Below, in pieces: positions 1 to 64,000 of a stretch of 64,000 bases of DNA. Below the pieces are notes generated by a model. The model was not told the DNA's origin and searched no databases. It saw only the letters and a list, made by a program, of their open reading frames with translations. Each line of letters opens with the position of its first letter. Within the stretch, counting starts at the first letter, position 1. Both the position numbers and the translations under genes were made by a program. This DNA is from Paragorgia papillata (lineage: Eukaryota > Cnidaria > Anthozoa > Scleralcyonacea > Coralliidae), in contig JAWNZC010000421.1 of NCBI GenBank assembly GCA_035771165.1, positions 3,388,501-3,452,500 of the forward strand, given 5' to 3'.

Positions 1-3000
1 TCTGGTTTTGTAGATCTCTCTTTGGATATTCCACTAGAATTTCAATCTCGAAAATCCAAACCTACTGACGGTCCATTGTGTCATCTTAAAGGTAAATCTT
101 TTTCTGACCATAAGAACGGAATTTGCGCAGCATGAGCACGAAATGTGCGCATCAGGAGGACGAAATTTGCGCAACAGGAGAACGGAACGCGCGCTTTAGG
201 AGAACGAAATTTGCACCTCAGGAAAACGAAATTTGCGCCGGAATCAGGGGAACGAAATTTGCCCAACAGGAGAACGAAATGCGCACTTCAGAAGAAGGAT
301 ATTTGCGCATCAGGAGCACGAAATTGCGCAGCACGAGAACGAAACGCGCGCAGCAGGAGTGCGAAATTTGCGCCTCAGGAAAACAGGAGAACGAAATTTG
401 AACTGAACAGGATACAGAAATTTGCGTTGAATCGATGATTAGCTATCCAGCCCTTTCCTGTTCATTCCAAAAGGCTGTATATTTGTTGGAAAAAAGACAC
501 AATGTTTACACTGTATTTTTATGTAGATTGTCTGGACAGTTTCACGCGGGTAGAAGAATTACAAGAAACAGAATTATACTTTTGTCCATGTTGTAAGAAA
601 AGACAACACTCAACGAAGAAACTTACTATCAAAAGACTTCCAAATGTAAGCTTATAATTTAGTTAATCAAGACGTGGTTACCTTTGAGCTAGTGTTTCAA
701 AAACGATTAACCTGCAGATCTGGAGGTGTTAGTATAATTACATATTTGACACAATGTTATATTGCTGCTGCGTTTCAGGTGTTGTGTCTTCATCTTAAAC
801 GATTCAAGTTCAGTTCGTTTCATCGAAGTAAAATCGACACAGCCGTGGAGTTTCCGTTGGAAAATTTAGATATGGGAGATTATGTTCTTCAAAGTGTGGT
901 ACGTTGTTGTTTCTTTGGTGCTGCCTCCTCGTCTTCCTTTTCTTCTTCTTCTTCTTCTTCATCTTCTTCTTCTTCTTCTTCTTCTTCTTCTTCTTCTTCT
1001 TCTTCTTCTTCTTCTTCTTCTTCTTCTTCTTCTTCTTCTTCTTCTTCTTCTTCTTCTTCTTCTTCTTCTTCTTCTTCTTCTTCTTCTTCTTCTTCTTCTT
1101 CTTCTTCTTCTTCTTCTTCTTCTTCTTCTTCTCTTCCTCCTCCTCCTCCAGTTCTTTCTCCTCCTCCTCTTCTTTCTCCATAACTTTCTTACCCTGGCTA
1201 TATTACGGTTCTTGCATATCTTCCAGAGAGAAAACGGGTCTGAAGATTCTTGTACCTATGACTTAGCGGCTGTTATTGTTCACCATGGCAGTGGGTAAGT
1301 CTGAGATCGTTCTTCTAAAACATACATGTAAAGAAACACCGCTGCCAAACGTCATTTGTGCATGCACGAGTTTGTCAAAAAAAAAGTCCATTCAAACCAG
1401 AGTCTGACATGTTTTTCATTCTTGTTTATTCCAGCGTCAATTCTGGTCATTATACGTCACTTGCATGGCACGAAGGTATGATGTAGGACTGTTAGAGTTG
1501 GTTCCAAGTCTAGCTCAGACTTCAAGTTGCATTTTAGCAACTTGTCCAGGTCATGGGGTCTCAGAATATAATATATTAACTTCAACTCTTCAACCTGCTG
1601 AATAACCTCGCCCATCCGTGCAAGCCCACGCAAAGCAGAATGCCAAACAAATAGAACTTTGAAACAATCAGACATGTAGCGAATCCAGCATGAGAACCTT
1701 TGGCATTGAAGCTTTTCTGCATGGGATCACTAGCTATCCTAAGCGACCAGCTTCAACAGTGATCACCTTTGGGATCTATTTATCTTTTTTTTTCTTTTTT
1801 ATGGTTGCATGACAGGATAGATACGTTAAAGTATTTTGAATGGTATAAATTGCCATACTTTTAAAGCCTGATTTCCATATAGCCGTAAGAGCCGGCGGCA
1901 TGGCTGCGGCAAGGGGCGATGGTCCAATCATAGACAGTGTTGAATTAGCCATGAATAAAAAGCTGTATGCGATTGGACCGTTGCCCCTTGCCGCAGCCAT
2001 GCCGCCGGCTCTTACGGCTATATGGAAACCAGGCTTTAACTCTTTCATGCATGGCTATTAACAGACGTCTCTCCTTGACGAGTAAAATCGTCTGGCGTAA
2101 AAAGATAAAGTTATTGCATGCGAATGAAGGGGTTAAGTTTTCATAAGCAACCAGCTCTAGTTACGACCAATTTTCCAACTCTTCGAGGTGGTCGTTTACG
2201 AAAGTTTCAACTGAATATTACTATGATCAATGTTATGTTACGATAATAAGTTCTGTTGACCGTTGCTGGGTTTAATGTTTGCAGTTTGAATTTCCGGTGC
2301 CGACGTGTTTTATTAAATAGCATGTGTAACAACAAACCTGCATTTAATAATAGCATATAGCCATAATTCATAGCTATAGGATCTGTTGATGGAAGCAGTG
2401 CAATCAGTCATAACTCGAAACGTCATTATTTCGTTTTCAAAACTATTCTCGGTAGTTTACCATCTTTTCACTTTGCTCTATCTATAAAACACTGCCTATA
2501 CACAGCACTCTACTTTTTACTCTGATGAAGAGCTCCACTATTGAAACGTCATTATTTCGTTCTCAAAAGTATTCTCGGTAGTTTGCCATCTTTTCACTTT
2601 GCTCTATCTATAAAACACTGCCTACACAGCACTCTACTTTTTACTCTGATGAAGAGCTCCACTATTGAAACGTCATTATTTCGTTCTCAAAAGTATTCTC
2701 GGTAGTTTACCGTCTTTTCACTTTGCTCTGTCTAAAACACTGCCTACACAACACTCTACATTTTACTCTGATGAAGGGCTCTGCTTGAAACGTCAGTATT
2801 TCGTTATTAAAACTATTCTCGGCAGTTTACCATCTTTTCACTTTGCTCTATCTAAAACACTGCCTACGCAACACTCTACTTTTTACTCTGATGAAGGACT
2901 CTGCTTGAAACGTCAGTATTTCTTTATCAAAACTATTCTCAGCAGTTTACCACCTTTTCACTTTGCTCTATCTAAAACACTGCCTACACAACACTACTTT

Positions 3001-3205
3001 CTTACACTTTACTTTCTTCTACTTTTTTACACTGTCTTATATATATATTGTTTATTTTATTCAAGGTACGTGGTACAACTTCAACGACAGTTCTGTTCTT
3101 CCATCAAACGAGAAACACGTCGAGTCTGTTAAAGGTTATATCTTCTTTTATACAAAATGCAAACCAGACAATTCTATTATTGAAAAATTAAAACCCATAG
3201 GTTGA
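1..3205 (+). CDS. USP3: Ubiquitin carboxyl-terminal hydrolase, USP3-like (3' part only)
   Basis: Cysteine protease that removes ubiquitin from proteins; USP3 acts on chromatin. Only the last 192 residues are in the window. Exons 1-91, 527-645, 779-898, 1227-1294, 1435-1475 and 3066-3205 join in frame to a TGA at 3203-3205. Seen: a CPCC zinc-ribbon pair (about residues 50-53), the LCLHLKRF strand (about 72-79), the histidine box HHGSGVNSGHYTS with the catalytic His in GHY (about 138), and WYNFNDSS, which supplies the acidic or Asn partner. The catalytic Cys box lies upstream of the window. The order and wording of blocks fit USP3 better than USP22 or USP44/49 as I remember them, so the paralogue call is inference. 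AATAAA at 3402-3407 is a candidate poly(A) signal. The introns are full of tandem and foldback repeats. Confidence 0.88.
118..415. repeat. Degenerate ~22-bp minisatellite in a USP intron
   Basis: Imperfect tandem copies of a unit like GGAGAACGAAATTTGCGCATCA fill most of the intron 92-526. Short frames are open across it on both strands, but they only read the repeat and show no domain. Confidence 0.85.
930..1180. repeat. (TTC)n microsatellite in a USP intron
   Basis: About 190 bp of nearly pure TTC with an interrupted TCC-rich tail, lying between the exon ending at 898 and the exon starting at 1227. Poly-Ser, poly-Leu, poly-Phe and poly-Lys frames here are artefacts of the repeat. Confidence 0.97.
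1861..2039. mobile_element. Foldback MITE with TTAA ends
   Basis: Near-perfect inverted repeat. The left arm starts AAAGCCTGATTTCC at 1863 and is mirrored by GGAAACCAGGCTTT ending at 2037; arms are about 65 bp around a loop of about 40 bp. TTAA occurs at both edges (1861-1864, 2036-2039), as expected for a TTAA-targeting family. No coding capacity. It sits in the last USP intron. Confidence 0.85.
2413..3000. repeat. ~122-bp tandem repeat, five copies
   Basis: Copies begin with GAAACGTCA near 2418, 2541, 2664, 2785 and 2903 and each ends with TGATGAAG-type sequence. The array lies in the last USP intron, just upstream of the final exon. A related single unit (GAAACGTTAG followed by an ACTGCCTACGCAGCACTC-like stretch) occurs at about 47630-47750. 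Confidence 0.88.
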
Positions 3206-5924
3206 ACAAAAAAGAAATTATTATTATTAAGAGGTCTTTTAACCCACGGTTTACTGTTTTATCAGTTGTAAATAATTCAAATTGACAATGGTTGATGAAA
3301 AAAAAAATTCCAGCTCGTCCATTCATATTTGTCTACTTGAAAAATATTGAAAAAATCAAATGCACTGTTTATAATATTAACTATAGGATCTACTTTAATG
3401 TAATAAATATTTTCCAAGAAATCTCTTTGTAATGTAATTCTTAAAAAGCTCGCAGCGCTACACTCATAATTTCATCTTTTTAAATTGAGAGTAAAGAAAT
3501 ACCAAATGGTTTTCCGTGTTTGGATAGTCTGATCCAAACACGCGGGAAATTGCGAGACTGGAGAAAAGCGTAACAAAACACGAGCCGTAGGCGAGTGTTT
3601 TTAGCTTTTCGAAAGTCGAGCAATTTCCCAAGTGTTTGGATAAGAGTCTCCAAACACGGAAAAGGCTATTTGGTATTTCTTTTATAAAATAATCACAAGT
3701 GAATATGATATACTGTCCGACATTTTCAAGAAATCGTTTTGGCGGGAATATTCCATGTTTGGATACTCTGATCCAAACACGGCAATTGACCAATCAGGGC
3801 TCGCGTAGTATACATGTTATTTTATAATAACCGTTACCAACACCTTTGGGGGAAAAAAGAAAGAAATCCGGTTGTCCTGATTGGTGGACGTTCGTCAAGT
3901 TCAAATAGTTCTGAGCTCGAGACAGGGATCTCGAGAAATGAAAATTTATAGTCGTATGACATGTACTACTACTGTACTTTGTAAGCACGCGATAGCCGTT
4001 CGTATATATATATCTCAAACTCATTAATAATTCATGAAGAAAACACAAAGGAAATCAGTACCGTGTCGATGGTTTGGATATCGGAGGAAGAAATTACATA
4101 AATTAAGCAAACTTTCATCTTGATTTTCTCGTAAAATACTGATTTGTTTGAGATTCTCGGTGTTTGGATATCCTGATGAAACACTCCTCCTCGTGTATGA
4201 TATATTACATATGAGATGCGGTTGGTGTGGTGTAACGATACACTACAGTACATCTCATACAAATGCCCGCCGCTTAGGAAGAGCTAAGGTTGAAAATTTA
4301 TAGTCGTATGACACACACATATATAAGTCTTTGAACTTTTTCTATAACATGCTCTGGATTTCCATTGAGCACCCTGCCAACGGTTTTTACTACATCGTCT
4401 GTAGTATATATATATATATAACTAAAGTGAAACTTTTTCAGTTGCCTGATGATCGCTTAACGCGTGAAACTCGGAGTAGCAACGTTCATTTTATTAAATA
4501 AAATATATATATATATATATATGGGATTGCAGTTCAAGTGATGTTAAACGTGGTACAGTACATCTCATACTAATGCCCACCGCTTTGGGAAGCACGTATG
4601 CTATGAATTAGTAACCTTAGCTTCAGCAGCTCAATGGTTGTCTTGGACCAATTTTTTTAGTATCACTGCGTACACTGTACGTCATGTGACCAAATGTACG
4701 CGTGCCACACTGAGTCAAACTTTATAACAAATTAATTCACATCCGCTTTAATAATCTCTGTATTTGGAATATAATGTGTTGAATTTCAACGTGTGTGCTC
4801 CCCTGTTCGTACCCAGAACACTCGATCTGTAACTGGCAAATAAAAATGTTTGTTGCCAAGCAAGAGTTCTGATCGAAATACACAACATCTGCTGTGCCAG
4901 TGACTGCGGCTTATCAACTCAAGCTGTAATAACTCGAGGAGAAATTCGTGTTGTAAATAACTAAACGGTTATCTCAGCATGATTTATCTGTAGACTGTGG
5001 GTTTATCAATCAGTCTACTCTTCCAATCTTAAATAATACTATGTTAATCTGAACTAGCTGGAGAACAGCTACAACCCACTTGGGTACGATGTTTTTGAAA
5101 TCGATTCAAATAAATATAACTTGTAGTAAGTCGATGCACAACAAAAATCGTTTCAAAGAGACCCCTTTAGTCACCATGCGTGAGAAAGTTATATTTTTTA
5201 TCTGAACTTCGGGAAATGTGGTTCACCTCAGCATGTTTCATTAAACATGTGTACACTTCAGATAAATAAATTAACCAATCCGAACGACAATTAGTGAAAA
5301 CAGAGGTCACGGTAGGACAAACAGTTGCTAGGGATAACAAATTATCGTAGGACGTAACACATACTGAGAGAATGTAGATTGCATTATTGCCTTCGTGATT
5401 TCCGAGTCGGTTGTGGATATTAATACATATTATTGTTGAATAAGAGTAGATGTACCGACTGCTGTCGTCTTTTTAGTCGTATTTAATATTGGTTTATTTA
5501 AATCGAGTTTCGTGTTTATCTTTGTGCTCGACTTGCTTGCTGTAATATTGCATCAATAATCATTTCAAAGGTTGTTCAGACATAATGGGATGTAGCTTTG
5601 TATAATGATCGTCAAAGACCGCCTGATTGTTTTTGCGTGCACAGACAGTGGACAGGAAAAAGACGTTATCTGGGATTTTTTTGGTTAGTCGATATCAAGT
5701 TTATTGAACTGGGTGCATTCGAGGTTATTGTGTTTACTTCGTCAATTGAATGTAGCTGCCATATACAGCCGGTCTCGTCTCGCGTTTATCGTGTGTAAAT
5801 TGGCAAATGGCCCAAACGCGTAGCTATAACACATCTATTATCTGAAGTCTTGCATTGCATTGTATTGTATTGTCTGCTGTTTATTTCGTCTGGGGTTCCT
5901 CTAAAGGGGTTATTCTCTGCGCCA
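3206..5924. other. Intergenic region between USP and NCKX
   Basis: No gene seen. It holds a foldback repeat at about 3490-3690 (arms AAGAAATACCAAATGG and its mirror), several copies of a GTGTTTGGAT...ATCCAAACAC motif (3515-3785, 4065, 4160), a stretch at 4015-4070 shared with the inner arms of the 42.6-44.2 kb element, and (TA)n runs near 4400 and 4500. The 5' leader and promoter of NCKX must lie in the right part; I see no decisive promoter motif. Confidence 0.6.
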
Positions 5925-8900
5925 ATGTATAAACTTGCCCCATCCCGTCTTCGAAATTCAATAGCGGTGTTTTCTATGGCTGGCTTATTTGTTGTCCTCA
6001 CAGCTGTATGCATAACATCAACGACATTTAACAACTCGAGTAGTAATCTTGAACTAGTTGTTATAAAGAAGAGATTCTCCCGTAGTGCTCCTCTAGCCAA
6101 CGACACGAACACAACAAGTAATAACATTGAAAACCCATCAAGAAAAGACGAATACCCTGATGATTTATTCTCCTTGAAGGACAAACAACAGGGGGCTGTA
6201 ATATTACACGTTCTGGGATTAGTCTACATGTTTTTAGCTCTCGCGACCGTCTCCGATGAGTTTTTTATCCCGACTCTAGAAGTTATCACGGAAGAATTTG
6301 CTGTTGCAGAAGATGTGGCTGGAGCAACATTTATGGCGGCTGGCGGTAGTGCTCCAGAGTTATTTACTTCTCTGATTGGAGTTTTTATCGCAAACTCAAA
6401 TGTCGGCTTTGGAACGATTGTCGGTAGTGCTGTATTTAATGTCCTTTTTGTCATTGGCATGTGTGCCGTGTTTTCAAAAGGAGTCTTACAATTAACATGG
6501 TGGCCTTTGTTCCGTGATTGTTCATTCTATATCCTTGCTTTAACATTACTCATTGTTTTTTTCTTAAATGATCGAAGCGGGACAAGGTCGAAAATCTACT
6601 GGTGGGAAGCCTGTGTGTTAATGGCTTGCTATTTTCTCTACGTTCTTTTCATGAGGTACAATTCAGAACTTGAGATGTTTGTAAAAAGAGTGATTTTTAC
6701 TCGCAGAGTAGAAGATGAATCGATTGTTTTATCAAAGAAAGCAAGCCCTCGAGATACAGACTTATATGTACAGGTGAGAGCAATGTAACAGAGTCGTTTG
6801 TCTGAGCGCCAGACGATTTTCCTCATCAAAGGAAGCCGGGGAGGTTCCACCGTCGGGAAGGAGTTAACTTGATAACTCATCCTTTTCCGGGACTTTCCCT
6901 TTAGAGATGAATAAAATCGTCTGGCGTTCGCCAAAAAAATATATAATAGTATTAAAGTACTTGCTGACAGAAAAGAGTTAAAGAGATTTAATGAAGGATT
7001 AGAAAGGGTTTTATAACTCCTTCCAGGAGAAGGTCCAAGACTTGATAGGGTGAATATCGTCTGGCGTTAGCCAGAAAAAAGTGCACCACATATAACTGCG
7101 GATACGAAAAAGTTGGAGAGATTTAATGAGGGATTAGAAAGGGTTTATAACTTGATCCTATCCCGGTCAAGGTCCGCAGGGCTTTTCCTAAAGATGAATA
7201 AGATCGTGTGGCGTTATTAACCATGTAAAATAAACTACTTTGCCATAATAATACAATGCTAAGTACTTATGCAGAGAAGAAAGAGTCGAGGACTATATAT
7301 GTAATACTCTTAATCCTAATTCTTAACGAGTAACGGAATCATGCCTTTGCAGACGATTTAATGCAACGTTTAATGTAGGCTTTCTAACGTTACGCGCAAT
7401 GCTGGGACAATTTTGCTTTGGCTACTGTATGCGGCATGCATATAGTCTCCTTTGGCAGCTGCTGCGTAGTCTTAGGCCCCGTTTACACTAGATCGGCAAA
7501 AGTATCCGGATTCACATTGTTTTTTATTCCCATGAGGATGAAAAACAATGTGAATCTGGATACTTTTGCTCTATAGTGTAAACGGGGCCTTAGACGAAGA
7601 CTGTCCATATATGTGTCATTATAGTGGGTAAAACTTTGAATAGTCTAAATTCAAAAGGAACAAAACAAAAATGGCTGTGGATATTGAGTGAGGATTCAGT
7701 TCTGTTTAATTCCTTGTCCAAGTTCTCCTTGGCGACATAAAGTAGTATACGATTTTCGTTGCCGAAGAACCGACATGTGGGCCTGCTTTTAATGCTTTTT
7801 TAAGGAAGCCCGTCTTGACCTTGTCATGGAAAAAGTCGTTAACACATGAGAAAATAATACTTGCCAAGGAAACTGCCGCGCGCAGAGCTTAAAATAGGCA
7901 AAAAATATATGCATTAAACTCATTGCTGCTTTGTCTGAGTTCCCTTTGGCGAACGAAATTGTCTGGTGTTAGACAGAGTTAAACAATGAAAGGGGCCGTT
8001 TTTGGTCAGCTCAGGCAGGAATGATTAATACATGTCCTGCAACGCACCAAGCGACCGGTGCAAGACATCTCCAGTATTGTCAAACAAAAAGAAGCAATTT
8101 ACACATCGGAGTCAAATTAATACGACTGCAGACCGAATTAGAAACTGTCGGAAAACAGATGGCAGGAACTTTAATTGAAAATAAATCCTAATTGAACCCT
8201 AAGGTCTTTTACAGACATGACCAACTTTTACCTCGCTGTAGGATTTGCCTCTGATAAGTTGTATTTTCCGTTTGTGCGACACAAATTGACAGGCTGACCG
8301 CTTGACGAAAAGTCTTGATCCAAAACTGGTCATGCCAGGCCTAGTTCCTTATCAAGGGAAATTTGAGTGTGTTTCGTTCAAGCAAGCTTTGGCAAGCTCT
8401 GCATGTACAGTATTTATCTTAGAAAAATAGTGAATGAAGTGATTTTGGATAAGAAAATACTGAGCAAAAATCGATTCTTTCTCGAGTATATAAATTATCA
8501 GATAAAATAAAAACAACACAATATATATCGGCGGAAAAAGGGCGTGTGAAAAATCAGTGACCAAGATAAATAAACTTGAAGAAACAGCAGATGGTTTTTG
8601 ACAGTTATAGATATTGCTCAACAATTATTACAGGATATTTTCAATCATCTCTCTGGGATGTTAATTAAGAAGTTTAACAAGATCAGTGAAAAAGGCTAAT
8701 GAAAGATAATGAAGATTTTCCGGCAGTTAGAACATTTCAAATTTTAGTTGACATTGACAAGTAATTTGTATTTTTTTGGCCAGTTGAGGCTGATGAGTTT
8801 GAAGATATTCGTCGGAAATGGCGAATTTTTTTCTCAAAGTAAATATTTCCTGGAAAATCAATTTATCTATACATGAAAACTTTCAAAGAAAATCAATAAT

Positions 8901-11900
8901 CTTAGTTTTTTAATCATGTCTGATTTTTCTTCAGTCTCACGTTTTTCGCATAGCTTTTGAAATAAAGTCGTTTTTCCAAGAAGAAACTTGTCAATTTCTA
9001 CCGTAAAGACTCCTACCTAAAGACAAGCAAATAAAAAATGTCAAGCTGAAGGATAATTTCATGAATTTGGAAATAATATATAATTTGTCAACGAAAAACT
9101 TGGACATTTTGTGACACATACGTACAGGAAGTACAGGAGATAAAAGTTGATCGAGGAAAAACTTGTTAATTTGTGACATAATGAAACTTGTCAAGGGGAA
9201 AAACTTGTCAGTTTGTGTTCAGTGTGAATTTGGCAAAAGAAAGCTGAGTAGTCAGCTAGAAAGAACGCAGAATCGTTAGACGCAATATTTCAGTTAAACT
9301 TTTGGAAGCAAATATAATTTTCTCAGAAACAAAATTTTGGAGACTGTAAGCCAGATGCAACAGTCGGAACACCCCCCAAAACGCATTAGTCTCGATGTGT
9401 CAAGACCCTCGCCCTAACTATAACCCTAAAGGGGAGGGAGGGAGAAAGGGAAGGAGGGAGGTAGTTATTGTCGTTATTGCTAGGTTGTTGTACATTGTGG
9501 TCGTCGTTTTTGTTGTTGGTCCTTCTCCTAAAGCTAATCGGGTAAAGACAAGGTATGCAATCATTAGTTTATAAGGATTCACTTTTTAGAAAGCATTGGA
9601 GTACATGAAAGATAACAGCAAAGAAGGACAATGTTTCCGCTTTGGTGTGTTACAGTTGGTCATGCGTACTATCGATCCCTTAAAGGATGGTAAGTTATGG
9701 AGACTTTAATTTACGAATATAGAAACAATATGTGCAACTGCATCGTGTTTCAAGAACTAGTTTCTCACTGCGTCCAGCATTTCATGGAAATTGGATCTAA
9801 TTATAGGAACATCCGATCCTTCTCCTCTTTTTGGCCAAAGTTAATAAAAGCTAAAAGCATCCTTCCGACTATCAGAGCCAAGAAAATCAGATAGCCATTT
9901 CTTATACAATGTAATTAAAGCGCAAATTCTCCTTACTGCTCAAGATGGCATTAAGAAGCACGGGTTTTCGCCAATTAGAATGCACATTTTCATAACGTTA
10001 CTTTTGTTTAATTATCTATGGTGGTTTAAGAAGGATGTTTTTAATAAAATAGTGTTTTGAATTTCTTTGGCAGCGTCTGTAGGCGAGTTGGTAAGAGAAA
10101 TGGAATCAATTAGCCACAACAACCGTCCAAACTCAAATGTCACAATTACTGGAAGCGACAACCCTTCTGTTATGACGTCATCACCGCACATGACGTCATC
10201 CCGACAAACTCTGGCGTCGGTCAATGCGACCAACGATGATATAACATTGCCTAATTCGACAGTAGGCACACGGTCAACAAGTCCATCAGGAGATCAAATT
10301 CAATTACAAACAGTATCGTCGTTAACGAACAGCAGAAATATGACACCAGACGACGGTGAAGTGAACTACCTACAGCTGACAGAGCAAAAGACGGCAGTAG
10401 AGGATCGTTCAGAACCCATAGTAAGTGAGAAGTTTAAGATATTTATCCTTCAAATAAGGAAGAGGAGTCAGCGGTTACGGGTGTAGCCTGTGAACAGGCT
10501 CTCTCGGTGGAACCCCTTCTCCCTTTACGCCCCCCCGCCCCCACAGAGGATCGAATGGGGTTAGTACCCGGATGGGTGACCACCTTAGGGACGGACCATT
10601 AGATTTTTGAGGGGGGGGTTGGGCAATTACCAAAAAAAAATTCGAGCACAGCCTTATCCTGGGAAAAAAATATCGTGCACAACAAAACCCCCAGAAAAAA
10701 ATATCCTGCAAAGTACCATGTTTTCTAAAAATAGAAAAATATTTATATAGAGTCCTGAGCAGATTGCCACAACACAAAATAAATCACAAGCTATGAATCC
10801 ATCTTGTTGTTAATATTAAACACAGACTTGTCAGGTCACTGCTATTAAATAGTGCAACAAACACATTCTGCAGTTTACTTCCATTTTAACAATGTAGAGC
10901 AGCTGCTCACTAAATACAAAGATATTATTTTGCATTGTAAAAACACAAATATTATTAGTCTCAGGCGCGCAACTAGGGGTTGGGGGTTGGGGGGGGGTTG
11001 CAACCCCTGCCCTTTTTGTGAGACTTCTAATACTAGGTTAGACATTAGATAAACAGATAATTAATCGTCTGTTGTTGTACGCGATACAATTCTCCGCAAA
11101 TCTGGCGAGACTCAGAGGCTTCTAGCAGTGGGCCCGGGCGGCAGCTAGGCTGAATATAATTATGATAAATTTTAAATAATGCGAGACCAAAATAAAAATT
11201 TCCGCAACCGAAAATACGAGAAAAGCGTCCTCAAAATGCAGGAAATGCTGTTTCAGAGACCCAAAATTCAAAAAAATTCCGGGGGGGCATGCCCCCGGAC
11301 CCCCCTAGAATCTCTGCTTGGCTTCTACTCCCAAATTGTTTAGAATACTGGATGACTTTGCCCTTTTTTTGCGTTCCACCCCTGCCTCGAAATTTTCTAG
11401 TTGCGCCCCTGAGTCTTTTTAGCGCATAATTTATGATTGTCTATATATTCAAATGCTTTCTTGTTTTTATGATAAACTCAACATTTGTATAGCAAAACAT
11501 CATTTGTGAAAACATAGATATATTCAATGACACTTAATATTTTAAAGCTCTGTGTGGCCCTTTTCACCAATTTGGTGAAAAATCTCCCACACAACGCATT
11601 AAAATAGTATTTAAGTGTCATCTCATCTCATATATAGTCAGGGGTGGATTCAGACTCATCTGATAGGGGGGGCGTGCATATTTTTCAGGGGGGTGTACCC
11701 TTCTTTTACTGTCAAAAATTGCATCATTAACATAAAAAATGTTTGTCATAAATTATTAAAATCTCAGTATCCATTGGTTAATGACTGATATGGCCCATTG
11801 CGTAATTGCTTTGTGGTTGTATCTGTATCCTTTCTAGTATTGCTATAAACGTATTGTATGTGTTGGACATTAACAAACATAGGCTCACAAAAAAATATCC

Positions 11901-14900
11901 TGCAAGCAAATGATGTCGAAAAAAAATATCCTGCACAACCTCGAGCGAAAAAAAAATATTCCTGCACCAAAAAATTGGCCAACCCCCCCCTCAAAAATCT
12001 AATGGTCCGTCCCTTAGCTTCATGCGAGTAGAACTGTTGGTTCTCTCCTATGCTTCGAGGGTTTTTCACTGAGTTTTCCAGTTTTTCTCCCTTCACAAAT
12101 TCAACACCAGTTTCCTCAGTTAATTCTACGAACTAGTTCCATCAAGGCCAGGGGTGAGGGCCACCAGTATCTACGCGCTGAGTCTCAATCAATACAGGCG
12201 CTTTATTAGAGAGCTTCAGCATATTCGGCGTTTTTGAGACACGGACGGTGTTGACCGGAAGAACAGGAATACAATACAGAACTACTGAACCGCGTATTCT
12301 TTGAAGACTTTTTCACCCAAAACAAAGGCTATGAATAATCACATATCTAAACTGTTAGCTCATAAGCTTAAATTTCATCTTTATTTAAAAATACAGATCC
12401 TTTATTTTATATTGTAATGTAATGAAATTATCCCCCTTAAAATACAAGTTTTCTACTTTAAAAGCATGTCTATTGTAGTAAAACAACGATGACAGGCCTC
12501 AACGTTCTAGATGTTCCCGTCGTCTCAAGAACGTGAAAATGCTCTCAACGACGTCTTGTGTAGAACGACGACGGCGTTCACTTTGCTCTTGGAATTTTAA
12601 ATTGCTCATTATCATTGTTTTGAATGAAAAATGCTATTGAATTCAATCGCCGTCCGTGGCTCTAAAACGCCTGTATGCTTAAAGGGACACTCTACCCCCC
12701 AAACAAGTGGTGTTCATATGAAAGGTCTATATGTACTTACTTTGGAATGGGTATTCATTTCCTTCAAATCTTTTTGGTTTTCGAGAAATTTGACTTTGTT
12801 TGTCGTATTTTTGACACACTGTAGTCCGCCATGTTCGCTTTGCTTGCGGGCGAAAGCGGTCGCTCCCATTAGCGTTTTGACGTCATTGAGTGATAGAAAG
12901 AAATTGTCCTTCGACAGCGTGGTGTTTCATTAGCATAAACATCTTTGGTTTATCGGTTTATACTTTTTACAATGCCTCATTGCATGGTGCCCGACTGCAC
13001 AAATAATTCACGCAAGACTGCGGGAATAAGTTACCATCGACTTCCTGCAGATGATCGACTGCGACAAGCCTGGCTGGCCAGAATTCGCCGTACTAATCCA
13101 CGTTCGCGCAGCAACTCGTTTGTTTGTTCGGAACATTTTACGCCTGATTGCTTCGATAAAACTATACCTGGATTAGTGGCTGGCTACCAGAAAAGGAGGA
13201 AACTGAAAGGTAATTCGCTTCCATCAATATTTCCTCGAAGATGTGCCGAAAAACCTAGAGTTGCCAGCGAACGAAGAAATTTCAGAGCCTCCAGACAAGA
13301 GGTATTGCCGGCTGTAACACATAGTTGATTTGGCGGAGTTTATACGTTGTGTATATATATTATAAATACTCGTACATATTTAAAAAATAAATAAAATTCA
13401 AAACAAACACAATGACTAAAGTTTGTTTCTATGTGTTTATTGTAGTTAAATCCAGACATTACATTCAGACATTACATTCAGACATTACATATTTTCTTAT
13501 TATAAGATGTTAGACAACCTTGTTTCATTCGAAACAACCTCAAAGGCAGAATATGTGAACCCAATACCTTGCGAATCACCTGAAAACTCTGCTAGTAGCG
13601 CTAACGATGTAAGTGAAATGCAATTCACCGATGAAGATCTTGGGCTGGCGAGTATCGAAGAATGCAAATCGTCTGAAGGTACTTGTACTGATGCTCCTTT
13701 AGTTTTATCCTTTGCTGAAGACTGTGGCACAACAACAACTACAACTGATACTGAGATCCAATGTGAACTGTTAGTGAGAGCAACTAGAAGTGTTGAAGTG
13801 CAAACGGAACCTGTACTTCTTGCCTGTCAAACAGATAACAACCCCCCAAGTCCACATGAAGTTACACATTCTGTTGGAGTCTGGAAGTCTACACCATTTG
13901 CCAAAAATATTGCTACAAAACCTAAGCCGAATAAATCAGCAGCAATTGCAAGCCACATCAGCAGATTTAAGCAAAAGTGAACAGTTATCTGTTTTAACAC
14001 TTGCCTAATTACAAAGGTCGCAGATCAAGGTGATTAAGTCAAAGGTATATTAATGGCACCAAAAAAGTAGAATGCTGCATAGGCAGTGTTTTGAATATAG
14101 AAAAGTTAATAGGTTGTGAACTGCCGAGAATTTTGAGGAATGAAATACTGATGTTTCCGACCACATGCCCATGATAAACAACAATTTCTTAAGGTATGTA
14201 TGCCTTTCAATACTCAAAGTATATAATGAAGTATAATTAATACTAACAAATAACAAATGACAACTAAATAATATATACATGTAATTATACAAAGGTGATG
14301 TTTAATTTTCCCCATCAGACGCTTCCCTATGCCCAACAAACACATGTTCATCTTCCGGTCCAGGAGGTGGAAAATGCGCTCTAATACAGCTTACTGCACA
14401 AGAGGGAAGCACAACTCTCACATGCCTTCCAAGTACTCCCCAGCCTAATCGTGCAAGTTGTCTATATGCAATATGCCTGTGCTTTTGGTGTTCTGGTCCT
14501 TCATAAGCATTCTCATATTGTTGCTTATACTGGTACCATGCTGTTCGAAGAACCCACTGATTCAAACACACAACTGAGAATCCAGGGTTATCAGTTATGC
14601 AAGAAATATTTGTTTTTAATTTTTCGAGGACCACCGCTTCTTCGTTGAGGGAGATCATCTCGGGGATTTCTTGGCAACAAACACACTCTACCACTGCATC
14701 CATCATTTGACAATTGCCACACTGACACCTAACGTTGCATTAAAGCATATTCAAAAAGAATACAAACGAAGAGTCTTATTATTTTTCTTTGCTCGCAAAG
14801 TGAAGTCTTTATATTTATATTTATTGATATTTATATGTATGCATTTAAATTTGAAGAAGTCACTAGCCGACAAACAAATCAGTATACATTTTAATACTCA

Positions 14901-17472
14901 AATATTTATGAACAATTATGGTCACACTTTACAAGAGATTATGTTGTTGTTTTAACTTACCATTCTAAGTTATCCAAACGGCTTTCGTCAACGGATAAAT
15001 CCAAGTTTTCTTCGTCAGTAGAATCGTCATCAGAACTAGACGAAGACACTGTTTTGGTAGGCTCAAACTGGTAGGGCTGTATCGAGTCGATAGAGTACTC
15101 TGCTTCCTCGGCTGGACTGCCTGGACTATTTGAACGGCACGACATTGCCATAGTATCCTCATTGTCGGAAGAGCTACTACTCGATCCGGACATTTGTATA
15201 TTTCGACAATTTCTCCGTTTTAAATACAGAAACAACAACCTCCATAAAAGAAAACACAGACGCTCGTGGATTTTCTATCACTCAATGACGTCAAAACGCT
15301 AATGGGAGCGACCGCTTTCGCCCGCAAGCAAAGCAAACATGGCGGCCAACAGTGTGTCAAAAATACGACAAACAAAGTCAAATTTCTCGAAAACCAAAAA
15401 GATTTGAAGGAAATGAATACCCATTCCAAAGTAAGTACATATAGACCTTTCATATGAACACCACTTGTTTGGGGGGTAGAGTGTCCCTTTAAGCTCTTTA
15501 TTATGGGAGAAAGGACATATAAATCATCATGTTTTTGAGGTATCAAAGGTTTACTATCGAATGTTTTAGATTGAGTTGCCTAGCCCTTTGGACCTGAGTT
15601 GGCCGACAAGCTTCAAAGATAGAATTGTGTACATCATCCGCGCTCCAATAATATTTGCGTTGCACTTGACTTTGTCGGACGTACGCAAACTGGTAAGAAT
15701 ATGAGAAGAAAGAAAGAAAGGATGTAGCAAGGAAGGAAGGAAGAAAGGAAAAGAGGGCGAAAGGAATCACATGTGATTTTGGAGCACGTTCATGTGGAAT
15801 TTTTGTAAGGGAAGGGAGGGATGGGTAGGAAGAAACGATGGAAGGAAGAGAGGAAGGAAAAGAAGGTGAAATGAAAGAGAAGGAAGGAAGAAACGAACGA
15901 AGGAGGGAAGGGAGGGGGAAGGAGAGGTGGAAGAGAGAGGGAAGGTGGTGAAAGGAGGAACGGAAGGAACGAAGGAGGAAAGGAGAGAGAGAGAAAAGAA
16001 GGAAAGGAAAAAGGAAGACGGAAAAAAGAAAGGGAGGGAAGGGAAGAGGGGGGGGGGGGGGGGGAGATGGAGGAAGGGGCGAAAGAAGTGAGGAATGAAC
16101 GAAGGACGGATGGACGAACAGACAGACAGACGCACAGAAGAAAAGGGTATCGGAACAGAATTCAATATGTACCTTATTTTCATTTTCAGGAGAAGCGTGG
16201 AAGATATCCTTGGACGTTTTTTGTTTCCATATTGTGGATCGTAGTGTTTTCTTACTTTATGGTGTGGTGGGCAAAAGAAATTTCCGTAACCATGGGTATT
16301 GACGACGAAACAATGGGTCTCACAGTGTTAGCAGCAGGGACGAGTATTCCTGATTTAATTACAAGTGTTTTGGTAGCGCGAAAAGGTTATGGTGACATGG
16401 CTGTTTCCAGTTCTGTTGGAAGCAACCTTTTTGACGTCACAATAGGGTAAAATTTGCATACATTGTTATGGATATATCTCGACATAGTCCCTAGAAATAA
16501 ATTGTCTGGAAACGCGACCAAAGTCTTTGTTCTAGGTTTTTGTTCACGTTTGTGCACCTTATTTCACCTTAACGCTTGCTGAACGCATTGTATTTTTGGT
16601 ATAATGAAGCAATCAACCAATAGCAGCATTGCTTTATAAATATTAATGAACGTAAAACAAAAGATTGTGCACCTTATTTGCCACCCTCAACCTAAATTGT
16701 AGCTCATTGTTAACCGCTTTGATGTTCGCCGCGTCTCCAGACAATATAATTCTAGGGACTATGATCTCGATGATGTTAGCGTGGTGTCTCTCACCGCTTA
16801 AGTTAAACCAGGTAGAATGGGGTTAGTACTTGGATAGGTGACCACATTAGCTTTATGTGAGTAGAATTACTGATTCTCTCCTGTGCCTCAAGGGTTTTTC
16901 ATCGGGTTTTTCTCCCTCCACAAAATCAACACCATAGTTTCTCCAGTTAATTATTTGACTAATCATCGACGTTCACTGGTGACTACTAAGGCACGGTAGA
17001 GGGTAGGTTGTAGAGTTCCACTCTTAGATACCAGAATATTCAAACCAGATGCCATTATGAAAGGGACATTCAGTTTTGTAGTGGTCTCCACTCGTTTTTG
17101 AGGCTTGAAGAGTACACGGTTGGTCATTTTCCTTACGAGTTTCCTTGGTAAACTAACCCCAAAATTTCACGGCGTATTGTGTTGTAGAAATCGTTGGACT
17201 ATAGTATTTTTTCTATTTATTTATTTAGGCTTCCTTTACCGTGGCTAGTGTGGAGTGCGATACACAGTGGACGAGCATTTGAAGTGACCAGTAGTGGTTT
17301 AACCTGTTTAACCTGTATGCTTTTTGTCATGCTTTTAGCAGTCGTGATCTCCATTGTAGTTTGCAAGTGGAAAATGAGCAAAGCATTAGGTGTCTCAATG
17401 CTTCTATTATATGTCGGTTTTCTGGTGTTCTCAGTACTACTACAGAAAGACGTTATTAGTTGTCCACTCTAG
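5925..17472 (+). CDS. K+-dependent Na+/Ca2+ exchanger (SLC24/NCKX family)
   Basis: Plasma-membrane antiporter that extrudes Ca2+ (with K+) against Na+. Exons 5925-6773, 9590-9689, 10074-10420, 16190-16446 and 17229-17472 give 598 residues. The start is the first ATG in the open frame; the frame extends upstream only without an ATG. Seen: a hydrophobic signal-anchor (about 13-32), an N-glycosylation-rich extracellular segment, the alpha-1 repeat (about 134-178, GGSAPELF with Glu145, then VGSAVFN), a Ser/Thr-rich cytosolic loop of about 185 residues from exons 2-3, and the alpha-2 repeat (about 475-520, AAGTSIPD, then GSNLFD). The Asp in SNLFD (about 514) is the one linked to K+ dependence in NCKX2, so K+ dependence is expected. 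Which SLC24 paralogue it matches is not clear. AATAAA at 17862 is a candidate poly(A) signal. Confidence 0.93.
6785..7215. repeat. Cluster of GTCTGGCGTTAG foldback repeat fragments
   Basis: Four copies of an ATCGTCTGGCGTT(A/C)G-type motif in the first NCKX intron, with linked GACTTTCCCTTTAGAGATGA-like sequence. The same family recurs near 2090, 7960, 33070, 46290 and 63160-63470. The rest of the intron (7600-9589) shows only AT-rich sequence, with weak repeats of AAAAACTTGTCAA near 8975-9225. Confidence 0.7.
7472..7592. mobile_element. Harbinger-like MITE with TTA target duplication
   Basis: Hairpin element starting GGCCCCGTTTACACTA (7475) and ending TAGTGTAAACGGGGCC (7589), flanked by TTA on both sides (7472-7474, 7590-7592). 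The 115-bp body is nearly a perfect palindrome. A 3-bp TTA duplication is typical of PIF/Harbinger; the family call is inference. A half copy (CCCCGTTTACACAATGCC) is at about 50527. Confidence 0.8.
10585..12016. mobile_element. TIR element with TTA target duplication
   Basis: The inverted ends are GGGACGGACCATTAGATTTT (10588) and its mirror ending at 12013, flanked by TTA at 10585-10587 and 12014-12016. Many AAAAAAATATCCTGCA-type motifs lie inside. No transposase frame is visible, so it is non-autonomous; Harbinger-like by its TTA. It interrupts the SINE and is itself interrupted by a hAT-like element. Confidence 0.8.
10972..11411. mobile_element. hAT-like non-autonomous element (nested), copy 1
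   Basis: Starts CAGGCGCGCAACTAGGGG and ends CTAGTTGCGCCCCTG; AGTCT is repeated on both sides. Very similar in sequence to the element at 26408-26771 in NOL6. CAGGG...CCCTG ends suggest hAT; the family is inference. Confidence 0.75.
12972..13980 (+). CDS. THAP-domain protein encoded inside the Kolobok-like element
   Basis: Exon 12972-13301 encodes an N-terminal THAP zinc finger (residues 1-90) with the C2CH ligands Cys4, Cys9 and a Cys-x2-His in FVCSEHF (Cys about 53, His about 56), the conserved W of QAWLARI, and the closing SLPSIFP motif. These are DNA-binding domains typical of Kolobok and P-type transposases. GAG/GTATTG at 13301 and TAAG/ATG at 13506 allow an in-frame join to a second exon 13507-13980. 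That exon adds an acidic, Ser/Thr-rich tail with repeated QT(E/D)-type motifs (VQTEP, CQTDN) and a basic end, giving 267 residues. No RNase-H-like acidic core is seen. The second exon could be a separate small frame; the splice is my model. Confidence 0.75.
14302..15193 (-). CDS. P2X7 cytoplasmic-tail (ballast/zinc-cysteine) domain protein inside the element
   Basis: Exons 15193-14961 and 14728-14302 join in frame to 219 residues. Residues 1-77 are Ser/Asp/Glu-rich and disordered. From residue 78 comes WCQCGNC, then [43 protein letters not shown] and IRAHFP. This is the order of the Zn-coordinating Cys region in the cytosolic ballast of vertebrate P2X7 receptors and of the so-called P2X7-like proteins of invertebrates. 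The acceptor at 14729 (TTAG/GTGTCAG) completes the Trp codon of WCQCGNC, which supports the intron. No P2X channel part (no membrane helices) is present. It converges on the THAP gene and lies between the inverted ends of the transposon, so it is probably cargo. Molecular role unknown; Zn binding is inferred. Confidence 0.85.
15700..16078. repeat. GGAA/GGGA-rich purine tract
   Basis: About 380 bp of imperfect GGAA, GGGA and GAAA repeats with a G15-type run near 16050, ending about 110 bp before the fourth NCKX exon. Frames reading Pro/Ser/Phe-rich sequence on the other strand are artefacts. Confidence 0.9.
16476..16770. mobile_element. MITE with 7-bp target duplication
   Basis: Inverted ends CATAGTCCCTAGAA (16483) and TTCTAGGGACTATG (16763), arms about 33 bp, flanked by ATCTCGA at 16476-16482 and 16764-16770. 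It is in the last NCKX intron, directly before the second 5S-like SINE. Confidence 0.8.
16771..17000 (+). mobile_element. 5S-rRNA-like SINE, second copy
   Basis: Contains AGTTAAACCAGG then GGTTAGTACTTGGATAGGTGACC, which tracks 5S rRNA from the box A region to box C. It is followed by a unique tail shared with the copy at 10.5/12.0 kb. The 3' limit is uncertain. It is not a functional 5S gene, since the outer stem halves are missing. Confidence 0.65.
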
Positions 17473-18999
17473 TACAGAGTGCACGATGGATTAAATTAAT
17501 ATTTTGAGTGTTTTCATGACGATAATTTTATATTCAAGATAGGTTTGTGAACACACAATGTTCATTTATTTATTAGCAAATATACAATCTTGAATTAAAA
17601 TTATCCATACGTTTATGCTTTACATAAACGTATGTTAGTTGTTGTACTAAGCCATCGTTAAAACTCAGACCGACAGTAGCAACTATCGCAACACTTTGCA
17701 AACTTTAAACTGAAAAACCAATATTTATATGTAAATAATTGTTTGTGTACTGTGTACATGATCAGACCGGTTCTCAGGTCTGTTCGAAAAAATGCAACGA
17801 CGTCCGATGCAGCGGAGCGCCAGCTTTAGCAATGAGTTAGCCTTCAGGATATACGGTATTTAATAAAGGAACAATTATTTATTGTTTAGTATTATTTAGT
17901 GATATGATTGTTGAATCGTGGTTTATTTGCTATATTTAATGTGAACAATTTAATATCAACTGTCAATCACAATTCTGTTCAAATGTGCACATAAAATTTG
18001 TATTGAATGCAATAAAATAAATCAGTACTAAAAATCAATGTATCGAATGGAAATTACTATATATACTGGAAAACCCTCGACTGCCCTGAATAATTTGCCT
18101 GGTGTAACCAACAACTTACATAACATGCATGGTTGAAGAGATATTGCCGAAAGAGCATTATTAATAATATTTTGTACTGATATTTTACTGTCGGCTACTT
18201 TGTGTGGCTCCGTTATTCAAGGGTTATGTAATTCAGAAAACGCTGAGCGAGATAGTATTTATTACCACGTTCACAATAACGTTTAATGAGAGTTTATACA
18301 AAATCTATACATTACAATTAATAAAATCGTACAAAGCAGCTGTATTTGTTATCACACGTATTCAGTTTGCGAAGGAAACGTTTTGTTGATATCGATACTC
18401 AATAGCTTTGCCCGGCGACAGTCGACTGAGAACAACATATTCAGAATCTACCATTACTGTATGTAAACTTACTTTCTCCGTCTCAAACTCTAGCACACTG
18501 CTCGAATAAAAGAACTTTTGTCCATTTTGTAGCTATTCCAGTTCAATTTCCAAGGATGTGTTTCATTATATTCCATTCCAACGGTGTAAACAGCAAGCCA
18601 AATGACGCCCTTCGAAACCATTTTCAAAATTTCGCTTGTCCACTGTAATGTTGTGGCGGGAAAATCTTTAGCCAATCAGAACGTCGATAGTTGATACGGC
18701 ATTTTACACCAGGGAAAAACACCGTACGATCACGAACGCTACCGCTATACCACTTTTGAGAGCGATTTTTAACTTTTTTTTACAAAATATGAATATAGAG
18801 AAAAAAACATCCCACGATTTTACGAAAAACGTACAAATACCAAATTATGTCCAAGCAAGAATTTCATAGTTATGTCTGAGTGTATACCTTTCTGGCTAAA
18901 GAGAGCATGGACATATATTCCCAAGCTAGTAGAACTGTCTTCAGCATTTCAGCTTGATAAACGTTTCCCAAAGCCATCAAACCACAGATTATTTCCGCA
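17473..18999. other. Intergenic region, NCKX 3' to Homer 3'
   Basis: Tail-to-tail spacer, AT-rich. NCKX 3' UTR and poly(A) candidates (AATAAA near 17862 and 18010) occupy the left part. No gene or clear repeat seen. Confidence 0.6.
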
Positions 19000-21900
19000 T
19001 TAGACAGTTAATTTCTGTCTCACTAGTTCCTGAACACTGTTCAATTCGTGTACATGTGTATCTAGTTTACTAAAAAGTTCTCTCAGCTCTGTCAGTTTTC
19101 CTTCTTGTTCAGCCATTGTTCTTGCTTTCGTGGAAAATTCATCTGTAGCTGACTGAAGACGCTCATTGTCTGACTTTAAGTCCTACAGAAATAAAGTGTT
19201 TTTTACCCAATAGATTCTATTTAAACTAACTTTATTTACTTTATATTTATTTTTATTTGATTATGAACACCAAAGATAGAAAATTACATACCCGAACTCG
19301 ATCAGCTAACTCATTGTTGGTTAATTTTACACTCTGGAGTTCGCTTAACTGCAACGTCATTCTGGCAATCTCCTGCAAACAGTTTAAAACCTTATCACAT
19401 CACTATTTCTCATTTTATTTTGTTTCATTTCCTCCCATTTCACTTTCATTTCAGATATTATAAAATGTCCATAAAGAGCCCAATCTTTAAAAATTACAAT
19501 CTGTTTGGAACAAGTTTTTGTGATACAGATAATTTGAATAAATAATCTTAGTTTTTAAGACAAACCTGTGATTGCTGTTCAATTGAACTTTCCATTGAAA
19601 CGACTTTATGTTCTAACAAGCTCTTTTCTGATTGTAACTGATTCACATTTCCAAATGATTTTCCACTTTCTTGTTGCAAAAAGTCCAACTCTTGCACCTG
19701 GAAAATATTTTTCTCAAATTTAAATTAATTTTAAAAGGGACAATCACATTACAAATGAAAAAATTGAGCCAGGATTCTAGAAATCAATGTTTGCAAAATA
19801 TCGACTTACCCTAGTCCGTAGACGAGCATTTTCTTCTTTGTACATTAGGAGTTGTTTCTTCCATTCTTCTACATTTGATGTGCTTTCTTGTAATGCTGTG
19901 GTCAGACGGGCATTGTTATTCCGCAAATTTTGTAGCTCAGTTTCCCATTTCTTGGCATTAGCAGAGCTAAATGGACAATATAGCAGTTTATAGCCAACCA
20001 AATAGCACCAAATGCTACTGACTAGTAAAATTAACTAGTGCATAATAAATAAAACATGGTACCTTTGAGCAAGCGCTAGTTTTAATTTGTCATTTTCATA
20101 TTTCAATTGTGCATCTATGGAGGTTGACATTGGCTTGGAGCCATTCACTGACATAGATGATTCCTGCAGCAATAAAAATTTAATATTTAATTATGTCTAG
20201 ACTAAGGTTAAAAAAACACAACTTTAAGATGGACAACAGCAAACCTCTTGATTTGTAGAGCCACCTGATCCTCCACTGTTTACTGAAGATGATCTGTCCT
20301 TTGGTTTGGATGAACCATTTTGAACAGGAGTTGGATTTGAGGTTGTGACACTGGTGTTAGTGGTTACTGGTTGCGATGAAGAGTTTGCACTTTCTTGCTT
20401 GACATCAAGGGATTTCACTGATCCATGAGCTTTCTTGAATATATCTTCAAACTTTAAAAATATGTATACATTATACTGTTACTACTGTATATTATTGTAA
20501 AGTGAAACAGTTACTGTATTCACAAGCATGCAAAATCCACTTGGCTTCTCCAAAAAAACTAGGTTTCTTTGGACACACAAACTAATGATTTTAAAATCAA
20601 TTATAATGAATTAGGTCATACTTAAAATTAGCAAAACATACAGTATTAGTCTGTAATATTGTAAGTACAATATTAGTCTGTAATTATTTAATATGGCTAA
20701 TATTATAATATTTAAACTTAAATTAATGAAGCATACTTTTAGCGACTAAGAAGTTGGAGACTTTTTTTATTGTTAGTATTCTGTTTTATTTTATCTGGCT
20801 TTGTACTGTTCAGTCTACTTTATTTCATAGTTGGGGAAGTTCATGATCCTTGATATAGATATTGTATGTATTAATTTATTCATAAAAAATCACTTGCATG
20901 TCATATTGGAAAATAAGTGTTAGAAACCTTCTTAAGATCATCTTCATTTGGAAATCCAACACCATAAATTGTTCCAGCCTTTGGATCAGACCATTGTCCA
21001 AATTTCTGTGCAGTCTTAGTGAAAATCATATCTGATGTAATCGTACTATTCAAAATAGCCTATCAAAAATACAAAATAAAATAATAAAAGAAATACATGA
21101 AAAATATTAACCTATTCCTGGGCCTGAGTCAGCTAAAAACAACCCCTTTGTTATTCTGATTTTACTCTGCTTAACATCAGTTGATTTTAGTTGTCAAAAA
21201 CCCTCATGAGGCAGCAATATGGTTACCAGGCAATTATAAAATATTAAACCAAAGTTTCAGTACCTTTACTTGGTCTACTGCATACTAACACAATCATTGT
21301 GAGATAAAATACCAATTCACAATCTGAACATTATATTTGCTTGAGTAAAAATCCGTTACTATATTGAACCCAAGAGCTACCCCCAGGAAGCAGAACCCTG
21401 TGATAATGGGGCAGAAACGTACTCCAGTCTAGACAATCTTATAATAAAGCAGGTTTAGATGCGACGTAATAATGAGTAGAAAAATGTTTGGAAAGATGAG
21501 TAAACAAATTGGACTGTAACACCCCACAGAGAAAATATTATAAACAAATAATATAACGTAACTTAGAACAATTATCAATCTTTCAAACATGATTTAGTTG
21601 CATTCCGGCCGCTGATTTAAGCGTGAAGCGTTAATGAAATCTTTTTAGAATAAAAGAACACAATAAATGTAACAAATCAGCGGCTAATTGCTAATATTCC
21701 ATAAATGTAAAGTAATTCTTCCAAAGATCTTAATATTCGCCATTGTCAGCTTCAGAGTAAGAAATCACATAAAAATATGAAGATATCATTACCTTGGAGC
21801 CATCAACGGATATAATTCGGTATGTTTTCCGATTAGGATCATGATAGAAAGATATAGAAACAGTTTGTTTAGTACAGGGAAGCCAACTCGTCTTCGTCGC

Positions 21901-22049
21901 TCGGTCGATTTCAAAGATCTGCGCTCGTGTACTCCATATCGGTTGTTCCCTGTGTTTAAGAATTAAAAAAATGGTAGAATTAAGTTTAGTGCATGCCTCA
22001 TTGAACAAAGTAAGGAGAAGCGGAAAGGAAAAATCCAAACATACCCCAT
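19000..22049 (-). CDS. HOMER: Homer scaffold protein
   Basis: Post-synaptic-type scaffold that links metabotropic glutamate receptors, IP3 receptors and Shank through proline motifs. Nine exons: 22049-22045, 21949-21793, 21059-20928, 20451-20245, 20163-20063, 19966-19810, 19697-19566, 19372-19292, 19182-19000, giving 384 residues. Seen: MGEQPIW start and EVH1 domain (about 1-112) with Trp24 and the FGQW motif (about 74-77), a low-complexity Ser/Thr/Asn linker (about 112-180), and a long coiled coil (about 190-384) with the family block [20 protein letters not shown]. The first coding exon is only ATGGG, as in vertebrate Homer genes. It is divergent with HDHD5 (883 bp between start codons). 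Animals outside vertebrates usually have one Homer, so no number is assigned. Confidence 0.95.
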
Positions 22050-22932
22050 GACTTGATTGTTCGCCAGATTTCGACTGCGAGCCAAACCAAGCGTATCCCG
22101 CTCTTCGTCTCTTCAGTCTCTTTTAAACGAAGAAAATTCCTGACTCCGCGGGTGGCCTAACAAAGTTGCGGGTTAAAGAGATCTAAAAATAGGTCCTTAC
22201 GTAATCCTTCCGCATTTTTTCCGTTTTTGGAGACAAATTATTTTTTACCTGAAACGGTTTTGATACTGTCGAGTAGAGCAGATTTTTTTAGAAGCATTCC
22301 TATTACTGTATCAGAAGTTGTTTTAATTTTATTCATTTTCAAAGGCAACTCTGGGCTGTGTCTGGGGACGAGAACAGCAGGGAATTTTGTCTGCGCTGTT
22401 AAAAAATATCGCGGGGTCATCGTGTTTTGTATCGTCTGTTGACCACAACGTACTCAAGTCGTTGTCACCCAATTTAAATATCGTACGATTCACTAAAATA
22501 TCTTTCTATTTCTTCATGTTGTGGGAGGCTGCTTCTGACTGTTTCCAGTGTCCTTTCACAAGCCGTTTTACAAACCATACACCTTTTTCTGGGGGAAATA
22601 AGGCCATATAAAGGGTTGTGGAAAAAATTTACCGCCATCTTTGTTTATGTTTTTGAAGTCCCCAGACTCCCCACGACAACTCGCGCGACGCATGCGCAGA
22701 CAAAATTCCCTGCTGTTGTGTAGCAGTTTATTAAATTATTGTAAACATTTTCAACGCAAGAAACCTTTTCTAAACGAAATCGAACTACAATCTACTTCTA
22801 CAGAAAATGCTGCAATGGTTGGTAGCTTTATCTTAGCACTGCGCTGTCAGTTGTATGCTTTCACAGACTGTCAGTTTAATACCCGTTCTAGACAACAGTG
22901 AGTTTTGATCAACATTTGAAGCAAGAGAAAAG
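22050..22932. promoter_or_regulatory. Shared divergent promoter region, Homer / HDHD5
   Basis: Head-to-head spacer of 883 bp between the two ATGs. It is richer in CpG than its surroundings and holds an NRF-1-like palindrome GACGCATGCGCA at 22687-22698, about 240 bp before the HDHD5 start. NRF-1 sites are common in promoters of nuclear genes for mitochondrial proteins. No TATA box is evident. The role is inference. Confidence 0.5.
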
Positions 22933-25609
22933 ATGAATGTTTTTCTGCACACAATCCGTCGTTTTTCTACAAGTAACGTCTATTCTAAATCAAGAACAGT
23001 CAACTCTGGTGTTTTATGTGATATTGATGGTGTGTTATTACGAGGACGTGAAGTATTGGTTGGAGCAAGGGAGGCTATTCAAACACTTTATCAACAACAT
23101 GTACCAGTATTATTTTTAACAAATCAAGGATTGCAATCTGAGAAGGAAAAGGCATTTAATTTATCCAAACATCTCAATTTAAAGGTATTTATTCAATTTA
23201 GAAAACTGCCATTAAAGTTATGATTTATTTATTTTGAATTATCATGGCTTTGTTTTATATATTTTTTTATTTTCTCCAATCAGGTTAAACCTGAACAAAT
23301 TGTGCTCTCACACAGCCCTCTGCGGCTCTGTCCAAAGCTGCATGATAAATCTGTTTTGGCTTTAGGGCAGCAAAATATTGAAGAAACAGCATTTTCATAT
23401 CCTTTTAAAGTCTTGGTTATAAATTGTATTAAGGGGGCTCAGATGGAGAGGACTCGCACCCCTCAGGCCATGTGGGGCTCAGAAGGGGAGGGGTCACACC
23501 CCTCAGGCTATGTGGGGCTCAGATGGAGAGGGGTCACACCCCTCAGGCTAGGTGGGGCTCAGATGGAGAGGGGTCACACCCCTCAGGCTAGGTGGGGCTC
23601 AGAAGGGGAGGGGTCACACCCCTCAGGCTATGGGGGCTCTGATGGAGAGGACAACCTCAGGCTTTGTGGAGCTCAGATGAAGAGGACTCACACCCCTCAG
23701 GCTATATGGGGCTCAGATGGGGAGTGGTCACATCAATCAGGATAGGTGGCCCAGATGGACTCACACCCTAGACTACAAAGTCAATCACCCTTAACTTTAC
23801 TTACACTTGGCTTCAAAAATATCTGTCAAATAGAAGATATCCAAGCTGCTTATCCATTGCTTGATATGGTTGACAAGAAAAGAAGATACAGAAATCAACA
23901 TGTATGTCACTGTGTAGATGATTTGACTTGTCAATAAGGATGGCAATGTACATGGGAATGTACTTGTTGATTAATCTCTGATATAAATCACTTTCTCTAG
24001 GTAGATCTACAGTGTGAGAAACAAATTCAAAAAATTGAAGGTACCAAACCCATTCCTTCCTGAGGCATAGAGTCAGCCTCTATTAGACACAGGGAGCCCA
24101 ACTCTGATGCCTCTGACTGAAGCTGAAGATTGAGCTTGACTGAAAACTGAGGCTGCTTAACAGTTGTGTAAGCTGGGATTGCGGCGCTTCTCTTAACAGT
24201 TGGATTATATGCATATATATGCAAATTGCAGCGCACGGTAATTTGAAACTTGAAACAGCTGTGGGCTTGTGCCACGTGAATGGCGCATGACGCTCACTGA
24301 AAGCTGAGACAACTAAACATGCAGTGCTGCGTTCTGTCATGTAATTTGAGCTTGAACAAATTGATGTTGGTGGAACACCCGCGGTGTGATAGCACTGCGT
24401 GTTTAGTTGTCTCAGCTTTCAGTGAGCGTCACACGCCATTTATGTGGCACAGAAGCCCACAGCTGTTTCGAGTTTCAAATTACCGCGCGCTGCAATTTGC
24501 ATATATATGCATATATTACCAACTGTTAAGAGAAGGTTTTCAGTCAAGCTCAATATAATAAAACAAAAAAAGAGGCATCAGTGTTGGGCTCCCTGTGTAT
24601 TAGACAGAGTAAGTGCAGCAATATTAATATTTGTTTCAGGTATTGTGCTGTTAGGAGAGCCAATAAGATGGGAAAGTGCTCTGCAGTTGGTTATTGATTT
24701 GTTGATTTCAAATGGAGACCCCTCAGTACCACTGTCAGTTATTGCTAAAGAACATATGCCAGTTATTGCATGTAACACTGATTTTCTCTGGATGGCTGAG
24801 GCACCAATACCTAGGTACAGTAATGTTCACAGTTGGCAGTAATTCTTAACATTGATTTGTGATCAAACTACAAACCCATTCTTGTTGGTTTGATAATTAT
24901 TTTTTGAAAATATTCTTTTAGGTTTGGTCATGGAGCATTTCTTTTTTGTCTGGAATCTCTGTACAAGGTAGTTGACACTGATTCAGTGTTTAAAAAATAT
25001 TTACTTCTTAAGATACAGTACCTCAAAGTTACAGAATTCACTCCCTTCTCTGGATCAAAACTGTTCTCCCAAACTAAGTGCTTTATGTTCTTTTCTTTAC
25101 GACGCAGAAACTCACTGGCAACACCTTGCATTATACCATGGTCACTGGTAAACCATTTCTAGTAACATTTCAATATGCTGAAAGAATTATTCAGGAGTAT
25201 TTAAAACATAAACATTATGATAATTTTTTAAAAAGAATTTATGTCATAGGGTAAGTAATGAATTAATAATCAACTGTGCTACTGATTGAGATGAAAATCA
25301 GTATCAAACCCAGTCTTTGTTTTTTCTATATTGTGTAGTGATAACCCAGATACTGATATCTATGGAGGGAATATATACAAGCAATATGTCCAAAATTGTC
25401 ACCTGAAAGGGAATGAATTTGATAAACTTACTGTGAATGATGTAAAATCCATATTGGTTGGCACTGGAGTTCATTCAAAAGAAGGTTCAGTAGACAAAAC
25501 AATACATGTTCACAAGGATATAATGTTTGATCCTGATTTTAGAAATCCAGACTATAGTGTCGAAAATATTGAAGATGCTGTCAAATTAATTATAACCAAT
25601 GAAACATAG
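22933..25609 (+). CDS. HDHD5: HAD-family hydrolase, HDHD5 (CECR5)-like
   Basis: Haloacid-dehalogenase-fold protein, probably mitochondrial; the substrate is unknown. Firm exons: 22933-23184, a second starting at 23284, one ending at 23901, then 24001-24040, 24640-24814, 24922-24967, 25108-25250 and 25339-25609 (TAG). Seen: a basic, Arg/Ser-rich N-terminus fitting a transit peptide, HAD motif I as CDIDGVLLRG (first Asp nucleophile), motif II region VPVLFLTNQG, IVLLGEPIRWE, and motif IV GDNPDTDIYGGN. The blocks match human HDHD5 along their length. The join between exons 2 and 3 (about 23400-23800) is unclear because a minisatellite fills it and stays in frame except for one TAG at 23743-23745. 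AATAAA at 25682 is a poly(A) candidate. Confidence 0.9.
23433..23750. repeat. 41-bp minisatellite between HDHD5 exons 2 and 3
   Basis: About seven to eight imperfect copies of CCCCTCAGGCTATGTGGGG followed by CTCAGATGGAGAGGGGTCACA. The reading frame of exon 2 runs through the whole array and meets a single TAG at 23743. Confidence 0.9.
24081..24606. mobile_element. Long foldback element in an HDHD5 intron
   Basis: Inverted arms of about 230 bp: CACAGGGAGCCCAAC near 24088 mirrored by GTTGGGCTCCCTGTG ending at 24597. They surround a spacer of about 65 bp (about 24325-24390). TATTAGACA flanks both sides (24081-24089, 24598-24606). No transposase. The element ends only about 35 bp before the exon at 24640. 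Confidence 0.82.
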
Positions 25610-26048
25610 ACAACCAGAATTTTTGAAATACTTTTTTAAAATGTTGTAAAAGTCAGTACACTGTACTAAATTATTTAGCAAAATAAAATTTTCAATTCTT
25701 AGTCAATTGTTTGTCCAGTTCATAGCTATAGGCATTTTGGGTTGCTAACTGACAAACAAGACTCAACTTTTGTACTTATTTCTCTTTCTGTTCTTGCATG
25801 TTTGTGATTTCCAGTCAGTGGGATTTTGTGCACAGGCAGATTGCAAGCTCTTGGTTTAATATAAATACTGTACTCACAACATACTATAGCTCACAGAAAA
25901 AAGATCTATTGCCCACTTCACACTAAATTCCACTGGAAGTCAGCCTCGTGTAATTTGAACAAAAAACTTATAATACAACAATTCTTGTAGATTTGTCCTG
26001 AACAATGCTTACAAACAATTCAGGTCACAGTATTAGTCTTGAAAAGTC
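25610..26048. other. Tail-to-tail spacer HDHD5 / NOL6
   Basis: 440 bp of AT-rich sequence holding both 3' UTRs. No other gene or repeat seen. Confidence 0.6.
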
Positions 26049-29000
26049 TCAAACTGGAAGATTTGCTATTTTGATGTCCTTTACAAGTCCCTCTCCAAGA
26101 ATTTCAAAATCAGAAAGAATGGCATGAATATTAGGAACCATGAGGTTTTCATCCTAAAAGAACGTGACAGAATTACTAAAATGATTATTTACTGCATGGC
26201 ATGCTAGCAGCATTTTATGTGAAAGACAATTTTTAACTGCTGCGTATATCTCATTACCTGATCAGAAGGAATACAATATTGACTGTGAAGAACCTACACA
26301 AAAACGGAGTGGAAATGTCAGTGGATATATTAATATGTAGTGTGTGAAGTGGTGTGGCTGTGAGCAGGAAGTATATGGTGAGAAGTAGCATGCTGCATGT
26401 GAGAGTGCAGGGGCGCAACTAAGGGGGGGGGGGGGGGGGTCGCGACCCCTGCCCTTTTTAACCCCTGCCCTTTTTGTACCTCTAATACTAAGGTTAGACA
26501 TTAGATAAACAGATAATTAATCGTATTGTAGCACGCAATACAATTCTCCGCAATAATGCGAGACCAAAATAAAAATTTCCGCAACCGAAAATACGAGAAA
26601 AGCGTCCTAAAAATGCAGGAAATGCCGTTTCAGAGACCCAAAATTGACCCCCTTAGAATCTCTGCTTCCCACACCACTGGCTTCTAGTCCCAAATTGTTT
26701 AGAATACTGAACGACTTTGCCCTTTTTTTGCGTTCAACCCCTGCCCTCGAAATTTTCTAGTTGCGCCCCTGAAGTGTGGTGTGAAATAACCACGAAGATT
26801 TCATGTAAAAATGGTAAGATAAAGACCAAAAATGGTAAGATAAAGACCAAAAATGGTAAGATAAAGACCAAAAATAGTCGGTTAATACAAAAACAACCAA
26901 CCTTAAATTGTGCTGGTTCAAACGCCGTTGGTTTCCAGACAATACCAATTACGTTTCCACCATACACGTCATGAAAGAACATGGCAATATCGGAAAATGA
27001 TTCCTCAAAAAAAGATAAACATAATCCTCACAGATACTGCAAACTGTCTTAACACTTTCAGTCTCACGCCAAGTGTTAGAAATCTTACTCTGACCAACGC
27101 AAGACAATTTTATTCAGCAAAGGAAAAAAGGTCCATGGTTCGTTTAAATATGACTACTCCTAGCTTGATAGAGGCTCCACAATAGTCTTCTTAAATCCCG
27201 AATCTCGTTCATCATTTCTTGTAGCCTGTTTCTCGTTATCAAAACAACCAACAGCCGTGCAGAGTTGGAAAAAGTATTCAACCTTCCTCCGGATGGGTTT
27301 TTAAGTTTAGATAACCTTCCTCAAAATATATAGCGAGAATTTTGTGTTTTGCAACGTTCATAAATACTGCGTGACTTTTACAGTACCTTGGTTTTCTAGG
27401 TTTTCCTAGGTAAGCTTTGGCATACTACAATAGCTACTAATAACTGACCACTGCTGACTGATAGCCTGCCAACTACCCTCGACTGCTGCGAAGATACAGA
27501 CATCACAGCAGACATGTCTCACAAATGTAACTGCTGCCACTGCCAGTGCTGCATAATTGTTGGTTAGCCAATGTTTTGCTGCAAATCGCATTTCTTCTCG
27601 ACACCTTGCTTGATCAATTGTAACTTTCTCAGATTACCGAATGTGTTGTTTCACGTGTTTTCACTTTAAACCTTCCTCACTAAAGTAAACCTTCCTCCGG
27701 GTGGTACCCGCATACCCGCAGCTTTTTTCCAACTTTGCAGCCGTGCACCAAATTTAAACATAATTATAATTACACTTACCTTTAATTCGTTTAAATAGAG
27801 CTGAACTGGATCAAAGTTGACGACTGGTAAGATCATATCAGAGCTTGACTTTGGTTGATAACTTACGACTTTAGTTGAATCAATTACTTGATAAAATCTA
27901 GGATTAAACTTCGTATGAAGACTGATTGTTATATCGTAATCTTCCATTGGAGGACGAAATATTTGCTGAAATTCAAAATATAAATACTTCATGTCATATA
28001 TCATGCAATAAGAATTAACAGAATGAGAAGTTGCAATACAGAAAAAAAATGTAAATTTGAGAGTATATAATACTGTACCATGAGATTTTGTCTTAAAAAA
28101 ATTCAGCAAAAAAAAATTCTCACAGTACTTAAACATGGAAATTGCCGATATCAAGCATAATTAATATGTACCTTTAAGTCGGTTGAATCAATGTTGCATT
28201 GAATAAGCTGATTATGAAGAAGAGCAAAAGATTCTTTAGCAAGAAGACTAGCACGTTTTAAGATCTGGAATTAAATTTCAATGAGAAAACGATTTAGTGG
28301 ATAATTCAAGAAAAACCACAATGCAGTCCATTTATATATGGCATGATGCATCACTTGCAGTTCCATGCCAATCACTGCATGGTTATCAACCAAGACTGAA
28401 TAAATCTATGGTGTAACATAACTAACATTCTTACCAATAAACTGGGATTGTCTTTTGTCCAATATGAACTATGTTTATCCTTTGGTGTAGCAATAACCAT
28501 GGCTGGCAACTGAGCTCTGTTAGATGTAAAATGCGACTGTATTGCTTGATAATCCAAAGCTTAAGTACAAAAAATAAACAACAAGAGTTAGTACTGTAAG
28601 ACTAACGTGGATGGTGTATTTCGATCTAATGAAAGAGCGAGGTTAGTTTTAAAGAACGTCAGAATGAAATATAATTTACCTGTTAGTTCATTGTTGAGAT
28701 TAACAATAAGAGGATTATTATTCCAATCAAATGTTGACAATAAGAGAAGAAAGCGTAGAAATGCAACCACTGGGGACCTTGGAAATTAAAATGTTACAAA
28801 AACATTACAAAACAGAACATGAAGATTAGAATGGAAGTTTGCGATATAATATTGGAAAATGAAAACAATGCACTGCATAACTCAGTCCCATTTTCTACTC
28901 AACCCTGGTCCCTTTCATCCTGTTGATATGACACTTGCGGGACAACCTGCATGGTAATATGGCGATAAAATGGTTAAGAAATGTTGCGAACTTACCCGGG

Positions 29001-32000
29001 CGTTGTGAATGGTGATGGAGTGAGAAATAAATAAGCAGTAATCAGTTCAATGCATTCCTCGCAAAAAAACGTCATTAACATATGAGACGATATCCAACGT
29101 TTTGTTAATCGAACACTGCTACCAAATGAGCTGTACTGTTGTTGGATTCTAGAAATAAAATACTAAAATTAGTGAGTCGGGATAGAGAGAGCTTTTGCAT
29201 TTTCAAATTATGAAGTAGTACGTTCTTACCCATGAATCATACTTGATAACAATGGAAGGTGAACAATTTCTTTTTCTAAATTCTTTGCATTAGCTTCATG
29301 AAGTTGTTTCAAGGAACCAATCCCTGTGCTTTGTTGGTATAAAATCATTTCACGATAATGACCAAGTTTAATACGAAATGCAAAACCATCCTAAAGAAGT
29401 TACAACATAATTATTTAGAATTTCAATAAATCAGAAAGACTCAATAATTTATGAGGGAAATGCAACAAAAATCATACATTAGTACTCACTTTAATAACGT
29501 CAATGTATTTGGTGTTAGCTACTGCAGGAAGTTGGCATTCTTTCCTCAGTAAGTTAGCAATATTAAGAAGAAACGCAGCTTTTATACGCTGAATAGCGTC
29601 AATATCATCTGGCCACTGACCACTTGTTTCAAACTGAATTAGAACTAAAGAGAGAACGTCAAAACTTATGGTTTTTACTGCGCTTTGTATTTGGGGGATT
29701 GGGTAGAATTTTAAAGCAACAAATACAGCAATACGTTCCATGGTAACAACAAGAAGAAACAACCACCAACACCACCAACAACAACACCACCAACAATCAC
29801 CACCACCACAGCCAACACAAAAAATCACCACCACCAGCCAGCAGCCACAGCAACACCACGAATGCACAAAATATTTCTGTTCTTGCATACCTTCACTTAC
29901 TGGGCACCATGTTGGAGCCTTCTTTGATTCCACAGGAATAGTGATATCTTTTTTTATATTATGCTGAACATCGTGCGCACTATGAAAGCAAGGCACTGGT
30001 GGGAAAACCTGCAACAGGAAATGAGCATAGTTTGCATGAAACGCATCGAAAAATAGAAAAGCCGATTAGCAAAATTTAAAATTGGTATAACCATAGGAAT
30101 AAATCCACCTTGATGCTAGCCATATTTCAAAAAACATTTTCCAACCTAAGTCGTCCTGGTCAACACACAATAGCATACCTCAGTTCCACGTAGCACAGGA
30201 GATAATCCTTGAATTGAATTGATAGATAATGGTAACGGTAAACTCCGTAACTGTTTTCCTAACGACTCAAATGTACGGATTACAGTTTGAATTGCTTCCT
30301 CTCCTGTTCCACTTTCAAAAACATTGTCTTTCTTTTTGTTTTTAGACTTAGACACTACATGCTGTTCTAATATTGATTCCAATTCATTTGAAATGAAGAC
30401 AATTTGTGAAGGGTCAATAGCACCATGTCTACAAAAAAGATGTATTTCATGTTACTAAATATTCCTACTAGATTGTTGCGGTGACATCGCACATGTTCAT
30501 GATTGATATTTATTATGTAAAAGCAAAACTACTTCACCTGTTTAAAATATCTTTTATAATTTGTTCACAAATTTTTCTTTTTTCTGAAACATTATTACAC
30601 GTCCAAACGACAGCCTCTGAGATAGAACCATCTTGAAATCGACGCAATTCTGACTTTTCACCCCAAAACTCTCTAAAGATCTTTGCCTAAACATTTTATT
30701 TTAATATTATTAAGGGGAAACACGTTGTAAGCAAACAAACAAATCTAGAAATGATCTAAACTGGTTTGTCTACCTCAACATGATCTGCGCTTGGTCCTTT
30801 CTCCAAAATATTCGTAGCATTATCTGTGTTTAGTAAAATACCAACAGTAGCAGAATGTTGACTTGCCAGAGGAGGCTTCTCTTTTAATGGCCACTACATT
30901 TAGTACAAAATAATAATAGACAACTAAAAATTAAGAACTAGAGACTTAATGTAAAATAATTGTATTGTAGCTGTGACAATACCACCACCACCACCACCAC
31001 CAACAATACTACTACAAGAACAGCAACAACAACAGCAGCAACAACAACAACAGCAGCAACAACAGTAACAACAGCAGTAACAGCAGCAACAACAGCAGAA
31101 ATAACAGCAACAACAACAACAGCAGCAACAACAGCAGCATTGAACAATAGCAGCAGCAACAACAACAACAACACATACATGCAACTACCTTTGGAAATGT
31201 TTCAGGTTTAAGAGCTAGGAGTTCAATTCTATTTCCAAGAGCTTTTGTAAGAAGTTTCTCCAGCCAAGACAAACCCACTTTTGCTGTGTCCCCAGCTCTG
31301 TCAGCCAACTCAGAATCAAGATGCAGATTTTCAAGGACAGTTTTAAAGACTCCAACATCTTTAAGACTTAGGAAAGAGACAAGTTATTGAATAAGATTTT
31401 GTACTCAAATATATATTATACAACAACTTCAGGCAATACTATACACTGTGCATAGTTACAAACTGCATCTCAACCTACCAAAAGAAGTTATCAAATCTGG
31501 TAATAAATGGGATAGTCTTCATAAACAAAGAATCAAAGCCATTCACACTGTGGCTATCAAGAATATCTAGTGCAAGCTTGGCTTCTTGACTCAACTAGAA
31601 CAGAGTGTAAAATTTCATGTCATATATAGAAATACCATTATTACCAACAGCTATGTACAGTACTACTTATGTTTTAGATACTGTACATAAGTTTCCACTC
31701 TAGTTTTGGAAAAACTTACTTGTTTAAATGTCATTTTTGTCATGCTTGCAAAAAGATTGAGATATCCTGAAGAATCAACAAAAACTACTTCAAATGCATC
31801 ATGGAAATGACTTAGAGAGGGCTGGAAAAAAGAAACACAGAAATATAAAAATCTCTACAATAACATTCACTGATAAATTTTCTGTAAGCAATGATCTCAT
31901 AAAAACAAAACTATACTCTTCCACTAACCATGTGATCATCAACAAAAGATTTTTGATCCAACATTGAAACACCAACTGAAGTTAAATCCTTTGATGCTGA

Positions 32001-35000
32001 GGAACAAACAAGATCATTAATGGCCAACCAATTGTAATGAAAAATGAGCAGACCTGTTTCCCAACCCACGCACCTCACCCCACCCACAATCTCACCTCAC
32101 CTCACCTCACCACACCCACCTCACCCCACCCACCCTACCTCACCCCACCCACACCCACCATCTCACCTCACCCACCTCACCCCACCTCACCCACACACCT
32201 CACCCCACCCCTCTCACCACACCCACCTTACCCCACCTACCTCACCCCACCACACCCATCTCACCCATCTCACCCCACCTCACCATCACCCACCTCACCG
32301 CACCCACCTCACCACACTCACCTCACCTACCTCACCCCACCCATCTCACCTCACCCACCCACCTCACCCCACCCCTCACCACACCCACCTTACCCCACCT
32401 ACCTCACCCCACCACACCACACCCATCTCACCCCACCTCACCATCACCCACCTCACTGCACCCACCTCACCACACTCACCTCACCTACTTCACCCCACCC
32501 ATCTCACCTCACCTACCTCACCCCACCCATCTCACCCCACCTGAATATACACTTACCTAAAAATTGCCAAAATATCCTAAGTACTTGGTAAGAGCTCATA
32601 TGTTGACTGACTTGATGGCTTTGAAGTAAATAAGCAATTACCATCGAGACATGAAACCCAGTGAAACCTTGAAAACCCTAAAAAATAAAATACTTCTTCA
32701 AACATACATATAAAGTAAAATACGTGTAGAGCATATTACTTAAATAAGAAAATTTGACAACATCAACTAAGAACTACATACAGTGATACCAGTACACTGT
32801 CAGGTAATTGATCACTACCTTGTTCAACTGACGTTGATCTAGCCAGACTTTGCATAGAACTATAGCATCAATTAAAGACTGGTGCTCAGAAATGTTATTG
32901 TAGAGAAGATGAAGATGTTGTTCTAACAGCATGTCTATTAAGATTGATGAGTTATAATGTGGAGTGGGTGAACCAGGATCTGAAAGAACAAAGAATACTT
33001 TAATTACATTTACTGTATTATTTCATACCACATGTGTACAATATAAAGCCTCAATGTTGTTGGCTTTTAGTATTTTACTCTGGCTAATGTCAGATGATTT
33101 GACTCATCAAGGGAAGAATTCTAGTACCTAGGGAAAGGGTTAATACAGTAAAAATCAAAACATAACCTTCTTGGGGTAATTGTTTTGATTGTGTTTCAAC
33201 TTGCTGAGCAAAAAACCAGTGTTTCCTGACATTATTAACTTGTGGTAATAATCTAGAAAGTTTAAATGTCTTTGCTGGCAAGGTGATAAATATCTTGATA
33301 ACAAATTTTCCTTCAGTTTTACCTGTAAATAAACAAGAGAGTATATTAACAACAATCCAATGTTCAAAATGATGGAATTATTAATCAAAGGTAATTAAAT
33401 AGACAATGTTTTAGATTTAATAGTAGTATTGTATTTTATCCAAAAATACTTGGGACTTCACCACCTTTGCATTTTGCTAATGCATATTCAAGATAAATTA
33501 CCTTTAGGTTTCAAAACAAGAATAGGTTTCCATAAATCACCATTGTGTAAAGAAAACTCAACTTGTTTAAACAACTTGCTTTTTTTAGTATGTGAAGCAA
33601 TAATTGCAAGGTAAAGTCCTCTCTTATAGTGATAACGAAGGTTCAGGTAGTCCTTTGCATGAATGCATTCCTAGGAAAAAATGTAATACATGTACAAACA
33701 ATGCTCAAAATAATGTTCAGCAGTATTCTGGTCAAATGACTGGCTATCACTATCACAATATTTTTTATTACCAACTTGACAAAATTTTGGTCAGTTATCT
33801 TATGATTTTAATTCAGCCAATCATAATGACTGGTGACTGACTGTTATTTTAAGCCCTGATACATAATGTGATAAACAGTGTGATAAGTACTAGTGGTTAT
33901 CATACTCTTTTAAATGGAAAAGTGTGATAACCATTATTACAGTATTTCAAGAAGCTTTAACATTGCTTGGAGCTTGCAGCCCCTTGTGGCCTTAAAACTT
34001 CACTCAAGATGATGAATCCTTCATCACACTTGTGACCATTGATTATAAACCCTTACTTGCTGTAGACTAGTAAAATTGTACTTAAGAAATAAAATATCTA
34101 TAATTCATTGTCTTAACCAAAGTATTATATTTTATTCTTTACCTGTGGTATTTGAACTGCTATGTCAATGTTTAAAAGTGACTTGCATAGTGTTCCTAAA
34201 AGATAACTTCCAACAACATTCACTGATTTTGGTTTCATAAACTTGAATTTTCCCTTAATTGGGCCAGGCAGAGGTGGTAGAGGAATATGAATCTTGTCAG
34301 GAAGCCAGTTCACATCACTCACCTTATTAGGATAATTAAAAATATTTTATTAGCCAAAATTAAAGAGGTAGCACTGTCAATGTTGTGAAGCATACTAGCC
34401 TGCAAATACAGCCTGTCATTCACACTTTATTTGCAAGCTAGAAAGGACACATAGTTATGGGCTGTGACAGATATCCACAGGTACAGGATACACCATATAC
34501 TGATTATACCCAACCAACAAAGTCAGACTACCCTTTTCTTATTACCATGTATATGTAATTGGTTTGGTTGCCCAAAAGGTATAGTTCAAGACATTCCAGC
34601 CAGAGGCAGCCAAATACTTTTTCTTTACTTTACTTCTCAAAGAATCTCTCAGACATCCTAGGCAGCAATGAGTTAACAAGTGATTAACCCATTCCTGCCT
34701 GAGCCAGTGAAAAACAGCCCTTTATTGTTTTACTCTGTCTAACTCCTAGACAGCAATGAGTTAACAAGTGATTAACCCACTCCTACCTGAGCCAGTGAAA
34801 AACAGCCCTTTATTTTTTTACTCTTTCTTAATTCTGCCAACTATCTACCATAATACATACATCTTGCTCGTTTCCATCTGGCAATGACATTAACAGTTCA
34901 TTTAATGAATGCAATGTTTCTTCAAGCTTTTTCTTCTTCTTCTTTAAGGTAACTTCTGACAATAGTTCATTAATTTGCATTCGAAGCAAACTTGACTGGA

Positions 35001-36087
35001 ATAAATTTTCTGTTTCTTTTAAAGAATTAATTTCTTCAGATGTTGGTGGTCGATATAAACTTTCCTTGTTGTCTGAATAATGAAATGAACGTGCAGCATC
35101 TCCATCTTTACTTTCCTTCATGAGAAAATGAAAAGTAAGTTAAAAAAGAAAAATGGCTAATATATACCAGTGGCAAAGAAAGATGTTTTATATTGGAGAG
35201 GCTAATTCATTAATAGAATGATCAAGAGTGTATTTTGACCACCATCCCCAGCAAATTTTAAGCTATTCTTGGACCCATTTTCAGAGATATTGTGGGGACT
35301 TAGTAGATTGAAAGCCAGCCACCCACCTCATCTTGTTCTCACTCATGTGGCTGCCAGGGTGCATTCCATGTCAACCCCACACCGAAGATAAGCCATGGGC
35401 ATTCAGGTGCTGCACCAAGGGCAGTCAAGATGAATGCTAGTGCCGGTGCCACCCCACTGACTTGCATAGTTGTATGGTTGTATATGTGCACCAGCATGCC
35501 GACCACAGTGTCATTGTGCACCAGCACACCCAGCACTTTTGAAACTCACGCCGAAGATCTTCGGTGTGACCTACATGGAATGCACCCTGGGGTGGCTGGC
35601 TTTCAGTCTAGGGCTTGGCCTATATATTGGGAAGGTTATAGGTCACCTAGCAATACCCCCCCTGTCCCCATCCCCCACCCACTCACCCAATGCAAACTTG
35701 TGTCAACTTAAGCCATACCAATGGTTTACAGACAAAAGCACTTTCCAACTCTCCTTACACTCATTCATGTGAGGTATTTGTGTATTCAACAACATATACT
35801 TGTGTTTGCATGTATTATTATTTGATATATACTCTTATAATAAACATCTCGTTAACTTCTTATCTGTTCTGATAAAAATAATTACAACCGTGATAAAATA
35901 TGAAATATTTAAGAATCACTTTTCAATATTCACAGAACATTCAAACAACCACGTGGGTATATATTTATAATTTATTTTTAAAATATACAAATTTTCTTGA
36001 CTAAAACCCAAGAATTAAACAAAATAAAAATACTCTTACCTTTAGAGACTTTAAACCATCACTTTCAGCGTCGTTTTTCCGCTTCAT
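26049..36087 (-). CDS. NOL6: Nucleolar protein 6 (NOL6/Nrap/Utp22)
   Basis: Component of the small-subunit processome (UtpC with Rrp7) needed for 18S rRNA maturation in the nucleolus. Its fold is a tandem of inactive nucleotidyltransferase/PAP-OB modules. 24 exons, first 36087-36040, then 35115-34861, 34322-34143, 33670-33502, 33322-33167, 32979-32819, 32677-32557, 31996-31929, 31821-31720, 31594-31479, 31366-31189, 30893-30774, 30686-30538, 30428-30179, 30008-29891, 29644-29490, 29390-29230, 29148-28996, 28777-28680, 28559-28435, 28264-28172, 27965-27780, 27003-26902, 26153-26049. Total 1122 residues, close to the human length. Family blocks seen: VNVVGSYLLGT, KSELRRFQDGSI, SGQWPDD, FDWNNNPLIVNLNNELT, RPPMEDYD, GGNVIGIVWKPT. 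The start follows a short out-of-frame upstream ATG. Introns hold many simple repeats. Confidence 0.96.
26408..26771. mobile_element. hAT-like non-autonomous element, copy 2
   Basis: CAGGGGCGCAACTA...TAGTTGCGCCCCTG ends, and a body closely similar to the copy at 10972-11411 but lacking about 100 internal bases. It lies in the last NOL6 intron. Confidence 0.8.
26808..26875. repeat. Short 20-bp tandem repeat
   Basis: Three to four copies of AAAATGGTAAGATAAAGACC in the last NOL6 intron. Confidence 0.9.
27252..27745. mobile_element. hAT-type non-autonomous element with 8-bp duplication
   Basis: The 8-bp direct repeat CAGCCGTG (27252-27259 and 27738-27745) flanks a 478-bp body starting CAGAGTTGGAAAAAG and ending CTTTTTTCCAACTTTG. 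CCTTCCTCCGG motifs lie just inside each end. An 8-bp duplication and CA..TG ends are hAT hallmarks. No transposase frame. In NOL6. Confidence 0.85.
29738..29868. repeat. (CAA/CCA)n repeat in NOL6 intron
   Basis: Irregular CAACCACCA-type triplets in the intron 29645-29890. No gene. Confidence 0.9.
30975..31172. repeat. (CAA/CAG/CCA)n repeat in NOL6 intron
   Basis: About 200 bp of imperfect CAA, CAG and ACC triplets ending about 17 bp past the splice donor of the exon 31366-31189. Poly-Cys, poly-Val and poly-Leu frames here are repeat artefacts. Confidence 0.93.
32052..32545. repeat. CTCACC/CACCC minisatellite in NOL6 intron
   Basis: Nearly 500 bp of CCTCACCCCACCCAC-type sequence between NOL6 exons 7 and 8. 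In the NOL6 sense strand it reads GGTGAG and GTGGG over and over. It contains short higher-order duplications (for example TCACCATCACCCACCTCAC near 32280 and 32440). Confidence 0.95.
34680..34830. repeat. Duplicated foldback-family fragment
   Basis: A block of about 70 bp (ACAAGTGATTAACCCA ... AAAAACAGCCCTTTAT) occurs twice in a row. A diverged copy is at about 21110 in Homer. It belongs to the TTAACCC...TACTCTG dispersed family. Confidence 0.7.
35310..35604. mobile_element. Foldback element in NOL6 intron 1
   Basis: Inverted ends GAAAGCCAGCCACCC and its mirror ending at 35604, with inner arms around GGGTGCATTCCATGT. Non-coding. Confidence 0.75.
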
Positions 36088-39000
36088 TTTCCATAAAACA
36101 TGAGAAATTTAAACTGTATTCTTCTTCGTTTTTTAGTGACAAAACTAAAATATCAAAATAATCACAACACAAGAGCTGGCAGTAGCTGAAGCCAGCGGTC
36201 GCTACCATTGATATAATTTGTCTAATTTATTCCTAATTATATATTAAATTATGATATTTTACTTATTATCCAAAAATTCCTTAAACTATGGGGAATTATG
36301 GGACGATATCGGAGAAGAGGAATGATTAGGGGGATTTAGGGCTGGTATTAGGCTTTGGGATTAGGATTAGGATTAGGGAAGACCTCCAAGGCGTCTATGA
36401 CCAGTAAAAAACAGAATAAAATATTCAGCCGAGTGTTAATTGCCAGTAAGATAGTCAGTATAAACCAATCAGAACAGGAGTTATAGAGGTAGCAAAAAAA
36501 AAAGAAAAAAAGAGAGAAATCGTGCACCGCGCGCAGAAGTCATAAACGCGTGCAATATAATCAAGTAGCAATAATCTAGCTTCGCAGGCTATAATAATCT
36601 CGCGCGCAGTAATCATAGGGGCATCAGTGCAGAGCTGCAGTAATGATTCATAAATTGTGTGCGCAGTGTCGTGATGAGCCGCTATATTTAAGTACCTTCC
36701 ACAGCACCTCTAGGAACCTCAGGCTAAAATTTGGAATTTTGTGCCTCACTAAATAAGAACGTCTTTTTAGCTTGAAATTTGAAATTCTTATTTACTTCAC
36801 TACATATAAATTGTACGCATGACAATCCCACAAATTGCGCGCGCAGCAATCACAGAAATTGTGCGCGCCTCGTAGTCGTAGTGTGGCAATTGTTGCCGTT
36901 TTAAAACAAGGTTTGAAACAAAAGAACGTTAACTGCCATGGCCCATGGATAACAAATGTTTCCACTTGGTTTGACAAAATGAACAAATCCGCTCACTCCT
37001 CTTCTCCTCCCATTCTGACGCAAAACTCTTTTATAATTAGGTGTGGATTAATGACTAGTAGTTTTTGTTCCTACCGAAAACCTCCGCCGCGCGCTTCCTG
37101 TCGATCGAGTTGCCATATTATTTCCCCATGCTGTTCTGGACAGAGGAGAGGCTAACTATTAATCTGAATTAGACACAACAGATCTGTTCGATATAACTGA
37201 CAAAATCTTCCTATTTGACTGGCGACAGTGAATATAGTGATATCATTATAACATGTATATTGATTTTATCTGAAGCCACAAAACGATAAACGTTTTCCCT
37301 CTAAATTGTGAAATTTCTTCCACCTAAAAAAATGCACGCATGTGGTCCCAATAAGCCATTAGCTCTTGCTATCTTTCACTATCCTTCCATTGAAATGCTG
37401 CTGTTGTTGTTTATGACTACATAAATATTTATACACAAAACAAGACGTTCGCCCCATGATTTGTCAACAATTAAGATTGATTTAATGTGTTAGCGCCACG
37501 CAGATAATTCTTAAACATACAGCAATAAAAAACTGATTCAAAACAGATGAATCAGTGAGGAATGAAGCGAGGTGAATAGCGCAGAAATGAACGGTGAAAT
37601 TTCCGTTCTTCGTCTTCGGTTTGACGTAGAAGGTAATGAATCACAGGAACATGGCATTGCACAGGGCTAGTCTTAATATTTATCAGAGAAGTACAGAAGC
37701 CCTATCTATCATCAAATTCATTCAGTTGTCAGCCGCAATAGGCAATTAAATGGACGGACTTTCTACTCGTTTCTGAAAAGCAGAGTAAACAATGAGATGT
37801 TTAGTGATGGCCTTTATAATAATGACATGCCGACCATTTATTAGTTTGCCATCCTTCATATTTCAAAGTGATAGAACACAGAACAATATAGAGTTGAGCA
37901 TGTAAGATTTTAGTAAGTCTTGTAGTGATATATCAGAGGTCCACGCCCTCTTCATTGACTTCCGAAAGGCGTTTGATCTGGTTGACCATAAGATTCTTTT
38001 GGTCAAACTTGCCCAAATGAATGCATCTAGGAAGGAAGAACACAACAGACAAATCTCCTGTGTGTGTCATCCTTTATTTCACCTTGCCCAGCTGGCGTTC
38101 CGCAGGGGTCCGTCATCTCACCGACATTATTCAACATACACATAAACGATTTGGAGGGTGGTGTTCCTGAACAATTCAGAGTAAACACATGTAAATATGC
38201 ATGCGGATGACTGCACCATGGGCACCTTTGTAAATGCTGGGGAATCTAGCAATATGCAAAGAGCTATAGACGCAGTTTAATGTTGGGCTGATGAATTTCT
38301 TGGAAACACTGGACCCACTACCACTGAAATTAGGGGAAGATATCATTGAAAGAGTTGACAAATTCAAACTCCTGGGAGTTTGGTTTCAGAACGATCTCAA
38401 GTGGAATACACATATTGAGAAGATCTCTCGCAAAGCATCTAACAGTTTATTTTGCCTAAGAGAATGCAGAAGAGCGAGTCTACCAGTTGTAGTGGGCCTT
38501 ATACTACCTACTTATCTAAAATTAGGCCCGTGTTTGAGTATGCATTCCCTGTGTGGGGTGGCCTACCTGGATACGAATTATTGGGCTCCCCCATGATCAT
38601 GCATCTGCCGACTCTCGATGAGAAAAGAAATATAGCTCTTGTCAAGGAACTTGACACTATTATAGGAGACCCAAGTCATATCTTTCATCATCGTATTACA
38701 GAACATAACTCAAATTATAATCTTAGATCTAGACCTATAGGTATAGTTCATTTAAATATCTATCTTTTTCAGGCACAGCACGACATAGGAACAGTTTTAT
38801 CCCTCGAGCAATGAGGCAGTGACCATATCAAACCCAAAATGCATGTTAGTTGTATTTTAGATGTTTTAGATTTTTAACTTTTGGACTGATGTAATAACGT
38901 AAAGTTTTAACCTTTTAGATTTCATTGTAAATCCATTGTATTTCTTGATCAAAGATGGATCGTTTTAATAAATCATAAATCATACATATGAAACACACTC

Positions 39001-40178
39001 ACTGAAAACTAACATTGATAAACAGGAAAAGAAGAAATTTTGTTCCCAGGACGTAAAACGTAAAATCAAGAAGCCAGCTGTTAGCTAAGGATTAAGAGAT
39101 ATTTAACATGATACGGTTCATTTCAATGGTTAAAATTAAGCAGAGAAGAGTTTCATACAAACACAGTACATTTTAGCCAGCTAACATAGCATGTCCTACT
39201 CCCAATGCAGAGCTTTGCCACGTATCTTTCTCACTAGCTAGAACATTAATTTTTGACACCTCCGCAAAAACCACACGCGAAAAGAAAAAAAATAATGTCG
39301 TGTGTCACATAGCTTGCATTTCATAGAGATTATACTTTAATCATTATGATAACAGAAGGTAGTTTAAAGATATCGTATAATTCAACTGATATAGTCCAAT
39401 GCAACGTTTCAATGTTCCTTCTAAAACAATTTAATCAAACCATCGTCTCGTTAGGCACAACAGGAAAGCCGGAACTCTTTAATTTGTGGCCGAATTTTAT
39501 TTAAAAAATAATGAACATATGGAGTTATGACTGAAAGCGCGCGTTTATATACTTATACAAAGATTGTTAGCTATAGAGTGTTCAGCACTTGAAACCAAGT
39601 AGTGCTATGAAGTTTTTATATAGAAATATGATCCGTGTCTTAACATAGAAGAAAGGTTAAATATGATTGACCCTAGTAATTGAAGGGAAATCTTGGTGGA
39701 AAGCAGAAAATTAGCGCAATGGTTAAAATTAATGAAAACCAGATCGCGTTTTGGCGTCAGGATTATTTACAACAAAGCAAAGTTTATTAACGAGATTTAC
39801 TGAAAAGCTACGGGCCAATGATGTGTTAATCAAGTTTAGAAGCTCTCCACAAAGCTTACAAGGTCATATATATTGTCTCTTGATTTGCGTTTTAGACATT
39901 CGCCGACGAGTGGTGTCAATGAAATAATGTGAACATGATGAAATGGTGTTATGTTATACCTATGGTTATACAGGATTACTCACTGCAAGATATTTTGTTG
40001 TTGTTTCCCGTCTCCAGTAAAGTAGTTTCCTGTTGAGATGATTGGCTAGTCAGTATGTTCGTCATTGTGGCCGTAATAGATAATATTATCACTATCTGTT
40101 CACACCTCTCTCATTATCAACCTATATATCGTCCCAGCAAACGGTTGCCTTATATATAACCCTCATACAACATCAAGC
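36088..40178. other. Intergenic region, NOL6 5' to unknown membrane protein
   Basis: The left end (36088-36230) is the NOL6 promoter side; no clear motif. At 36345-36380 there is a short GGATTAGGATTAGG run, too short to be a telomeric array. At 36520-36870 there are scattered GCGCGCAGTAATCAT-like motifs. A LINE remnant lies at 37.9-39.0 kb. 39.0-40.1 kb shows nothing recognisable. A TATATATA box sits at 40150-40158, just before the next gene. Confidence 0.55.
37925..38990 (+). mobile_element. LINE (non-LTR retrotransposon) fragment, inactive
   Basis: Remnant of a reverse-transcriptase gene of the CR1/L2 type common in marine invertebrates. Recognisable pieces in shifting frames: FRKAFDLVDHKIL (37960-38000), a GVPQGS-like box (38095-38115), a broken YxDD box (about 38195-38215), VDKFKLLGVWFQNDLKWNTH (38354-38413) and a C-terminal PVWGGLP piece (about 38550). 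Several frameshifts and stops, and a 5' truncation. The 3' end near 38980 has AAATCAT-type tail repeats. No endonuclease part is present. Confidence 0.85.
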
Positions 40179-43100
40179 ATGGTACAGTTCACAGTGGCCA
40201 CAACGAAACCTTCAACAGACGTTGGTCCACCATTATCGAACAGAACAATGAGTGAGTTGGAAAAACTGGCGAAAAACGAGAAAGGTCGAATCAATTCTGG
40301 CAAGTGGGATACTATAATCCCCAATCCGAAGTCTCGAAAGACTCCTCGATTATGTTTTTTTGTGACAACTCTGATCTTTGTTATGGTATCAGCTGTGGTT
40401 CTTATACTAGTCATAAAGCTCTCTCTATCAACAAGGTGCGTTCTATAGCAAAACTTGTTTCTAACTATAGGAATATAATACCGTCATTTTGAGCTTTCTT
40501 TTATTAATTACGTAATAAAAAAGATTATCGTTCGGATATAATTCGTGGTATGTTTTCAAATTACATATTTATGAGACATTTTGTTTGAATGCATGCAGTT
40601 GGAATATAAAACTAACTCATTGCGTAGACGATTCAATTTTATTCTAGTCGTGTTATAAGCTGATTACCACGTGCCGGTATAGACTGGCCATGGTTTGCTG
40701 TTGATGTCAGCATGCACTCTAACGTCAAGCACGCTTACAATCATCTTTCTCTCGCACACGGTATTAAGTAAAGTGCTATACTTTATGTCTTTGAAATCTC
40801 AAATAAGGGTACTTTTATCTACTTATAACTTTTCATTCCTAGCTCAGTGAGTCCACCATTGATTGTATTTCGAGTGTGCTTTATAGTTTATGTTACTAAT
40901 CACAACTCCGGATGGTCGCGTAAATCCGCAAAACCAATCGTGTGCTTTCCGGGTTTCAGTTTTCACGTCCAACGAAGATTCGGGGCCTCGTACAAAGAAT
41001 TTGATGACAGGAGTATAGAACTCTGAAATAAAAACCTAAACACTTGTGTAATGCTTTAATCGAAAAATCAAGTTCTCGTACCAATCGTTTTTATTCAATT
41101 ATTATCTACACGACTACACTCATCCGTTGAACCAATGGGCACGGTTCCAGACCTCGGCTCCTAGCGCAAGAGAATTGAAGAAATTATAATCTGTGAATAA
41201 CATTAATTTTACTATAAATAAATATACCTAAACATTCCTGTAAAGCTGTAATCGTAAAAGCAAGTACTCATGCTGAAATGTTTATACTAATAATATATTA
41301 TTATCTACACTCTACATCCGTTCAAACACCAACGCGAAATCCAAGGCCTGTAGCAAAGGAAATGGAAGAAATTCTGTAGACAAATCAAGAGTGAGTCTCT
41401 GTTAATTACATTAATTTTACTGTAAATAAAAAGCTAAAGTTTCTGTAAGTCTGCGTATACTTGTAAAACCCGAAGCACTAACGCTGAACATTTGCATTTA
41501 TATTAAACTACACTATCTTTGTTCAAATATTATAACAGGCAAGATTCTACGCAACTTTTTCTTGGAAAGACTACGCGCCGGAGATTGACGATTAATAAAA
41601 AAAGCTATTCATTTTATGCACATATAGTGTGATATAAAATATAAGTGAGGTTATTCGTGTGATGGTAATTTACTGTGTGAGTGATTTTAACTTGGGTGGG
41701 CAAACTGTTAGAGAGAAACATTAGTGATGGCTTGATTTAGAGTCCCCCTGGCGTTACTAAGCGAGCTACCACAGAGTGTTCTCAGTTGATACAGACTAGG
41801 AAATGTTTACACTGGCGTCGAGGCATAATAAAATACTAGCACTACATTAATCAGGAGAGGTTTAAGGGTGGCGAGTAAGGAATTCTAGCTCATCAGTTTA
41901 ATGACTATTGTTGGATAGTTGTTTTGCATTCAAGAAGCCGCTTTGCGCAGATCGTTTAAAAGAGATAACGACTTGTAGACATTCCAGTTGTGTTTAATAT
42001 GAAAGACGTTGATAGAAAACAAACTAATCAACTAAATGAGCAGTTTATCGCACAACACTTGAAAAAACATAACAATTGAGTTGAAAGCTTTCTGGCAACT
42101 CATTTAAAGACTCTTCTCAAACGTTTTCCACAGTACAATTGTTATTTTTGATCTTGTCTATTGCAACATGGGACAAGTGTTCTATATATAATCATCTGTA
42201 GTCATGACCTTCACTAAACGTCACCCATCCAATGATCCAAGATGAATGTTTACACTTTATGGATTCATTCTCTCAAAGTAGTAACCGCTGAACTTCATTC
42301 AAATGAATTTATAACTGAATGGATCGGAATGTGGGCGCGGCTGAACACACAGTCGTATACAGAAGAGACAACGCCCTATATTTCCACCCACTCTCACTGT
42401 AAGCAATAACTATAATTGTGTAATGTGTATTGCTACTGTATGCTTTGCTTTTAGGATTGGTTCCAATGCAACAAATTATTGGATTGTAATAACATTGAAT
42501 TTATTGATATTGTAAACAATAATGTTATTGCGTTCATCAGTGCATGAATTGGAACCCATGCAGAGAAGATGGTATTATACATTGGTACAAAGCACGAAAC
42601 ATTTGATGTAATATTTAAAACACGAGCAGGAGTGTTTTATCAGATTTAAAACCACGAGGGCGCAGCCCGAGTATTTTAGATCTGATAAAACACGTGATGC
42701 GAGTGTTTTGAATGGCTTCAAAAACGATTCGTTATTGGATGTAATGTTCATTAGTATTCTTTATATAAAATTGTATGTTCATTAGTATTCTTTCTGACGT
42801 CAAGAAGTTTTATCAGGTATAAAACCACGGACATGGTACTGATTTCCTTTGTGTTTTCCTCATGAATTATTAATGAGTTTTTGAATTGTTCAAACAAGAA
42901 GGGAGATTATTAAAGTTCTAAATTGTTGTGCCATCAGACACATTTGGTCTCTTTACCAAGTTATTTTTAACTGTCTTTATGGAAAAAATAACGATGAATT
43001 CATTTAATTGCGTTTCGCGTGCAAACATTTCCTTTTTTAGTACACCAGGGAAGAAAAGAGGAAATCATACGATCTTTTTTCATGTTAGTTCTTTCCCCAA

Positions 43101-46100
43101 CAAGCCAAACTTGTCGCAAGATTGGCTTTAGAAAGAGAAGGGCAAACTTGTCGCAAGATTGGCTTTAGAAAGAGAAGGGCAAACTTGTCGCAAGATTGGC
43201 TTTAGAAAGAGAAGGGCAAACTTGTCGCAAGATTGGCTTGAGAAAGAGAATTAAGGGGGCGAGTTGAAGTCGAGTGAACGTCCGAACATTTGAGACAGTG
43301 TATAAGGAATTAAGAATATTCCCAAATTATCGGTTCAAAAAATAAAAGATGAAATTTATTGAAGAAAATTAATTTTCCATCTGAAAGCTGCCGCAAGACA
43401 AAATGTTATCATGGTAAGAACTGGGTACTTGAGAATTGGTTGTCTAGAGAAAAAAATATGACTATAGCAATTAAAAATGTTTGGAACGTCATGTAAATGC
43501 GCCAATTAATTTGACACTCGATGGCATTGAGCCATACATGTATATAATAATTCCTCTTTTATCTCTGCTTTATCTTGACGAGTTATTAGTAGTTTGATGA
43601 ATGAATTCCTTCATATTATCCCACATATTTCTCTGTTATCGAAAAGAGCGCAGGGGAAAAACCTCATCAACGTAGGTCAGTGCATCCTCAGGCAGCAATG
43701 GGACAGCTCTATACGAGTGCATGATGTATAGTGCATTGCAAGGCCAAGTTTGTATGGTGCCGATGCATGAAAATACGAGATTTTGTTATTTGTCTAAACA
43801 ACTATGGCTTACCCAGGATTATGTCGTTATATAAACATTTCAAAAACTCATTAATAATTCATGAGGAAAACACAAAGGAAATCAGTACCATGTCCGTGGT
43901 TTTATACCTGATAAAACTTCTTGACGTCAGAAAGAATACTAATGAACATACAATTTTATATAAAGAACACTAATGAACATACAATTTTATATAAAGAATA
44001 CTAATGAACATAACATCCAATAACGAATCGTTTTTTAAGCCATTCAAAACACTCGCATCACGTGTTTTATCAGATCTAAAACACTCGGGCTGCGCCCTCG
44101 TGGTTTTAAATCTGATAAAACACTCCTGCTCGTGTTTTAAATATTACTTCAAGTTTTATAGATACATAAGCCCAAATGTGATTCAAGTCCAATTCTAGCA
44201 TCGTGACCGCCACCTGAGCTGTCGAATACTAGTGAGCTCACCATTATACCAACAAACCAGTCTCCCACTACACTACACCAACCTACATCATGGATCGACG
44301 TACACCAATCATACCTAGCGAACCATTAGTCGAAGTGATTTCTTGTTACCACGACATCGTGAAATCCCCATTGACGTAACTATGACGTAACTATGACGTA
44401 GGGTACAACTGCTAAGGTAGCCTGGTAACCACTAAAGACTTCTGCTTTCCTATTGGTTGAAATTTCGCGCGTTTTTAGTGGCTATGAGCAAAAACTGCAA
44501 TCGTCATAAGTAGATTTAGCCCTGATGACGCGAGAATGAAATTAGTGGTTACCTGGCCCATATTTCTTTTGAAATTGGGCCAGGGTACCAGGCTATTGCT
44601 AAGGAGGGTCACGCGATTATCTCAGAACGTTTTCCTTTACAACTCCTTTCAAACTTTCAATCTCTCTCTACTTTGCAATATATTATTGTCCAACAACAGG
44701 AGTTTGACGCCAATTAACCCAAAATATCACTTGAGCTCAATAACAAAGCTTGTACCTTTTCTTCCATTACTTTCATTTTAAAGTGACTGTCGTTTCCATT
44801 GTATTGGTCAGATAAAGAACCACGAATTAGTACTGTCTTTGGTTTGCCTGGGAGTCTGATACTGTACAAATCATATCTCAAAATCAGACTCAAAAAGATT
44901 ACATGAGCACTCAAAATTTTTATCTAGGCTGTCTTATAGAACTACAAGATTTTTCTTAGTGTAGTGTGTAATTTTTCTTGTCAAAATGCTTCAGAGTTTG
45001 AAGAAATAACTCGTTGTTTCTACATTTTTTTTTATAGGGAAGATATAGTGTGCTGTAAACGTAATGTATTAAAAAAAAAAAAACCCAACCGAAGCAATAA
45101 AACCAACTAAAGAAAGAGCGAGAACTGAAGGAATTAACTTGAACAAGGAAGAAAGTTTGAAGCCTGGAATATCATGGGAAATGAAAAGAGCATTTATAGA
45201 GTTAAAACAAATCATAGGAGATTTTAATCCGACTGTATTATTTCCAGTATACAGAAAAGATTTACCAGCACATTACATTGCGTATTATGAGGTCACATTG
45301 AAACATGCCAAGGGTCTGTCCTATGCCGTCATATCAGCAGGTAGAGTATTCTCAGACTGGCCAATATAAATATAGGTTGGATTTAGATTTACGTAAATCA
45401 TAATCCACACGGTTTAGTTCAAAACCATCAGGGCTAGAGGATCATCGACTTATTAGCCATGACGTTGACCTTATAACACGCGTACAATACTCATGTTTAA
45501 TCTGACTTCCAGCAAGCTATAATCAGCAATTAGCCTAATATGGTAAAAACAGGCTAATATGGAAGAATGTAACCAAGCTGATCGGCCAGTAAATAAGAAG
45601 TACTACACTATTTTCCCTTCGAAAACCATAAATGACCTTCAAATGAAACTATAATCTTTCTTCAACTTAAGTTCAGTAAGAAATATCGTACTAGGAAAGC
45701 AACAGTGCAACGTAAAATTTCATTTCGACTCATCTTTTAAAACAATTCGCTTTCAAATATATTAATTTTCATTTTTTGACAGGAGAGGAAACTGGTGATT
45801 ATAGTTTGGTAGAAACTGGAGGTTCACCGAGCCCGCTTGAGAAGTTGAGAGTTAAAGCACATCTGAACGGACATTACTGTTCCAAGTTTTTCCGTTTAAC
45901 AATGGATGGAGTCACGATTTGTGAAGATCATCGAGTTAATAGGATCGTAGCTACATCAGGAGATATTCACCCTAAGTCACCTGTAAGTAATATTTAAAAC
46001 ACGAGCGCGTAGCGCGAGTGTTTTAGATCTGATAAAACGCGACTACGAGTGTTTTGAATAGCTTCAAAAACGCCGACAATAGATTTGCTAATTAGGATGA

Positions 46101-49100
46101 CATTTTATATAAAATTTCACGTTCATTAGTATTCTTTGTTTTATCAGGTATAAAAGACTTGCACATGATCAAATACGTGCATATTAGTGGACAATTTGGT
46201 TCATGAATATTAAGGAGAATATTGAAGTAGATTGAAAGTGTTCAAGACACCTCTTTAACACTATGAGGCCTGGACCTTTTCCTGCGCTGAATAAAATCGT
46301 CTGGCGTTAGCCAGAATAAAATACTAAAGACTCGTCTTCAGACTTCAAAGTGTTAAATTGGAGTATTTAATTAAATGGTCCTGATTGAGTCTTAAAATAT
46401 AGATTTATCACAAGCATAATTTTCCTACTGACACTATAACTTCACATGTCATTTTATTGTAACCGTGTGTAAAAATCTTTCGCCCACCTTGGTGGGGTCT
46501 TTATGAAAAGAGGGAATTATTTAGCCTGCTGAATTTAATTATCACCAAAGATACGAGATCATGCAGCTTTACTCATGTGGCGGGTGAAAATGGCGATTGA
46601 CGATTTCGATAAATAACCGCCACGCTAAAAAACAGATGGTTAATTTTAGTTTTAATATTGTCTTTATGCAAAGAGCGAGATACGCGTGTGGTCGCCTTTG
46701 AAAATAAACTGCACTGTATGACAATAATAGCTTGGCGTGCTTAGCATAATTACTGCAGTTAGTTACTTTATAGTTAGTTTGGGTGTCCCGCGGAGTAATC
46801 CAATGGATTTAAAAAGCTTAATATAGTTTGGCTAAGCCGCCGCACACGTAGAACGAAAACAGAACGTATCATGTGAACTTATTTGCGGCGTTGCCACCAG
46901 ACTTTAAATGCAATTAAATACTTTTAAATAAATTTTAAGACAATTTAAAAAAGTTGCAGGAAGCCTCACAGCCACAAAATTAGTCTCATCTTGTCTCCTC
47001 CTCTCCGCAGTCTCTATATTTAATAACAAGACATTGCGCAGTTTGAATATATACAGCTGCAGAAAAGATTAGACGATTCAAACCACAACAAAAAGCAATA
47101 ATCAGATGATTATAGGAAGAAACAGAGAGCCAGTAGCTAACACACATTGACGTGTTTTGGTCCCACACACTGGTCCCACAGTCCTCTCGTCTCATATTTT
47201 TCAGACGAAACAACAAGTTGACCCACGTGCTTATTTTTCCCATGTTAGGTGACAAACTGGGAAGAGTTGGATGAGCAAGTGTCAAAATCTTTACCAAGAT
47301 TGAAAGCAGACTGGCAAAATCTGGCAAATATTGTTAACAAAGTCAAGGAATGGAAAGTATTTGGAAAAGCTAAAAACCAAGGTAAGACGACTGTCTCCAC
47401 AACCTCGTACCCAGGGGCAGGTTGCTGACGCACATACCCTGTCTCTCGATTGGTTCGCATATGTTGCATGTGATCATTCGTATAGTATCTTTACTTATAC
47501 CGGATAACCCTATCAATCATATCTAAACTGTTCTTCCTAGAGCTCCAGTAAGGACCATCCTTCATTGATCCAGTGTTACTACAGGAGGAAAACCAGACGG
47601 GAAACTAAACTAACTTTATCACGTTTCTCTCTGACGAAGGGCCTTCGCTCGAAACGTTAGATTCCTACGTTCTCTGTTTCGGCAGTATATCTAACCTAAG
47701 TTACTATATTTCGATTGTTGTTTCTACACTGCCTACGCAGCACGCTACTTTTATTTAACTTTATTTATACTGGATAACCTTATCAGTCATATCTAAACTG
47801 TTCTCTCTAGAGGTCCAGTAAGGACCATCCCTCATTGGTCTAGTGTTACTACAGGAGGAAACCAGAGTAAACTAAACTTACTTTATTTATACTGGATAAC
47901 CTTATCAGTCATATCTAAACTGTTCTCTCTAGAGGTCCAGTAAGGACCATCCCTCATTGGTCATGTTACTACAGAAGGAAACCAGAGTCAAACTGAAAAT
48001 ACTCTTCTACATGCGACCAAAGTCGATCGTAAACTCATCAAGTAACTTAATTTCTTTCCCTCAGGCAAACCAAGCAGCGATGTGGAGGATGGAGCAGTCA
48101 CAGAAAGAGGACTAGCATATGGGCAATTCATCGAAATTCCTGTAGAAAATGTCACTGAAGTACAAATAAAATTCGTCGGACTGAGCAAGACGGAATCAAA
48201 AGCCAAAGCACTTAACATTTCTCTTCGTAAATGGCAAATAAAATTATGCAGAGTATTAAATGATGTTTGTGATCCACAAAATCCAACTTCTGTACGAAAA
48301 AATGCAACCATAATAAACTTTGCTGGCTCAAAATATTTAAAGTTTGGTGTGAATGCTGATGAAAAATTCATTAAAGTTGAACTAGAAAATCAAGATATAA
48401 GATTTCTGGTCGAGCTTAATATGGGGCGTGGGAAAAAGATTCTAATGCATTATGGGATTGTACTGGGAGAGAAAAGGCTTGGTCGCTCAGTTGAACCTAT
48501 AACCTACGAGATCCCAAATGAAAAATCATTTCCCAAAATCAGATATGACAAAGAATGTTGGGGTGTTGGAACGATGTTGTCAGCATGGGCGATGATATTT
48601 AGTCACTACGACAACCTTGCGAAATTACGACCAGAGTTAGGCTATCGGTAAGTTTTGGTAAAATAATGTTCGCTGATTCAGCACTTTTATGCTTACCTGT
48701 CCAGTGTTGTCCCCAGTCGCTTTTCAGGAATGGGCAATTTTGGGGTGGGGGCCTCTGAGGGAAGCGCGGGGTTGTTAAATGGGCGCGCATCAACCATTGC
48801 GCGCGCCTACAATAGTTCCCTGGCTCCCACTGATGTCTTTGACAAAACAAGTTTCCCGCGCAAACTACTTGAAAGCTTTGGGAAGTTTTAAGCTGCTAGA
48901 AATCAATACTCGTAGAAATCAATACTCCACTTCGATTCCACTGCCATGCATAAAACATTAAATGTTTAAAATATAATTTTGTATTAACCTTCCGTATCGT
49001 AGTAACTAAATACGTAAAATTTGATCCAACGATAAGATATATTTTTGAATTTGCTGCGCGTGCGCGTTGTAAGTAATATTTAAAACACGAGCAGGAGTGT

Positions 49101-49748
49101 TTTATCAGATTTAAATCCACGAGGGCGCAGCCCGAGTGTTTTAGATCTGATAAAACACGTGATAAAAAGGTGGAGCAAAGTGAAAAGATGGTAAACTTCT
49201 GAGTATAGTTTCTCAGCGCAACTTTAAACTAAATAACTTATGTATTTTCTTATACTTGCAGCAAGCTTGGATTTAATAGAGGTAAACACGGTCGGCGTTT
49301 TTCAACTGCGAAAGAACGGCATGATTACATCGGCAAAGTTCTTGCTTCTAAAGTGGGCGAAACTTGTTCATTATTAGAACAGAAAACTTCATATTGGGAC
49401 AAAAGAAAGTTGGAACGTTGGTTTGAAGAGCATCAAGGAGTTAGATCAAGAATCATGTACGTCGGAGGTGTTCATAAGAGAGCTAAGGCAACAAGAAAAG
49501 CAATTAGTCTTCTCAAGAAAGGAATACCTGTAGTCATAAGCACTGACCAGAACTTCACCCTCAATCCTACTTACGGTGTTGTAACACGCATGCGTCAGAG
49601 GCGTTCATCGTATCGTCATTGTGATAAGATTGATTGTTCTTTGTGGGAAGAAATCGACCTTACCGAGTTTTTTGTACGTGATGGTTCATCCACTGGGAAA
49701 TGGAACATTGCATGTACTTATTACACGGCAGCAGCTATCAAACAATGA
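40179..49748 (+). CDS. Single-pass membrane protein with C39/papain-like ectodomain; function unknown
   Basis: Not recognised by name. Exons 40179-40435, 45038-45340, 45783-45982, 47249-47381, 48065-48647 and 49262-49748; all join in frame only if the A13 run at 45071-45083 is one base shorter (then 653 residues). Seen: 57-residue basic N-terminus, one membrane helix (about 58-79) with no signal peptide, so type II topology. Then comes a block like bacterial peptidase pro-domains (AHYIAYYEV ... SYAVISAG ... DYSLVETGGSPSPLEKL), a mid region, and a C-terminal half with ECWGVGTMLSAWAMIF (Cys about 461) and GIPVVIS ... NPTYGVVTRM (about 580-602). These resemble the Cys helix and the GxPVxV ... 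HxVVV strands of C39/papain folds, but Tyr stands where the His is expected, so it may be inactive. A TATA box lies 21 bp before the ATG. AATAAA at 49977 and 50139. Confidence 0.7.
41030..41545. repeat. Degenerate ~185-bp triplication
   Basis: Three diverged blocks in the first intron of the membrane-protein gene share AAATAAAnACCTAAACA, a GTAATCG core and ATTATCTACAC...CATCCGTT. No stable reading frame. Confidence 0.55.
42607..44151. mobile_element. Long-TIR DNA element with internal tandem repeat
   Basis: Inverted arms of about 280 bp: TAATATTTAAAACACGAGCA at 42609 and its mirror ending at 44151; the inner arm edge is around CATGAATTATTAATGAG (about 42865 / 43845). The ends fit a TA target site. 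The centre has a 39-bp repeat but no transposase. It lies in the first intron of the membrane-protein gene. Partial copies of the arm lie at 45983-46190 and 49069-49170. Confidence 0.8.
43106..43252. repeat. 39-bp tandem repeat, four copies
   Basis: Unit CAAACTTGTCGCAAGATTGG followed by CTTTAGAAAGAGAAGGG; the last copy varies (CTTGAGAAAG). It lies inside the long-TIR element. Confidence 0.93.
44419..44594. mobile_element. ~175-bp MITE, copy 1
   Basis: Starts AGCCTGGTAACCACTAAAG and ends GGGTACCAGGCT. Nearly identical to 52915-53088, differing at a handful of positions. In the first intron of the membrane-protein gene. Confidence 0.85.
45983..46200. mobile_element. Solo arm of the long-TIR family at a splice donor
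   Basis: The intron after exon 3 of the membrane-protein gene opens GTAAGTAATATTTAAAACACG, so the element end (TAATATTTAAAACACGAGC) begins at base 6 of the intron. About 200 bp of arm follow, diverged from the 42.6 kb copy. Confidence 0.75.
47490..47995. repeat. ~122-bp direct repeat, three copies
   Basis: Copies at about 47490-47612, 47757-47875 and 47878-47990 share GGATAACC(C/T)TATCA, ATATCTAAACTGTTC and GTAAGGACCATCC. Between copies 1 and 2 is one unit of the GAAACGTTAG repeat related to 2.4-3.0 kb. It lies in the intron before the exon at 48065. Confidence 0.8.
49069..49172. mobile_element. Second solo arm fragment of the long-TIR family
   Basis: GTAAGTAATATTTAAAACACG through GATCTGATAAAACACGTGA, about 100 bp, in the last intron of the membrane-protein gene. 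It closely matches the outer part of the 42.6 kb arm. Confidence 0.75.
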
Positions 49749-51841
49749 TCTACTTCAAATAACATTCATTGTACATTTGTAAAATGCAATCTGTTTACAA
49801 AATAGACTAAAGATTATACATAATTATCTCGCATGCTTTGTTTTAAGAAAATGCTTACCAAGTTTCTACATCAACATCAATCTTCAATACGACACACCTT
49901 TGCAATACATTACTAGCCCCAGTCCCCCTTTATACAGTAGTCAATACCAGACTAGTCCCAGTCCCCAACAATACACAATAAAGCATAGCTAAGCACAAAC
50001 AAATGAAAAGGTCAAAAGACAACAAATATTTTTAGATGTACTGCATACTTATTTAAGTTTATACATTATTGTTTGTGATAATATATGTTTATATACTATT
50101 GTTTGTGTTAATATATGTTTATACATTATGGTTATGTTAATAAAAACATATGGAATATCTCAAAATTTTAAAACGTTTGTAAATGTGACAAAGAATTTAC
50201 TGACATCTTTCTGGAGTGCATGGGGCCTCTGTGCACAACCAGACACAGTCTTACAGAGTGGTTGCCCTGTTTGTCATTAAAAATCTTGCATTAAAAAATG
50301 CATGAATGAACAAATTAATGAATGAACTCACAGAGTAAAAAGCTTGCCTTCTTGTGTTCTTCCTTTCCTCAAGTTGAGTGCACGCACCCCATCCCCCCTG
50401 GCTAAATCATTCTTCCCTATTTCAAACTTGTCTACATGTTTCCAAACTTAAGTAAAAGCTAACTTTGATATTAATAATACTTGGAATAATGAAAAAAATA
50501 ATAATACATTGTCATTGACCCTTAGACCCCGTTTACACAATGCCGGTACAATTTGAAAACGTTACAAAATCATGCCAGTGTGAGTGTGTAAATACAGGCC
50601 AAAAAGTCTTGCATTTACATGGTGCCGGTATAATATAATGATGGATTAGCATGTGACTATTCTCTTCCAATGAGAATTGAGAAGACTTTGTGAATACTGC
50701 TGACCCGAATACTGTAGTCGTATATATCGTGATTACAGACATCAAACTGTTACGGCACAGGCGTTTACACGATACTGGTTAGTGTTCCATTTTTATTTCA
50801 TGCCGTTGTAGTGGTATTATATAGCTTAGGGTGACTACATCATAAGAGTAATTGGATATCAGGAGAACACGCGCGAGTGCAAAGAGAGAGCAGACAGTTG
50901 TGACAGGTGATTGCGGTTCTTAGTGTAGAGCTCATCTACATCAGGGTTCAAATTAACATTTCAAAAGTGCATCGCGAAAATATTTTGTCGAAAAAGTGGA
51001 GGGGCTGGTACTAACCCCCCCCCCCCCCCCAGTTTCGACTTCCGCTTTCACTTTGGTATTTCAGACAGAAGCGGCATTGGAGTTCTGGATTAGACTAGAA
51101 TTCAAAACGCCACGCAAAAAAACAACGCACTTGAAACTGCAGGCAAAACAACTGTGTCAGAAATGTGTCTGAAATGACGTGATGTTTGTTTAATATTTTT
51201 GCGCTCAAAATCTCACTGAATTATGAAGGATAAATTTACAGTAGCAGTGTTTCAGTTTCACGACGTTTTTATTGTTATGATGCGATGTAACATGAGAACT
51301 ATCCAAGGCTGTTGTTTTGTTTTATAATAAACCAAAACACGCTGCAAAGAAGTTATTGGAAGGCACTCAGCGGTTAATTTGCATCGCGATTTTGGAGTTT
51401 TTATGTTTGTTTTGGATCGCATATTTCAAAAAGTGCATCGCGATTCGCATATGTTAATTCGAACCCTGTACATTGTAATTAAGTCTTTGCTATTTGTTTG
51501 AATAAATACCCATTTATTATACTGTGTGGCTATTGTTCTACCAAGACGATCTCTGACAGCTACACCGCCAAAGAACCTGTCTTCATTTTGTGCTGTTTTC
51601 ATGTCATTTTTGTGCCGGTAAACGCAACGCCTAAACAGCATGATTTTGTTCTGTTTTCAAATTTTTCCGTTTTATACACGTATTATACATGGTTTTCACA
51701 CAACTCAGTTCTACCTTCTCCTTTCATTACAAATAAAAAAATCTTTGACAAATCCAAGTAGTAACAAAGCAGAAAATCCAACAGATTCACACAACTTTTC
51801 TTCTCAAGACATGTCAATATTCTGCCATATTTTCCACACCA
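49749..51841. other. Intergenic region, membrane protein 3' to LSM6 3'
   Basis: 3' UTR with AATAAA candidates at 49977 and 50139, a half Harbinger-like end at about 50527-50620, a C-run at 51020, and the TIR element at 50942-51468. No gene seen. Confidence 0.55.
50942..51468. mobile_element. hAT-like non-autonomous element
   Basis: Ends CAGGGTTCAAATTAACAT and ATGTTAATTCGAACCCTG; the inner motif AAGTGCATCGCGA appears near both ends, and TACAT flanks both sides. No transposase. The family call is inference from CAGGG/CCCTG ends. Confidence 0.7.
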
Positions 51842-52735
51842 CTACCTCCTTGATTTCTGGGTACTAATGTACAAAACTGAAAGTTAAAATTATAAATGTC
51901 TTAATTTACAAGCATTTTTAGAAAATATAGCTATATATCTTCTATATTCAAAGTATGTTTACGGTTAAAAATTCAGCTCACCATTATTGCCTCTGATAAA
52001 GGCATCACCATATTTATTCTTTAACTGAAAAAAACAGAATTAAATTATCAGGAATTAAGAGTTGAAGTAATGTTTGCTACACAACTTAATAGAGACATAA
52101 TTGTGCTTTGCTCATTGTATTTATGGATTAAAGCACTCATATCAGTGTGTTATTGAGATTTACATTCACAAGTTCACTAACAACAAATGAGAAATTAAAT
52201 ACTATTCAAGGCAAAGCTAAGTGCAGTATTTTATACCAAGTTCCATGTTAGTGAATGAGGAAGACCTGTGTTTATATTAGCCTGTGAATGCCAACACTTG
52301 AGTGGCTCTTTTGTGAGTTTAGGAGAAGTCAAAAGTACTTATATAAACTTTCACATAAACTTTCAAATTCTTCCAACTCACTCTCATGTTTGCATAAACA
52401 CAAGCAGTCATTTCATAAGTACGGGGGGTGTATACCTGTCCATTGACATACTCCTCAGTTTGTTCCAATGCTATGTTCATGTAGCTATCCAGACAAGCTA
52501 AAACACCTATTGTAATAAACAATATAATATCTCTCTCACTTTAGAATCCTTTTCAGTCCACACTGAGAAATAGAACAAGCTATATATGGCAATTTATAAG
52601 CTATAATAATAAACTTTATACACAATGTCAAATTTTATTTTTACCTCGGTAGTCAGCTCCACTGTTCAACTTTACAACAACAGGTCTTCCTATTATTTGC
52701 TTGAGAAAATCACTTGGTGTCTGCTTTCGACTCAT
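51842..52735 (-). CDS. LSM6: U6 snRNA-associated Sm-like protein LSm6
   Basis: Subunit of the cytoplasmic LSm1-7 (mRNA decay) and nuclear LSm2-8 (U6 snRNA) rings. Exons 52735-52645, 52506-52436, 52024-51982 and 51876-51842 give 79 residues, one fewer than human. Seen: MSRKQTPSDFLKQIIGRPVV start, Sm1 motif with KLNSGADYRG and CLDSYMNIALEQ, Sm2 motif with FIRGNNVLYIS. The C-terminus is STQKSRR, slightly changed from the vertebrate end. Assignment is close to certain. Confidence 0.98.
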
Positions 52736-52914
52736 AATGTATTAAAAAAACCAAGTTACTAAACGAAACTCTTATTTTATTTCACTTTTTCAAGCACTCC
52801 TTTCAAACCACGTTGAAACCAGAAATTACAAAGCAGTACACCGTGGAGTACACCCCCCGGAACTTGAGCCAAAGTAATACAAATCAGCGGCAACACACGA
52901 CACAGGTAGACCTG

Positions 52915-53088
52915 GCCTGGTAACCACTAAAGACTTCTGCTTTCCTATTGGTTGAAATTTCGCGCGTTTTTAGTGGCTATGAGTGAAACTGCAATCGTCA
53001 TAAGTGGATTTAGCCCTGACGACGCGAGAATGAGATTAGTGGTTACCTGGCCCATATTTCTTTTGAAATTGGGCCAGGGTACCAGGCT
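52915..53088. mobile_element. ~175-bp MITE, copy 2, upstream of LSM6
   Basis: GCCTGGTAACCACTAAAGAC to GGGTACCAGGCT, starting 180 bp before the LSM6 start codon on its 5' side. Almost identical to 44419-44594. Confidence 0.85.
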
Positions 53089-53678
53089 AAGGTAGACCAA
53101 GCGATAAGCGCATACGGACCATGATGTCGCCAACTGAAGTACGGAAAAGAATCCAACACAATTAAAATTTGCAGGAGCCTAGGAACCAGTGCGCCACGTG
53201 GGGGTAGAAAGGGGTACTCCTCCAACTTTGTACATATAAGTAATCTAGTGGCTTGATTCTTGAGCAATTACAGCGAGAAAGGAAAAAAAAAGACTACATG
53301 CATTGTACTTCGTTGGTGTTGGGGATAGAGTTAATTAAATTGTCTGAAAATATGACGTCACAATAATGAACTGTGATTTTGTGTAGACGGTCGTGACCAA
53401 ACTCGTACCCAGGGTCTTATCTCCGTTCCCCCGCCCCCCTGGGTTGGTCCTGACCGTGCACAAATCTCAGTTTGTTTTTACTCTTATCAATATTTAAATA
53501 ATACGGTTGAGTGATTAAACCTAAAACGCTGCTATTGGATGATTAAATATATTGTCCTCAGCGTGCATAAACCTGAACAAAAAGATAGAATAAAGACTCG
53601 CTAAGTTTGAAAATATGCATATAGTTTCAAGGATCAGACTTGTAACGATCACTCCTCAAGTCTAGTCAGTGCAACCCT
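53089..53678. other. Intergenic, nothing recognised
   Basis: About 590 bp between the MITE and the 53.7 kb element. A CCCCGCCCCCC run lies near 53430. No gene or repeat identified. Confidence 0.5.
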
Positions 53679-55759
53679 AGCCTGCGAGCAGGCCCACTGC
53701 AGCTTCACGATCGGAAATGGCGGCTGTCGAGGCTCGCGAAATACGGGCTGACCCGTATTAGCTACGCATGCGTAGAACGAATATCTTGCGTGTAAAGAGC
53801 TTAAGCATAGGCTTATAAGCAAGCGGCGTTTTTGACAACACGGACGTCAACCGGAAGTAAATTGTCGTTGTTTTCGCGGGGTTTGAGGACATAACGTCCG
53901 TGAAGTCAAGTCATCGACGCCAAACCTCAAGCTTTGCCGTACGTGTTGAAGGTCAAGAACGTCTCAAGGTAAGTGTAATTTCTGGACCAAATTTTACATC
54001 TTTTGCAGTAAAACGTTTATAGATAGTGTTCTCAAATGCATATTTTACCGAATCTTTAGAAACAAATTCATGTCAACTATTTTTACGGCAGATATAGCTT
54101 CGGTTAATAAACCGATGTTTACAGTAGACGTTTTCTGTTTTTAGTCCTCCAAAAGCGTTTTCATACATATATTTCATTTAAAAGCTGGTGTAATTGGTCG
54201 TTTTACTCGTTTATCCGTCTTTACTGCTTGTGTAACGCTTGTTAGCAAGACCTTTTGAAATGAAATTGTGTTCACAAGATCATGCACTTTGAGATATCAC
54301 TTCGATAATTTAAATTTCAGAATTTCCCACAGCGAATGTTATTATTTTTACAAACAAGTTTCAGGCAGTTGTGTTTTGTAAAGTTTATAGTTTATCAAAA
54401 TTTCTGAAGCATTTTACCCGTAGAAATAATCTAGAAGAGTGTTACTTGATATTAAAAACTATTTTTCTGGGCATGCCGTTTTGTTTGGAAGCGTCGAGTC
54501 CTTTTGAGCAAAGCAAAACGACAGCTATATAAGTTTTCAAAGTTAATTATCTTGTTGCATAAGCTCATGCAGAAGCTGGCGGACATTTTGGGGTTTTAGC
54601 AAATCACAGGTTACATTGTCTTGTAAGAATCTCTGATTTTAAGATGTCCAATAACAATTGCATTTTCAATTGTCTAATCGATAAAATGCAGTGCGTATAT
54701 TTTATTTTTTACAAGCACAATCAAACTTTATTTTTTAGTGTCCAAATGCTTGTCCGGCCTCGAGCATTTCATAAGGAAATATCAACTTAACTAGTTATAG
54801 TTTATCCTGATTCATTAAAAACTGCCTCGAGCTATAGTTTCTGAACTTTAAACATCATTTTAATACACTTCAGTTCTTTTACTTGATATCCTAAGTTCAT
54901 GCACATTCTAAATTACATTTTCTGCATGATGGTGTTCCATTAATGTAGCTTGTAATATATTTTTTGTATATTTATAATAACAGCTAATACAACAAAGGAA
55001 AATTTAAAAGAAGTGGATGTAAACAGCTAGAGTAGCTATGAAAGGCTGGACTACATGGGTAAACAACTGTGACAACTATCAGGTCAAGCCCAATGACTTT
55101 TATGTACTATGGTGTTATGCAATTTATATTTACACAGGGCAAAATCAAGATTATGGCACTGCAAGTGATAATATATTGGACTTTATTTTCTGTACTCTTT
55201 TAACTGTCATATAGTCTGTTGTTCAAACATTGTATTACTGTATTATTCAAATAAACATTTATTGTAACATAAAAATTCAGTTTTATACCCTTTCAGGATT
55301 ATACGCTTGGGAATGTGGGCATTCATGAAATAAACTATTTTTGTTGTACTTTTTTGGTTTTCTAATTAGACCATGACCCTTTATTCCACTTCTGAAACTG
55401 TTTTATACCTCTTCATTAGCTGGGCGGAAAGAGTTTGCTTACATACTTGTTTCCACAGATTATTGGTTTGTTTAAAAAGTAAAAACTACTATAGACGTTT
55501 TTGCCATCAAGAACGCGAGTTGCTTAACGTAAAGACGCGACGCCACGAACGCCGCTTTAGATCCAGTCTACTCGCGGACATCCGACGTCCGTGTTGTCAA
55601 AAACGCCGCTTGCTTAAGCTCTCTACACGGCCGATAACTCACTTGAGCCAGCACGCACGTGGACTGCGAACTGCCCCATGAAAATTGCCGATTTTCTATG
55701 CGATCTCCGATCGTGTGAACGCACTGCAGATAGCCTGTTCGCAGGCTACTCGCAGGCTA
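53679..55759. mobile_element. ~2.1-kb element with imperfect long inverted ends
   Basis: Ends AGCCTGCGAGCAGGC (53679) and GCCTGTTCGCAGGCT (about 55733-55747). Further in, GAGCTTAAGCA then GGCGTTTTTGACAACACGG occur at about 53797-53865 and inverted at about 55582-55625. The left arm holds CCGGAAG (ETS-like) and ends in TCTCAAG/GTAAGTG, a good splice donor at about 53969. No transposase. A related fragment (CGGCGTTTTTGAGACACGGA) is at 12222-12245. Confidence 0.65.
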
Positions 55760-55775
55760 CTACTACTACCAGCTA

Positions 55776-55969
55776 TTATAGATCCTTTTAATAAGTATAG
55801 AATACGTCATTTTCACCCTTTGACGTCAATTTCTTTTCAGTTTTTCTTTTGAATTCTTTTCAATTTCGTTTATTGTCTTAGCTTGAATATTTTCAATAGA
55901 ATTCAAAAGGCTGAAAACGACGTCAAGTGCGGAAATGACGTATTCTGCACTTATTAAAAGGGTCTATAA
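55776..55969. mobile_element. Foldback MITE
   Basis: TTATAGATCCTTTTAATAAGT at the left is mirrored by ACTTATTAAAAGGGTCTATAA at the right. Inner arms carry GAATACGTCATTT and AAATGACGTATTC. Non-coding. Confidence 0.82.
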
Positions 55970-55975
55970 CGGTCT

Positions 55976-56310
55976 CTTAAAACATAGTTCATAGAACATA
56001 TACATGGTTTGGAAGCTCTATTGTCTTTCAACATGAAGCATGGTCATGTTGAACCGTGGTTGAACTGACAATGGAGTTATTTATATGGAAGTAAATTCTA
56101 TGGACACGTGATGATGAAGCACCACAACACGTGATGATGAAGCAACTCACTAATTAAACCCGATCGTTGCTATTGGATGACTGCTTCATTATACAGAAAA
56201 TACAATACCGTAAAATTGCACAAATTTCCATAAACTTGAACAAAAACATAGAACAATCACTTTGGACGAGTTTCCAAACCATGTATATGTTCTATTAACT
56301 ATGCTTAAAA
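55976..56310. mobile_element. Foldback MITE 3' of the SLCO gene
   Basis: Arms AACATAGTTCATAGAACATA (55980 on) and its mirror ending about 56308, including CATGGTTTGGAA / TTCCAAACCATG. Non-coding. It lies just beyond the SLCO 3' end. Confidence 0.8.
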
Positions 56311-56423
56311 CTGCGATAACCTAGCGCCTTCGACAATAAACTATCGTAATAATATACAACATTAATATCTAGGTTTAAAATATTTCATTTAAACGTCAGT
56401 CACTATAACAAACGCCTTTACAT

Positions 56424-56625
56424 TCTTTTTCAGAAAAAACCCAACTTTATCACTAAAATATTGTTTCGCCTTCGACAATGCTCTTCACTCCAACAGGATT
56501 AGCCAGACCAGTCACTCCGTTTCTTTTTCAGAAAAAACCCAACTTTATCACTAAAATATTGTTTCGCCTTCGACAATGCTCTTCACTCCAATAGGATTAG
56601 CCAGACCAGTCACTCCGTTTCTTTT
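56424..56625. repeat. 99-bp tandem duplication across the SLCO stop codon
   Basis: TTTTTCAGAAAAAACCCAAC starts at about 56427 and again at 56526. The two 99-bp copies differ at about one or two bases. The copy nearer the gene contains the last coding codons and the stop; the outer copy repeats them untranslated. Confidence 0.92.
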
Positions 56626-59153
56626 CAAATAACTTCCATTTTCTTCTAAACTAGTATCGGTGAGACCATTTGGAAGAGAATGATTGAGTTCTTCTGTTGA
56701 CAAGAATGATGTTTTGGTCGAGAAATACCAAGAGAGCAAGAAAAACCCGAGAGAAAATACTATAAAATAAGAAGAAAAAACAACTTTAAACACTAATGAT
56801 TATGTTTATTTCTTAAGAATATAAAAAGCAAAATTACTATGGATGCATAAATTATATATTATATAATTGATAAATTATCTTAAACTCAATAACAAAAATA
56901 AGAGACGCTATAGTCGGAGAGGAGTTGAGCGTAAAACCAACAATGTATAGTTACCTTGAAATATCATGGAAGCCATAACAATCACAAAAGCAATGTCTTT
57001 GCTCTTATATGCCAAACAATCTCCTTTCTCGCCACAAGACGTACGCCACAATATACAAGACTTATCAATAAACGAACCAAAGATAACAGGACCTGGTAAT
57101 GCACCAAATGCGCGCCATAGAACAAGCTGAAGACCAAGTGCGTAAGAACGTTGATTCTCAGATACACTCCTGCATTGAAAAAAAAAAACATAATAAAAAA
57201 AGAAAACAAGGAAAACAACAAGAACGTACAAATCAACGGTCAGAAAATACAATAACAACAATAGGAAACAATAATTAGAAACTGACAATGCAAACAACAA
57301 TAGGGAAAAAGTAGTTAGTACTTTGCTTGCTGTACAGGCTGTCAATGCAGGTATGCCACGTATTAGTACTGTAAACAACCTTGGTCTGTCCTATGAGTTC
57401 TAATGGCGCAATGGTTAGAGCGTCTGGCACTCTGGCTAGCATTTGGAGTATTAACAACTAACGACAGCTTGTACAGCAAGAACAAACGAAACATGAAAAA
57501 AACTATACAACTAATAAGGGAAAAGTACAGTACCTGATTGTTACGATTTTTCCCGGAATATCATTAAGATAAGTTAACGTCAAAAGTAAAGTAAATCCAG
57601 TAAGGAAAATGTACAAGTTCTTACAATTTTGATCACATACACCAAGCTTTACTTCTGGTACATCTTGTCCATTATGTGATGGACTGGCGAACGAACAATT
57701 TTTATAAATCTACATAAAAAAAGCCCAAATGCGAGTACATGAGAGTACACGAGAGTCATGAGAGTACACGAGAGTACATGAGAGTACACGAGAGTACACG
57801 AGAGTACACGAGAGTACATGAGAGTACACGAGAGTACATGAGAGTACACGAGAGTACATGAGAGTACATGAGAGTACACGGGAGTACATGAGAGTACACG
57901 AGAGTACACGAGAGTACACGAGAGTCATGAGAGTACACGAGAGTACATGAGAATACATGAGAGTACACGGGAGTACATGAGAATACACGAGAGTACATGA
58001 GAGTACACGAGAGTACACGAGAGTACATGAGGGTACATGAGAGTACACCAGAGTACATGAGAGTACATGAGAGTACACAAGAGTACATGAGAGTACACGC
58101 GAGTACACGAGAGTACATGAGGGTACATGAGAGTACACCAGAGTACATGAGAGTACACAAGAGTACATGAGAGTACACGCGAGTACATGAGAGTACACAA
58201 GAGTACATGAGAGTACACGAGAATACATGAGTACACGAGAGTACATGGGAGTACATGAGAGTATACAAGATTACAAGAATACATGATCCAAGCCATCTTG
58301 TTACCTTGGACATATTCTGATTTGGACATCCTGCGTGACAAGATGAGTAGAATGTTACGTCACCACTGCATACGGGAACATACTTCACAGCATCGCAATT
58401 GCATGATTTGTTGTAGGAACTACACGATAATAAAACAGTAATTACTGCACATAAATTGTTCACAAACATGGTCTGAAACTAATAATAAAATCAATCCACA
58501 GAGAAACTTGTATTTGTTGCCGCGTAAAGACGAAATAGTCAAAGGCATAAAGTAAACCAAAGTCCCCATACTGCTTAGACAAGCCACGCCTTCAGACATC
58601 GCTCAAAAATAAATTACTTCATCGTCCCGATTTTTTCCACATCAAAACATGATGTTCTCTTGTTAACTATATAGAGCAGTATACTAAGTCTGGTTTAAAC
58701 TTTACCTGTTCATAGACGTTTGACCCAGACGAATGTCTTCACAGCCTGGGAGCAGAAACATGAAGCTCATCCACATACCAAGAATTTGGAAATAAAAGCA
58801 ATATTTTGCAGCAACTTTACAATTTTCTTTTAATTTGCTATTGTGTCCGAAAAATGAACCTTGAAATAAAACATTTGAAATTCATCAATAATACAGAGAA
58901 AATACAAATATAAGAGTGGTAATATCAACAAAAAGCAACACCACCACTACTAACAAAAACAACAACAACAACACCACCAACACCACCAACAACAACAACA
59001 ACAACACGACCACCACCAACATCAACAACAACAACAACAACAACAACAACACGACCACCAACACCAGCACCAACACCACCACCACCACCACCAACACCAC
59101 CACCACCACCACTAACAACAACACCACCACCACCAACAAAAAACATCAACACC

Positions 59154-59185
<32 letters not shown>

Positions 59186-60359
59186 CAACAACACAAACAC
59201 CAACAACAACACCAACAAGAGTTGACACCAAACGTTCAACGTGTGAGCTATATATATTTTATACCAATAAATGTGCCAGTTATACTGCTTAATCCTCCAA
59301 TCAGCCCAACACCTAGACCTGCTATGGCGGGCGAAGCTCCATAATGTAAGCGGATCAGTTTAAACATAAATGGTCCAACACCAGCGCCAACAATTACTCT
59401 TAAAATAAAAGAAATGCGCATTTAAAAATGATGAATAGAAGTTTCAAATTTCATATTTATCTTATATTAGATTTTAAATGTAAATAGTAAACGCTTAATC
59501 TCTCGTAATATCCAGCGAAACTGTTGGCTCATATATTCAAACCAGCAAACAGCCAATCAGAAGCCAATCAGAAGCAAATCAGAAGCCAACCAGCAAACAG
59601 CCAATCAGAAGCCAATCAGAAGCCAATCAGAAACCAATCAGAAGCCAATCAGAAGCCAATCAGCAGCCCATCAAAAAGCGTGATTGAAAGTTACGGATGT
59701 GGAGAATCTAAAAATACGTACTGCGCCCAGACACCAAGAGTTTGAAACATGTATACTGGATTAAGAAGCAAAGTTTTAGTCGCTGGAAAAATGTCTTTAA
59801 TGCTTCCTGATATCTTTTCATCGTTTGCTGGGATTTCGCAATTTTTAATTGCAAGCTGACGTCGAGCCATGGCGCTGGGAATTTGTCTGGGAAAAGCAAG
59901 AACGAATGATGCAAAAAAGAAAATGAGAAATCCGCTGCTCAATGACCCCAACCACCAGTTGCCAATCCAGATCGGATCCCTTGGAGAAATGTTCACATCC
60001 TCTGGCTAGAAAAAAACAACGAAAAGAAGAACTAAAATTAATATATATATATATATATAAGTGAGTTTTGGTTCACAATATATATATATATATATAAGTG
60101 AGTTTTGGTTCACAATATATATATATATATATAGTAAAATAAAGACAAAGTTGGTTTACTTCATAAGAACTTTATTCACGACAAATTTGTTTCGTGTGGC
60201 AAGCAAAGCTCACCACACTCGTCAGGTGACTATCGTTGTGAACGTTATGCGGAATTTGATATGTTTAAATCGTGTCAGTAAAATTACGTCATGTTGGTGG
60301 TGTGATCGGTAGTTGTGTCGAGTCGCGTGTTAGTTATTACATAATAAATGTTGTTTTTT

Positions 60360-60397
<38 letters not shown>

Positions 60398-61046
60398 CAT
60401 GTTTCATTTTATCATATATATATATATATATGATATATATGCAACGCTCACTACCCTTGTGGAAGTTTGAGCACTCTGGGCCCATGCGCACTTCACGCTA
60501 TCTGAATGTATTTCACCGATGCTGTCCCACATGCGGCTGTCACCGACGATCGCATGTGTATAAGTAATTGATGAAATTCATTCAGATTGTTCCAAGCTAC
60601 ACTGATGAGCTGTTGAACAGCGAAACACCGTGTCTGTAGATTGAACTATGTACGCTCCTTCACTTCGGTGTTGTTGAGCACTCTGTGAAGTTGCCGTGGG
60701 TACCTATTAGCGATAATGCAACGCTCACTACCCTTGTGGAAGTTTGAGCACTCTGGGCCCATGCGCACTTCACGCTATCTGAATGTATTTCACCGATGCT
60801 GTCCCACATGCGGCTGTCACCGACGATCGCATGTGTATAAGTAATTGATGAAATTCATTCAGATTGTTCCAAGCTACACTGATGAGCTGTTGAACAGCGA
60901 AACACCGTGTCTGTAGATTGAACTATATATATATATAAATATATATATATGATAAAATGAAACATGTTGGAACTTAATCAATCAATCAATAAATCGACCA
61001 ATCAAGTCGATTAATCAACCAATCAAGTCGATTAATCAACCAATCG

Positions 61047-61095
<49 letters not shown>

Positions 61096-63307
61096 CCAAT
61101 CGATCAATCAATCAATCAATCAATCAATCAAGCAATCAATTCATCAATAAATCAAACAGTCAATAACATCAATCAATCTAATAATAAAGTAAGTTTAGTT
61201 TTAGTCTACCAGTGTAATATCGACGTATATTGTTAAGAGTTGACCAGCAATAATAAAGCCAAGAGCAGGTCCTAAAAATGCCGAGGAGTAGTATACTGCA
61301 ATAAAAATTGATGTATATTTTGGATTGACGTTTTCATCCAAGAAAGCAATAGCAAGAGAGTAAAGTGAAGCTCCTCCCACGCCAGCGAGTACTTGAGATA
61401 TTAGAAAGACGATAAAATAGGACCAGGAAAATGAAACGGAACCACCATCACGACAAAAGTCTTCAGTTGCGTTCTCTTTTGGACAGAACTGTGACGCATG
61501 TTTTGCTGGAGAAGAGAAAAAAGAAATAAAAAAACAAAAATATATAAGAATAATAACAATTAAGACAAATAGACAATGTTGACAAAAGCAGACCTGAAAC
61601 GAAGCCAGAAGAGTGGCGTAGCCAGGGGGGGCCAAGGGCCCCAACTACACATTTGCCCCCCCCCCAGTCTCCTGAATGTCTGACGCTAAATTCAAGTAAG
61701 AACTTTTGCTTCTTTGAAATTTGAAGTTTGTTTCTGTTGCTAATGATAATCGTGATGCTGATACACTGTCACATGAAGTTTCATTGGTTAAACTGCGCAG
61801 AATTACGCTCCAAAGAGAAAATTCCTCTAGATCTCAGAAATCGCGGGAAATGCCCTCACAGGGCTTCGAAAACTCAAAATGGGAAGTAGTGGGAAGGTAT
61901 TGGGAAGGTATTGGGAAGGTATTGGGAAGGTAGTGGGAAGGTATTGGGAAGGTATTGGGAAGGTAGTGGGAAGGTAGTGGGAAGGTAGTGGGAAGGTATT
62001 GGGAAGGTAGTGGGAAGGTAGTGGGAAGGTAGTGGGAAGGTATTGGGAAGGTAGTGGGAAGGTATTGGGAAAGTAGTGGGAAGGTATTGGGAAGGTAGTG
62101 GGAAGGTATTGGGAAGGTAGTGGGAAGGTAGTGGGAAGGTATTGGGAAGGTATTGGGAAGGTATTGGGAAGGTATTGGGAAGGTATTGGGAAGGTAGTGG
62201 GAAGGTAGTGGGAAGGTATTGGGAAGGTATTGGGAAGGTATTGGGAAGGTATTGGGAAGGTATTGGGAAGGTAGTGGGAAGGTATTGGGAAGGTAGTGGG
62301 AAGGTAGTGGGAAGGTATTGGGAAGGTATTGGGAAGGTATTGGGAAGGTATTGGGAAGGTATTGGGAAGGTATTGGGAAGGTAGTGGGAAGGTATTGGGA
62401 AGGTAGTGGGAAGGTAGTGGGAAGGTATTGGGAAGGTAGTGGGAAGGTATTGGGAAGGTAGTGGGAAGGTAGTGGGAACGTAGTGGGAACGTAGTGGGAA
62501 GGTAGTGGGAAGGTATTGGGAAGGTAGTGGGAAGGTAGTGGGAAGGTATTGGGAAGGTAGTGGGAAGGTAGTGGGAAGGTATTGGGAAGGTATTGGGAAG
62601 GTAGTGGGAAGGTAGTGGGAAGGTAGTGGGAAGGTAGTGGGAAGGTAGTGGGAAGGTAGTGGGAAGGTAGTGGGTTCAAGTCCTGTCTACAACTCAGAGT
62701 TTGTTAATTAAGTATTAACATTTAACGACAATTCAGTATACAGCAAGAACTAACAAAAGTTAACAAACATTGAACGTATATTATCAATCTTATTACTTAC
62801 CTTGGGGAGGATCGTATTGTCCAACCATAAAATGAGGCATAGCAAACAAAATTAAACTGAAACCAACAAGAGCCACACACAATCCTATCCAGCGAGGTTT
62901 GTTGCCAAATGAACCATAAAAACTGACAATAACTGTCACTATCATTGATGACCCTTCACTAATAGAACTTATAAGACCAGTTTGTTTACTGTTTAAATGA
63001 AATCTCTTTTCCAGTGATGTGATAGCGGCAATATTAAACCCATTTGCGGACATACCTGAAAGGAAAAGCCAAAAAATATTGAACACCAAAGATTGTTTCA
63101 TGGAGAAAAGTTATGCTAGTAGTGCATTGAAAATTCTAAGGTAAATGAATACTAGCTGCTTAACCCTTTTACTCGCATTGTTATTGTGGGACAACTTTAT
63201 CTTTTTACTCTGACTTAGGTCAGACGATTTTACTCGTCAAGGGAAGACGTCTGGAGGTAAAAAAAGAGTGTTAACCTTTCACGCATGGCTTTGCGAGACT
63301 TCTCCTC

Positions 63308-63345
<38 letters not shown>

Positions 63346-63362
63346 AGATCTGAAGTTAGACA

Positions 63363-63420
<58 letters not shown>

Positions 63421-63872
63421 AGATAAAGTTGTTCGCAACAACGATACGCATGAAAGGGTTAAAAAGATCCTGGACTGTTTGAACAACTAGGTATCAAAAT
63501 GTCGTCAATTCTCCATAATTCACATTAATTTGAAGAAAACATCAAAACAACTATACAAGTCATGTTACTAAATCATTTGACGTTATCATTTAAGATGGCG
63601 GCAGCCATGGCATAATTAATTCGTTTCCTCGTACGTAACTTGGATCAAACAGTCAGGGAAATACGTGGAAAAAGAAAGGATAAAGAAAACTAACCGTAAA
63701 CTAAACTACAGAGTGATAAAACAAGTAGTAATCCCCAAGAGGAATTCAAACATTGCAAATATCGAGGTCTGAATGAAAACCAACCCCATCGAAGATCGTC
63801 TGTCTCTGGCGGTTCTTCTCCGGTGCTTCCATTACAAACCGAAGGTGGTATATCTTCTTCTTGTCCAGCCAT
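56551..63872 (-). CDS. Organic anion transporting polypeptide (SLCO/OATP)
   Basis: Twelve-helix plasma-membrane transporter for amphipathic organic anions. Exons 63872-63695, 63055-62801, 61505-61210, 60005-59722, 59398-59265, 58859-58706, 58419-58305, 57709-57534, 57169-56955 and 56783-56551 give 679 residues. An in-frame TAA sits directly before the ATG, fixing the start. Seen: first helix after RWGWFSFRPRYLQC, FLDENVNPKYTSIF loop, GPALGFIIAG, a Kazal-type Cys-rich loop (about 434-472, CNCDAVKYVPVCSG ... SSCHAGC) continued by CDQNC, and the family block RSYALGLQLVLWR, PGPVIFGSFID. An upstream non-coding exon probably ends at about 63963 (ATG/GTGAGT). Stops TAG-TGA-TAA follow in succession. 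Paralogue not assigned. Confidence 0.93.
57395..57490 (+). mobile_element. tRNA-derived SINE fragment (box A side)
   Basis: TGGCGCAATGGTTAGAGCGTC matches a tRNA D-arm/box A. It is followed by a 3' tail GTATTAACAACTAACGACAG ... TACAGCAAGAAC shared with 62669-62760. Box B is missing here. Confidence 0.6.
57733..58272. repeat. 10-bp minisatellite in an SLCO intron
   Basis: More than 50 copies of GAGAGTACAC or GAGAGTACAT (with rare GAGGGTACAT, GAATACATGA, GAGAGTCATG variants) in the intron between the Kazal exon and the next. On the SLCO sense strand the repeats read TCATGTACTC/TCGTGTACTC; the long open frames are artefacts. Confidence 0.97.
58925..59222. repeat. (CAA/CCA)n repeat in SLCO intron
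   Basis: About 300 bp of imperfect AAC/ACC triplets filling most of the intron 58860-59264. Confidence 0.95.
59535..59675. repeat. AATCAGAAGCC tandem repeat
   Basis: About a dozen copies of an 11-bp unit CAATCAGAAGC with AACCAGCAAACAG variants, in the SLCO intron 59399-59721. Confidence 0.88.
60040..60970. repeat. TA-rich palindromic block with a ~276-bp duplication
   Basis: (TA)n tracts at about 60041-60132, 60366-60398 and 60414-60438. A unit starting GCAACGCTCACTACCC occurs at 60441 and 60717 (about 276 bp apart, nearly identical for 205 bp). The pair is bracketed by CATGTTTCATTTTATCATA (about 60398) and its mirror TATGATAAAATGAAACATG (about 60948), so the whole block is a large hairpin. 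It lies in an SLCO intron. Confidence 0.85.
60975..61170. repeat. (AATC)n microsatellite
   Basis: About 190 bp of AATC with GATTAATCAACC interruptions near its left end, in the SLCO intron before the exon at 61210. Confidence 0.96.
61878..62672. repeat. 11-bp minisatellite in an SLCO intron
   Basis: About 72 copies of GGTATTGGGAA or GGTAGTGGGAA. Apart from one AAGTAGTGGG and two GGGAACGTAG variants, they differ only at the TT/GT position. It ends directly in GGTAGTGGGTTCAAGTCC, the box-B end of a tRNA-like SINE. A 281-residue open frame on the minus strand is an artefact of a 33-bp (3 x 11) reading period with no stop. Confidence 0.97.
62660..62765 (+). mobile_element. tRNA-derived SINE fragment (box B side)
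   Basis: GTGGGTTCAAGTCCTG matches a tRNA T-arm/box B (GGTTCAANTCC). It is followed by ACAACTCAGAGTTTGTTAAT and the tail GTATTAACATTTAACGACA ... TACAGCAAGAACTAAC shared with 57395-57490. Confidence 0.65.
63155..63470. mobile_element. Foldback element of the GTCTGGCGTTAG family, near full length
   Basis: Left end TTAACCCTTTTACTCGCA, right end TATGCGTGAAAGGGTTAA in mirrored form (CGCATGAAAGGGTTAA at about 63455). Inner arms are AACTTTATCTTTTTACTCTG and CAGAGTAAAAAGATAAAGTT. Between them are repeats of AAAATCGTCTGGCGTTAGAC. TTAA at both edges suggests a TTAA target. It lies in the first coding intron of SLCO. Confidence 0.78.
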
Positions 63873-64000
63873 TTAAAATCAGTTGAATATTCAGTCAAGT
63901 TGACATCAAAGGCTATACAAAAAAAACCCCAAAAAACTGTTGTCTAGATGATCAATACTCACCATGTTCTGGTGCTGCTGATAATAATGATGATGGTCAC

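Follow-up and report, generated by a model that had tools for sequence, protein, structure and literature searches.

Kolobok transposons are marked by a TTAA target-site duplication and by 5'-RR/YY-3' termini, the latter setting them against piggyBac (PMC9587614), and their transposases carry a THAP domain at the N-terminus (PMC6004289). Members of the Kol0 lineage encode, next to the transposase, a protein named KolX, which P2X7 is proposed to have captured (Kojima & Bao, 2022; PMC9587614). In that paper's account of KolX, those P2X7-tail proteins of animals that stand alone belong to transposons, nanor as well as P2X7 is proposed to descend from KolX, and no function is given for the protein itself (PMC9587614). 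For the P element, a 66-kDa repressor that retains the THAP domain and is non-catalytic has been described, as has repression by KP, a protein of 207 aa encoded by a P element with a deletion (PMC7776569).

The window analyzed here, a stretch of 64,000 nucleotides of Paragorgia papillata DNA, contains an element of 2814 bp (12679-15492) with TTAA on both flanks and inverted ends of 217 bp. Two genes are predicted inside it, both spliced and in convergent orientation, one for a THAP protein (267 aa, + strand) and one for KolX (219 aa, - strand). We regard it, with a probability of roughly 0.6, as a Kol0-kind Kolobok with KolX whose transposase core was lost, most likely via one in-frame internal deletion, and whose predicted short THAP protein would likely compete with the full transposase. 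The kind of element and its pairing of a transposase gene with KolX are already known (PMC9587614). The new part is the state of the transposase gene, in which the core is missing while THAP and KolX are kept, and in the open-licence literature searched, no core-deleted derivative with both THAP and KolX was found.

Comparison with described systems

With the Kol0 lineage (Kolobok-1_XT type), the element shares the TTAA duplication, the RR...YY termini, THAP-bearing transposase relatives and a KolX with the P2X7 ballast (PMC9587614), from which the window copy differs in having no transposase core: what it retains is the THAP end, some of the disordered linker and the final 31 residues, among them the C-terminal helix in the model of the relative P0132. 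Like the KP element of Drosophila, a P element with an internal deletion, it has kept its two ends along with the DNA-binding N-terminal part and misses the core, here through a deletion deduced from relatives. The KP protein retains the THAP domain. Unlike KP, the window element belongs to another superfamily (TTAA) and retains a second gene, KolX, as well as the transposase C-terminus, and repression by its product is suggested by analogy.

MITEs are not known to contain genes, whereas the window copy carries two predicted ones. T2-MITE and XKol of Xenopus have in common with it the Kolobok superfamily, whose transposases there carry DDE, THAP and H2CH, and the occurrence of recent non-autonomous copies (PMC6004289). 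The C-terminal ballast of the P2X7 receptor belongs, as KolX does, to PF20478, with CQCGNC, CIT, RHxAYR and LPSC present in both; KolX, in contrast, lacks the channel part and is a transposon protein in its own right.

Borders and layout of the element

Features of the element in the window (positions count from the first letter of the window)
Feature	Position	Strand	Evidence
Left TTAA target-site duplication	12679..12682		
Left terminal inverted repeat, 217 bp, starts AGGGACACTC	12683..12899	+	218/221 positions (with TTAA) match right end
THAP gene, predicted exon 1, THAP domain residues 4-87	12972..13301	+	PF05485 E=3e-18; C2CH = C4, C9, C52, H55
THAP gene, predicted intron, GT-AG	13302..13506	+	Full-length relatives P0140 and P0241 continuous across join
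THAP gene, predicted exon 2, part in common with transposase linker	13507..13881	+	117/125 residues identical to P0121
Putative deletion junction, Trp codon between both retained parts	13882..13884	+	P0121 similarity stops before, P0131 identity starts after
THAP gene, 31-aa end common to transposase C-terminus, with stop	13885..13980	+	31/31 identical to P0131 end, tblastn E=1.2e-14
Spacer segment	14062..14157	+	76-81% identical to five stretches of 120-bp tandem array at 2417-2995
KolX gene, predicted exon 2, P2X7 ballast-like domain, with stop	14302..14728	-	PF20478; homologues; model against PDB
KolX gene, predicted intron, GT-AG, donor GTAAGT	14729..14960	-	P0008 continuous across
KolX gene, predicted exon 1, Ser-rich acidic N-terminus with PYQFEP	14961..15193	-	37.7% identity, 61 columns, P0008 residues 8-67, tblastn E=0.001
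Right terminal inverted repeat, 217 bp	15272..15488	-	
Right TTAA target-site duplication	15489..15492		

Counted with the TTAA, the inverted ends comprise 221 bp per side (217 bp without), and their three mismatches fall at 12823, 12825 and 12836 of the left arm. The element has AGGGACACTC...GAGTGTCCCT as its termini, and an exact TTAAAGGGACACT occurs in the window at its two ends only. Its AG...CT termini agree with the 5'-RR/YY-3' rule, its 4-bp TTAA duplication is that of Kolobok, and the termini, together with the retained cysteines, speak for this superfamily. The ends being nearly identical and the TTAA intact, the insertion is probably recent. An earlier note on this DNA had rightly proposed a Kolobok-type transposon between TTAA duplications and inverted ends, and also a recent insertion, to which the near-identical ends point.

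The start codons of the two genes lie 73 and 79 bp farther in than the inverted ends, which makes it likely that each end holds the promoter of one gene. The CRE palindrome TGACGTCA is found at 12878 and 15286, once per inverted end and 93-94 bp before each start codon; this placement may be due to chance, since the whole window contains nine copies.

On the + strand, regions matching Na_Ca_ex (PF01699) lie on either side of the element, within 5799-6785 (E=3.8e-30) and 15875-16447 (E=5.4e-24), which places it most likely in an intron of a sodium/calcium-exchanger gene. Elsewhere, the window has matches to ubiquitin hydrolase at 650-1180 (+; PF00443, E 5e-7) and to Nrap at 29475-30065 (-; PF17405, E 1.6e-15). 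The tandem array at 2417-2995, of which the element's spacer contains a diverged unit, consists of 4.7 copies of 120 bp and includes four CTGATGA..GAAAC motifs, with no hammerhead match in Rfam up to E 10. In the whole window this motif occurs eight times against 0.21 expected, six of them within two repeats. At 60575-60933, a direct repeat is present twice, 277 bp apart, each copy having pairing flanks around a hammerhead-like core, CTGATGA-GCTGTTGAACAGC-GAAAC. Its second copy matches Hammerhead_HH9 under the gathering score (E=0.0074), and the window has no Rfam match at gathering level; this repeat looks like one of the retrozyme type.

The THAP gene as a probable transposase gene without its core

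The spliced forms of both genes are sequence predictions, and both introns are of the GT-AG type. The predicted 267-aa protein contains a full THAP domain (PF05485, E=3e-18), and its splice join, which leads from RQE to MLDNLV, is uninterrupted in two relatives, as HKE-TLDHLL in P0140 and as RQE-TLDGLL in P0241. Shortly before the predicted acceptor, the intron has three similar 19-nt copies with a spacing of 13 bp (13446-13490).

Exon 2 as a whole (13507-13980) combines sequences akin to two parts of a transposase. Its beginning resembles P0121 (319 aa), which past the 125-residue match continues as transposase-like sequence, in line with the position of THAP at the N-terminus of Kolobok transposases (PMC6004289). 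Its end equals the C-terminus of P0131, a fragment of 264 aa in which these 31 residues follow on the core's second half, with its YDVWH and LEVYH. P0121 and P0131 lie on separate short contigs (2957 and 1679 bp), and neither is a whole transposase; since P0121 diverges from its relatives at its own end, this protein, too, may derive from a broken copy. No Pfam family is matched by either protein. The deletion is deduced from these two protein fragments, which may stem from a species other than that of the window and from different elements.

The motifs of the DDE core (GDGRxDSPGH, DxWHL, EVYH, WQSQP) are absent from all six frames of the element, EVYH occurring once elsewhere in the window, and the tblastn matches of P0121 and P0131 to the element are confined to the linker and the C-terminal tail. 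Because the DDE core with its C/DxxH and zinc-finger signature is missing, the element is a Kolobok derivative and not an autonomous member. The THAP gene is best read, from these sequence matches, as the transposase gene minus its core and not as a separate gene. The earlier note had rightly seen that no transposase core is visible and that THAP is a trait of Kolobok transposases, the likeness to P0121 identifying the gene as the DNA-binding end of such a transposase; its treatment of the THAP gene as a gene apart gives way to the matches to P0121 and P0131.

What the core would contain can be read from relatives. A search with a joined query found 214 of them, and among the best 120 of them, four (P0140, P0141, P0241 and P0243) have the C2CH pattern of THAP near the N-terminus; in the others, exon 1 was probably predicted apart. 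Under a strict expression, D, D, DxxH, H2CH and E follow each other in this order in 59 of these 120, and H2CH alone is present in 100. Across 32 relatives taken from these 120, D317, D384, D405, H464, H469, C480, H482 and E532 (P0132 numbering) are invariant and H408 almost so; D405 and H408 belong to the DxxH motif, and H464, H469, C480 and H482 to the H2CH finger. All of these conserved core residues of P0132 fall between the two parts retained in the window gene. Where THAP and core are found in one relative, it is far longer, with 782 aa in P0140, 783 aa in P0141 and 749 aa in P0241, so that the window protein has 482-516 residues less.

The model of P0132 shows disorder as far as residue 181 and is confident for the greater part of 186-657. 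Foldseek matches it best to the ISCth4 transposase (E 2.8e-6) and ranks the transposase of the P element sixth (E 1.4e-3). Of the solved structures, ISCth4 comes first, followed by foamy-virus integrase, P element transposase and Hermes, and the TM-scores are low.

The KolX gene

The predicted spliced KolX protein of 219 aa matches the intracellular tail of P2X7 (PF20478, E=3.2e-14). Its frame is uninterrupted and its cysteines are kept, and across the splice join the homologue P0008 reads DNLEWCQCGNC without a break. At E<=0.001, 222 homologues were found, the best 120 of which are listed. A profile built on KolX retrieves P2X7 chains from the PDB (best E 5.3e-6), and the predicted fold places P2X7 chains at ranks 1-14 in both lists of PDB structure matches, so that profile, fold and PF20478 agree on a second gene with the P2X7 ballast domain, as in Kol0. 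No relatives of KolX were found in the scans of viral and prokaryotic contigs. Between contigs that carry KolX relatives and those that carry transposase relatives, one size is shared (3752), with 0.37 expected by chance, which gives no clear sign that the two genes share a contig.

The convergent pair of a THAP and a P2X7-tail gene inside one element, which the earlier note had reported, is upheld by the two domain matches and the predicted introns. Its view that such elements are not known to include a P2X7-tail gene is contradicted by the description of KolX in the Kol0 lineage, and of its idea that P2X7-tail genes spread as transposon cargo, the part that ties these genes to the element stands, the free-standing tails of animals being transposon proteins, whereas chance cargo does not (PMC9587614).

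Explanations of the element

According to the preferred explanation, a single in-frame deletion that removed about 1.5 kb of coding sequence would have joined the linker to the last 31 residues of the transposase, leaving THAP, linker, C-terminal helix and an intact KolX. Such a copy would be immobile alone, yet it may be mobilized by a full transposase from elsewhere, as the ends are retained. By analogy with the P element repressors, the THAP domain of the 267-aa protein would attach it to the ends, where, unable to cut, it would compete with the transposase, and KolX, its frame being open, would still be supplied. A repressor role of the short THAP protein may thus be proposed by this analogy. 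That the element is a KP-like, self-limiting Kolobok, which has traded its core for a short THAP blocker of the full transposase at the ends and still supplies KolX, the ancestor of the P2X7 tail, which would then have an action of its own, apart from the transposase, at the ends or elsewhere in the cell, is a tentative proposal that we consider rather unlikely.

The main rival is an ordinary, defective, non-autonomous Kol0 copy, which we consider possible: the same deletion would be a random, abortive event, with the THAP frame open by luck, the product inert and the copy moved, if at all, only via its ends. Three mismatches in 221 positions leave little time for decay, and no second protein with the deletion junction is present among 11 matches, which gives no sign of KP-like amplification. 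The Har-P variant of the P element, which is short and unlikely to be translated, yet assembles efficiently with transposase in vitro (PMC6917496), adds to this account. Against it can be held that the frame is kept over the junction, that the THAP domain and the splice sites are whole and that KolX is uninterrupted, none of which requires selection at such an age; in a young copy, where a random deletion stays in frame in one of three cases, open frames prove neither selection nor function. The sequence evidence does not separate the defective copy from the repressor reading, and the deletion is common to both.

A host locus that retains the genes for the short THAP protein and KolX, with the ends as relics, would have parallels in the Kolobok transposases reported as domesticated in Xenopus (PMC6004289) and in the proposed descent of nanor and P2X7 (PMC9587614), but the near-identical ends and the intact TTAA point to a recent insertion and make such a domesticated locus very unlikely. 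The position of both genes within one pair of ends would also be expected if a THAP transposon had acquired a host P2X7-tail gene by chance, or through a chance nested insertion, which is exceedingly improbable: KolX is the described second gene of Kol0 Kolobok families, and the pair is therefore not chance cargo (PMC9587614).

Significance for KolX and P2X7

A copy with KolX and both ends but without the core naturally uncouples KolX from the activity of the transposase, and it allows the role of KolX, whether in end binding, repression or targeting, to be asked with and without the transposase. This role bears on why P2X7 acquired its zinc- and nucleotide-binding ballast. If the short THAP protein represses, the KP principle would extend beyond the P element.
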